DNA of 64,000 nucleotides from Tigriopus japonicus. Its lineage: Eukaryota > Arthropoda > Copepoda > Harpacticoida > Harpacticidae. Where the stretch lies: NCBI GenBank assembly GCA_010645155.1, contig JAAGOF010000185.1:291274-355273 (forward strand), in the 5' to 3' direction. Under the pieces are notes generated by a model. The model was not told the origin of the DNA. It saw nothing but the letters and a program-made list of their open reading frames with translations, and did not search any database. Positions 1-64,000 of this stretch are shown here, piece after piece. Made by a program: the position numbers and the translations under genes. Every line of letters begins with the position of its first letter. The stretch's first letter is position 1.

Positions 1-3000
1 TCCAGCAACAATCCATGTGCTCTACTTGCAACGGATTCTCCGAACGTTGAACAACCTACAAGAAAGTTATTTCACCGAGGCTCTCGTCGATCCTAAACTT
101 GGAAACATTTCACAACCAAACCTCGCCTAGGACATAACCTCAAGTTCTCGGATACTCTTCTTTACCCCGAGTGTTTAGAGAAGAAAGACAAATGCATTCA
201 CCCGCCATCTCGCACCCTGAAACAATGGCCCTGGGGTGGTTAGTTGTTCAAACTCATTTTCCATGCTGAGACGTGAAAAGTCGTAGACGAGATTCTCGAA
301 CTTCGGACGGGTTATCCTTTAAAAGGGTTCGCTCGTAAATTCACGGTGTAATGAATGTCACTCGCTCTCAAGGAGAGGAAAAATCCCACCTCGCAAGACG
401 AAGCCTTGCGAGGTACTTGCACATACCAGATATAAGGCACAACCCCTTACCTGACAGCTTATGAAGCTAGTCCTCAAATCCCAAATCGATAACAGGCTCT
501 TAGAGGTTCACCTAGAAAAGATGGTCTTTTCCTCCCAATCTTGTCGTTGAAATTACGATATCTTCGCTGAATGGGATTATGCATGGTCTCGATTTGCGTT
601 TATTGCCATTCTCTAAAGTCATTCATGACTAGAATGAACCGTGATGATTGACATTGTTAAACCCTCAAGCTGACTAGACGATGGTTTGTGGTGTGGATCG
701 GGTCAGTTGGTCTTTTTGTTTCGTTATGTAACGGTGACTTCCATATTCGGTCATGTCGCCAAGAGGCCATTTGTTTCAGAGATTTTTCAAGCCGTTCCGC
801 GAGTCCAACGAGCCTATCGTCTCGGAAAGATAACCAAAGTCCAGGGGAGTTTGGTCATTTACTCGCGATTATCAGCTTTGATGGAGACAAAGTATTTGCA
901 CACAGTCCTCGTTTTCTCGGAGGAAAGCTCGGTTGGAGACCATCGTTAAGAAGATCATGAAGCATGATGGTGGCCGAGAACGATTTACAGAGGCTCTTGA
1001 GAGTTTCTCCAATTGTCCAATACAATTGGTGAACATAGAATTGGGTAATGGGTACCATTGCGACCAGTAGGATTTGGAGTAGAGGGAGTGTGTTTTAATT
1101 TGAGGGAATGTGGTTTGAAGAGAGCACGCGCGCCATCTGCCACGTGTTCGTTGAGGTTGACACTGACCAGATTGCCAGCACCCTCATTTTCTCACCCCTC
1201 TATTTGTTCTTGACTCCTGTTTTTTTCTCTGTATTTCGTCTTGACCTGATCATCAATTGAAGCCCTGAAAGATTCCAGTAATGATGAGTAAAAGTTGCAC
1301 AGGAAGTATGGACTTCCTCTCTGATCATTCATGATGATCCCGGTTCGATGATCTATGCGAGACCATCATCCACTTGTCAATTTCGTGGAGTGATCCAGAG
1401 GAAGTCTCCGACCAATTAAATCAATTTTCCCCTTGCCTTCTTACATGAATGGAATCTCTATTGCCACAAGTGCCATCCATGTAAGCATACGCCAAAATCA
1501 TCTATCCAGGACCTCACACGAACAAGGTCTTCTTCTTTCTCGGATCAAATACAAAGGCACATTCCACAATTATCAGCTCGCACATGTTTCACTCGGTAAT
1601 AATATTCTTCCCCAATTGGCGAAAAATGGAAGAATTTCCAAACGTCTCTTGAATGCATTCATTATCCGAAGAAACCCAAGTAAGGAAGGAAGGAAAGAGG
1701 GTCATTCTGAGTCGGTAATTGATTCCCCAAAGTTTTGTTTGTCTCTCCAAAGAGACGGGACAATTACCGGGCGATTCCGGAATTCCTTCTTTGTAAACTG
1801 AGCTTGTCCACGCGCACCTCAGATTCCTCTGGTCAATTCCGTTGTCGAGTCTCCAATGACACTTCTGAAGCCTTAATGTGACCCATGGGAATGTTGTTGA
1901 GTATGAATTTCAGCAACTGGCTTCCAAGTTCAAGTTCTTGCTGCTGGCCTGATGGACTGACAATTACGATGAAGCCACTCAATGATGCGCAAGTAAGTCA
2001 CGAGGAGGAAAAGCTTCCATCGGGCGCAGATATTTTGAATTGAACTTTGTGAGTGCATGGCTTAGTTGCTGTTGTTCATAATCCCATAGGGAGACATGGA
2101 TGCCAGATGACAGGAGACAGACTTGGCGACATGGCCTCGTTACAGTCTGCTGGGAAAAATCTATTAAAACTGCCTCATCTTGATGGGTGGAAAACAAGTT
2201 TCGTCGTTGTTTCCGATCCAGCTGCGGTGAAGCCTCGGGGTCATCTCTATGGTTTCGGTTGTTGTTGTTGTTGATGATGACGAAGATGATCATGATGAGA
2301 GAATGGCTTGGCCATCGCTCATTGCCCTTAACTAGATTCTCCTTGGAACGCCCACTTATGCTAGCCTCACATGCATACTCATGTTGTTCCGATGATGAGC
2401 GGACTCCTTTGGCTGCCAATTTGAAGCGCCCGGACTCGTCAACTATCTCATTGTGATGGATCACTTCAAGTCCAGAGATCAGAAGAGAATTCCTTTGGAA
2501 AACAAACACCTTCTTCGATTTCATGATGGATGAGATACGAGGCAAACGAGCGACCCTTTTTACCACCCTGGGAATATGTTGGCTCAAGAATGTCTTGGCA
2601 CCAAGGAGTTCTTTTAAAACGCCAGATTCAAAAAGAGAGAATGGGACTTTTCGGAATGATGTCGTTGGATGTGTCATGAGGTCCATTCGATTCGCTCTAA
2701 CGAGCCGGAAAACTAATTTGGAGAAATGGTTGGTTCCCCGTCCATGACCTCGAGTTTTGTCCTTCTTGATACTCTGCGGCATTTTCGGGTTCCAAAACCC
2801 CAATGTTGTTGCAATCGAATCGGAATTGAAATAAATGCATCTTCAAGGAAAATGAGGAAAGGGAGCAACCAATGGGGTTATAACAAGATTATGATCCGAC
2901 AAATGGAACCAAATGCGAGAGCGGCTTTGGGAAATTGGCGAAAGAGAAGAGAAGAGGGAGAAGAAAGTCACTCATTCACTCTTTGGCGAGACCAAAAAGG

Positions 3001-6000
3001 GAGGATTGAACGTCGACCGATAGCTCGAAAGCTCTACTGATCAAATTATTCCCAGATCAGGTCCGTCCATAAATATCATTACTGTCAAAATTCTTCTTGA
3101 AGCAATCGTGCGTAAGTGATCCCACTATTACGTTTGTCCCAAACAAGAGTTCCTCTTAAGAGTTCCTCTGCCATCCATTCCGTTGAACGATGGATCTCCG
3201 TTCCCATCTTGGCATAGAAATGCAAGAAGTACATTTGTAACTGAAAACCAAGATGGCCCTTGCTTTTGAAGAAAAAAGCCAGCCTTGGGTCCATTTTTTT
3301 CATCAACCGCGAGGGTTGGCTCAAGCTTAAGGGGTGTCTCTGGATCCATGATGCTGCATACATTGAGATAATTTGATTTGCACCACCCTCCTTTCTGTTC
3401 CGTTTGGAAGCGTGAGTGAGTTCACTCTCCGTTCTGTTCCAAAAGTCCATTCCTGGATCCTAAAAGAGGAAGGAGAAGGTTCCCTTGCTTCGCTCAGAGA
3501 ACCAGATGACGTGGAGATCCCATGTTCCCATCTCGAAAAGGTTCATGTTTCCTCCCTCTGTTTGGAGTGTTGGTACAAGGAGGCGATGATAAATTGATAA
3601 TTCCACCGGGATTACATTCTACTACGTAACGGGCACAACAACGACATTCCCTTTCATGCGATCCATGTTGGTTGGAAAGATCATGTTTGTACAAAGAGGT
3701 TATCTCCATTGGCCCGCTCTTCAATGTGTTCAAGTGGACTCTTGGAATCTGGATCGAAAAAAAGTGAAGGGTCATAGTTGAAGCTTCGGAGTGATCAAGA
3801 AGAGGAGGTTTGGATCGTATGTATTTAATGGCAAACATCTGGATTATGTTCCACTTAATAGCTTGCCTCAAGCTTGATCTGCCTCTTTGTCGAGTCTGTC
3901 ACGAGTCAAGACGAGAATAACATTGCCATTGAGTGATGAAACCATTAGTAGATTGAGATAAGATAATGCATATGCACGCTTATGGGTTTCATCTTGAGAT
4001 TATTTCCAACTAGAAACTCTCCCTGAATCTCAAATATCCTTGGGAGCTAGTTTGGACTTGCACTTGGGAAAATGTTCACCTGTGAGTGCACCGGGTCCTA
4101 ATGAACAAAGTTCTGATTTATGAATGCCATTTACCTTTCCTCATCTCATTCTCTCGAGTTGTTCCGACGCTCCCTGATGTGTACACACACTACTGTAGTG
4201 GTATGTACATAGAAAAATTCTCGGTTCACCAGATTGCGTGTGTGATCGTGGCTAGTGCTCGGCTCTCTTCCTGACAAGCTCATTTCAAAGCGGTTATTAA
4301 TGGTTCATCATTACTCTGTGTGCTCTATTATACCAATAAGCATGGCATTGGATAACCAACCCGCTAACCCATTGAGATCATGCCGAATGAACTCTCAGTG
4401 CTCCAAATTCGAGCTAGCGTTAATGAAGAGTCAGTACAGCAAGTCATAGTTGGATGGAAGAAGATTGTCCGTCAGCGCCTATATTGAGAGTTGCCCTTAT
4501 ATGAGACATTGCTTGATTTATTCCAGGTGTATATATAATGATATTTGGGATCGTAAGAATCTAGCACTCCTTGACAGACTGAATGTTGTTTGAGTTAGTC
4601 CAGGTTCTGTACTGAATATTGTCTTTGATATTCGGTCCATTTATTCATGGGTCTAGGCGGAGTTGGTTTGGTTGCTGATATTGGTTGAAGAGAAAGGCTC
4701 TTTGAACGCACCATCTTGTACGAGTGCTTGATAAATGATCACCGCTCGAGCAGCAATTCTTTCACTTAACCATCGGTAAACAGAGCACCAGGATCTGACT
4801 GTGAGAAGAATGGCCTCTCATATTTCATTTTCATTCAATAAATTTCCCTTCGACCATTTCCTTGATATTGGTTTTCCAAGGCGGGTACTTACATTCATGT
4901 GAATGAGCCTGGTCGTGACTGAAAATAATGCATGTACCCATTACCCGGAGAGGATGATGCTCTCTTTGTTTCTCCCTAATTTATTTAGGGTGTAAGGAAA
5001 GGGTGGTCGCCATAAAAAAAACACAAGAAACTCCATCGACGTGAACTTTGAAAGAAATTGCCTTTCAATCGACGTCGGAGCCTCTTTCAGAACCATTCGA
5101 GACCCGTTTGGAAGAAGGTGGTATCAAATAACAAGCCGTCGTTGTTGAGAAGAAATCCTGCTTGTACCGTAGAGGTGATGTCAATCTTCAGTACAGAAAA
5201 GGTTTTAGACCATCAAGGGAATCCTTCGCTTTGTTTGAACTCCAACTGTGATCAAAGAGATTAGACAGAAATCTGTCTTTCAGATTCAATTCTGAAATCC
5301 TAGCCTCTGCAAGTCTTCTTGGAGTCCATCTTGTGACCTCATTGAATCACTTTCGTTTTTCGTTCTCATGGTCAAAGTGGGCGGATCCATTCTCATCAGG
5401 GTTGATTGCTAATGTTGTTCGACCCCGTGCTGTAGTTTCAGCTAATGGCCACTCTAATGTGGCAGTAAAATTGGTCTATTTACATAAAAGGACAAATGAA
5501 CGTTGTCTAATGAGTGCAAAACTATTTGGGATCTTGGGGGCTTTACATTCGAATGAGGTTTCGGATACGTCCGTTGGTTTTGCATTTTGAAGAGCATCTT
5601 GAACATGATTAATCAAAGTCAGTTGAGGTAGTGGCTTTTCAGACTTTCAAAAAAGAATTTTTCTACCTGTATCAAGAACATTTGAGCTTCACCCCGACTT
5701 GCGACTTCCTTAGATGACAAAATCAGTTCAAAAATATCTTTGTCTTCTAACTATGACATAAAAAGCTCACTTTTGCATGGATCGTCTTTTCATAACAAAA
5801 AATCAGTGTTGTTCTTATTTTTTGTTATTTATTAGAGAGGGTGTTACTTCGAAGCCATTTTTTTATAATTGACTGTCAATAGTTGATGCTTTTTCGTACC
5901 AAGTATAGCCTTTTTAGAATCACCCGCTTTTAACAAAAATTTTCATAATTATTTCCAACAAAAATTGGAAAAAGTTTGTTTTTCTGATTTTTTACGATTT

Positions 6001-7612
6001 CACTCTTCTAAAAAGTACTTTTGCCAAGGTCTAGTGACATCATTGATATCAAATGTGACAGTTCGCCTAAAAGGTGAACTACCAGGTTACCAAATTTAAT
6101 ACAGATGTACAATATACTTATATATGATTAATTTTGTAAAAAAAGGGAGTTGTCAAGAATCAAAGCATCTCACAACTTAAAATAGTGTCCATAACTTTCA
6201 AAAAAATGCCATCGGCACAAATTGATGCAAAGAAAGACAGAGAGTACTTGTAATAAGCATCCTCTTTCATCAGGATCACATCAAACCAATCGGTATTTTG
6301 TTCCGATTGGATACTCTTAATGTAGCTTTGTCAACCAAGCATGCCCATGGACCCCTATCTCTGCTCGAGCCCTAAGTATTGGTTTTCTCCAAGCCCACCC
6401 GTGATCGTCAGGATTACCGTGGTAAATTCCTGTAAAATTTCTAGCTCTGCGGGAAATGACCACCCCACTTCGATCGATGGACCGACCCACGATTCATTGC
6501 CGGGACCGAGGTCTCCACTCTGCCTGGATTGTCCCAGCTCATTAGAATGCAAAAGCCAGATCAGTTAGTATTAGTGGCCCTTCTCTTAACTGAGAAAGAG
6601 GCAGAGAGAGTCAGGCCAAGATTCTCAAAGACACAACAAGCTCAACAGGTAGTTAGTTGGTTGGGATACCTCATGCCACCCAAAACGATGAGATCATGTT
6701 TTACAATGAGATGAATGGTCCTTGTGCAAACCAATTTCAAGCACGATGAGTGCCATCCGATCCTATTGTCTGTCATTGTGGGTTCTTCATTTGCTGCGGA
6801 CTTGCGTCAAAATCCAAACTGATAGGCTTGTCAGATGAGTTTTGTCCGGATTCCAGGAAGTTCATATTAGGAAGAAAAAAACTCTTAAACGATCTTCCGA
6901 CATTGCACTCTCAAAAACCCTTTTGTGGATGAGAGAATGGCTAGGAAGAGGGAGAAAATCAATGAATGAAATTCAAAGGAAGACGCTCGTGGACCAACTT
7001 GCCTCGAAGAGTTGAACCCGAGGGTAATGAATCAAATTTTGAAGTAAAACACACACCACCAAGTACGAGCTCGAGCTTTGTGGTTGTTTCTCCCTCCACG
7101 ATTTTGTTCTGAGCAAAGTCTATGAATCAAATTATGATGAGATTCTTGGAATGTGGCCAGTGCGCAAGTGTAGTACTGCTCACTTGCACAAGATGAGTCC
7201 AACTTGCCCATCTCGATAGTTTCTGAGCTGCTTGCATCAGGCTCCACTTTGTCTGGATCTCGTCTGTGTGATGAATTGTCGCATTCTGTGGTGGCTGGCA
7301 TGCTTATTTTTCAATTTGTGAGGTACAAAACCAATCCACGAGTTTTCTATGGTACCATATAATATCAAAGTTTTGTCGGTTGTTTGCTATTTCAGGTATT
7401 GCAATATTCAGACCATCTCCATGGCAAGTGGTACTTTTCCGAGATCCGAGCCATCTTCTCGCGTCGATATCTACTGCAAAACACGGCCATTGAGATTTTC
7501 TTGGCATCAAGAAGTAAGTATCCATAAGCTAAATAGTCATTTAACAATCTAATCTTTTCAGGTAAAGCATTTCTATTTGATGTTAATTTGAATTAACAAT
7601 AAAATTTCTTAA
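1..7612. other. No supportable gene; upstream of U6 array
   Basis: Positions 1-3600 contain several overlapping open frames on both strands, which is what a stop-poor stretch gives by chance. None shows a known domain or a clean splice structure. Positions 5640-6330 are AT-rich. I looked for neurobeachin PH-domain exons on the plus strand and did not find any. This stretch may be a neurobeachin intron or intergenic DNA. Confidence 0.4.
1979..2803 (-). CDS. Unrecognised 274-codon open frame, doubtful
   Basis: This minus-strand frame is open for 274 codons, or 267 from its first ATG (KMPQSIKKDK). That is longer than most chance frames in this window. It has no recognisable domain, signal peptide or transmembrane segment. 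It includes a run of five Asn (INNNNNRN) encoded by a GTT-rich tract. The opposite strand is also open for long stretches, which weakens the case. It could be a lineage-specific gene, but chance is more likely. Confidence 0.15.
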   Translation of the reverse strand: MGFWNPKMPQSIKKDKTRGHGRGTNHFSKLVFRLVRANRMDLMTHPTTSFRKVPFSLFESGVLKELLGAKTFLSQHIPRVVKRVARLPRISSIMKSKKVFVFQRNSLLISGLEVIHHNEIVDESGRFKLAAKGVRSSSEQHEYACEASISGRSKENLVKGNERWPSHSLIMIIFVIINNNNNRNHRDDPEASPQLDRKQRRNLFSTHQDEAVLIDFSQQTVTRPCRQVCLLSSGIHVSLWDYEQQQLSHALTKFNSKYLRPMEAFPPRDLLAHH

Positions 7613-7655
7613 GTGCTCATTGCTCTACAAAATACCCACATTTTGTCTACTTTTT

Positions 7656-7672
7656 GTACTTGCTTCGGCAGT

Positions 7673-7712
<40 letters not shown>

Positions 7713-7762
7713 GGCCCCTGCGCAAGGATGACACGCAAAATCGTGAAGCGTTCCACATTTTT
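7656..7762 (+). ncRNA. U6: U6 spliceosomal snRNA, tandem copy 1
   Basis: U6 is the catalytic snRNA of the spliceosome and is made by RNA polymerase III. The copy is full length. It has the 5' stem-loop GTACTTGCTTCGGCAGTAC, the ACAGAGA box at U6 position 41, AGCATGGCCCCTGCGCAAGG (AGC triad and internal stem-loop), the 3' end GAAGCGTTCCACATTTT, and a terminal T run that serves as terminator. The upstream 45 bases match copies 2 and 3. There is no TATA box near -28, where CAAAATAC stands instead, so expression is doubtful. Confidence 0.93.
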
Positions 7763-8176
7763 TGCATCCGCAAATCCATGTTGAAAACCTTGAAGTAAAT
7801 GAGATTTCCAAACAGGCCTACAGTTTGAACACAAATAGCAAAAAGTGCCTCAGACCCCATAAGATTGGGACTAGGCTCATCTTAGTTCCAGGTTCAACCC
7901 CAGGTGACCCTCTTGTCTGTCCACGTCTTAAGACGCAATCGGGCGGCAGAGTACTCGCTGAAGAGAAACGGATCGTTGGTGGCGCCATCTAACGTTGGGT
8001 TGAATTTCGAGTTTGTTTTTTCATGACAAACACTTGTTTATTCCTCGAAAATCAGTGTGCTTCTTTTGTTTTGAGACTTGTCTTTTTGATGAAGCTACAT
8101 TTTGGGTTTCCTTTGTATGATTCCAATTTCAGAATGCTCACTGCTCTAGAAAGTACCCACATTTTGTTCACTTTTT

Positions 8177-8193
8177 GTACTTGCTTCGGCAGT

Positions 8194-8233
<40 letters not shown>

Positions 8234-8283
8234 GGCCCCTGCGCAAGGATGACACGCAAAATCGTGAAGCGTTCCACATTTTT
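8177..8283 (+). ncRNA. U6: U6 spliceosomal snRNA, tandem copy 2
   Basis: The sequence is the same full-length U6 as copy 1, starting 521 bases after it in the next repeat unit and ending in a T run. The upstream context is TAGAAAGTACCCACATTTTG, which has no TATA box at the expected distance. The gene is intact by sequence, but its promoter quality is uncertain. Confidence 0.93.
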
Positions 8284-8698
8284 TGCATCCGCAGATCCAT
8301 GTTGAAAACCTTGAAGTAAATGAGATTTCCAAACAGGCCTACAGTTTGAACACAAATAGCAAAAAGTGCCTCAGAACCCTTAAGATTGGGACTAGGCTCA
8401 TCTTAGTTCCAGGTTCAACCCCAGGTGACCCTCTTGTCTGTCCACGTCTTAAGACGCAATCGGGCGGCAGAGTACTCGCTGAAGAGAAACGGATCGTTGG
8501 TGGCGCCATCTAACGTTGGGTTGAATTTCGAGTTTGTTTTTTTCATGACAAACACTTGTTTATTCCTCGAAAATCAGTGTGCTTCTTTTGTTTTGAGACT
8601 TGTCTTTTTGATGAAGCTACATTTTGGGTTTCCTTTGTATGATTCCAATTTCAGAATGCTCACTGCTCTAGAAAGTACCCACATTTTGTCCACTTTTT

Positions 8699-8805
8699 GT
8701 ACTTGCTTCGGCAGTACATATACTAAAATTGGAACGCTACAGAGAAGATTAGCATGGCCCCTGCGCAAGGATGACACGCAAAATCGTGAAGCGTTCCACA
8801 TTTTT
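8699..8805 (+). ncRNA. U6: U6 spliceosomal snRNA, tandem copy 3, one substitution
   Basis: This U6 is full length and starts 522 bases after copy 2. It differs from the other copies by A to C at 8737 (U6 position 39), two bases upstream of the invariant ACAGAGA box, which is itself intact. The upstream flank again has no TATA box. It may be a drifting pseudogene. Confidence 0.88.
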
Positions 8806-9169
8806 TGCACCCGCAGATCCATGTTGAAAAACTTGAAGTAAATGAGATTTCCAAACAAGCCTACAGTTTGAACACAAATAGCAAAAAGTGCCTCAGGACC
8901 CATAAGATTGGGACTGGGCTCATCTTAGTTCCAGGTTCAACCCCAGGTGATCCTCTTGTCTGTCCACGTCTTAAGACGCAATCGGGCGGCAGAGTACTCG
9001 CTGAAGAGAAACGGATCGTTGGTGGCGCCATCTAACGTTGGGTTGAATTTCGAGTTTGTTTTTTTCATGACAAACAATTGTTTTTTCCTCTAAAAAAAGT
9101 TTGCTTCTTTTGTTTTGAGGCTTGGATTTTAAAGAAAACGTACAGTTTTGTACATAAAAGTCACTTTTA

Positions 9170-10045
9170 AACACACTCTGAACACATTCTGCTTGGATGC
9201 CCTCTATTGTTCTCAAAATGAAGAACTCACCGTCAGAGTAAGCCTTAGTTTGGAAGCTTAGTTGAGCTTTCAATCTAAAACACAAAAGACAAACGGAGCC
9301 ATCTTAAAGCTAAACCAAATCTGAGTGCTTCTGCGATTTTTTTTGCCGTAATTTACTATCGCTTAGCATGACTTTGATTTTTGTACGCATTAGAATCAAA
9401 GCTGAGCTCAAAAAGACTTGTAATATGGTGAAAAATCAGTTTTAAGATCTATGCTTCAAATTTGGCAGCAAGATTGAGTTCAGGATAATTCTGAAATCAA
9501 GAGACTTTGACTCTGATTTGCCCCATTTAGTGGCGAATTTTGATGCTTCGGTTAAACGAGACAATTTTGGATGTTGTGCCTTTTTATGGAGCGAGGGATT
9601 TGTATTTTAGCATTTTTGCATTAGATTTAGCATGCCATCAACACATCCACTTGGGTGCCCTTTCTTGTTCTCAAAATGAACAACTCACCATCAGGGCAAG
9701 CCTTCTTAGGGAAGCAAAGTTTAGCTTCTATCAAAGAGAAAAATGACAATCAGCGCCATCTTGAGGTAAAAACGGTTGTGGGTGCTTCTGCTTAGTCTGT
9801 GGCCTTAACTTGTGATTACTCACTGAGTGATATGAGTCATTCTCACATGCTGAGTAATACTCAGCATAATTTTTTTTGAACACAATAATATCTATCGTAG
9901 CTGAGCTCTAAGACTCAAAATATGTAGAGAAATCCACTTTAAGATGGAAGCGGCAATTTTGGCATAAAGTTTAAATTAAGGATGGATCTGAAATCAAGAG
10001 AATTTGCCCGTTTTGGCTCGATCTAGTGGCGATTTTTGTAACCTT
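9170..10045. repeat. Diverged direct repeat, two ~430 bp units
   Basis: Segments near 9170-9545 and 9630-10045 share ordered blocks: TTGTTCTCAAAATGAA.AACTCACC, GCCATCTT, TGGTG/GGGTGCTTCTGC, TGAGCTC...GACT, GAAATCAAGAGA and TAGTGGCGA. They are too diverged to be recent. Together they look like two old copies of one interspersed repeat. No coding capacity is seen. Confidence 0.55.
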
Positions 10046-11455
10046 CAATTAAAATTCTTCATATGCCAGGGAGATGTACTTGCAGAGGGACAAAACTCGG
10101 CATAATTCATGGGCTAAATGTTCATTACTATCTTTTGCTTCTTTCCTCTTGTTCCGTCTTTTTTGAGCCAACCATTTTTTGAAATACGACCCCTATTGCA
10201 AGGTTTGCATCAAGGGTTGAGCCATGATTGAGTGACAATCATTGTTGTTGTATCTGGTTGGACCACTTGAAATCCGAGACATGTATTCACCATCTCCTTC
10301 CAATGATCCCGCGTTTGGTTATCCTCTCCACGTGCCGAACTAGTCTTTGAACGTGTTAGTCAGTCTAATTAAGATGACTAGAATTTCCTCGTTCACATTT
10401 GGCTGGATTGTTGATGGAGATGTTTTCTTTTCTGGTTTTCCCCCCATCTCTGTCGCACTTATATTATTCCTCTTCGGTCCCTCGCCTTCATTCGGGTGAC
10501 CACTGAGGCGAGTGACAAAATAATCTTTTTGGAATGACTTCCATTTGCTCACATTTTCTTTCTGCCCTCTGCTCGCCAAAGGCAGGGGTAAAAACTTAAT
10601 CCGAGTAATGCACTTCATCCCTGTCTTTCTGGGCTTCTCCATTTGGGGTGGAGGAAGGAGGGAAAAAATCATGGCTCTGGCTTTAAGTTCAGGGTTCCCG
10701 CCTTCAGGGGTGAAATATCACGTCCTTTCCAATGCTTAGAGGGGTGCAAATGTTCTCAAGGAACCCTGCTGCTTTGAAATGTCATTCGGAACCCGAGATG
10801 TTGTTCATTTTCCAAGAGAGTTACTCTCAACTCAGGAGCTCGAGAGCGTAATAATGTATCTGTCTCTATGTAGTCTGGTGTTTTCCGAACAGATCCTAGT
10901 TGAGCAAATGGGAATTCGAGGGGTTGCTTCCTGCTCCCTTAGCCTACGTACGTAGAAGGTGCTCCCATAGCAAGGAATAGAAATACCACTAGCGCTCTCA
11001 GATTTGCCTGTTCCTGGTCCAAAGCTTCCCCTAATCTCTAAAGGGACAACTGTCAATAGTTTGAAGACTGACGAACCCATTGTGCTCGATTCTTTAGATT
11101 GCAAATGTTCAAACTGCAAGTTTATTGATGTTAATGTGTGGGTGTTCCATAAGGTACTGTCATTAACAATACCTTACAAATTGGCCATTATTTTCATTTT
11201 AACAATAACAATTAACAAATTCTGTTAATTTCATGTATTCTTTAGCTTTCACATAATGTAATTCCGTATTTTTGTGACAACTCAAGTTTTAAGAACCGGA
11301 CTCAGTCTGCTCAAATGCGAAGTGCTCCGCAAACTTTTACATGAATGTATGGAGGGTGATTTTAAAGGATTCCCACTTGAGCCAAGATAATTAGATTTCG
11401 AATCCTCCCTGCCATTTTGGCACTATCAAGCACTCAAAATGTACTCTTTCCACAG
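10046..11455. other. No gene seen; upstream of first BEACH exon
   Basis: This stretch precedes the acceptor TTTCCACAG of the first neurobeachin exon found. It holds the 12-base palindrome CTACGTACGTAG at 10944-10955 and nothing else that I recognise. Confidence 0.5.
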
Positions 11456-14400
11456 CTTCGATCATGTTCGCGTTCCAAGACCAAGCTACGGTGAAAAAGG
11501 TCATCAAGGTCCTTCCTCGGGTTGGAGTGGGCATCAAATATGGGATCCCACAGACTCGTCGAGCGAGTCTTATGTCGGCCCGACAACTTTTCCGGGCTTC
11601 AAATATGACCCAAAAATGGCAACGACGTGAGATCTCCAACTTTGAGTACCTCATGTTTCTGAACACGATCGCGGGTCGAACCTATAACGACTTGAATCAA
11701 TATCCGATTTTCCCTTGGGTGCTGACCAACTACGAGGACACTGAGATCGATTTAAGCTCACCCAACAACTATCGAGACCTGAGTAAACCCGTGGGAGCAT
11801 TGAATCAATCTCGACGAGAGTATTTCGAGGAGCGCTATAACACGTGGGACAACGACCAAATCCCGCCGTTTCACTATGGAACACATTACTCTACTTCGGC
11901 CTTTGTCCTCAACTACCTCTTGAGATTGGAGCCTTTTACTACGATGTTTTTGGCCTTGCAAAGCGGAAAATTTGATCATCCCAATCGATTATTTTCCTCC
12001 GTGAAACGAGCGTGGGATAACTGTCAACGGGACACGTCAGATGTCAAGGTAAGATCAAGATTATTCGATATTTTTTTATTAGGGCGCATGTTTACTGTTC
12101 TATTTCAAATAAATCAAGTTTGCCAAAATCAAGTCAGATTTACCGTTCTTAATGTGTTTGAAATCCAGCAATTGCGTTGAGAGCACAATCAAGGGACGTT
12201 AAAATTGGCCTTATGTTAACGAAAATTAGATTTATTCTTGAGTTTACCGAAATCATATCAGGTTAGGCCCCAGCTGCTGCGTTTGAAACACAGCAGCTGT
12301 CGCGAGGCCCGTTAATCTGACTTGATTTTGGTGTACTTTGAAATAAATCTTATATGCGTTAACATGCGACCCGTAGACTTGGTTTTAGTACACCCCAAGC
12401 TTTTCGATTTTGTGCACTTTAAGCACCTTTTGCTGGGTTTCATTCCAAAACATGGTATTGGGTGTAACAGAAATTCTCAAGTTTCTCCCTGCCATTCTTC
12501 ATAGTTTAGGTTTCCAAGAGCGCATCTGAAACTGAAACCAAACCGGAAATTTCAGCTAAAAACTTTATAAAAACAGACTCCAAGAAACTTTATCGTTTAC
12601 ATCGTTACATTTTTCGATGGCTCGAAATTTAAGTCATAGTTATCTTTCTTGGATTGCAACTGCACCTGTTAATGCCAAAAATAAGTGACCTGGAATCTAA
12701 CACAAATCATGTTATTCTATTGTGTTTGAAGGAATTGATACCGGAATTCTTCTGCTTGCCCGAAATGTTCGTCAATATGAACGGTTACAAATTGGGTCTA
12801 CTGGAAGAAGGTCAAGGTGTGGATGATGTGGAATTGCCTCCATGGGCATCCACGCCCCACGAATTCGTGAGGATCAACCGACAAGCCTTGGAATCTGAGT
12901 TTGTATCCTGCCAAATTCATCAGTGGATAGATTTGATCTTTGGATACAAGCAACGAGGTAAGAAGAAAGAGAAGATGAAAAAAAAAACTAGATTCCGCTG
13001 TAAATTGATTTTTGGTTCAAGAGAAAACAAGATCTTTCAACACAAAGTCACTCACTTTCCCTGACCCAGAAACTTTGAACTTTGCACGCCATAAAGTTTT
13101 TTTTGCTAACTACTGCTCTACGCACATGTCCAATGGTACAGAGCAATATCAACCCAAAAATCTGAATTCAATACTTTAACAAAAGCACCCTGAAATGTAT
13201 TTTTCAACCTTTTTGGGGAGGCTTAATCACAGGTTTTGCAATGCAATGTTATATCTGCTTAAAAATCAATCAAATATTAGGGTTGTTCTCGCAAAGTTTT
13301 ATAACAGTGGTTAAAGTGTATGTAATCATGATAATTGCCATGTCGAAAGGTTGATCTCGTGCAGAACAGACCATCCCTTTTTGGTTCAAGGGTTGGTTTT
13401 TCTCCAAGAGAAGCTATCATCACCATCATCAACGCCCAACTTGTCAACGTGATATTTGGTCAGCAAAAAACTGGAGGCGGATTCAGACTAATCATGGTTA
13501 TTACTATATTGCCGTCGCCTTGACGCATGGTCAGACTGACAGATGTTGTTTCACATTGAAGGTCAACGAAAGCGAAATGAGACTCATGGATATGCTAGTC
13601 AATTGATAACGAAGCCCTAAAAGTCGAGAAAATTAATTTCAGTGCTGACGGACGCGCTTTGTGGCATGTCAGATCAGAATTAGATGAGTCGACTTGATCA
13701 AGAGCTCATCTCGCAAGTCAGGCACGCCCTGAATTCCTTTCCTTGTTGTTCAATCTTTATCTGCGTTGAAAACCTCCAAATAGTTGATTTTCATCGCCAA
13801 CATTGAGTGTGTTTGATGACAGAGTAATTTGTAGCGTTTGGCTTCCCATGAGAATGAGAGTTGAAATCAATTCACAGCATCCACATCTTCACACATTTGT
13901 CTTTTTTTGTTATTTGTTTCAAGTTTTAAGTGTTTTGGAAATTGCTCAGCCATTGGCTCGTACGCTCAGTACGTCGACCTTTGACACCTCGATTCCCTCG
14001 AAAATTATTATTTTTTCGTCAATACTCGGCTGAAATAAAAAAATGCATCAGTGTCGGGCGAGACGAAGTCGAGGTTGCGTTTTTATTGTGAACCAACTCC
14101 GACAGTTTAAATTGCAACCCATTGGATATTCTCATCGTTTTATTAAAAGCACGGTGGCACAGTCAAGTGGGATGTAATAATGCAAGGATCTGTGAATAAT
14201 GTTATCTGAAAGCATCCACACTATTCTTTCCATTTTTCGAGTTATTCCTCAATCTAGGGATTTTACACACTAAAAATTAATTTCGTTTAATTCTCTAATC
14301 TTTTCAAATTCAAAAACGTACATAACTTGTAGAAGGTAAATCTAGCTATAAGTAACTTCAACTTAATGCCGTTGCGCATAAGTAACAATCGACTAACATT

Positions 14401-17400
14401 CTTATGTTGAGATCGTTGTTCAGAGAATAATCAGAAGTCGTTTGAAGTTTTAAAACTACATGAAAAATGCAATCTAAAGCTTCGGTAAGGAGCAATTCCA
14501 ATCCCATGAGTTGACCTAACTTAGACCCAAAACTTCAAAATAAGTACAGGAACAACCTTTGGGCATGTCTAATTTGTGTTTTTCCACTTCAACTAAGCCA
14601 GTGTTTGGCCTTATTTTCAGGTCCCGAGGCAATCCGTGCCACCAATGTCTTCTACTATCTCACATATGAGGGTAGTGTAGATTTGGAGGCCATGACCGAT
14701 CCCGTGATGCGCGAAGCAGTGGAGAATCAAATCAAACATTTCGGTCAAACACCCTCACAACTCCTCATGGAACCCCATCCACCGAGAAGTTCAGCCATGC
14801 ACTTGGTATGTACTCACTCCTGTATTAATACCGGATTACCATCATGAGTAAGATCTTCATTGGCAAACTGTTCCTCTTTTCAGTCACCAATGATGTTCAC
14901 GCCTTTACCGGATGACGTCTGCATGATCATGAAATTCTTGTCGAATTCGCCCATCTGTCACATCACGGCCAACACTTTTCCGCAGCTCCCTTTGCCCTCC
15001 GTGGTCACGTTGACGGCAAACCATCATTTCGCCATCAACCGGTGGAATTCCTCGTATGCAGGTATTGATGGACAAGTTCGTTCTAAGAAGCTTGCCTCGT
15101 CCTCCGCCTCCTCGGCCACACCCTCCCAGTCACAACAGCAGGGTGGGCCAGGGGGTGGAGGAGGCTCCCATAGCCAACTCCAAAGTGGCGCCTCAGGAGC
15201 TCCCATGAAACCCCAATCGACCCAACAACACCATCCAACCAGTACGAGTTCGACTTCCCAAGGTATCTTTTTTTCATGTTTGTTTATTTCCTTCTGTTTT
15301 TCACTCTTTTTGGTTTGGTTTTGTCGGTTCCATTTTTTCCGCGTATTTTTGGTTTGGGTTAACACGTTTTCAAGGGGGGGGGCATTTTTTGGGTATTCAT
15401 TTCCACTTCACCCGGTTTATTTTCTACTCACTTCCACTGGATTCTTATGATTCTTAAGTCACTCACTCGCACTGGGATTCAAGGTATACATTTCCAACCA
15501 TAACTAACGAATAGATCACACTCATCCCGCACCCTGTTTCAACTTGTGTAGTCAACTTTGCACCACAAAAAGGGCATCTCGAACAGATCAGATCGTCTCA
15601 CTGTCCGTGTTGTAATCGTGTCGTCACACGCACAAACTCACTCTACAGGGTTCGGCCACAAAAGCTCACCAACTAACATAAGGGTCAATATTACAGGCCT
15701 TGTTTTTAATATTGCTTAACCAGCTCGCAATAATTATGAGATGTGCTCATTTACCATGATTTTGCTCCCTTGCTTTAGCTCCGTCCCAAGCCCCTAGCTA
15801 TGCAGAGTCTCAGAGTCCTTCTCCTGGAGCCGCATCTCTGCCTTTGGCCATGGATCCCATTTTGGCAGTGGTGACTAATGCTACCGGTCATCAAGTCCGT
15901 CGGCACCTGGGCGACAATTTCAGTCAACGTGTTGTGATGAGGCATAGTTGCTTTGTGGTAACCGTGGATAGCCGGTTCATTCTCGCTTGTGGCTTTTGGG
16001 ACAACTCCTTCAGGTAGGACATGTCAGGCTATTAGTACTGTGATAAATTAATCGGAGATGGAAATTGTTAATTATCTTCCTTTATTATTTTCTTTATTCA
16101 TTTTCATCTTCATTCACCTTCATCTTCCTTTATTCATTTTTTTTTAACTTTTTAGAGACCATTGAATCACGTTTGTGTTTGTAGAAATTTGGGCTTGGCC
16201 AACATAAAAATAAATACTGAAGCAAAGAGCGAGCTTCACAAAGCCAAGCAAGCAATTCATGAGCGCCTTAGTTGACAAAAGCTTAAGCAAAAAGGTCTTC
16301 CATGCATAATTTTTTTGAAAATGTTCATCAGATGCACAAAATATGACACAAAATATGTTAAGAGCACTTTTTCCAATTTTTGTGAGTCTCCCTAACTACA
16401 AAAAGTTTTTCAATGACACTGGTATTCTTCAACTTTTTTGTCAACTTTTTACACAATTACCAACTACAAATTGACCCTCTGGAGATCAATTTCAACCCAA
16501 AACTAAACCGTGATCTTGAATTGGATAGGGTGTTTTCTGCGGAATCGGCCAAGATTGTCCAAATAGTGTTTGGCCACTATGGCGTGGTCACTTGTCTAGC
16601 TCGGTCCGAGTGTAACATCACCTCAGATTGCTACATTGCCTCTGGATCCCAAGATTGCACCGTCCTTTTGTGGCATTGGAATGCCCGCTCACAAAGCATT
16701 GTGGGCGAAGGTGACCAACCCACACCCAGAGCCGTCCTCACTGGTCATGACCAAGCTGTGAGCTCCGTTGTGATATCTGCCGAACTGGGTTTGGTAATCA
16801 GCGGATCCACAGGTAATTTTAATGTCAATTTTGGGATGGTTAAAGCAATCCCAAGACATACTTCATTAAATTCTATAACTTCAGATGGACCAATTTTGGT
16901 GCACACGACGTTTGGAGATCTCCTCAGATCCCTTGACTCTCCTGAAGGCCTGACAGCGCCTCTTAACATTGCGTTATCTAGGGAAGGTTTCGTGGCAGCT
17001 CACTTTCCTGGCGGCCATGTGGTCTCTTACACGGCTAATGGCTACAGACTCAGACACGAGGTTCATAACGATAAGATTCAGGTAAACCTACAAAAAATGT
17101 GTCTTGTTTTTAACACCGTCATCAAAGCCTAATTCTTGCAAAACAACACGTGGAATTGCTGTCTCCACGTCAGCTAAAGTTCAAAACGGAAAGGGAAATC
17201 GCACAAGTGGTCATTACCGAACCCCTTTGATCAACTTTGCAATTAAAACCAAATTGACCTTCATCAAAATTTGGCCAAAGTTCGGTTTCTTACTTTCATG
17301 AAACTTTCATGAATCATGAAAACTGAAAAGGCAGGAGGTGGGCTAAGGACAAATAATTCGTCTTGATTCCAACATACTCAAGGTTTTCCTCTGAATAGAG

Positions 17401-18408
17401 AATTTTGATAGAAGCCTCAAAATGGAGCCAAAACAGGGACAAAGTTTACAGATTTTAGAGCTATCTTCAACTTCAACTTGTCAAAATTGCAGCTTGGATC
17501 TTCAATTTTTTTAGCAACTATGACACATAATGTCGGCTTGTTTCTTAACTTTTCAGTTTTGACTGAAAAACTAACTTTTCCAGTAATTTTTTAACAAAAG
17601 GCGCAATTTCCCCACTTTTTTAAGGTTGAAACACATTGTTGAAATTTTGGATAGAAATTGATGATTTTTGTAATTATATTGTAAAATCTAATTTACAAGT
17701 ACCTGGTGGCACTGTTTAAGACTTTGTTAGCTTCCTCAATGACGTTTCCTCTTACGGTGAAATCACCGTTCATATTGAGAATTAGAGAGGGCGATCAGAC
17801 CAGAGGCTTATTTTTTAGACACAAAGTACGATCTTAAGATCGTTCTTTGCGTCTAAACACTAGCCTCAGGTGTCTTGGATTGTGTGAAAGCCATCTAGGT
17901 GACGAAAATGGCAAATTTCTCTAAAATTGTTTATAAGTGAACATGCAACATAATACGGACGTCACAAAAAAATCTGCAGTTTGATGCGAATGATGAAAAA
18001 AGGGAACTCGTAATAGACTTTATCTGAAAGGGAATCAGTCCCTAATCACCAGTCCTTTCATCAAAAAAGAAAAGATCCATTTTATTATCGTTATTTCAGT
18101 GCATCCTCCTCTCGAGGGATGGGGAATACTTGATCACCGGGGGTGATCGTGGAATAGTCGAAGTATGGAGGACCTTCAATCTGGCCCTTCTGTATGCCTA
18201 CCCGGCTTGTGATAGTAGTGTCCGATCCTTGGCTTTGACCCATGACCAAAAGTAAGGCCATCAATCGAATGAAAAATTGCGGCATTTGCAGGTTTCTGCA
18301 ACCTTGGTTTGTTCCAGGTTTTTGTTGGGTGGTCTGGCCAATGGAGCTGTGGTTGTGTTCCATATTGATTTCAACCGATGGCATCACGAGTTCCAGCAAC
18401 GATACTAA
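11456..18408 (+). CDS. Nbea: Neurobeachin, C-terminal part (BEACH + WD repeats), nine exons
   Basis: Neurobeachin (Drosophila rugose) is a large BEACH scaffold that binds PKA and works in membrane-protein trafficking at Golgi and synapse. Exons: 11456-12048, 12732-12957, 14621-14805, 14884-15262, 15779-16013, 16529-16812, 16885-17081, 18100-18251, 18318-18408. All junctions are GT-AG and the phases agree across all eight introns, giving 779 residues and a TAA stop. Residues 1-34 are the end of the PH-BEACH linker ([12 protein letters not shown]). About 35-330 are the BEACH domain, with [56 protein letters not shown] and FGQTPSQLL. About 480-779 are WD repeats ([37 protein letters not shown]), ending [12 protein letters not shown], which closely matches animal neurobeachins. 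Residues ~385-480 are an inserted low-complexity linker rich in Ser, Gln and Gly. The first exon starts in mid-codon, so the gene begins upstream; its earlier exons were not found in this window. LRBA is the alternative paralogue, but the identity level favours NBEA. Confidence 0.95.
12049..12731 (+). other. Neurobeachin intron with paired palindromic repeats
   Basis: This is the 683 bp intron between the first two BEACH exons. It contains two related sequences in opposite orientation, at about 12104-12185 and 12247-12350. They share CCAAAATCAAGTCAGATT and a TGTTTCAAA/TTTGAAA core. The second copy is itself a hairpin around CAGCTGCTG and CAGCAGCTG. The arrangement suggests a small decayed palindromic transposon. 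Confidence 0.6.
12247..12334. repeat. Long imperfect hairpin in neurobeachin intron
   Basis: The left arm begins ACCGAAATCATATCAGGTTA and the right arm is its imperfect reverse complement, ending TGACTTGATTTTGGT. The inner stem CAGCTGCTG/CAGCAGCTG is perfect around an 11-base loop. Arms of about 38 bases pair with few mismatches. Confidence 0.7.
12958..14620 (+). other. Neurobeachin intron, no other feature
   Basis: This 1663 bp intron splits a glycine codon between IFGYKQR and PEAIRATN. The donor is GTAAGA and the acceptor TTATTTTCAG. It is AT-rich, and I see no gene or clear repeat in it. Confidence 0.6.
15263..15778 (+). other. Neurobeachin intron in the low-complexity linker
   Basis: This 516 bp intron has a GTATCT donor, a T-rich start and a TTGCTTTAG acceptor. 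It interrupts the Ser/Gln/Gly-rich linker. Nothing else is recognisable in it. Confidence 0.6.
16014..16528 (+). other. Neurobeachin intron, pyrimidine-rich stretch
   Basis: This 515 bp intron splits the arginine codon of NSFRVF. Positions 16077-16146 are a degenerate T/C-rich tract of repeated TTCATCTTCATTC-like units. No gene is seen. Confidence 0.6.
17082..18099 (+). other. Neurobeachin intron containing a near-perfect palindrome
   Basis: This 1018 bp intron lies between the WD exons ending HEVHNDKIQ and starting CILLSRDG. Apart from the palindrome at 17799-17871 it holds nothing I can identify. Confidence 0.6.
17799..17871. repeat. 73 bp near-perfect palindrome
   Basis: The arms of about 36 bases meet at CTTAAG with essentially no loop. 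The inner 22 bases of each arm (TTTAGACACAAAG.. against TTTAGACGCAAAG..) match at 20 positions, and the outer part shares GAGGCT. Such loopless palindromes are typical of small foldback transposons. The lack of a loop argues against a microRNA precursor. Confidence 0.75.
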
Positions 18409-18851
18409 GGCCTACTTAGGTGGATACTGATCGTGCCACTCCCTTTCCTCGCCCGTGGTTCATTCATTTGTAAAAATAATTACTCCTGCACCCACCGAGA
18501 AGCTCTTTCCTTCTTTCTTTCTTTCTCTTTCATTATTCTTCTTGTTCCCTCTTAAGACCTTTTCCACACAAGACAACACATTCCAATAATTGTAAACGTG
18601 CTTCAAGAAGAATAGCAAGTCAAAAGTGCAATTTCCTTGGTTATTAGTGAGAAATGTGATAATTACACTCCCTGCAAGGATGACAATGAAAATGATCGTG
18701 AACACTTCAAATTTGTCGATGAGGAACTTTTTGCATTCCGTTCCATGATGAACTTTTACGTTGATTTGATACTTTGTTTATGGTTCTTTAGTGATTCTAT
18801 TGCGTGACCATGCCCACCTTTCTTTTCTAGTGTGATTTTCACCACCAAAAA

Positions 18852-18857
18852 AATAAA
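18852..18857 (+). terminator. Candidate poly(A) signal of neurobeachin
   Basis: This AATAAA lies about 445 bases after the TAA stop and is the first canonical signal I see downstream. It gives a 3' UTR of roughly 470 bases that includes a CTTT-rich tract near 18508-18530. Confidence 0.4.
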
Positions 18858-19200
18858 TAAATGACATTTAATCTTGACTCTCCATTCTTTATCTCTTAAT
18901 TAAAAGTACAATTAACAAAAATTCGTGAATGTTCCAACAATTATATCTCAAACGTTGCAAGTTTGTGTTTCAAACCGCCAACACTTTCGAATGATAATGA
19001 TCCTATGAGCAAATACAAAACAATCTGAAGTGCAATATCATCGCACAATAAGTTCTTCAAATTCTAAGCATTATGTTTTTCATCATAATCGGGCATTTTG
19101 CATCTCTGAAACCACCTTACCTTGGTTTGGAAACTTGCCATTTGAACTTGACAAGTTGAGATCCTCATGGATAACTTTTTCTGGAATACTCTCAGTTTCA

Positions 19201-19206
19201 TATAAT
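19201..19206 (+). promoter_or_regulatory. TATA box of U6 copy 4
   Basis: TATAAT lies 28 bases upstream of the U6 start. In arthropods, pol III U6 promoters combine a TATA box near -28 with a proximal sequence element near -65. I could not identify the proximal element with confidence; it would lie around 19160-19185. Confidence 0.6.
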
Positions 19207-19228
19207 CCCTACATTTTCTTCCCTCTTT

Positions 19229-19245
19229 GTACTTGCTTCGGCAGT

Positions 19246-19285
<40 letters not shown>

Positions 19286-19335
19286 GGCCCCTGCGCAAGG
19301 ATGACACGCAAAATCGTGAAGCGTTCCACATTTTT
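19229..19335 (+). ncRNA. U6: U6 spliceosomal snRNA, copy 4, with TATA box
   Basis: The U6 sequence is full length and identical to copies 1 and 2, with a terminal T run. The flanks differ from the array, but the last 23 upstream bases (CCCTACATTTTCTTCCCTCTTT) still resemble them. TATAAT stands at -28, the usual place in arthropod U6 promoters. Of the complete copies here this is the best candidate for an expressed gene. It lies 0.8 kb after the neurobeachin stop codon. Confidence 0.95.
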
Positions 19336-20771
19336 TGCGTCCGCTTGTGATTGATCGGAAAGGTGAAGAAAATTTCATTTGTAAATGGTTTATAGCTTTT
19401 GCAAGAAGATTAAAAAAACAAAGCACTTTTGATACAAGTCAACCAACGTTCAGGGATCTAATCCAGGTAACTCCCTCACAACTCAGCTCTTCCTTCATCT
19501 GCTTCCTTCTTACATTGTTGGGAGTTTGCTTCATTCTCAAGGGAACAATTTATTACATGTGGCGCCATCTAGTACTGAAAAAAAATGTACAAGGGATGAT
19601 TTTCACGCAACCTAGATTATTAGCGTATTCAATAAAAGGTCGTTTGTTTCCTTACCAGACTTCATTTTGTTGAGGAGAAAGGATTAAATTTCATTATCAG
19701 GAAGAGGGAAAAGGTGTATAAACACCATCAGAAAGTGTAGGTGTTTAAAAAATGGCTAAAAGTGCAAAAAGACCTGAAATTGTCATCCTTTCCTAGGATT
19801 CTTCATTTCTTTTCATGTTCTTCATACTAATTGTCACACCTAGTATGATTAACCCCAATCTGGTTATTTAACAATATTTCAGCAAGCTCTTAATTTCTTT
19901 GAAAATTATGTCATATTTTTTTAATCTTTGTAAGTGATACCAAAATTGGTCACATTCAGAAACCAAAAGTTTTTAATTAGCAATGGATAAACAGGTACCA
20001 AAACAAGAAATGATTGGTCAAGCTATAAACGTAAAGAACGGCAAAGGATGGAAAAATATCAATATTTTAGAAACCAAGTCTTTTAGGGGTGTGGACCTTT
20101 CTGATCTTCAAAAACCACGTTTTTTTCAAACTTCATTCTGTTTTGTGCTTGTTTGTCTTGTTTAGGTAGACTTTAATAAAAATATTTTTTTTTGCAAATA
20201 ACTTTTGAAGCGCAATATTGACAAAAGTGAGCATTCACAAAACTTTGAGAAAGTACACGGTTAATCCATGTCTGAGTTTCTGAAAACTGGCGCCTAAAGA
20301 ATGTTGATGTAAAAATCCAATTAAGCGAGCGCGTTCCTTCAACAGTGCACGTCATGTTTCCAAAAAAATGCGCCAGAAGTTCGACAATAGTCCAATTAAT
20401 CCATTTAAATATCAATTTAAAAAGAAAAAACCTTTTTATCCGCACAGATTTGTAACCTGAAAATTATCTAAGGGATTTCTAAACAGGGTTCACCACATCG
20501 AATATCATAATTCGGCAAAAAGCTGCATGATGCAAATTCCTACTTATTTACAAACAACATTTCAAAAAGTGCATTACTATATCTAGACCATCATCTACTC
20601 ATTATTTATAGTCCTTAGCAGGAAAAGCGTGCAAAAATCAATTCACGGACAATTTCTCTTTGGGGACAATAATTAGGAAAATAATTGTAAAAAATACTAT
20701 TATTCAGAACCCAAAAATAAAGGTTGCGGGATTTTGATCGAGAAAAAAATAACTATAACTTTATCCAATCA
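19336..20771. other. Intergenic between U6 copies 4 and 5
   Basis: This AT-rich sequence has no convincing gene. At 19559-19571 it carries TGGCGCCATCTAG, 332 bases after the U6 start. The array units have GGCGCCATCTA at nearly the same distance (325), so copy 4 may be an old, diverged member of the same repeat. Confidence 0.5.
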
Positions 20772-20963
20772 AACTTCTGCCACCCGAATGCGTCTTAAGA
20801 CGTGGACAGACAAGAGGGTCACCTGGGGTTGAACCTGGAACTAAGATGAGCCTAGTCCCAATCTTATGGGTTCTGAGGCACTTTTTGCTATTTGTGTTCA
20901 AACTGTAGGCCTGTTTGGAAATCTCATTTACTTCAAGTCTTTCAACATGGATCTGCGGATGCA

Positions 20964-21013
20964 AAAAATGTGGAACGCTTCACGATTTTGCGTGTCATCC
21001 TTGCGCAGGGGCC

Positions 21014-21053
<40 letters not shown>

Positions 21054-21070
21054 ACTGCCGAAGCAAGTAC
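20964..21070 (-). ncRNA. U6: U6 spliceosomal snRNA, copy 5, inverted
   Basis: On the minus strand this is a full-length U6 identical to copies 1 and 2, starting at 21070 and ending in a T run at 20968-20963. Its flanks are those of the 522 bp unit of the 7.6-9.1 kb array, so it is an inverted duplicate of that unit about 12 kb away. It lacks a TATA box, as the array copies do. Confidence 0.92.
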
Positions 21071-21344
21071 AAAAAGTGAACAAAATGTGGGTACTTTCTA
21101 GAGCAGTGAGCATTCTGAAATTGGAATCATACAAAGGAAACCCAAAATGTAGCTTCATCAAAAAGACAAGTCTCAAAACAAAAGAAGCACACTGATTTTC
21201 GAGGAATAAACAAGTGTTTGTCATGAAAAAAAAAACTCGAAATTCAACCCAACGTTAGATGGCGCCACCAACGATCCGTTGCTCTTCAGCGAGTACTCTG
21301 CCGCCCGATTGCGTCTTAAGACGTGGACAGACAGGAGTGATGGT

Positions 21345-21359
21345 TGCCGAAGCAAGTAC
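21345..21359 (-). pseudogene. Truncated U6 fragment
   Basis: The minus strand reads GTACTTGCTTCGGCA, the first 15 bases of U6, preceded by a sequence like the array's 5' flank. It then jumps to AACCATCACTCC and into the distal part of the repeat unit (CTGTCCACGTCTTAAGACG). An internal deletion has removed the rest of this U6 and the following ~180 bases. Confidence 0.75.
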
Positions 21360-21375
21360 AAAAAATGACCAAAAT

Positions 21376-24300
21376 GTTTGGCCATTTTTGCGTTGGATGT
21401 TTTTTTTATTGTGATCTTGTGCGGAAAAAAATGATTCATGGTGTTATTTTGATAATTGGCTCAGATGGTACAGATGAGCACAAATGGTTTTCTTCAATGT
21501 CGACACAAAAGAATTAATGCAATAAATACGACGCTTTTTGAAAAATGCTTTTTTACTCGACATTTCAAACCGATTCAAAAGAGGAAAGATTACGATAATC
21601 TGGATTACTAGTGGCAAGGTTGCATTTTATGTGTTACATGTACGTACAATAGAAAATTTGAATAACAATGTGCACTTCATTTAACCCCTATTGTTTCTGA
21701 TGAAATCTTTGCTTCTCGATGAAGATGAAGTGACAATTAATACCATACTTTGGAGTAGTCGTGCAATTTTTTTGATTTTGAGCCATTTCCTGTTTGACCT
21801 TAGATAGTATTTACATTTATTGAGAACCATGCCTTAACAGGTATCAAGGCCATTTTGGGTGTTTGGTGAAATATCTGGTGGTCCATGATTTACTTGACAC
21901 TCTAATCTTATATTGGTGGGTTTTTTTTTTATCAAAAATAACTTTTCCAGTTTTTCCCCTTTGCCACTGGCCTCAACTGCAAGCCTCATTTTGCTGTCTC
22001 CTCGTTAAAAACTTGAGAAGGAACATGTTGACGGCGAATCTCGTCTCTTATATATTTTGTATAAAAAATAGTACCCCTTAGGGAAATTGTTTTTGAAAAC
22101 GTTCTAGATGATAGTATAGTAAAACTATTTGTAACGATGACTTTTTGATTCAGAACCTCTGATTGTCCAAAATTTACGATTTCCCTTGCTTGGTTTTAAG
22201 TGGCCAAACCGGTAGAGATGAGGAGGAATAGATAAACGAGTTCTAATCTGGTAGGTGTCCTTTAAAGCAAGAAAGTATCGGAAAAATTAACATATAATTT
22301 TCGGTTGAATTTGAAAACATACAAAATATTTTAATGTCTTTCGTACCCTTATGCCTGCAAGTGCATCATTATCTTAAGCATTCAGTTTGAAGCATCCCTA
22401 TGGAATTTCTCAAACCCTTTTTGGACATTCTTGTCCTGGGTATATGACCATTGAAATTGAATTTGCCGGTATTTCACGCATACTTGAACGATTTCAGATT
22501 GACTAACCAAGAGAGAATTTTGAATCTGAAATGGTGTGTTTTGTACTAGCATAAAAGATAGATTAGATGCAATGAAGAGCCCTCTCGGCTGATAAATTAA
22601 CATCGGAAGCTGTCCGTGTCTGATTTTAAGTTGCGTGAGTACTTGAACAATTTGGTGGCGGGTAAGTATCTTTGAGATTGCCAAAGTTTTACAGTTACTT
22701 ACCTACCACTCATTTCCTGCCATAAAGTTACAAGAGGACGTACGTACTAGTACGTAGCCTGTTTGTAGCGAAGTTCTTGGGAGACAACCATTATTCTCTT
22801 GCCACTTTGCACAATCATCATATGAACGAGACCTAATTGATGAGGACCACTTTCACCGTGGCGGGTCGTCTTCAAACGCGTTGTTTCGGTATCTCGTTGT
22901 AATGCTTTGCATTCAAAAGATGACAATTAGCTCTGCATGATGTCAGTCAAGTCGTGCTTAAGTGGGTATGGATGGCAATGGTGAACTAGGGATTGGCTTG
23001 ACTTGATTCGGGAATTTTTTGAGTTTCGAAACGTGTTTATCACGCAGTTCTCTGGATCGTGCTCTTGATAAGGGCACTGAAACGGTTACCTTTTTATGAA
23101 TTTGTCAAAAAAAATTAGTAATTTTAGTACTTTAGACCAAAAAACATCGAGATTTTGCTTCAAAGTGATATTCATTCATACTCTATCAAATCAGCTTCTT
23201 TCGCCTACAATTTAAAAGAGATAATGAAAATGAAGAAAAAATGAAGAAAAGTTAAGCACGACCTGTGTGCATGAATTTGCTATTTCATTCCATAAGTCAC
23301 CCTATGCGTTTTTAAGGTTCTATTTTTCTCGAATGATTGGAGATTCCCTCTTTCGTCTTGATGTCGATCCGGGATTAGTTTGAGAGCCAAAGTATCGTCA
23401 CATCCCTACTGTCGATAGATGGATGGATGGAAAGTGAGAGCAGCAAGCAAGACGTGGAGACCTTTTACTTTTAAAAACGTGTGGGGCGCAGAGTTCTAAT
23501 TCAAATTAACTGTCATAGACCTGACGTGAAGTACAGTAAAAACATGTATCCTAAATCAACCATTTCTTAAAAAGAGTTTTACATTAGATTTTGTACTGCC
23601 ATCATTTCTTTAAACCTCGTCATTTGTGCAGAAACATGGATCAAAATCATTTTAGGACATTAGAGATTTCCTTGAGTTATAGACTAAAATGAGCAGGATT
23701 ATTTTTTTGAAAATTACTTCAAAAAAATCCATCCATGTGAAAGTGGTAAGTTAATCATCAACAATTAAACCTCATCCAAGATATTACGCAACTTGGAAAA
23801 TGTCTTAACCTATTTCAATTTATGTGGTTTCGCGATTTATCTTGCCACAACTTGTGTCCCAACCCATTACATCTTATTGTTCACGGAAGGACCTCATTTG
23901 AGAGGACCAAGATTATTTTTGGGACATCTAGATTCTGCATGGATAAGCCAGGAGTACCATTGCTAGTCTCGACTTGACAAAAAGCATCGTTTCAGCTTTA
24001 ATGGAATGTGGCTAGTTTCTTTTTATGAGGTCCACAAACCATATGAGTGATTCGGGTAATTGAATGTGTCAGATGGATCTAAAGATGGGTGACATATTTA
24101 ATGACTCAAACATTACCATCAAATCCTCAGACACGCACGATCTCAACCATCATTTAGAAACAGCCTACTTTTGGCTAATATTTTGATCTAAAGAATGTAG
24201 ATTCTACAAAAAAACAAGGATTGTTACGCGTGCATGTCAGAAACCAATCTGATGCGATGAATGCCCACGATTTCAAAGACAAATTTGCATTTCCTTCATT

Positions 24301-24707
24301 CGATTCACGCGAACAAACTCCTGCGTTGCACTTCCAGACCAACTTTCTATACGAGAAATCACGAACAAAAGGTCATAAAACGTCGATACATTATTGCAAT
24401 AAGTCTACTTTAATGGAGCGTACTTGAAGTAAAGCAAATTCGACTAGAAAACTCGAAAAAAACGCAAGGGTCAAGCAAACTTTAAAGCCAAAATACCATT
24501 TCAATCCCACCTAAAAGTAATAATGTGATTAAAATATATAGGTCATATACTTTGGTTTTTGTTGGTGCATGCTTCCAGCATTCTTCATGAATTGGTTCCC
24601 ACCATTTTTGGGTCTTTGAAACGCTCTCAGGCTTCCAAAATGGGGTTAAATGACTGTTGGCTTCTTCTATTTATTAGATGTATAAACGAAACTTGTGTTA
24701 AATCATG
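21376..24707. other. Intergenic, no gene seen
   Basis: AT-rich sequence without a supportable gene. It contains the 16-base perfect palindrome TACGTACTAGTACGTA at 22741-22756. A 100-codon minus-strand open frame at 22382-22684 has no recognisable feature. Confidence 0.5.
22741..22756. repeat. 16-base perfect palindrome TACGTACTAGTACGTA
   Basis: The sequence is exactly self-complementary and preceded by GGACG. It lies in intergenic DNA, and its role is unknown. Confidence 0.8.
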
Positions 24708-24715
24708 TCCTAACA

Positions 24716-24964
24716 CAGGGGTCGGCAACCGGTGGGCTGCGGCCCAAATGTGGGCCCAAAGGTGGTCGTTGGTGGGCCCAAGAGCTATGGCGAAAGTCCA
24801 AAATAGTGGACCAGAGAGCCATCCATAGTACTGTACTTGTGGGCTAAAAGTTCTTTGATCGCTAATTTGTGGGCTCCTGAACCTACCAATGCTTGTTGGG
24901 TGGGCCCCAGACAACACGAATCAAATTTTGTGTGGCTTGACCCAAAATTGGTTGCCGACCCCTG
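24716..24964. mobile_element. Non-autonomous hAT-type MITE
   Basis: The 249 bp element has perfect 15-base terminal inverted repeats, CAGGGGTCGGCAACC and GGTTGCCGACCCCTG. It is flanked by an 8-base target duplication, TCCTAACA at 24708-24715 and TTCTAACA at 24965-24972 (7 of 8). CAG..CTG ends with an 8-base duplication are diagnostic of the hAT superfamily. The interior is GC-rich with repeated GTGGGC and GGCCC motifs and encodes no transposase. Confidence 0.9.
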
Positions 24965-24972
24965 TTCTAACA

Positions 24973-27580
24973 TACTTAGAATGCGCTTGAACTTAATTTT
25001 GGAAGCATGCTTGTAGTGTGCCTTATGATTAAGAGTACTTCATATTGACTATAATTTGTTTTGATATTGTCCTCCGTACCTTTTTCTTGTCCTCTGTGGT
25101 TATTTGTTCATTTTGTACTCTACGCTCTTCTAAAATTTTCGGCTTGGCTTAAAATAAAGGGTGATTCAATATCTAGTAATATTTAGGGACGGTAGAAAAT
25201 AGCAAGTAGATTTAGCATTTTTGATTGCGGTAAGTTACAACTCATACATACGCACAAATAGGTCGAAGTAAAGTGCAAATAAACTTCAAAGATTGCAAAA
25301 AGCTTGTATTTGGACAAGATTAGATTACCATACATGAGGCCGATGAATGATAGCATCGACTTAGTCTTTTTAAGTTTGTAAGGATCTATTAGACACCAGT
25401 TATGACCAGAAATTGGGTTTGGTTAGGTACAATTAAGCTTGGTTGCCCACAAAGAAGAAAGTAAGCCATCAAAAAGTTGTAATTCGGGCTCGAACAAAGT
25501 TGCAAAATGAATCTTGCACCACAAATTGCAAGTTTTGATGTATTTGGTAAAATTAGGCAAACTTTTGAGTTCTCTGCAACAAACTTTTGGTGTTACTCCA
25601 ACTTCATCATTATCCTTCAGTGAATCTCAGTTTGAGTCTAAAATTTCACAAGCACTTTCTTCACATTTTTTTACTATTTTTGTGATAATAATTGTGGAGC
25701 AAAACTATTTTTAACTAACGAAAAATCAAATTTAACACTTAGAAAATCTCATGCTCTTTTAGCATTATTGTTGTCACATTTTTGAACACCGAAGTGATAA
25801 GTCTTAATCATATCTCACATTGCGAAATTTCTAAGGTTGCGTGATTCCTTTTTATGACACTTTTTACCCAACTCTAAAATATCCTATCGAAACAGAACTT
25901 ACACAAACTTTACATTTTTGAACCCTAAAGATTTCAAACTCATTTTATACCATTTACATACCCTCTACGTTCTAACACTTTGAAGATCATTTACCAGACT
26001 CATCCGTTTCTCAAGATGAAATCACTCTATCTCCTAAAAGTTTTTAAGATGCAACAAATAAAGGAAACTAAGTGCTGAATGACAGATAAATGTGTTTATA
26101 TTCCTTAAAGTCATTTTGTATATCTTGACCATTTCTAATGAAGCACTTAAAATGACAATGTTTGGGGAGATCAAAGGTAAGGTTGTACAATGGATTGTCA
26201 CCCTAAAAACAAAGCCATACTAGATGGCGTTGTTCATAACTTTATGAAGAACTTTTTAAATCGCAGTGCACTTTTTAACGGATTTATTTGGAGGGAGATT
26301 ACTTTTTTTTGGATTTTCCTGAAAGATGAAACAGAAATGAGTAAATGAGTGCCAGATTTCGTACAAAAATGGTATTAATGCTTATGGTTCGTTTTTGGGC
26401 TCTAATCTCCGTTTTCAAATGATTCTCTGGCACTACAACGGGTTTGAACCTCAAAATTTCCCGACAGAGAAACTTGAGGGCTGATTTGGAATTCTTAGCA
26501 TAATTCCTTGAGTTTTTTTTACTTTTGGATCATCGGGATCGATAAAGAGTGACTAGATGTTTTTATATCTATATCTTCAACATCCTTTTGCATTAAAACA
26601 ACGATTTTTTTTATCTTAAACCTATGGCCATTTTACTGATGAAAGTTTATGTTGAAGCCTCGTATCAGAGAGCAACAATATCACAAAACTTGGTCTCAGC
26701 TTTTCCCCTAAGATTCATCAAAATTAAGCCGTGTGGCAGAGATCTAGCACACAGGGTCGAGCAATGGCAATGGACAATCCCCATCTATGTTAAAACTTCT
26801 TATACTCAAATAATGGTTTCCACTTCTTCGCTGATCCATCCTGATCTACATCCACATCTTTATCTCCCAAACATTGACCTCTTTCCCTCCTCAGTAAACC
26901 TCTTACTCATTAATGAGTTTCTTTGAATATATCCAAGCCATGTCCAGCTCATCCGACAAAAGATCCTTTGACTGACACATGTACCATTGTACCCCCTATT
27001 CCCCCATGCCTAAATGCGATAGTGAATGGGACCCAACGTTTACGTCTAATTGTTGCCATGTTTCCCGAGTTGGTCACCATAACCCTTCCTTGCCAGATCC
27101 ATCTTCAGCCGCCCAGTTTCCTCTGTTAACTTGTAGTTCACCAGCCATTCAATGGAGGAAGATTGGAAGTTAGAAGATCCATTAAGCGCTCAAACCGCGG
27201 GTTTTAGCACATCTTAGCAGAACTTGTTGGGGCCTTCGAGGAGACTTGAACGCTTCCAAAACGAGCGAGCTTGGCGCGTGTGTGAGAGATTGGAGTGTGA
27301 GTAGTATGTGTACAATGTGAATGTAGTACACAGTGTAGTGTGCACCGTCTATGGAGTTTGACATGTGGTGAAACTGGAAGTCCCAGAGTGACTTGGAATG
27401 TTGAGTGGTGATTTCTCAAATCTTTTGTGTTTTATGAAAAGTATGTCTCCAAGTTAGAAAGACTAGACATACGGCCTAATGTGATTGGCTCTGACTGGAA
27501 TTGTGAGTGCTGCTAAATGAACTTGACTTGGAATTGAGCTGATATTTCTGGTAATATTTGACTGAATTAAATATAGTGAA
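24973..27580. other. Intergenic, no gene seen
   Basis: AT-rich sequence. Short open frames near 26624-27173 show no domain or splice support. A CCATACTAGATGGCG motif near 26215 resembles the GGCGCCATCTA motif of the U6 units in reverse orientation. Confidence 0.45.
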
Positions 27581-27771
27581 GTGTTTCAAGTTCGATTATT
27601 ACCATAGTGTTGCCATATTGGTCCTTGATTGGTACTGATGTGTTTCGAGTTTTCAGTGCTACCACTTTTGATTCTTGCTTTCTGATGAGTTGTTGGCCTA
27701 AACTTTCTTACCCAGAAACCTTAACAAAGACCAATGTGGCAACACTTCGTCAAAAATCGAACTCGAAACAC
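27581..27771. repeat. Imperfect foldback element
   Basis: The left arm 27581-27630 (GTGTTTCAAGTTCGATT..AGTGTTGCCATATTGGTC) pairs with the right arm 27723-27771, whose reverse complement reads GTGTTTCGAGTTCGATT..AGTGTTGCCACATTGGTC. A second partial copy of the outer motif (ACTGATGTGTTTCGAG) lies just inside the left arm. It may be a palindromic MITE with a rearranged left half. Confidence 0.65.
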
Positions 27772-27910
27772 ATTAGTATTGATTAGGTTTTTGAGTCAAA
27801 AAACTTCCACAGCCAGACTTAAGAAAAGACAGGAGACATAAATTTCGAGTCAAAAACAGCATCACTGTCAACCCAAAAGACATCAATAGTTCATATACAT
27901 AACTTCTAAC

Positions 27911-28049
27911 TAGTGATGGGAATCAAGTCTGATTTTTAGTCTAGTGTTATTTAATTAAACTTTTGCGTCAAAAAATGTACCACACGACGTTACAAAAAAC
28001 AAAAGACCTAATAAAAATGGCAACGCTGAAGGGTTGGTTCCCATCACTA
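27911..28049. mobile_element. Non-autonomous hAT-type MITE with perfect target duplication
   Basis: The 139 bp element has terminal inverted repeats TAGTGATGGGAATCAA and TTGGTTCCCATCACTA (15 of 16 matching). It is bounded by a perfect 8-base duplication CTTCTAAC at 27903-27910 and 28050-28057. It is too short to encode a transposase. A related right end (TTTGATTCCCATCTCTAG) occurs near 29772. Confidence 0.9.
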
Positions 28050-29486
28050 CTTCTAACCTAAAATTAATGTAATGAGATTTGGCACGTTTAGCATCACTGA
28101 TCATCTTTGGTCTAAGTTAAGTGCGAATTTCAATTTTTTTTCAGGAACAGTGTCAGTTTCAACTCGAGCTGCTCCCGGCAAAATTCTCAAGAATGACTTG
28201 GGCAAATAATGGTGCGAGATTTAAAGGCCCAGTGCAATTAAAAGATGCCAGAACTCTCCATAATTGCACCAACCGACCCTAGTTTGGGTGCATTTCTTCA
28301 AGTGTTATTGAGCTTACCCGAGCAATTGCAGTGATTGCATCGTCTTTGACAGACAATGGACGTCAATTTACGAGGCCATCATCGTCGAACCTGAGAAAAT
28401 AGACAAAGTTAAGAGGCCTTGAGGCCACCCAAAAGCAGTCTTGACCTCTTGTTCGTTTCAATTAACTTTGATCAGAAGCAAGGTGTTTTGCCCAGGGAGC
28501 CTTTTGTTCGCCATCCACTTTCAACCATTGGCCCGTGAACCATCAATGAACCTCTGAACGAGTTGAAAGTGTTTAAACTACGCGATCGGAATACTGATTA
28601 CTTTGAAAACTCTGGTTTCTAACCATCGTGTGTGTGTGTTTTTTTTTCTTTCTTCATTGTGAGATGCCTCGTGACTCGTTTGGATTGGAAAAAGGCTCAT
28701 CCTAACCCGATGATATGTGATCTAATGCTCTCTTTGACTGTAGAGCCAGCGGCTTCTATTGGGGCTTATTATGCATCGGATCGTCGTGACTACTGACCTA
28801 GAAAGTGAAGTGGGTTGTTACTGCGTTTCTCATTGTGCCAGACTGGGTGGTTGAGAAATTTGAAACAAGGAATTAGTGACGAAGGTGGATATTCTGTGGC
28901 GAGTTGAGAATGAACAAAAGAAGACAATTAGAAAAGAGAGGCTCATCCTTTCTCTCCAAATTGAGGCCTTTGCCAATTCAGAGAAGGTAAGAAAAAAGGA
29001 ACACGTAACATTCGAGATGACGATGATGATGATGATGTCCAAACTTCTAGTTCAGGTTCACTAGAGGACAGTAGACCATTCTTGTGCTCTGTGACTATTC
29101 ATTTTTATGTGTGTACTTTACCATTGGACAAAAGTGAAGTACTAAAGTCTTGGCTTGGAAATTTTGTTGATCAAATGTTTGGCAAGCACACAACCCTAAA
29201 TGTGGAATGGGAATGCATTTGTTGGCTTGGCTCGCCAATGCATGATTAAAAAGCACAACAAAAACCTAAGATGACCTCATTCATGTCTGAGACAGCTGAT
29301 TGGGTGCGTTTTAATTTTATGCACTTTAACGAAGCAAAGATTGGATCGGGGAAAGGCACGCTCGCACTTTTGGGATTCATAAAATCTCTTTATGAGCTTT
29401 GCTGTCTTCTTTTTCCATTTGTGTTGGGTCAAATGAAAATCTTCGCCAGTTTTCTGGATCCAGTGCCATAAAGTTGTTTCATTAAA

Positions 29487-29573
29487 GAAAAATAATATCT
29501 CTTATAAGATATAAAATAAAAAAAGTAAAATAATAATAATAAAATAACAAAAAATATAAAAATAAAATAAAGG
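29487..29573. repeat. AT-rich low-complexity tract
   Basis: This is a run of A-rich units of the AATAA and AAAATA type, almost free of G and C. It may be a degenerated poly(A)-like tail or a simple repeat. Confidence 0.6.
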
Positions 29574-31224
29574 TCAGTTGTTGGGGACATTTGGAAGTGC
29601 TCGACGACAATCTTAGCACAACAGCTGCGTTTTTCTAAAGCAAAAATCTAGGTTATTTTTTTTTGTTTTTCTTACAGCATTTTACTATGCTTCTACTACA
29701 CTTCCATTAAATTTCCAAATGGTGTTTAAAATTGATCTAAAAACTCCGAAAAAAATGGCAACACTCATAGTTTGATTCCCATCTCTAGTTATTATTCAGC
29801 TTTTTTCAATCCCTAAAATGTTATTCGCTAGATTGAGAACATCAACGAATGACAATTCAAATACATATATGGTCAATAAACCGATTATGGGGGTTGATTC
29901 CGTTATTCTGGCATGCGCGTTATTGTAGAACCAAAAGAGTATCACAGTTATTTCCCTTTTTCCGTCAATGGAAGTGCCATTTCTCTCCCTTTAAAGGACT
30001 AAATCGCAACTAATCGTTTTCGGATCGATTTTTGGTCGTTGTCTGACCCAGTCCACATCACCCAGATTACCCTCGAACGAATTTCAGTGTGGGAGGTGTG
30101 GATCATTAGTGCAGAACAATGTGCCAATTTGCCCAGTGAAATCTCCAAGCTCTGTCCGAGTTATTTCTAATTAAAAAAGGGCCTCCCAATTTGATCTGAC
30201 TCCGAAGAAGCCATCGTTTAGCTGTCAAAGCACTTCAACTCCCCAGATCATCGCAAAGAAGGAAGATGATTGGTTGGGTTGGTCAAACCCACGTTGTGTG
30301 AAAAGATTGACATTTCACTTTAAACTTGAAACCCTTGCTTAAGCCCTTGTTCTATGTTGGTCGAAGGCACACTAATTGCTAATAAACCTGTCATGGGTGG
30401 AGCTGACGTTGGCAATCACAGATTTGAGCTCGGAGCCAATCGTTCAAAGTAGCCGAAAGGCAAAAATATTGATGGCCCTCTCACAAAAGGCAGAGCACGG
30501 ACGCCAGATAAAAGATTAGCAACACCAACACATCTCTGCCAAACCAATGACAAGTTACTCGGAGGGCTACTACTACTACTGCATTGTGAGCAATGATGTT
30601 CAAGTTCTCAATTATCATTACTTGCCTTTCAAAACTTACCATCCTCCCCAAGGGAAATTCCATTAGTGATTGCCAAGAACGTCTTCTTGGCCCACTTTTT
30701 CAACACGTGCTTTTAAACTAGGAAATTGTCGCATTTTGGATAAAATTGTTCTGAAAAAAGAAAGAGAATGATTGCCTGGATGAAGCTTAATGTTTATGGT
30801 TCAGGGTGACGAATAATTCCCATGCAGTCATCTGTGAATCTTCAATTGCATCATTTTCGCTGTCATGAACTCGAGACTCGTCCATGCACTTCTGTCCAAG
30901 AAGAAACTACCTTGGCAAATCGCTTTTAATTGGGGGTCGAAAATTACAATGCAATTAAGAACAACTTTCGTATATGCATATTTCCAAACCTTGAAGAAGG
31001 CCTTGATGGTGCCAGATTCCTTGAATCTCAGAGCAATCATCTCGCCAAGGAAAGGTATCTTTAAGTTGGCATTTGGCGGATGGAGAGGAGCAGGATTCGA
31101 GGATCGACTCCCACTTGGTTTTCTTTCCTGTCAATGTGGAAACTGGAATTATTAAATGATTGGCCTTTCGTCAGTTTTCACCTCATGTCATGATTGACTT
31201 TGATCTGGAAATTCGTTTGATAAC

Positions 31225-31295
<71 letters not shown>
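31225..31295. repeat. (GAT)n microsatellite
   Basis: About 23 uninterrupted GAT triplets are followed by a short GAG/GGA extension to 31306. It is non-coding in its context. Confidence 0.95.
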
Positions 31296-34200
31296 GGAGG
31301 AGGAGAACGAAGCGATGACGCATCACCAAACCATATGCTTGCGTTCCAAAGTGTCTTCTCTATTGGAATTGACTACATACGTACATTGAGAGGTCAGCCA
31401 ATTCAAACCGCACGTGGAAAGCTGAAAAGCCTCACATCGTCACGCGACATCTTTCGTCAACAAAAGATTTTCCTTGTGGTGCAAAGCAGAATCGGGATTC
31501 AAGATTTCAACCATTCAGCTCGAAAACATCCGCACACATGTTCCCAGATGGTTTTGCCAGACGCGTCCAACTTGAAGCAGGAGTGAATAAATACATTTTG
31601 TGATCAAACGCACTTGTGCTCGAGGAGTCATATCATCATTATTATTGCTATTATCATCGCCATCGCTGTATGTACCTACCTTCCTTCGTTCGTATGCACT
31701 CAATGGGTGATGCCGATCGACCACCTTCCATTTGGGTTCGAGACCCACGCCTTCTTCACTCCAAAGCTTGGTTGGTTGGCATCGCCAATTGCGATAACAA
31801 ATGATCGACATATGCCTTCCCTGGGCAAAAAGCCAATCCTTCGATATTTATTTCAATACCAAAGTGCTACAGGGTGTTATAGCAATACCCAGTTTTTTCA
31901 TCGTTTTGTAGAGCAAAAAGTAGGAATATGCAAATTCATGTTTTGCAACTTTTTTTAGAACGTGACATTTTAAGGTCAGCGGTGGTTTTTACGTTTTTTG
32001 GGGAGCCAACCGATTTTTCAACTCCTTACGACATTCCTGGTCAATTTTTTGTGGCCACATGTTGCCAAACATGCCTTTGTCTTTTCCCTTCTTAGTGGTA
32101 ATAATGGGTGAGATGAACCGAAATTATGGATTCAAATTGCCCATAAGAAAAAAGCCCTAGAACATAAAGGATCCGCACATTTTTTATCCCTGTCTTTCCA
32201 ATCAAATCATATCTACCGCCGGCAAGGCTTAAAGACCATTCGTTCGTGCAATTATATTATGGCAACGTTTTGGTGGCCAGAAATAGAGACCATGTGAAGC
32301 AAGATGGCACCTTGAATCCGAGATGAATTCCACCCATTGTTCATTCAAGATGACATGTTTCTCATCTCCAACATAAATCACCCTTGACAAGAAGAGCTTG
32401 TTGCACTGCCTCCAAGGATTGAAGAACCCATCACATTAAATCTGTGAGCTTCGCAACCAACCTGATGTCAATTTTGGGTGCCTTGATAGCCAAATCCAAT
32501 CAAGGATTTCAGGAATCCTTTTCATGAAACCAAGTTGAGAGAACTTCCAATCTTGAAGGAAAGTCTTCCGGGAGAATGACAGCTCAATACGGATCCACTT
32601 ACAACTTTCACCAGGACGTTTCAATTAATTCGATTCGCCAATTGGCAAAACCACCGAGTTTCAACACTCTCGCCAATGATTTCATCTTCAGAGAGAAAAC
32701 TTGACGACGACGATGCATGTGCTTCAATTGACCTTCGGAATGAAACCCAATGCTGAACTCTGACAAATGATGATCAATCTCGAGAAATTCGTTCAAGCTT
32801 ATGTTCGGAATATGTTTGGGTCTCCCCAAAAAAGAGTGAATGCAAGCGGCTAAATGGATTCTCATCATCGTGAGGATGAGTGGCAAGTGGCAAATGGCGT
32901 TGTCCTTCAGCGACACGAAAATTCATTGGGTATCTTCACTTTGCATTTACAGTATAACCTCCTACCTAGTGTAGTAGTACATACGTACACATGAGCGGAA
33001 CAATGAGCAGCTAAAGTCGTGACACCACTTTATTTGTCTCATCACTCACCCCAAAGGCTCCGGAGAGGATTTTAAATGAATACAGTTTGGCACAGCACTT
33101 TTGACAAAAGTTCATATGCAAAAGTTAATGGACGTGTTTTGAGGCTGAAATGAGATGATATCGACGGGTCTTTGTGGAGGATTTCAAACCACTTGGGTAA
33201 TGGGTCGTATAAGGGAAACCAAGGAAGAAGCTGGACACGTTCTCCTTGAAAGTATTAGATTTATGGTATTCTCCTTTTTAGGGTCCAATAATCCATGCAA
33301 ATTGGCGGGAAACAACATTCTAGCAATCTCCATTTTTTTTATAGAATGACTGGGGTCTTCCGGTAAAATAAATGTCCACATTTGGTTTGAATGAATTCCG
33401 AATCATATAATATTATTGATCTTCCAGTCGGTGAAATTACTTGAGTGATTTTAGCGACAGATACTATTTTTGTCGTCGGCGAGCGCTTTAAAATCTTTTT
33501 GGCGGACAAGCCGGCTTCACAATAATGACATGTAGAAGTTCAATCAAGATATGAATTTAGAAACCTCCTCGACTAATTGAAAAGAAATGACAACGAAGTT
33601 GAAAACGAGGAAGGCGTGATCGTTATTTTCTGAGTAAAATTTTCCACCCACTTGAATTAGTGATTAAGGCAGTCTCATTTATTTTTCCGGTATAATTTTT
33701 AAAACCCGGAGAACATGTCCACATGTTAAAAAATGTTAAAACCAGTTGCTGAGAGCAAATTAAGCCAAACCTGAAATAACCACCCAAAAACTTTATTGCT
33801 CAGCGCACTTAAATCCATCCACGTTTGTACAGATATCTGAAAATTTGCGTAATTATACTCGATCGTTCATTTTGAGCAATTGTTGGGTGTAGATCTGGTA
33901 TTTCAGCCTCAGTTTTTTTTTTACAAAACATGGATCCGATACAGACCAATGATGACGATCTTGCTCGATATGATGAAACGACTTTTCTTTGAAACAAAAA
34001 TCTGTTCCTCAGAAGTTTTGCTATCAAATCCAGATCAAGGTCGGCCAAGTGCAAAGAAACATATCACCATTCCACATCCGTACATACCTATGTAGGTTTA
34101 GTACACATGCTCTACCTGAGATCAAGTTCATGTGGGTTTTAACGTTGATTTGACCTACAAAATGCAGATCTGCTGGGAATTTTGAAGAACACACTCACAC

Positions 34201-37200
34201 TGGAGGGGTGATATCCGAGCAAATGGTTTTGAGCGAATCCAACATCCTCACTGACACGGATCTGCCAATTCGCAACTTCCATCGACATTTTCAGGGTCTC
34301 TCAAAGGGTTGGTCTGAATCTTTTTGAATCGAGTGTTTTTCGCGAAAGGCTGAAGGACTTTGTCGAGTGATCTCGCTTCAAATGTAACGCTCCAACTTTT
34401 CAAGGCTTGAAAAGGATTCCTTCCTGGTCAAGGTTCAAAAGTTGAAGAGGATGAATGGAAGGAGGAAGAAATGGTAGACTGGATGGAGGATTATGTTTCT
34501 TACAGTGGGTGTTTGATTGAAACCCAATCCCCTCTCGGGTTTTGCCCACGGTAACGTTTTATTACTGACGCTCTAATACTTAAATGGACCAGAGTGCAAT
34601 TAATTGAGGTGAACTTTACTCTTTTTTGTAAATTAGTGATGTCAGAGTATCGACAAAGATCACCGAAACCGACGTGATACGTCACCAAGATATGAGTATA
34701 CAAGAAGAAATCAAATGAAAGCATATGAAAGCATTGCACAATAATTACTTATTTTGGACAAAAGAAAAAAATGAAAGTTATCTATCGCTTCAATTTTGAT
34801 TTTATTTGTAACTATTTATTTTTCTTACCGAACTCAACGGGTAGTTTGAGTCGTAAGAGGTTTCGGCTCATCTCTAGTTTTGAGCCTGGATTCTTCAGGA
34901 CAATGGAATGTGAGTCCAATATGAGAGGGTATCTGTCTTCGTGCCTCCAAATTTACGCACAGCATTGGTATTGGGAATACTTAGTCGATAAACCGAAATA
35001 TTTGCAGTTGATTTCTTCCCTTTGTTTCAAATACCCAGAGTTGAAGTTTTTTAAAGGTTGTGCCTCATTCTTTTTTCACCAGAGTAGCATACCTTAGAAT
35101 ATTAATTTTTAAATCAAAATACGCTTGTTTTCGGCATTTTCCATAACGTGCTGGTGGTCTCTTTGGGGTCAAAATTACCATAGATTTTATGATAAAAAGA
35201 GGTTTTTATGAAACATAAGAGTGATATGCAGAAATATTTTACAAATAGCTCAATGATTAATTTGCCAAGGTTATAAATAAGTTATTTTGGATCATTTCGG
35301 ATTGAAAGTAATTGAGAGATTGGCATTTCCACATATCAAAGCGCCTTTTTGAACAAGACTTTCAAACAACAAATTTAGCCTAAATCAATTGATTTTGTCC
35401 ATAGAAAAAAAATCACTCACTTTTAGCTCCACTAGTGAAAGTTCCATGTCAGGTTTATTAACTTGTGTGTGTGTGTCACCTCATTTTGTGAAGATCATGT
35501 TCTTTGCATTGACGAAGGATTGCCATAACAATGGACTTGTCACCAGTCTGCTCAGGTATCTGGTTTGCTCAGGTACATTCATGTTTTGTACCCAAAACCC
35601 ATTCAAAGACCTGACGGAAGGCCATGAGCACAAGGATGAATCCATCATTGTCGACAATCACTGTTATTAACGAACCAGTCTCAACCAACCAACCAACCAT
35701 CCATTCGTGCAACTAACCCTCCATGGGCCCATTTCTTGGAAATTGCCAGAGAGGAAATGAGGGGAAATACTGAACATCCCCGGCTTTGATGAAATCTGTC
35801 TTCAATCAATTGACCTCCGGACAAGACTTCCCGAGGTAGAATATCCATACCAGGAAGTGCTTTAAAACAAAGGAGAAATTTGCTCCGTTTTCTTTGAACA
35901 GCACTCATGAATCTCCTATAAAAAGTGACGATCACGATCCTCTTCTTCAACCTTTTGTCAACCGCAAAATAGCTTGAAAGGGATACTAATCCGACAAAGC
36001 CCTATTTTCTAATCAGTTTCCTAAAAGGTTGTGGATGAAGAAAAATCAAAGAGAAACCACCTCGCTTTGCCCTCGTTTCGGCCATAATTCAGATGGTTTC
36101 GCTTCGTCGCTTGCTAAACTAAGTGCTGTGTTTTAACAAGTCGACCATGATGTACCACCCATTTTTGTCTCCATTACAAGACAATTGTCATGCTAGCCTC
36201 ACAGATGTCAAGTCCAAATATGGTCCAGAATCACAGGCGCCAAATGCATCCACATAAAAGGACCCTTTCCGAGGTCAAAAGGCTACATTGGTACGAAACT
36301 TTTCAAATGTTTTCTTCCTCTTCAATGAGCCGTGTCGAGATCCATCAATAATTCAGCTGATTTTTAATGGTTTTTCGTCGTTCGTCTTCAAAATCCTCAA
36401 CGATCATCGTTGGACCACCATCAAGCTTAGACAAATGGGTAATTCAAGAGTCCCCCCCAAAACGATCTTGAGGTCTGAATTTGATCTGATAATGAAATCG
36501 TCTCTCCAAGCACACAAACGCTTCCACCCCAAGATTTCGAGTCATTCCTCAATTCTCAACTCTCACTTTTTCAAATGGATATGTCATCAGCACCGTGGCG
36601 TTATTTGAGCATTCCAAGTGTTACCTTGAACATGTTTAATGAGTTTGCTCTGGTGGAGCACCCATTGTTTCAAAAGGAACATGAGGAAGTTAAATTTTCC
36701 ATATCAAATCACTCATTTTGATATGTAACCAGAACGAATGTGGCACTTCGCGCGGTCGCAAATCGCTGCCAAGTTTTTCGGGGTAGGCTGTTTTTCCATG
36801 CAAAATCTTTGAAATCTGCCAAATTAAGTCCCGCGCCAAGCTTCCGGATCGGATGTGAAACATGATCCTACTCATTCTAAATTCTGAAAAGCCCAGTCTG
36901 ACCCCAACTAAAATGGGATTGTCATTCCGGAAGAATCGCCATTGTTCTCGTTGAAACATCCTTGGGTAATTGAAATTGAGAATGCAAATCCTATGACAAA
37001 TCTAATTTCCTTTCGCTCAAATGTGCAAAATGATGCGTTTTTTTAGAGAGAGGGAGCATTCTAAAGCTTGATAAGCTGAGTTTTTAAACATATCAATATA
37101 AACATTTCGAGCATTGGGCACTCTGTTGGATGAATTCTGAGTAGCTTATTCCTTCCTAGTACGATAAAGGATAGATAATTTTATAATGAACGTCAGGTCT

Positions 37201-38013
37201 CTCGCACAAATGGGCTGCCAGTTCATTGTTAAGCAACGGCCTCCTACCAAGAGGTGTATCTCGAATCCATCTTAAATTGAGTTCAAAGTATACCTTACGA
37301 CCAAACATTGGCAATAACTTTTTGCCCCAAGGTTTCTCAATGGCGTTGAATTACCACAGTCGGTCGCTCCACTGAATTTTCATCATTTTTCATGCTCTCG
37401 TACGAATTCGTAACCTTTTTATATTCTCTCTATTGACCATAAAAAGGTTGGAAGTGTAAAACAAACCAGGGAGTATTTGCCAAAAGTATGGCTATTGTGC
37501 CTAGAAAAAAAAAACAGATCCCAACTCGTTCATTACAATATGAACAATCCCTCGTTAATCATCCATGCTCAAAAATTTTTCTTAAATGAGAAAAATGACC
37601 TCTGTGGCATCGGTAGTGGTCGAGGTGCCTCATCAGAATCGGGTTCCGAAGAATGCTCCGTAATTAAACTCTCAATTTCCAGTTTCCCCCTCCTCTTTTA
37701 CTAATTGTAATTACATGTGGTGCCATTAATGTTTCACTTCCAGGTATGTTAGACCCAACTGTGTCTGGAAATGTTGTGGGTGCCTGGAATTCTCAAGGCG
37801 TGTCAGATTTTCTTCCACCTCTCTGTGCTCTGTTGACTACTTTTACTAGCATTTACAGGGTGGTGTGGTAAATAATCGTGGGAAGAATCACGACGTTTCC
37901 TCGCTTTTTCTGTCACAGACAATTCAATTAAATAGGGAGGATCTAGTGAGCATTTTTTTGCGAAAACCCGGAACAAAAAAGAACGGAGAATTGGTTGATA
38001 TTTTTTGGTTCTA

Positions 38014-41000
38014 TCACTCTTTGGCAAGGAACAACAACTTGTTGCTGAATACTGTTAATTCCGAGACGTCATCACCGGTTTGAGTGGGGTTCCCCCGATC
38101 TTTGTGAACTTTATTGATGATTGTGAGCTTTTCGAGAAGGGAAGACAGTTCGTCATGGATATGCGAGTCCCACTTAATCACTTCTCCATCCATGGGTTTG
38201 GACTTCATGTGCTTCATCCAACGGCAAGGATTTTGGCTCTGCCGTTGGGTTTGCGCCATGAACCAGCTTAAATGAATGGTTTGCGGGTAGAACGTGGCGA
38301 GGAATTTATCCAGAGCGATGCTGGCTCGAAATAGATGGTGTTGCTCCTCTGCATTCTCACTGACTTTGAAGTAATTTAACGTCTTCTTGCGAACCAAGAT
38401 TTCAAATTGAAAATCTCGTCTTGGCAACTCATTGTCATCGTGACTACCTGAACTATTACTACTGGCACCACCACCATTGCTTGTAGTATTACTTGAGCGA
38501 AGCAGAAGGAGATTTGAGGTCACCAGGTGACTCAACCAAGATGGTCGCAGAAGGGATAGGTGAGTGTACTCTTTTCTTGGGTCGAGTTGGACTCTGGCGA
38601 AACTCAGGGAGAGACAATGAGCAATTTTGTACTTGAGAGCTTCTCGTCGGTGTAGAAAAGTCAATTTCACGTCTCGGTCCCGCACCGAAACCATCATACC
38701 AAGCATGGCGATGAATCTCCAATACAATTTCCATACTTTTGGGTCCGAGTAGATTTGGGTGTCAAACTGTTGGAGAAACTCTTGCAAGTGTATCTCGATA
38801 TTGGTGTCCTTAACGAAAAGGTAAAATATCATTGGTTTACTCTCAACCAACTTGGCACCATGGCCGTGTTTCAACCAGTATTCAAAGTCTCGTTGCAAGC
38901 AAGTCAATATGATTTGCAAGGCCAGAAGGGGTTGTCCTGAGGACGCACCACTAAAATAGTCGCTCCAAATGTCGCAGAAGAACTTCCAGAATGATAAATC
39001 ACCCTCAAAGGTCTGCCTATAATCCTCGTCATGACACCATCTGAAGATTGAGAGGTAATATTTGCGCGCTATTGAGCTCATGGGCGCATGTTGGTGTAGA
39101 ACCCGAGTGAACAACTCAAAAGCAAGTTCGGACGCTAATTCAGGGTCCAAATTGGGTTTGGGCTTTGGTCTGAGGATCAAGTTGACCAAAAGATAGTTCA
39201 TGCTCTTGGCTCTTGGATAGGTATGGAGATTCACAAAGCCCGTAATTCTCAACATGACCAAGAACACAGCATCATTTTCAATTTCCTCGCTCTTCAACAT
39301 GGAGAATGAGGTGGAGTCCGAAAACACGTCCATTTGCATGGCTTGTTTAGAAACGGCTTTGGCAGTTGTCATGTCTCCTTTAGCGTCATATCGAATAGTC
39401 TTTTGGCGAATGTTTTCAAACTCAAGACAGTCGTTGTGGTCCTTTTGTCTCCGAAGAAGGGTTCCAATGACCTGTTTTAACGTGTACGTGTCGTCCAAAT
39501 TAACTTGACAATCAAGTTGTTTTTGTAGCGTTTTGGCGGGTTGTTTGGCCAATGTTTTGGGTTTCTCTGTAGGTAGTGGTTTGGGTGCTTTTTTCAGAAG
39601 CCGTTCGGACACATGTTTGGAAGTTTGTTTTGGCGGCTTTTGGGGCAGAGCTTCCGTAGATGGCCTGTTGGAGGATGTTTTAGGGAAGTCGGTCGTTTTT
39701 CTGAGCTGAATATCGGTAGCCTCTTTTCTTTTTGGCACTTGAAGATTATCTTCCTTCCTAACTTCAATGGCAGTCGTTGCAACGGCAGGCATTGCATCAA
39801 TTGAGAAAGACTTTGTACTTGTTTCAATGGAGGACGCAATTTGAGGTGATATTTCTTCGTTAGATTGGAGAGCAGGGGCCTTTAAGGGTGCTTCCTGCTC
39901 AAGTATTGGTTGACTAGAAGAGCTTGAGGGAAAAGTTTCACTAGGTACATTTTCCTGGTTAATTTTATCACAAGGCAACTCATTTGAAGTCATAGTTTGA
40001 AGTGGAGGACTGAAAGGAACAGTCTGACAAGGAACTTCGTTATCCTGACTAATGGTATCACGAGGTAATTCTTGTGTAATCATGGGTTGGTCCAAAGAAC
40101 CGTGAGGAGGATTCAGACTCGGAGTTTCATCCTCATCAGTTGTTATTGTTTCATCAGGGTCAGAATCACTTTGAGGCGAGGTAGTGCTGGTGATGATCAT
40201 CTGATCACTCATTTCACTATTAATGGTCACCACTACTTGCACTTCATTTACTGTATCCGAGCTTGACACTACATGTGGAGGTGAAACTTGGACCTGAGGA
40301 TCATCAGAGATCTCGATGATTGAAGGTTGATCCGTACTTGCTTCCACTATAACTTCGTCATCATCGTCCTCCTCCTCTTCCTCGTCAGAGATGCAAATAA
40401 CATCAATAGGTTTGGATTTCTTCCGCACGACCAAACCCTGTGGGCCAGATATAGACATGATCTGACACTCGTTATCACTATCATGTTCAGAATCGGTCCC
40501 ACTATCCACAATAGTAACCCAATCATCAGACTTGGCTATTTTGGGGGACTCTTCATCCGACGACATATCCAGACACACTATTTCTCTTTGTGGCTCGGGC
40601 TCTATTGGTTCTGCTTTTATTCTTCGGTGAATCTTTCTGTTTACTGGTGCCAAAGTTTCTTGAATTATTTGAATGTCTGAAGGGCTGGTGTCATCATCAT
40701 CACTATCATCAAGGGTCACCACTTCACTGGCTCTTGGCTTCTTGAGTTGGCGATGTCTAAGAGACGAACCTTTTTTCCGTTTTGTTGTAGTAGACGGATG
40801 AAGAAGTTCGATGACATTTGCATTATCCAAACGGAACTGATGTGTTAATGAAGATCTGCTCTTTAGACATGGATTTCGGATGACTTGAACGATATAATAA
40901 AAGGAAAGCACTTTAATTGGCCACTTCAACGCGGCACGGGAGATCATAAACAACTTAAAATTGGGATCCTCTTGCAACGCGGGTTCCGTGAAGATGAAAT

Positions 41001-41877
41001 CAAGATTGTTCAACAAGTGCTGCGAATCGATGGTTCGAAATCGTCCGGTGTTTAAGGGGAGAACCGTGGCACCCCCTGCTTTAAGAAGCGTGTAAAAATC
41101 TAGATACTTCTTTTGATCGTTGTTAACCATCAAAGTCACTCTCCAATCTTGGAACATGGGGCCTTTGTTCACTTCCTTGACAAACTTGTAAGCATTGTAC
41201 GCTGGTTTGGGCATGAAATTTTGAATGTCCTCCAAGAAGTGCCCTAAAAACAAACATAACCCATTTCAATTGCAGTAAACAAATTCTCGATTTACAAAAA
41301 CCATTGATTTCAAAACAAGAATCTGCTAAATGGTCAAAGGTGGATAAAAGAATATTGTCAATCAACACCTACATTACTTGAAAATCTAAATGATTCTTTG
41401 ATCAAGGAGCGTTAGAAACTGAATGTAAATTTCAGTCAGGAGCAAAACTATTTCAAAGCAAAGAGTTACTTAAATATTAGTAATAAAAACTCAAGTATTC
41501 ATATATCCAACTGTAACTGACTTGCACCTAAACTAGTTAGCATCACACAAAATTGTTAAAATATAAAAGTATCTCGAACCTTCTTTGAAGCTTTCTTTGA
41601 TATAATCCGGACTCAAAACCAATTTCCCACAAGCCATAAAAGCCAGGGGTTTGGGCGTCAGAGTCAAAATATACTCCCATGAGTTGTCCTTGGACCATTT
41701 CTTGGGGCACTTGATCAAACAATGAGTGGACCGCTCCAAGAATGATCCTCTTTCTTGTGGCGATACTTCCACCACAACGCCTTTAAGCGCCAAAATCATA
41801 TCTGTTAATTCTGCAATCTCAATTGGGTCGAAAACACCGGAGAAATAAAATCGCCGGTGTTCGTTATCACTCGCCAT
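38014..41877 (-). CDS. BRCT-SIM-helical protein, SLF1/SIMC1-like candidate
   Basis: Exon 1 is 41877-41580 and exon 2 is 41243-38014, with a 336 bp GT-AG intron splitting a glycine codon. The product has 1175 residues, with ATG at 41877 and stop TGA. Residues ~8-100 and ~128-220 look like two BRCT domains: CGKLVLSPDYIKESF ends the first, and DWRVTLMVNN..LLKAGGATVLPL starts the second as in SLF1. Residues 274-414 hold five SUMO-interacting cores, VVTLDDSDDDD, IVCLDMSSDEES, VTIVDSGTDSE, VICISDEEEEEDDDD and IIEISDD. Residues ~420-685 are disordered, with a basic Lys/Pro-rich end. Residues ~686-1175 are predicted helical (MNYLLVNLILRPKPKP, FWKFFCDIWSDYF). In vertebrates SLF1 (tandem BRCT) and SIMC1 (SIMs) share an Nse5-like helical domain that binds SLF2 and recruits SMC5/6. 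A similar nuclear role is inferred here. No ankyrin repeats are seen, unlike SLF1. The gene structure is firm; the family assignment is moderate. Confidence 0.8.
40300..40722 (-). other. SIM array coding segment (residues 274-414)
   Basis: Five hydrophobic four-residue cores (VVTL, IVCL, VTIV, VICI, IIEI) occur within 141 residues. Each is followed by Asp, Glu and Ser, the pattern of phospho-regulated SUMO-interacting motifs. A sixth weaker candidate, CQIMSIS, lies between the third and fourth. Such density suggests binding to poly-SUMO chains, as known for RNF4 and SIMC1. Confidence 0.7.
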
Positions 41878-42179
41878 TATTAACTTTTGGCGTTTAACAC
41901 TTAAAATTCACGCTTTCCACTGTTCCTTAAACCTGTTTTTGTGAATTCTGTCAGTTTGCTCGCGCTTGAAACTCGTTTTAGTTGGAAGCTTTGTATATGT
42001 TTTGGAAGCCTCAAAAGGGCGGGAAGTTTGAATGAGGAAGAGCAAAGTGTGCCAGAGGCTATTCTAATGGAGAAAGTATGTACAGATCGTTGGAATTCGC
42101 TATTCATCCCAGTTGTCTCGAATTGCTGAAGTGATGGTAATCTTTCGCACATTCAAAAATGAAAGTCGAGCTGTTTTGT
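41878..42179. other. Upstream region of the BRCT-SIM gene
   Basis: This stretch separates the BRCT-SIM start codon from the foldback element at 42180. It should hold the promoter and 5' UTR, but I see no clear TATA box. A 62-codon plus-strand frame starting at 41941 is divergent to the gene and has no recognisable content. Confidence 0.4.
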
Positions 42180-43049
42180 ATGGACATTAATCCACACGCA
42201 CTTTCCTCTCGGAAGGGTAGCCATAATTTGCATATCAAAATTGTATTCAATCTGACCCACTTTAGTCACACTCAATTCGAGCGAAACAAAAACAAAATGT
42301 GACAGTTATCTTTTACTTGAACAGACCTAGAGGAAAGGTCGTCCTTTCACTCTAGCACACGTACGTCGTCTATTTTAAGAAAGGGACACCTGAAGTAGTA
42401 TGGACAGCCAAACATGGAGCTAAAGTTAAGGTGTTGGGTTTGAAAAGTTTAACTGTTACAGGCTGACTGTATAAATTTTAGGAAGTAAGGAATGGGAAAC
42501 TAAATACGGTTGATCCTGCATTGGCTTCTCTTCATTTTTGCTGGCATTAAAATCATGATTCTTGGAACCATTCTAAGTACCTTTACATTTTGTATTGTTT
42601 TCACTCCATTTCTACGAGAACTTTTGAGATTTCTAATCTAATTTGTCAACCTGTAACAGTGAAGCTTTTTAAACCTAACATCCTCCCTTAACTTCCTGCT
42701 TGGCTGTCCATGCTACATAAGGTGACCTTTTCCTGTTTTTTTAAATATTTTGAATACCAAAATCCCGTTATCTGTTAACTGACCATACAAGAACGTGTCA
42801 TGAATGAAATCATATATTATTTAACTTACGCTCTTTTGGCTTATTGCCACTTTTTGAACTGTCTGTAGTTCTATCCATGCTCAAGATCCTCCAAGAGGTC
42901 ACTCAGAAGCAATCTCATATGGAAATCAGAAACATTTTGTTGTTTCGCGAGAAATGAGTGTGACTAACGTGAGTCACATTAAACACAATTTTGATACGCA
43001 AATTATGGTCACCCTTCCAAGAGGAAAGTGCGTGTGGATTAATGTCCAT
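42180..43049. mobile_element. ~870 bp palindromic (foldback) element
   Basis: The left arm, about 42180-42475, and the right arm, about 42645-43049, are imperfect reverse complements. Shared blocks include TGGACATTAATCCACACGCA, TTTCCTCT..GAAGGGT, TTTGCATATCAAAATTG, TGGACAGCCAA and CTGTTACAGG. The termini read TA-TGGACATTAATCC and GGATTAATGTCCA-TA, which would fit a TA target duplication of the Tc1/mariner type. The loop at 42476-42644 has no transposase. Arm identity looks roughly 80-85% by eye. Confidence 0.75.
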
Positions 43050-43945
43050 AGCTGTTTTGCTCTGGCCAATTATCACTATCTCAGTTTCTCTCCTCAATGG
43101 ATCTCTCGTTTGATCTTTAGGCTTGAGCTGAAGACAAACTTGGAGACTTGAGATGTTACTTAATGAGGATTTTACCTGCTCGTCTTGGTTCTGACACGAG
43201 ATATGACGAAAACCATCTTTGTGTGTAGATCATAGCTCAAGTTCTTTTGGTGTGCAAATGAAACTTGAAAAACGAGGAGTGTTTAAATATTCATAAAGTC
43301 GCATCAAGTCCTATTTCCGGAGTGAAGTATGTTCAAAAACTAGTTTTAAATGCTATCCATTTACCCGCTAGTTTAGAGCTCATGAATCATGTTCCTCTCC
43401 GTAATTACTCTTCAAATTGAGTACACAAAATTGCATGACAGCTAGAAAACTTGGTAAGATGCTGGCTGGCATTTAAGGCATTAATGGTTTTATAATCTGG
43501 TTGTGACCTTCACTTTGCCATGATGTTTCATAAGGATCAGAAAAGCTACCCAAGGCTTTTATGTAAAACAGGGTTGCTTGGCATTGAGCCCTGTTCATGC
43601 GTGTTTGCTCCTATCAACCAACATCCAACGGAAAAAGATAGTCTGATTGACGAATCTTCTCCAAACAATTTGGAACGTAAATGAAATGGAATGGCTGGCT
43701 GGTGGGAGAGCAACAAGATAATGACTGCCATGATGACACTCCTCATCAGCACGCTTTAATTTATGATGAGAAAAATGGCAAATTGAAAGAAGTCAGGAAG
43801 TAGTGAGTGAATGGCAGGCCACTAGCTCTCATCCCAGCTGTCAAGAGATTTTAGGCCAATGTTGACTAGAAACGGGCCCCACAATCGTTTTACGCCTTCT
43901 TACGCCCAACAAAAGATACCAAATGAGTTCGAGATGAGAAGAGGT
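43050..43945. other. Intergenic, no gene seen
   Basis: Nothing is recognisable apart from the probable 3' end of the Cys-rich peptide gene near 43900-43945. Confidence 0.5.
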
Positions 43946-44302
43946 TTAATGTCGTTTATTTCTCTGATATAAATTGTCATGACCCAGTTCATCCCAATGG
44001 AGCCTCTCAGATCCCGAATGACGGCTTCTTCTCCGCCGGTTAAAGGATCGTCCATGACGCCTGTGAGAATATTTCCGTTCCAGAGGAAACTCGCAACAAG
44101 TTCCCCTCCAAGGGATTTGGCAGCAAAACAAGTTGATCCTCTTCTCACAATTTTGGCACTCGGCGTCAGCTGTCGAACTTTGGAGAAGAATAACAAAGAG
44201 TGAACACAACACGAGGAACAGTGACAACCCAAAAAATGCCCTCGGGTTTGATTGGCTTGAACCCATTATGTCTCTTAATGACAATTCAATGTGATGATGA
44301 GC
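43946..44302 (-). CDS. Small secreted Cys-rich peptide, unidentified
   Basis: The frame from ATG at 44266 to TAA at 43946 encodes 106 residues. Residues ~11-33 (FFGLSLFLVLCSLFVILLQSS) form a strong signal peptide. The probable mature part begins near DAEC. Six cysteines are arranged C-x2-C-x7-CC-x7-CC at 37, 40, 48, 49, 57 and 58, around QIPWRG. The tail is Arg/His-rich with several basic processing sites (RHGRSFNRRRR, QRNKRH). TTGATTGCAG just upstream is a good 3' splice site, so a 5' UTR exon probably precedes 44302. It could be a neuropeptide-like hormone, an antimicrobial peptide or a cuticle-associated peptide; I do not recognise the family. AATAAA overlaps the 3' end of the frame. Confidence 0.55.
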   Translation of the reverse strand, partial: AHHHIELSLRDIMGSSQSNPRAFFGLSLFLVLCSLFVILLQSSTADAECQNCEKRINLFCCQIPWRGTCCEFPLERKYSHRRHGRSFNRRRRSRHSGSERLHWDELGHDNLYQRNKRH

Positions 44303-46565
44303 CTGCAATCAAAAATGTTAAAAATCAGCGTCAAGAATGATTGGGGAAAAACATATTGGCTCATTAGCTTTGACAAGCGATTGATTAGAATGCAGTCAGC
44401 GGGAGTCATTCCAAGACGTGATTTGAAGGTCAAGACGACCTTGTTGTTAGATCAAGGTGTTAAATTAATTCCTTCACCCTTAGTTTTGGTGACCATGATT
44501 TCAATTACCAAGCAATTAGGAGGGTGAACCTCGGCCTTCACAATATAAAATCAAAACATAATAAACCGTGAATAGAGGAAGGAGAAATTTAAGTGTTTTA
44601 ATTTCCGAGATCTACCCACGAGATTTGATTCGAAGTTGTTCGGTTGGACTTACCTTTTAGACTTGAGGCTGGGCTGGTGTTGTTGATGACACAATTAATA
44701 GTAGAGTGAAATTCTGAGAAAATAGACGAACTCGAGATCCATTAAGTGAATCACGGCTTTCAGATTGTTCCGATGATCACGATTTTGAAAAGGCCAAAAG
44801 AGCTCTAATGCCTCTCGAAGATGAACCTCAATTGATTTCGCTCTTAATGATTTCTCCATATATATGAAAGAAAAAAAGAGATTCGTCTCCTACGCTTTGT
44901 GAAAGCCGGCTTGTTCTTCGATTTCAGTAACTCATCGTCATTTTTTTCTCTCATTTTCAAGATCAAACCACTGTAAAAATGTCGATAGGCCCACTGTTCA
45001 AGTTACTTCACAGGCCTACTAAGCTTTGCTTAAATCAGTGCCTAAAACGCGGGCTAAAAATGGCCAGGTTTTACTTTACGGATAAGCAAATTCGAAACCG
45101 GATAGGTGCAGAATAACCAAGAGGAAAATGCTTCAGTGTGACATTGATAGTTTCGTCCGTCGTCGGTGGTAATAATTAGTGTGGCAATGAATTGAATAAA
45201 TGGAGGCCAAGATTATGAACGACACTCTTGAATCCTTATGCAAGTAGGTGAAATGACTATTTAGCAAAGGCGTGGGATCAAATGAACAAAGGGCAAATTC
45301 ATAGTTCACGTCATGGCGCGAATGTTAAAAAAGAAACCTTTTCCACTTGTCTTATGTTTTTGGTCCCCCACTCGACAACTTTGCATACAATCGATAGAGC
45401 GAGAAACCTTACCTGAATACGTTAGAAAATGACAAAAAGAACTTTCATTTTTTTCTTCACGTTTGAGCTCAGAGGGTCTATTTGTTCAAAAAATGAAAGC
45501 TTCATTTCATTTCGACGTGTGTTTTCGTCAAAGACACCATATGATTTCGTGATGACATTGACAGCGATTCATTGAACTCATATGCAGGGATGCTCTAGAA
45601 AATTTCTTTAAAATGGCTCAAAAGTCTAAAGACCTATAATTTCAACTACCTTCAAGTCTTTAAATGTTCATTTGGTTGAGTTTACGAACTCCAACCGATG
45701 AAAAAAACCATGGAAAGCACTGTTGCCTTCTGAGAGATCTTGTATGTGGGAGCATTGGTGGCGAGTTTCTCAATTTCACGATAATAAACAATGACAACTT
45801 TAAATCCCATTGAAACGGAGTTAGTGAAAGCTTTAATTTCAATTTCAGTTTAATTTGTTTTGCTTTTTCATTTGTTCACTTTTGATTATTTGTCATGTAT
45901 TGTTTTCGCATATAATCTTGGTTCAAAAACGTCGGCAATAGCGATTATTCTGCAAAAGATGTATCAAAACTTGGGTGCCCGTGCAAAAAAGACCTGGAAT
46001 AGCATAGTTATAAGTTTTATAATTGATAGGATAATATATTTCTAAAAGCTTTGTAGAAACCGACACAGTCCATTTTTGTAAAGCCAAAAGAGACTCTCTC
46101 ATCTTCAAAGACTGAGAAAATAATGGAAGTGTAAATTAAAGGGACTCCCCATTTTTGAAACCACGAACAAGATTGAGTTGTTATATGAAGGTAGACAAAA
46201 CTTTTTGTATCAAATAGATACCTGAAGAGTTAATTGGTTGTATCGGTTATCAAATGACCGTATGTTACCGTTAGCGAAACGGTGAAAGAAAAACTGATGG
46301 GATCAATCACACGGAGACATGGCTGATTTCCATTCCGATATTAAAACCTTAAACCTTTAACCAAATATAACTTTACCGTCAGTCAAAGGAACTTCTGAAC
46401 ATCCATTGTTGCTCTCGCGATTTGCTGGGAAGCAAAAAATATTACCAATTCATATCATCGAATCGTAAGGAAGAACACGAAGATCTAAAAAATATTGAAG
46501 AAATATTTGAATTTTTTTGAGGTTTTGGCCACATTTTACTCTTAATTTTCATTGGTCATTAACAG
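44303..46565. other. Intergenic, no gene seen
   Basis: No supportable gene. It should include the promoter or 5' intron of the Cys-rich peptide gene on the minus strand. Confidence 0.45.
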
Positions 46566-46778
46566 GTTCTCTCTGAAGGTCATTGTACCACGTGGATGCT
46601 TCGTGATTTGCTAACAGTTCGTTCGATGAATGACACATGTAAGGATCATTTTCCGTCAATGTATGAACATTCTTCAACTTCATCCGGAGATGAGAGTGAG
46701 TCGCTTACTTTTACTATCTTCGGCAGAGGAAAATACTTGACTTCATCTAGACCTGCGTCAGCAAAACGAGATGCCTGA
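46566..46778 (+). CDS. Possible terminal exon of an unidentified gene
   Basis: After a good 3' splice site (TTTTCATTGGTCATTAACAG) the frame is open for 70 codons in phase 0 to TGA at 46776. It reads VLSEGHCTTWMLRDLLTVRS at the start, then a Ser/Glu-rich stretch (EHSSTSSGDESESLTF) and FGRGKYLTSSRPASAKRDA at the end. The composition resembles a cytoplasmic C-terminus. No upstream partner exon was identified, so it may be chance. Confidence 0.25.
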   Translation, partial: VLSEGHCTTWMLRDLLTVRSMNDTCKDHFPSMYEHSSTSSGDESESLTFTIFGRGKYLTSSRPASAKRDA

Positions 46779-47546
46779 TACTCGGATGGCAATGGTGCTC
46801 ACCATTCTACTAACCTGAATTGGAGACTTTGGCCTGATTCCCAAGACTAAATTAGATGCGCATTTTCCCCAGATATTTGACACAATCTCGACATGTCTGC
46901 CTGCCTTCGGGTTCAACGACAGGGTCTAACTTAATTTCCTCATCGATTGAGCATAAATCATCGAAATCTCCGTGCACAAGTAAATGTTTGGAGACGTTCT
47001 GAATCCCTTCAAATCAGAACTTGAATGCATGCCGAGACTCGTGGTAAAACTTCTTGAAAGTCAGCTTAAACGTCCCCAAGGATTGCAACAGCTCACGTAA
47101 TGCCAAAAAATGGCCCTTTGTCTCATGGATGCCGCGTTTACATTGTTCGGAAATTTTGGAAGCCTTTTCAACGGGATGTCTTTTAAAGATTTTTTTGAAA
47201 AGAACAGGTAAAGGATTGCAACTCTGAAAACCAAACTCGAAGTGAATCAAAGCTCTACATACCTTAATCAACTTAAAAAGGAACCGTATGCGCTTTTGGC
47301 AATTTATTTCTTTCGAAGTTCAAAAGGCCTTGTAACAACATTTCCCCATTAAGAAAAAAATCGTTGTTTGAATTCATTCAGAAGACACTGAGAATTTAAA
47401 GATTATTATAGATGTGCATGGTTTATTAACCAATTGTTATTAGTTTAGATTGCGGCTCTTTTGGCCTACCTTAGATAAATCCCATAATGAGATATATGAA
47501 AGAAATGGAATGAAATATGACTCCATTTTGCTAAATGTCTTTGGAT

Positions 47547-47834
47547 TAGGGGTGGGCGACCCCAGCAGATTTGACTTTGACGCCGACGCTGACACTGACA
47601 ACAGTAATGACACCGACAACAGTCTTTCACACTAAAATTTGGTCTCTAGCTAGAAGAGTCTAGCTTTTCGGTGAGACATGTGATGAGATTCGTATCTTAA
47701 ATGCCTTATAACTAGGGCCCGAAAAAGTTTTTGCCAAAATGTTCAAATTATCTTTGTGTTCGGCGTCGACGCTGACACCGGAAGGCCAAAAAGCCGGTGT
47801 CGGTGTCGTGGTACCGGCTTCTCGCCTAACCCTA
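47547..47834. mobile_element. Degenerate hAT-like MITE
   Basis: The 288 bp element has ends TAGGGGTGGGCGA and, inverted, TAGGGTTAGGCGA (11 of 13 matching). It is flanked by an 8-base duplication CTTTGGAT at 47539-47546 and CTTTAGAT at 47835-47842 (7 of 8). The interior contains degenerate GACACCGAC and GACAACAGT repeats and an inverted GCCGGTGTCGG motif. It has no coding capacity for a transposase. Confidence 0.75.
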
Positions 47835-50800
47835 CTTTAGATACACTTTTCCAGTGTAAACGCAACTTCAAGAAACGTTTTCCATACATTTAGAAGCATT
47901 ATCAATGCCCCAAGATACCAATCGAGGGTGCCGCTCTTAAGAAGTCACGATCGACTAACAACTCATCTTTTTGGGTGGGCTGCCCACCCTAACAAGAAGG
48001 AGTATATTTTCTCTTTCTGCAATAAATGCTTTCTCATGTTTTAATCATTATTTCCTAATAAACCCGCCCAAGGTTTATGCGTCTTATGCTAAGGAGAAGA
48101 GTCAAATCATTTGAGCGCTGTAACTAACCTCTCGGGAAATGAAACCATCAAATACTCACCTCGACAATTCAAGTCAGTTTATAATTTGACACAAAACAGA
48201 ACTTGAAAAGCTATAATCTGTTTTGAAAACTGTTCAGAAGTAATGTTACATCGGTTTGAAAATTGATTTGAAAATTGTTTGATGCAGACGACGTGACAAA
48301 AAGTTTTCCATCGTGTTACTTCAGCGTAGTAATAAAGTACTTGCCAAGACAAGATGGCGGTTAGTCATGTAAAATGAGATGGGAAATAATTAATCTCTCA
48401 AATACAAAGCCAAGAAAGGTGCTCTCGTTGGCTCAAACTAGCATTGTAATTTTAACCACCAAAGGTATCGGTGTCAAGGCCAGGTAAGATTTTTTTTGGC
48501 TGGTTATCTATGAGATCTGTAAACAATCATGATGTCTCACGACGACTTTGATTTAACGGAACTGAATGCGAGTATTGATAGGAAAATATATAATTCCCTT
48601 AATTGCAAACCTCAAGTATTTACAAATGTCATTTAAAAGTGTATTGTCTCCAAAATTATGAAGCATAAGCAATTTTAAATCCTTGCAATGTGTATAACGA
48701 TTTTCTAATTACAGTTTTTGGTCATCATGAACCATTGTGTGCTAGCAAAAAACTATTCTTGTTTGATCTGAAATGAAATCGATCCTCCTATCTTCTTGCC
48801 AACTCTTTCGAAACATACTCTAAAAACTTTCACTCAAGAGAGGAACATCGAATGTGTTTTAAATTCCACCTTCAGCCAATACTGATTTCTCTCCTAGATT
48901 GTACCTGCGTTGAATTTATTGAATCCATTCTTCCCCTTTATCTCAACATCTCCTTGATTCAATCCTTCGGGCTCATTGTATTCCAATAGGCTCATTAGTG
49001 CGCATCAATGATCGACTAATACAGTACTCTTGGTGAACTCGTATTGAATTTGTTAATCAGCTCTGGAACTCTCGGTTAGTCCAAGGAACGGCAAAACAAT
49101 TGGAAGTTTCATCACCCTTAAAATTTTAAAGTCAATATGGGTTTTCCTGGAAGATGTGCAAGAAGAACTATACGTAACTCGGCTAATGGTGAGAAAAGAC
49201 AACGGTAAATGAGATAAGGAAGGCGGTCGGATGATTTATTTAAAACCAATATGTTTTTGCAAGGACATCAGTGTTAGGTTGCAAAGAAAACCAGTTACGA
49301 TTTGCGAAAACATCGATCCCATCCTTTTAGATATAATTCTCGGAACCTCGACATATTATCAATGAACAAACATTCCAGATAACATGGCACTGACAATACC
49401 ATCCCTCAGTTAGATCGACATATGTTGGTGGCTTCATTGACCAGCAGAGGATTTACAATCCTTGAGCCAGTCAATGATCAAAAGCAACACATTTTTATAA
49501 CATCTTGACGGAGAAAAATAAACAATGGACCGGAAGGCGCTTATTGACTTGGCTCTCATTCTCAAATTCACGGTTACGAGGCACTAAGTTGAGACCTTGA
49601 AGAATTCCCTTTTTTGACATTGTTTGATGGTTCAATTTTTGTGAGATCTAAAAAATTCTTGATCAAAGTTGAAGATCGTCTATGCAACAAGTAATTACCT
49701 CCTCACATGGGTCGCCTGGAAGAAAACTAGATGAGACCTGACATTTTGCTTTTAGTCGATAACAAGTAAGTAGACAAGACAAATGGCGAATGAGACAATT
49801 GAACAATGCAGCCGAGGTCGGAGGTCAAAAATGCCATCTCTTGAATGAAGCAAGAGGTAGTCAATGCACCGTTCAAAGCAAATCTCTGTCCCTGGTTATA
49901 CATGATGTGCTTTGGCTTTTGATTTTAATGTTAAAAGGTCAGTTGAACCTCTCAAAATATTCGGAAAAATCCTTTTTATCGAACCTTCTCATGGAATGGT
50001 TTTGCGAAGGGGTTTTCATTTAACATGTTAATTCATATTGCTAAACTAACACCTTGTTTATTGCACTGAAACTTAAAGACCAAGGTGATTTCATGAAATG
50101 AAGATTAAAGAATCTCGAAGGAAAGTAGGGGGACAAGGGATTATTTTCCGTCAGCAATGAGTCCTAAACCCAACTGTCAATTTTTTTCCCTGAGTACCTT
50201 TTTTTTTATTGTTGGTGCTAGGGTCGGAGGGTTGAGCCTGGCACGGCCAACGAAAATTTTGAGCATTTTTCCTCTTTGAAAGGGTTATAGTACCTTGTAA
50301 CCGTTCTTTTCCTAGGAACGAATAATGCCTTATTTAACATCAACTTAGCTTAGAATCAAGTCAAAGAGACCTTACTTTATGGGTCATTGTCTAACGAACC
50401 CTTAAAAACAAAAACCATCTGGCTTTGGATTAATCCAACTAGATCTGATGTAGGCTGTTTCATTGGTATTCTGCGGACATCCGACCTTAGTTGACTTAAA
50501 TGAGAACACTGTCCATAAATATGGGTGGCTGACATTTGAAGCACTTGCAAGGCTTTCAGTTTTATGATAGTGGTCTCCTGTAAATCTTACTTATTGTCGG
50601 ATTGAAGTGTCCTGGTGTTTTGGTACTTAAACGACACCAAATTTGGTTCAACAAATACTCTGGTGCAGCCGACAAATCCGTAGGATGTAAAATGTGAAGG
50701 TCAGGCAATCGCCCAATAAACAACTAATCGACTAAGAAAAAAAAGTTCCGCTTGTCCGCAATCACTTTTCACAGACATGAAGATCATATCTCTTGAAGCT

Positions 50801-51516
50801 CTGACCTCGTGTGACCAGCCCATTTCATTTCATCTCATTCCATTTCTTTCCTGCTTCTTCAAGTTGCAATCAAAACTAGCTTAGAGCTTCGACACACCAG
50901 CACAACACATGCACACTAGTACAAGTTCGGGAGCTTAAAAACCGAGTCGAAAAGGATGTTTAAGATATAATTAGGGGTGTCCTTGAGGCGAGACCTAGAA
51001 TTTCCAGAGCGTTCCTACCGTCTTGATTGCACGGCCACCGAGCAATAATGAGCCTATTCTGAGCTAATGATTTCATCGAGTGGTGTTATAATTTGGCCCA
51101 CTATTTCATTGTCACGGGAAAGTGAGATAAATGAAGGGTGAAAATTATGACATTTTCTGCTTATTAAGGAATTTGATTGCATTTACCATGTTAACCAAAA
51201 GCGTGACAGAAGTTTGATGTTGACAATACCTTTGCTACTACGAATAAACTTGCCATGTGTAAATCTGGGGATTGTTTTAGTTGTAAAATCAAGCAGAAAA
51301 AAAAAGTTTTACGAGGTTTGGGGAATATCAAAAATAACTTTACGATTGGTCCTTCTTGAATTACTTTCTACAAAAAAAGGTTAGGGTCCGCTTAGAGACA
51401 CTTGCTTATGAATGAAGAGAATACCTAACAAGGCAAAGATTACTGGACAGGATTGCCTTCAAAGTCATTAAACGATAAAAATGTATTTTATCTGTTACAA
51501 ATGAATGTAATAGTTG
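47835..51516. other. Intergenic, no gene seen
   Basis: AT-rich sequence without a supportable gene or a clear repeat. Confidence 0.45.
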
Positions 51517-51843
51517 TTAGATATCCTGGACAAGGGCTGAAAATCTCCACAAGAAAGAATGTCCCAAATATTCGGCATATTTACACATGATATCGGAAAA
51601 CCAGGGATCGTAATTCGGTCGTTCCTTCGTGTGACGCAAAAGAACTTTTATCACCTGTTCCGCATTGCACGATCGGGGAAACATTTCTAGCATTCCACTA
51701 TATTGCCAAACTACACTACGCATTTTCTGGCTTGGACATTCAATAACCAGAACTGCACTTGAGTGATTTGACATTTCTGGAGCCAATGGACCCTTTCTTC
51801 CTCTAATTAAAGCAAGACATGAGGCTCTACAGCTTCAATTTTA
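51517..51843 (-). CDS. Possible coding exon, unidentified
   Basis: A minus-strand frame is open for about 104 codons, from a stop near 51830 to TAA at 51517. It reads from SCRASCLALIRGRKGPLAPE to HSFLWRFSALVQDI. The composition is protein-like, with scattered Trp and Cys and the segment VIKVLLRHTKERPNYDPWFS. Directly upstream, in another frame, lies a second open stretch (51844-52077). No good intron joins them. It could be the last exon of a real gene or a frameshifted relic. Confidence 0.3.
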
Positions 51844-52077
51844 GGCAGGACTGAAGACTAAAGGTGTGCTAATCGCTTCATCTGTCAACAGCAACTTGTT
51901 GAGTTCATCTTGATCTCTGAGTAAACCCGTCATTTGAACATGTTTGAAGTCGTTTTGTTCCATGTGAGTAGGCACCGAAATACACACACTCCGTGAAGAT
52001 GGTGTGCTTAACCACCCAATATGAGTTGACAGGGCGATAAACCAAGAGTTTTGAGGCCCAATGCAGAAAAGTCGGTT
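51841..52077 (-). CDS. Possible upstream coding segment, unidentified
   Basis: The minus-strand frame is open for 79 codons between stops. An ATG in a fair context lies at 51963 and begins MEQNDFKHVQMTGLLRDQDE. The frame ends LVFSPA then TAA. It precedes the 51517-51843 frame and may belong to the same gene or pseudogene. The only GT near its end (GTCTTC) is a poor donor. Confidence 0.22.
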   Translation of the reverse strand, partial: NRLFCIGPQNSWFIALSTHIGWLSTPSSRSVCISVPTHMEQNDFKHVQMTGLLRDQDELNKLLLTDEAISTPLVFSPA

Positions 52078-52630
52078 TTACGTAATAGGTTTGAAGAGGG
52101 TGGCTTGCTCCTGTCGTCCTTATCTTCTATGCCTTCATTCCATTCGAACGTCCCTTCGCTGAGCTTGAAGCAACTTGTCATGCTTCTTCTTCCACACGAA
52201 CAACGGCGTTTCGGAACAGAAGGAATATACTAGGAGCCTTAAGAATACGTTGAGATTGCAGCCTACCCATGTAGGCCTCCCATACATGGACATCGTACTA
52301 AAGTTGCCTGGCTCCCATGACTAGTTGCCTGACGTTATCGTCGCCGTCGACGGCAGTGAAACCGTGCTTAACGTCGATAATGTCCAAAAATCTCTATCAA
52401 CATGATTACCAGGAACAGGCAACAGGCATGGCGAGTAAGTAAGCACGGCAAAGGCAAGTAGGCACGGAGCAATTTTCTCAGTTCTATTATTTTTCCCACT
52501 GATTCTCACTACATACAAGGAGTTGCGAACTAGCTGACGTAGCGAACGGTGCTTTGAAACAAGAGATCCGGAGACCGACACTCACTTCAATTCTTCATAC
52601 CTACTCGAATCCTTTAGTGTGTGAATCAAT
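52078..52630 (+). promoter_or_regulatory. CLIC upstream region and 5' UTR
   Basis: This stretch precedes the CLIC start codon. TCAGTT near 52479 resembles an arthropod initiator, and CTGACGTAG near 52532 resembles a CRE half-site. An in-frame TGA at 52622-52624 fixes the ATG at 52631 as the first usable start. I cannot tell whether a 5' non-coding exon lies further upstream. Confidence 0.35.
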
Positions 52631-53377
52631 ATGGGTGAGACCGAAGCCATCCCCGAGATTGAGCTCATCATCAAGGCTTCCTTGATCGACGGCAAACGAA
52701 AGGGTGCGTGTATTTTCTGCCATGAATACTTCATGGACTTGTACCTTCTTGCCGAACTCAAGACGATCTCCTTGAAGATCACCACGGTGGACATGAAAAG
52801 ACCACCGCCAGACTTCCGAAGCAACTTCGAGGCCACGCAACCTCCGATCCTTATCGACAATGGCCAGGCCATCCTGGAGAACGAAAAAATCGAGCGGTAC
52901 ATCATGAAATCGATCCCCGGTGGACACAATTTGTTTGTGCCAGACTCTGAGGTGTCCAAGAAGATCGAAAACCTCTACAATCGCTTCAAAGTGGCCCTGG
53001 TCAAGAAGGACGAGGCTTCGCGGAATCGGATCACCTCGCTCTTGACCGCCATTGACGAGGAATTGGCCAAGAAAGGCACCCGTTTCCTTACCGGAGACAC
53101 GCTATGCTGCTTTGACACGGAACTCATGCCCAAACTGCAACACATCAGGGTGGCCGGAAAGTTCTTCTTGGACTATGAGATCCCCAGTCATCTCACCCAT
53201 TTGTGGAAGTATGTCAAGGAAATGTACGAGTTGGATGCATTCAAACAGAGCTGTCCGGCCGATCAGGACATCATTCACACGTACAAGATGCAACAACAGC
53301 AAGCGGGGTTCATTAAAATGAAGAGTCACGAAGAGCTCGAGTCCCCCACAACAACCCTGAGTGTTCCTCAACATTAG
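52631..53377 (+). CDS. Clic: Chloride intracellular channel (CLIC/EXC-4 family)
   Basis: CLICs have a glutathione-S-transferase fold with glutaredoxin-like oxidoreductase activity. They are soluble but can insert into membranes, and in worms EXC-4 controls tubule formation. The 248-residue product matches the family length. Residues ~7-100 form the thioredoxin-like domain with the active-site pair C27-x2-C30 (GACIFCHEYFMDLYLLAEL), TTVDMKRPPPDFR, and ATQPPILIDNG with the cis-proline. Residues ~110-225 form the all-helical domain, with GTRFLTGDTLCCFDTELMP, LQHIRVAGKFF and FKQSCPADQDIIHTYK. The CxxC pair is typical of invertebrate CLICs. The coding sequence is uninterrupted in the genome. Codon use is GC-richer than the surroundings, as in a well-expressed gene. 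Confidence 0.95.
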   Translation: MGETEAIPEIELIIKASLIDGKRKGACIFCHEYFMDLYLLAELKTISLKITTVDMKRPPPDFRSNFEATQPPILIDNGQAILENEKIERYIMKSIPGGHNLFVPDSEVSKKIENLYNRFKVALVKKDEASRNRITSLLTAIDEELAKKGTRFLTGDTLCCFDTELMPKLQHIRVAGKFFLDYEIPSHLTHLWKYVKEMYELDAFKQSCPADQDIIHTYKMQQQQAGFIKMKSHEELESPTTTLSVPQH

Positions 53378-53833
53378 CCAAATCCTCGCAAAGCACCTCA
53401 ACACTTTCCCAAAACGTCAAGCTCTGCCATCCATTTTGTCCAACAGCATAGCTACTAGAATTTGATTTCCATTTCCATTTCTCACTCTTTGTGTGCTTCT
53501 TCTCCAACAGATGACGACGATATTGCGGCAAAGCAAAGCAAAAAAATGCTAGTTGGGCATCTTTTGATGGCAGAAAAACAAAGCTAACATTATGCGTATT
53601 TTATATTGATTTTTCGACATTGGGATGGTGCAATACATTCAAATCGATCCTTGCTAATTCTTCATTAAATTATTTCTTCTGATTCAATCTAGTGTGTGTG
53701 GTCAAGTGATGAAATTGACAGAGAGTACTATCAGTAGCTAAAAGCTATGATGGAAAACGAATTTCAAGATGTGCCAAACCTATCATTGTTGTCATAATTG
53801 CATTCATCCTCCATCCTGTTCTGCTCAAATTTT

Positions 53834-53839
53834 AATAAA
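53834..53839 (+). terminator. Candidate poly(A) signal of CLIC
   Basis: AATAAA lies 457 bases after the stop codon and is the first canonical signal downstream in the sense direction. The intervening sequence fits an ordinary 3' UTR. Confidence 0.5.
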
Positions 53840-55214
53840 GAAGATTGCCACAACCAAATCAGGTTGACCTCATTAGCAAATTGAAAGGACAAAGCAACTT
53901 TAATTATAAAGACCTTGAAAGACTTAGACGCAACTAACAAGAGGGTTTCAGTGGATAATTTTCAGGTTGCAACGTATTTGTCAAATGTTGTCAATGTCAG
54001 TCTTTCTTAACTCTTTAAAGCAAGGGATTTAATGAACAATGAATTTGCCTCGAACATGCACACTATCATTGTCGGCAACGTGGAATGTCATACATCAATG
54101 ATAAGGTTATTGAGGGGCCTAAATGTATCATTCTGAGAGCAAATGTATCCGGATCAAGCCATTTCCAGTTGCAGCTTGCTAACATATTTGGTCGGTTTTT
54201 GTTGCCCATAGAATATACAGGATCGGGAATGCCCACTGATTAGTGATCTAACCGAAATTTGATCACCCTGAAAGCAACGGATAATCCAACGTTTGAGTAT
54301 CCTTGTTGCACTGACAGAGTACGTTTGAGCGACGGTAACTACTGTTTTGTAGTTTGCATCACAAACAAGCTCATTCAAGGTCTTTTCGATCCGATCATAT
54401 TATCACCTTTTATCTTAAAGATACGAATCCATAAATCCTAATAGATTAAGCTCAAGTCAAGACTGATAGCCTTAGCTATGACGAAATAAATGTGACATTC
54501 ATGATTTGTTGAAAATTCTTAGTCGTGATATTTCTTCTATTTTCGAGCAAACAAGATTGATTTTGGTCGCACGAAATTGAGATTTTTTGCCGTACATAAT
54601 TTCTTATTTAACATTATTTGAAAAGAATTTTGACGAGTAATGAAGCAAAAATAAAGTACCGATTTTCAAGATAAAAAAAATGGTTGTCAAAAAAGCCGAT
54701 TCTCTCACTGGAAAACTAAATTTATTCTAACACAAAATGAAACGAACGGAACTAAAAGTGCCTATCCATTATAGTACAAGGTCTGAAGACATAATTTGAC
54801 ATCAAAAATTGAAAACAGTAACTACAATTAAATGTAGTATACGTATGCTAAAGATCTTTGGTAAATGACGTAGCATTTCATTTTGCCACCTATTGTTGCT
54901 CCAAAAATATATATAATTAGTTGAGTTACCGCAGCCAAGTTAATTGATTAGCCTCTTGTGCTTTTACTAAAAAAACTAAAAAGTTAATGTTATACATTTC
55001 GTATCAAAATTCAACTGCAGAAATAGTCAAAAAATGAGATGATGTCATCGACAATAATTCTGGAAACTAAGAGATATAATTTCTAGCAACAGGAAAGGTT
55101 TTCACGTTTTTCAGTTTTCACCTTCGGAATGTTAGAAAGTTTTCACGAAACCTATAATGTAAGCCTTTGAATCTCAAACTCCGTTTTAATCAAATATTGT
55201 TCTATTCTTTTCAG
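53840..55214. other. Intergenic or intronic, AT-rich
   Basis: Nothing supportable is seen. Because the next feature is an internal exon, part of this stretch is probably the intron that precedes it, ending in the acceptor TTCTATTCTTTTCAG. Confidence 0.45.
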
Positions 55215-56546
55215 ATCCCTGCCATCAAATTGTAATGGGGTGGATCCGACAAAGAACGATCAAGATCAGAAAGGTGTCAACAATGAGCATCCCACCCATT
55301 CGGAATCCCCAAGAGAAAACTCTCACCCTTCAAGATCAACGTTAGTACGCAGGGAATCAACCCGCCTACAATCTTTCCTCAAGAGTTTCAAACTAAATCC
55401 CAGCGAGCAAAAACATCCTTCAGGGAAGGAAGACCCCGGAAGAGACCTTTTGAGTCAGAAGACCTCCAAAAAGTCTAGAAATCCTCCGCAAAGAAGCCAC
55501 AGCTTCAATGGTCCCGCCGGAGATTTTCGAGGCGGAGATGGTGGGTACAACGCGGATATTCAATTGGCTCCCATGCCAAGTGATCAGAAACCGAGGGCCC
55601 CGATTCACACCATCGCCAATAATTCATCCACTTACTACCATATAGAATTGAAAAAGCCTACGGTTCGACCTGGGCAAGATGATAATGATGATATTGGCGA
55701 AGAGAAGATTGAGAATGGGGAAGAAAGAGGAGGAGGAAGAAAAGAAAAAGACGGAGCAGAGGTGAAGGCCTCAAGAGCAGGGATCGAGTTTCACCCGGGG
55801 AAGTCTGTTGATGGTGATTTCTCGATTTCGTCGCCATTGCTACATGAATCGCTCAATCATTCGACCGTGGATTACAAATCAACAAAACCCTCTTCGTCAG
55901 CTTCGGCTTCTCAAACTCATTCCTCCTCAGTTTCAACCACGACGTTGGCAAGTGGAGCCAACAAGACTTTTTCGCCACCGCCCTATTCTGGCCCTTCAGG
56001 TGATGATTTTGCTCCAGATCTGAACAATCCATCAAATCTGGAAAGACTCAAGAAGCGGGAGAGTTTTCCAACATATCTACACTCTATGAACCAGTCCAAC
56101 TCTAACCTAAGGGTGACTGGAGACAAGGGTTACCCTCAACCCATGTATAATGAAGGCTTGTTTCTGAACCCCAATCATCCGGGTCCTATGAGTCAAAGTG
56201 TGGCGAATGTGCCATCTTTGTTCCATGGCAATCAAGATATTCACAACGTCTCCTTTCAAGGCCCAATTCCACCCGGGAATCGGCGTCTGACTAAAACTAG
56301 CTCTTTTTGCCACGGAATGAATTCGAACCCTGGGGAGAATGGCAGCTTTGACCATACTCCACGATATATTCGATATCAACCCTTGAGTAAAGTGGACGAA
56401 TCTAGCTCCAGTCCAACAAGACGATGTCCAAATGTACCCATGAGTGGATCTCGAAGACCTTTGGTTCGACGAAGTGCCTCCAATGTGTCGGATGCATATT
56501 TCTCGTCTCCATTTCAGCGTGGGAACGAACTTCCAATCACAAATGG
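55215..56546 (+). CDS. Large internal exon of an unrecognised disordered protein
   Basis: The frame is open from the acceptor TTCTTTTCAG to a strong donor (AATGG|GTAAGG) and gives about 444 residues. It starts SLPSNCNGVDPTKNDQDQKG and ends RGNELPITNG. The stop directly after the donor shows that splicing is needed, so exons must lie on both sides. The protein is disordered and rich in Ser, Pro and Asn. It has several basophilic phosphosites (RRESTRLQSF, QRSHSFNG, RRLTKTSSF, VRRSASNVSD) and a PPPY motif (TFSPPPYSG) suited to WW domains. An acidic/Gly-Arg stretch lies near EEKIENGEERGGGRKEK. It may be the cytoplasmic or linker part of a signalling or adhesion protein. I do not recognise it. Confidence 0.7.
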
Positions 56547-57435
56547 GTAAGGAAATTGACAGAATGAATTGGTGAACAGATTTCGTTCTGCTTGATCCAC
56601 AAGTTTCGATTCAATTACATACCGTCAAAGTAGGAAAAAAAGCCTCGTAATTGTTTGGCTGATTTGAAATTAACTTCTCTTATTGTTTCGCAAGATTAGA
56701 GTGCCTTTCACAATGATCGAAAAAGCTCCAAGATTTATGTTCAACGTCCTACTTCGTTCATGGCGGAGGGCCAAGAAAAGGCACGGAATTGATTTTGCCA
56801 TTAAAAATGAATGACCGAGTCCGCTTGAGAACTGGAGGAAAAAATGCAACCCATTAGACAAAGAAATCGCTATGCTATGAATTGAATAAAGTTGGAATTC
56901 TTGAGAGTACAATACGTAAATAGGGGGACTGATTGAAAAGTGTACCGCCAACGGATCTGTACTCGTATGCATGAGGACCAATTACCTGGTTCCAGATGGG
57001 GGTTGACTTTGGGAGGATTCTCAGAACTTTCATTTCCTTGAGAATCGATTCCACCAACTGAGAAGACATCGTGCTTCACACTTCGTTTCCACCGCTACAA
57101 TGAAGTTCATGGGCTATCTGTAGATACTGAGAATAGATCGACAAGAACAAGGTTAAAAAACCAAAATCACAAGATCATGTAAACACTTACATCATTTTGA
57201 TGTTCTTTCTCTATTTTTGATGATAATCATTTAAGATTTTTAATTCACTCCGAAACGTTTCCAAGTTATGAATCCTTTTTACAACTTTTAGTCATTTTTC
57301 TATAAAACAAACCCAAAAACTTGTTATCTTTAGAAACAAATTGAAACACAACAGGGCAACATGAAGCCTTCACTGTGCCTAAAAAATATCTAATACTTCT
57401 CCCAATAACCAAAACCAGTATTGATGTCCAAAATT

Positions 57436-57566
57436 NNNNNNNNNNNNNNNNNNNNNNNNNNNNNNNNNNNNNNNNNNNNNNNNNNNNNNNNNNNNNNNNN
57501 NNNNNNNNNNNNNNNNNNNNNNNNNNNNNNNNNNNNNNNNNNNNNNNNNNNNNNNNNNNNNNNNNN
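57436..57566. other. Assembly gap (131 N)
   Basis: All bases are N. Open frames spanning this gap are artefacts. The gap may hide part of an exon or a repeat that was hard to assemble. Confidence 1.
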
Positions 57567-57795
57567 ATATACGCCCCAATGGTTATCCCCTTGGGTAGCA
57601 AAAAGCTGTCCTTGCTCTAAGAATTTCGATCCTATTTGAACCTATAACGTCTTCATTTGTCATGGCACAGAAGATGTTATTTTGCATTAGTATTTATTCC
57701 CATTATTCTTTTGTATACTTTTAATGCTTAGAGAGCACCGTAATTTCCTGAAATCCGTTTGTGAATCCAATATCAGGAGGTTAGAATTTTCATTT

Positions 57796-58011
57796 TCAAT
57801 ATGTAATTTGAATTGATTTCTCCGATCTAGCGTTCAGTGTCGTTCCCAGTAATACTTTTAAGTCGTCAACGTGCAGGTTACACATGTAAAAATGAAACCA
57901 TGGGGTCCCTTTGATAGGAGCACAAACTTTATGTGCAGAACAGAACTGTTCGTATTCCGTGGAGCACTTTTTATCAGTCACCCCCCTCAGAACGAGTCGT
58001 GACGAGCACAA
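57796..58011 (-). CDS. Short Cys-containing open frame, doubtful
   Basis: A 71-codon minus-strand frame includes DKKCSTEYEQFCSAHKVC and GTPWFHFYMCNLHVDDL. This looks more protein-like than most chance frames here. It is bounded by a stop directly upstream of a TTG, and an AG near 57985 (CTGAG) could be an acceptor. No partner exon was found. Confidence 0.2.
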   Translation of the reverse strand: MCSSRLVLRGVTDKKCSTEYEQFCSAHKVCAPIKGTPWFHFYMCNLHVDDLKVLLGTTLNARSEKSIQITY

Positions 58012-61000
58012 TCAAGAAATAGCAATGAATCGTGAATTTTTTGAGCTTTGCGCAATTGCCATGATCTTTTTCTGAAGCTCTGAGTAGTTATATTGAGAGA
58101 CGATTTGCATTTCATGGGAAGTGAATATTACTTACTCGCAAAATAGAATAACCAGGTACACCAAGGTACCTTTTTTCAGGGCATTTTAACATGACAAAAT
58201 CAAAATTTCTCTTTGTTTGCATCAACATTCGGGTAAATCCGTATTCATCTACATAATTTGCAACTTTTCAAACGTGAATTTAGTTCTTATCCCGGGGTCG
58301 AAGAAGACAATTTGAAAAGAAATTTAGTCAAGTACCTCCTTGAGCCCGACGTGATGAAGTCAACTTGAGAAGTACAGTACAAATGATGGTTCTCAAAGCT
58401 GTCTTCATTCAATTGCTGGGACGTATCTTGAGTTGTTTTTGTTCTGACAAGCGAATCTGTAATGCTTATTCTTGGATGCATTCTCTAAAGTACCACTACG
58501 TAGACATTAGAAGAGATTTCCAAGATTGACAGTTGACAAATTGTAATCAATACATCGGACCAATCTCTGAGAGAGTGAACCGCTGTCCATGGCAAGAAAT
58601 TGAACTCTCGGTTCACTCCAAATTGTTGGCATCTCCATTCAAAGCATCGAGAATGCCAAATATGGTAAGAATGCCTGGATCCTCCGATCATAATTCGAGC
58701 AGGTGATATTGGATTAAAGATCATGAAAAAGAACGATATTGGTTTTATGAATGGTTTCAGCTAACTCATTGACATAACTATGAGATGACCTTTACAAAAG
58801 TTAGACTTCAAATCAGTAAAAACTGTTCGGACACTTTTAGCCGAAAAAAACATCCTATTGGTGTTAATCCCATTTTGAAACAATTTTTGCGCATTCCATG
58901 AAGTCTGTTTTTGAAACAAATTTTGAGTTTCTTCATTTTCCCATCCAAACAAAAACTTCGAGATTGAGAGCTGACCTAAAAGCTGAGGTTGTTTTACGAT
59001 TCTCGCATTTTTATCAACATTTTTTAAATGTTGTTTCAATGACCTCCTGGAATGTGTAGCTTTGTGCATGATTCATCATTTCAACAAAAAAAAGCTTTCA
59101 GTCCTTTCACGATTCAGAATTAAGTATGCAGTTAGTACAAATTTAAAGCATTGTCCTTCCGGTCAATGTTGACAAAGCAGTCTCTGATCAAATCAGACCT
59201 TCCAAGCCTGCATTTCCAAGATTGGCACTTAACCTTTCGTGGCTCACGGTCCCAAGTAGGCTTCAAATCAAGGGACAACCACAATAAACAAGCTAGACGG
59301 GGGTAAATCAAGCATTCGCTTACTCTCCATATCTCGTAATTGGTCTGCGATCGGATTTCCGTGGACGGGAGTTCCCGCATTGCATTGACACGTTCGTCCC
59401 AAAGATCCCAATGTTGGACGTGCTCTGTAAAAAAAAGCCGGCGTTCAACCGCTCCAAATCTTCCCGGCACCCTTCTCCTAAATGGAGTCGGTGTTTTGAG
59501 TGTTTATGGGAGAATAGTATTGTACTGTACCATGCGAGGGCATGCGAAAAGAGGGCCCAACTGAAACTACCCAGAGAATGAATTCCCCCTCGTTTTGCCG
59601 TCCTCTTCCAAAGTAGTTCGGAATGGATGGATGGAGCAAAAGAATGAAGTGGATTTTTTCGCGGGCCATTCTTGAACGAGATCTTGAAGCGTTCAAGTGC
59701 TCGATTCTAAGGGAGACGAGGAGGATAACCACCATCATCATCATCATCCTCTGATACCACCAATACAACCAAATCCAAGCTGATTCCCGATCCAATAGCA
59801 TCTAGTTGATCGCGGTCGTGCAATTTCTGATTCTCTCTTGAAAGAAGGGCGTTGATCAGAATCACTTGGATTCCAAGTGAAAATGGGCGATCCAAGAAAC
59901 TCACCACTCACCATTTACCAAACCACCGAAATTTCCGATCACTTGGCCATCACATCCGAACTTGTCCATCAGTCGCTTTTGTGGTGTTCAATCATTCTGG
60001 TTTCTCGGGCTCTGGTCTCTTTCCAATAAGTGACTCGTTTCGCGTTGAAAAAAATAAAAGTGCAGTGGACAGTGAAACAGAGTGAAACAGTGAATGGACA
60101 GAATTGCTTCATACTTTGTTAGATCGTGCACGAAGCATCGCCAGTGACTTTTTCCACTGTTAATTCACCCGAGAAGTGTGACACTCACTCAGAGTGAGTG
60201 CACAAATAGTGTTGTTATTTTGGTGTCCACCCGAGGAGATCTTGGCCAAGGTCAGTCAGTGCCCCTACAACTACTATTGCTATTTATTGATAGAAACGTG
60301 CCATAAATAACGGGCTATCATCATCATCATGTGGTCTTCTCATTTGCGCACACACAGATGCCTTTGGACAACTTTTTCCATTTCTGTGCTCAAGGATTTG
60401 TGAGGAAACAAAACGCGAAAATCACAGCTGATTGGGAAACCTCTCTTTTTTCATAAATCTTGGTGCTCTGGCTGAAGTAAGTGGGCCTCGAGGATATTCT
60501 ACATATTTGCACACACCTTGACATTGTCAAAGCCAAACTTGGGTGTAGAAAGTGATTTTGACATGTTTAGTAAAAGTTGTGGTCGATTAAAAGGCAAATC
60601 TGAGCTCTGCGTAGGTTGGTGATCGTGCTTTCATCCTGAGTCTCTTAAGTTATGACTTGGTCGATGTGCTCGAGTCTGAAATTGAGACCTTGTTCAGTGA
60701 TGTTGGCAGATTTCGCATACAAATTTGCGCATTCTTTGGCTCAAGAACACATTTTGGGAATGGCCAGTGCTCTAAAGTTATTTTTCATGACGAAGAGCGT
60801 TTACACAAACAAAATGCATTCGAGTCATGAAAGTCGACGTTTCAGCGGTAAAATGTAGAGAGCTTCGTTCATAAAAACATGGAATCACTGTAGATAGAGT
60901 AGTGTTCAAGGCTTTGCCAATTGCGAATCTCAAGTCCGTCAGCATAATTTGCGACCACCTGGAGAGAGGAAAAACTTGAGCCTTGTGCATCGCGCTCAAA

Positions 61001-63863
61001 TGCGTTTTTTTGGCAAGCCGAGCCACTAATCGATGTACCTAGGTATGATAAGAATCTTATTGGCCAATAAAGCGGGTCAAATTACACGAGACTCTTAATT
61101 CAATTTCATACTACGGCCATCCAATATTCTCTCTCTCTGTGTGCTTGTTGGTGAGGTTCTATTGTTGTTGATGCTGTTCAAGCATGGGTTTTGATTTCAC
61201 CGCTCTCCGACTCTCCTGATCTCACTAAACAAAGTATGTCAAACGACCAATTGGAGTTTTCACACTCACAGGAAGATTCTCTTTTAAGCAAGTGAACCAA
61301 TTGGAATTCCCGGTATTTACCAAATGAATGCAATAGATCAGGCAAATACCACCTGGAGTTTCCATTAGCGTCCTAGAGCTCCGTGAAATTTGCACAGGAG
61401 TTTGGGCTAGTGTTGCCATAGTGAGACTTTAGGCTGGGTCATTCAGTCTAGGACACGGAGATAATTGACTTTTGGTTTTATAAATTTTCAAGCATTCCTA
61501 TTATGCTAGACTTTCTATTCGATGGGCCTTGGATTGTCGTTATTTCATGCTGTTTATCAACCAAAATCCAAAAGAAATGCCCTTTTTTAATGCAATGGTC
61601 GGTTCAAAGTTGCCCAAAGAATGGCATCCCTGTCGACAAGACGTTATTAAACTTCATGCGAGAAGGAACCCAATATCCCAACTGATAATACAATGTAAAA
61701 ATGCATCTTCGCAGAGTGCAATGATTCGATCCGGAAAACGGATTTCGGTTCTTCCATCCAACTCGTTTAGTTGTGAAAATTTGACTCATCATCCCCCAAG
61801 TTCTTTGAGGCCCTTCCTTCTAAAGAATGTGTGGGAAATAGGTTTCATCTATTTTGTGTCTGATCTAGCTCGAAAGAGTTGAGGGAACTACTAGGTAGTA
61901 ATTGAGTTTCACTTCCTGATAAATTTTGAACATTTTTGAATATGGGAAAGGTTAGGATTACGTCCTAATCGAGCCATGGTGAACACATTTCGCCTCACAA
62001 AATACCATAGCTTAGTTGAATCCAGAAGTGATGAAGATGAGTCTATGAATGCAATGACCAAGCTAATCAAACCATTGGATATGGTTGATTCAGAGCCAAT
62101 GAGTGATCATCCTTCATCAAGATTCACAAAGAGATGCCCGCTACAATTGATTGGGCATTTATTGTCTTTGGCTGATCCCGAAAAAAGGGCAGTCTAATAT
62201 TCAGAAAGAAACAGAAAGGTCATTCATACCCTCAGGATCGTCCTTCATTACCTCCTATTCTTAGTTCAAAAGAAGACATCATCGTGATGCCTCCATTGTC
62301 TTTTTGAGTGATGACATCGTTTGATCTGGAATTTGGAGATTATAGGCTCCAAAACATTTTGACAACAACACGGGTTGCTTTTCAACCACCCAAAGAGTAT
62401 TCATTTTCATCATTATATTAATTCTTGGAGTGCACTTAATTCATGCATATTATGAACGTGCGGTTGCTTCTGCCATTTTAAAGCAATTTTAAAGGTCATA
62501 TCTGTGAGAAGCCAAGCACCCTATTTACTAATGAGGACAGTTCTTCAGTTCAGTATGCATGCAGGTTTAGATGGATATTCTATTGGTAACAAACATCACT
62601 TTGGCGTTGGTTCAAACGTGAGGTAATGGGGATTTCAATTTATTAACCACCCAACGATGAACACTTAACCCGTTTATTTGATGACAAGTTCATCCATCAA
62701 ACACTGGCATTTATGCATGTCATCATTAGTGTTACAACTAGATCAAAACTACCTTTGTCCTAGAAAGATTCATTTCTGTACTTTTTTTTTACAATTTTAT
62801 AAGGGAATCAAATCGGGAAAAATGTTTTCGTTTGGGAATATACTAAGACAGATTTAATGATAGCAATTTGTGAAGTTATTGGAAGTTACAAAGTTCTTTT
62901 TACATTTGTTCACTTTCAACAAGACATTTGTTTTGAAACATTTGCAGTTTCTTTTGCTTCAATAACGAAAAAGTTCAAGTCACCGCCATTTTTTACTAAT
63001 CACAAAAAGGAATAAAAAATGCAATTTTTATTATTATGTACGAGTTTTATCTCTAAATACGGTACATTTACAAACAAGCAAAACCAATAGGATTGGATGA
63101 GTGCCATCGGACGAATTCAGCTGTGTATTCGGGGGGCAAAATTGTTAGGGATGCGTCAAATTCGAGACTAACCCTCCAATAACCTTTTTGAAATATCCGA
63201 GCCTAATTCGCTTTCTTCGTTTAAACAATCAATCGAAACTAACTTTTCCTTCACATAGCAAACTTAAAGTATGAAATGCCCGAGCCTAGTTCAGATCCTT
63301 CCCTAGCCATTTTGGCCCCCGAATTCCCAGTTGAATTTGTCCGGTTACGCGCTGATTCTCGAATATTTTTCCGCTCGAGAATTTTCGAGAATTTTTATTA
63401 GATTACTCTAGATTATACTGTACTTTGGAATTGATGGCAAAACGGTTTCATTCAAAACGAAAGTTTCAAGCAAAAGAACAATAGGAGCCATGGGCAATGT
63501 TTGAAACCTTATAAACATTTTTATGGTACATTCGAACAAGAAATTAACCCCTGAACCAGCCCAAACAAAATCTAACTGGCTTCTCTGTCCAGATTCGAGG
63601 CAAGATTTCGTGTCTGATTTTTTCGAGATTCTAATGGCTGTGGTGGTATGTACAAGAAAACTCGGTTTTGAAAATTACAGCTGAGCAAAAATCCGAAAAT
63701 GTCCCAAGTTTTAACTCAGTAGAACTAGAAAAGAAATGATTGTCCGTGAGGTTTTTCACACTCATGTTCATATTGATTTTGGTATGAACTTCAAAAAAAC
63801 CAATTTCAAGTCCTTTGGAAGCTTTGAATGTACATTTTTTTTCGCTATTTTAACTTTTTCTCA

Positions 63864-63887
63864 AATTCTCGAGAATTCTCGAGAATT
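63864..63887. repeat. 24-base perfect palindrome
   Basis: The sequence is two adjacent TTCTCGAGAA units within AATT ends and is exactly self-complementary. Related TCGAGAATT motifs recur at 63373-63397. The TTC/GAA spacing does not fit a canonical heat-shock element. Confidence 0.8.
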
Positions 63888-64000
63888 GAAATTTTCGAGA
63901 AAATCGTCAGCCCCAAAGACCACACGTAAAAGACGTTAATGGAATGAATCCACCCCACCCTGAAAGTTCGCACTATTTGACCTTCATTATATCTTCAACT

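Follow-up and report, generated by a model that had tools for sequence, protein, structure and literature searches.

The window analysed here is a stretch of 64,000 nucleotides of the Tigriopus japonicus genome (291274-355273 of contig C23), and its minus strand carries a gene of two exons and 1175 codons without an internal stop, according to the DNA translation and a splice inferred from the sequence. Exon 1 (41580..41877) opens with an ATG and encodes the first 99 residues plus the opening base of codon 100, including most of a first BRCT domain, and it ends at a GT donor (GTTCGAGATA). The GT-AG intron of 336 bases (41244..41579), likewise inferred from the sequence, closes with the acceptor ...TTTTTAG directly ahead of 41243, where exon 2 (38014..41243) begins and supplies residues 100-1175 and the stop codon. 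This is the two-exon, 1175-residue gene that the preliminary description of this DNA had proposed, and the model holds. A 1097-residue open reading frame on another contig (P0002) runs unspliced from the intron into exon 2, differing from the window protein at 17 of 1076 residues.

TCAL_11755 from T. californicus (P0003, 628 aa) shows 84% identity over the C-terminal query, and its annotated start corresponds to residue 448 of the window protein, so neither the BRCTs nor the SIMs are included in that gene model, which was probably cut short or divided during annotation. When TCAL_11755 was searched against the genome of the window (194,852,151 bases), the only matching place was the window gene. 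Protein-database searches returned as relatives two sequences from Tigriopus and an SLF1 from a frog (Rhinophrynus dorsalis, P0004), and no invertebrate relative outside Tigriopus, within the scope set by length filters on two of them: one was blind to proteins shorter than about 646 aa and would miss a split T. californicus model carrying the BRCTs, and another set the query length for long relatives, thereby excluding vertebrate SLF1s of normal length. In the frog SLF1 model, residues 797-875 resemble a reverse transcriptase (PF00078), probably because a transposon in an intron was drawn into the gene model by mistake.

The N-terminus contains two BRCT-like regions, as had been suggested, and these are the only ones found by Pfam in the protein. 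BRCT1, interrupted by the intron, covers residues 8-106 (41224..41856, minus strand) and is matched by PF16589 at E 0.01, under the Pfam cut-off, with further evidence from BLAST and MAFFT alignments. BRCT2 covers residues about 129-225 (40867..41157, minus strand) and is indicated by Pfam, where PF23294 (BRCT_TopB1_SLF1) matches residues 130-161 at E 0.0091, under the curated cut-off, as well as by a PDB sequence search and by alignments to SLF1 and TopBP1. TopBP1 carries many BRCT domains, of which BRCT7/8 are the last. In the PDB search, TopBP1 was matched at E 0.0056 and SLF1 (8IR2) at E 0.0073, and the pair scores equally well against human TopBP1 BRCT7/8 and against SLF1, so that the score cannot separate the two families. 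The assignment of a predicted tandem BRCT of the SLF1/TopBP1-BRCT7-8 class is well supported as a sequence feature. By alignment, the phosphate-pocket residues of SLF1 (Thr/Ser13, Gly14 and Lys56) are present as S13, G14 and K76, with threonine replaced by serine. S13 and G14 align with the SLF1 pocket in a MAFFT alignment that gaps the stretch around K76, and K76 (41652-41650) aligns to SLF1 K56 in the BLAST alignment and in a second MAFFT alignment.

Behind the BRCT pair lies an array of candidate SUMO-interacting motifs (residues 274-411; 40309..40722, minus strand). The five cores proposed earlier are all recovered, namely VVTL at 274, IVCL at 321, VTIV at 342, VICI at 381 and IIEI at 408, each followed by an acidic/serine run, and weaker SIM-like cores occur at 290, 397 and 434. 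A fixed SIM rule applied to residues 261-460 gives 7 sites (274, 290, 321, 342, 379, 408 and 434), while shuffles of the same region give a mean of 1.40 and at most 6, none of 5000 reaching 7. The rule marks an additional site at residue 70, within BRCT1; in human SLF1 it marks a single one, residue 413, where the solenoid starts. The array is a genuine and well-supported feature of the sequence, and SUMO reading is predicted from it.

The array is followed by a fast-evolving and presumably disordered linker (residues 461-690; 39472..40161, minus strand), delimited by composition and by the T. californicus alignment. The linker had been called basic and disordered; the basic character applies to residues 600-690 (20 K/R vs 9 D/E), whereas residues 461-600 are acidic (25 D/E vs 6 K/R). 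Across residues 446-690, 52 of 144 aligned residues are identical to T. californicus (36%), with 101 gapped. Between the window protein and P0002, differences number 1 in 151 at residues 268-418, 0 in 42 at 419-460, 10 in 230 at 461-690 and 4 in 485 at 691-1175. The small number of changes in the array hints at constraint, although, taken alone, the contrast between array and linker falls short of significance (Fisher p 0.056).

These observations also bear on another account, in which the gene is an SLF1 orthologue that acquired its SIM array incidentally and secondarily lost its ankyrins, with no dual reading. Acidic regions do yield chance SIM-like strings, as the shuffle mean for 200 residues illustrates, TCAL_11755 begins after the array and so carries no information on SIM conservation across species, and the within-genus contrast does not reach significance at 0.05. 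On the other side, the number of sites lies far above the shuffles, and the array changed much less than the linker between two near-identical sequences. We consider this account somewhat unlikely; it shares the assignment to the SLF1 family with the reading preferred below, and the two overlap rather than exclude each other.

The C-terminal half (residues 691-1175; 38017..39471, minus strand) is conserved and is the putative Nse5-like alpha-solenoid. Identity to T. californicus amounts to 87% (286/327) at residues 691-1017 and 83% (105/127) at residues 1048-1175, and given the 36% at residues 446-690, the helical half behaves as a constrained domain. Two AlphaFold models of the C-terminus are mostly helix, in line with the earlier expectation of a helical tail, although their confidence is poor (mean pLDDT 44.9 and 58.7; pTM 0.46 and 0.55). 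The structural comparison suggested in the preliminary description came out mixed: SIMC1 (7T5P) is among the VIA-align matches listed for both models, but it is tied with unrelated solenoids and its registers differ between the models (protein 751..1040 to 430..858, and 754..1018 to 467..732). In one VIA-align listing 33 rows stand above SIMC1, including RRP12, HUWE1, karyopherins and CRM1. The best Foldseek E values were 0.86 and 0.15 for the two models; neither SIMC1 nor Nse5 is among the best 50 Foldseek rows of either model, and Nse5 is absent from the best 50 VIA-align rows of either.

Sequence comparison with the SLF1 solenoid gives a local signal. A profile built from human and frog SLF1 solenoids scores the C-terminus at P 5.5e-4, a score reached among residue shuffles by 10 of 2000 (1423 listed) and among block shuffles by 9 of 2000 (1566 listed), while the reversed C-terminus gives -2.2 bits; with the profile extended by the last part of SLF1, the score drops (P 8.7e-4). 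Profile-profile scores stand 2.8 to 3.5 standard deviations above column shuffles in four settings; in three of the four, one or more of the 60 column shuffles reached the score, and block shuffles did so in 2, 1, 0 and 4 of 60. Among 500 shuffles, 3 reached the pairwise Smith-Waterman score, a number that rose to 6 once the last part of SLF1 was included, and hhalign against SLF1 gave a probability of 2.1 and E 0.022. Most of the signal comes from residues about 807-834 (39040..39123, minus strand; ...FELFTRVLHQHAPMSSIARKYYLSIFR), which align to SLF1 at about 465-494. A strict-gap end-to-end alignment to SLF1 was not above its controls (57 vs 52.3 +/- 15.5; reversed 62), and out of 300 shuffles of each kind, 99 of the residue type and 183 of the block type reached its score. 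The likeness to the SLF1 solenoid is weak, mostly above shuffles and largely due to one motif, and an Nse5-like nature of the tail is no more than moderately supported.

Database searches of this region were negative: Pfam gave no match in residues 746-1175, the PDB sequence search gave none for exon 2 or for residues 746-1175, PDB searches with an SLF1 profile or a Tigriopus plus SLF1 profile returned nothing credible, and a PHROGs search gave no match. Since the SLF1-only profile also misses 7T5P, the missing sequence match to SIMC1 7T5P is uninformative. A search with a profile containing human SLF1 itself was not counted as evidence, and a misaligned MAFFT alignment with the full frog SLF1 was kept out of folding. 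A shared 'DYW'/'EYW' was considered and dropped, as the spacing does not fit.

The tail could instead be a helical repeat unrelated to Nse5, making the protein a BRCT-SIM adaptor that recruits a target other than SMC5/6, such as a ligase or a replisome factor. The higher structural ranking of RRP12, HUWE1, karyopherins and CRM1, the end-to-end alignment at the level of its controls and the low confidence of the C-terminal models all suit this explanation. It accounts less well for the SLF1-like motif and for local profile scores that mostly exceed shuffles, and the N-terminus independently belongs to the SLF1/TopBP1 class while TopBP1 is another gene. We regard an unrelated repeat as rather unlikely and the Nse5-like fold of the tail as probable. 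The SLF1/SIMC1-type interpretation first put forward holds in part, its SLF1-like head and SIM array standing as sequence features.

As the preliminary description had stated, the tail lacks recognisable ankyrin repeats, with no Pfam match at E up to 10 across the 1175 residues. Vertebrate SLF1 has an ankyrin domain at 726-935 inserted in its solenoid, and an SLF1 construct without this domain still binds SLF2 (PMC9708086). In the alignment to SLF1, a Ser/Asn/Gly-rich loop of the copepod protein (residues about 1018-1047; 38401..38490, minus strand) falls not far from the ankyrin insert site, the correspondence being approximate, which suggests that the copepod solenoid would be uninterrupted, like that of SIMC1.

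The genome of the window also contains a likely TopBP1 at a separate locus (L011). Out of 159 first-look candidates in this genome 35 were scored, and frog SLF1 gave at least 38 matches; its ankyrin part accounts for 37 and its BRCT part for one, and the single BRCT match is likely TopBP1. Because the frog SLF1 search also missed the window gene, the absence of a second SLF1 from the genome is weak evidence. That the gene is a fragment or derivative of the copepod's own TopBP1 is highly improbable, even though human TopBP1 BRCT7/8 is as similar to the head as SLF1 is, because the likely TopBP1 gene lies elsewhere and the rest of the protein differs. Nse4, a core SMC5/6 subunit, is present in the genome, with two loci exceeding the Nse4_C cut-off at 68.8 and 67.6 bits (L003 and L004 on contigs C2 and C4), so the copepod may have two Nse4-like kleisins.

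The protein shares features with several known systems. Like vertebrate SLF1, it has an N-terminal tandem BRCT with phosphate-pocket residues, a middle region and a helical C-terminal half weakly similar to the first part of the SLF1 solenoid; unlike SLF1, it shows no ankyrin match where SLF1 has its ankyrins at 726-935 (PMC9708086), and it has a SIM array where human SLF1 has one site by the same rule. SIMC1, described as comprising SIMs, a disordered N-terminus and an Nse5-like domain (PMC9708086), resembles it in having SIMs that precede an ankyrin-free helical domain, and 7T5P is among the structural matches listed; unlike SIMC1, which is described there without BRCTs (PMC9708086), the copepod protein has a tandem BRCT. 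The yeast Nse5/Nse6 and Rtt107/Brc1 systems are alike in logic, as phospho-reading BRCTs place the Nse5/6 dimer and Nse5 is tied to the SUMO pathway (PMC9708086, PMC13167486); in yeast the BRCTs sit on a separate protein. In human cells, SLF1 directs SMC5/6 to DNA lesions through its BRCTs and SIMC1 directs it to extrachromosomal DNA through SUMO, their binding to SLF2 being mutually exclusive (PMC9708086, PMC12656486). The portions of the literature covered describe no BRCT plus SIM Nse5-like protein, no arthropod SLF1 and nothing on this protein. The adaptors described there combine an Nse5-like domain either with BRCTs and ankyrins (SLF1) or with SIMs (SIMC1).

We favour, with reasonable though far from full confidence, the reading that the gene is a copepod counterpart of SLF1, a divergent Nse5-like regulatory subunit of SMC5/6 without ankyrins that also bears a putative SUMO-reading array. 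The ligand of the SLF1 BRCTs in vertebrates is RAD18. By inference, the helical solenoid of the copepod protein would pair with an SLF2/Nse6-like partner and so hold SMC5/6, the tandem BRCT would bind a phosphoserine ligand through the S13/G14/K76 pocket, and the five SIMs would bind poly-SUMO or multiply SUMOylated proteins. Both inputs might then jointly place SMC5/6 at sites bearing damage-phosphorylation and SUMO marks. If a single protein does carry both readers, the SLF1/SIMC1 split is not universal, and the copepod protein would offer a natural test of whether phospho and SUMO inputs act together, as well as a starting point for the evolution of Nse5-like subunits in non-vertebrate animals. 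A bolder extension, which we hold to be doubtful, is that copepods, and perhaps protostomes in general, use one Nse5-like protein in place of the two vertebrate adaptors, reading a phospho-ligand through its BRCTs and poly-SUMO through its five SIMs for two-signal loading of SMC5/6. SLF1 and SIMC1 would then descend from a single ancestral protein that was duplicated in the vertebrate lineage and whose two halves afterwards went separate ways.

Other features of the window were also observed. Just upstream of the gene start lies a MITE-like element (42179-43050), with 114-base inverted arms that are 89% complementary, 644 bases between them and further inverted pairs inside. A short open reading frame at 43946-44308 on the minus strand, with a Cys-rich start and a hydrophobic N-terminal stretch, is possibly an exon of a secreted peptide, and the overlapping frame 43903-44265 has no Pfam match. 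On the plus strand, 11395-12180 and 16386-17132 match a BEACH domain (PF02138, E 7.8e-64) and WD40/neurobeachin-propeller domains and are probably exons of one neurobeachin-type gene, and 52625-53377 encodes a CLIC-like chloride intracellular channel/GST-fold protein (PF22441, E 8.2e-14).
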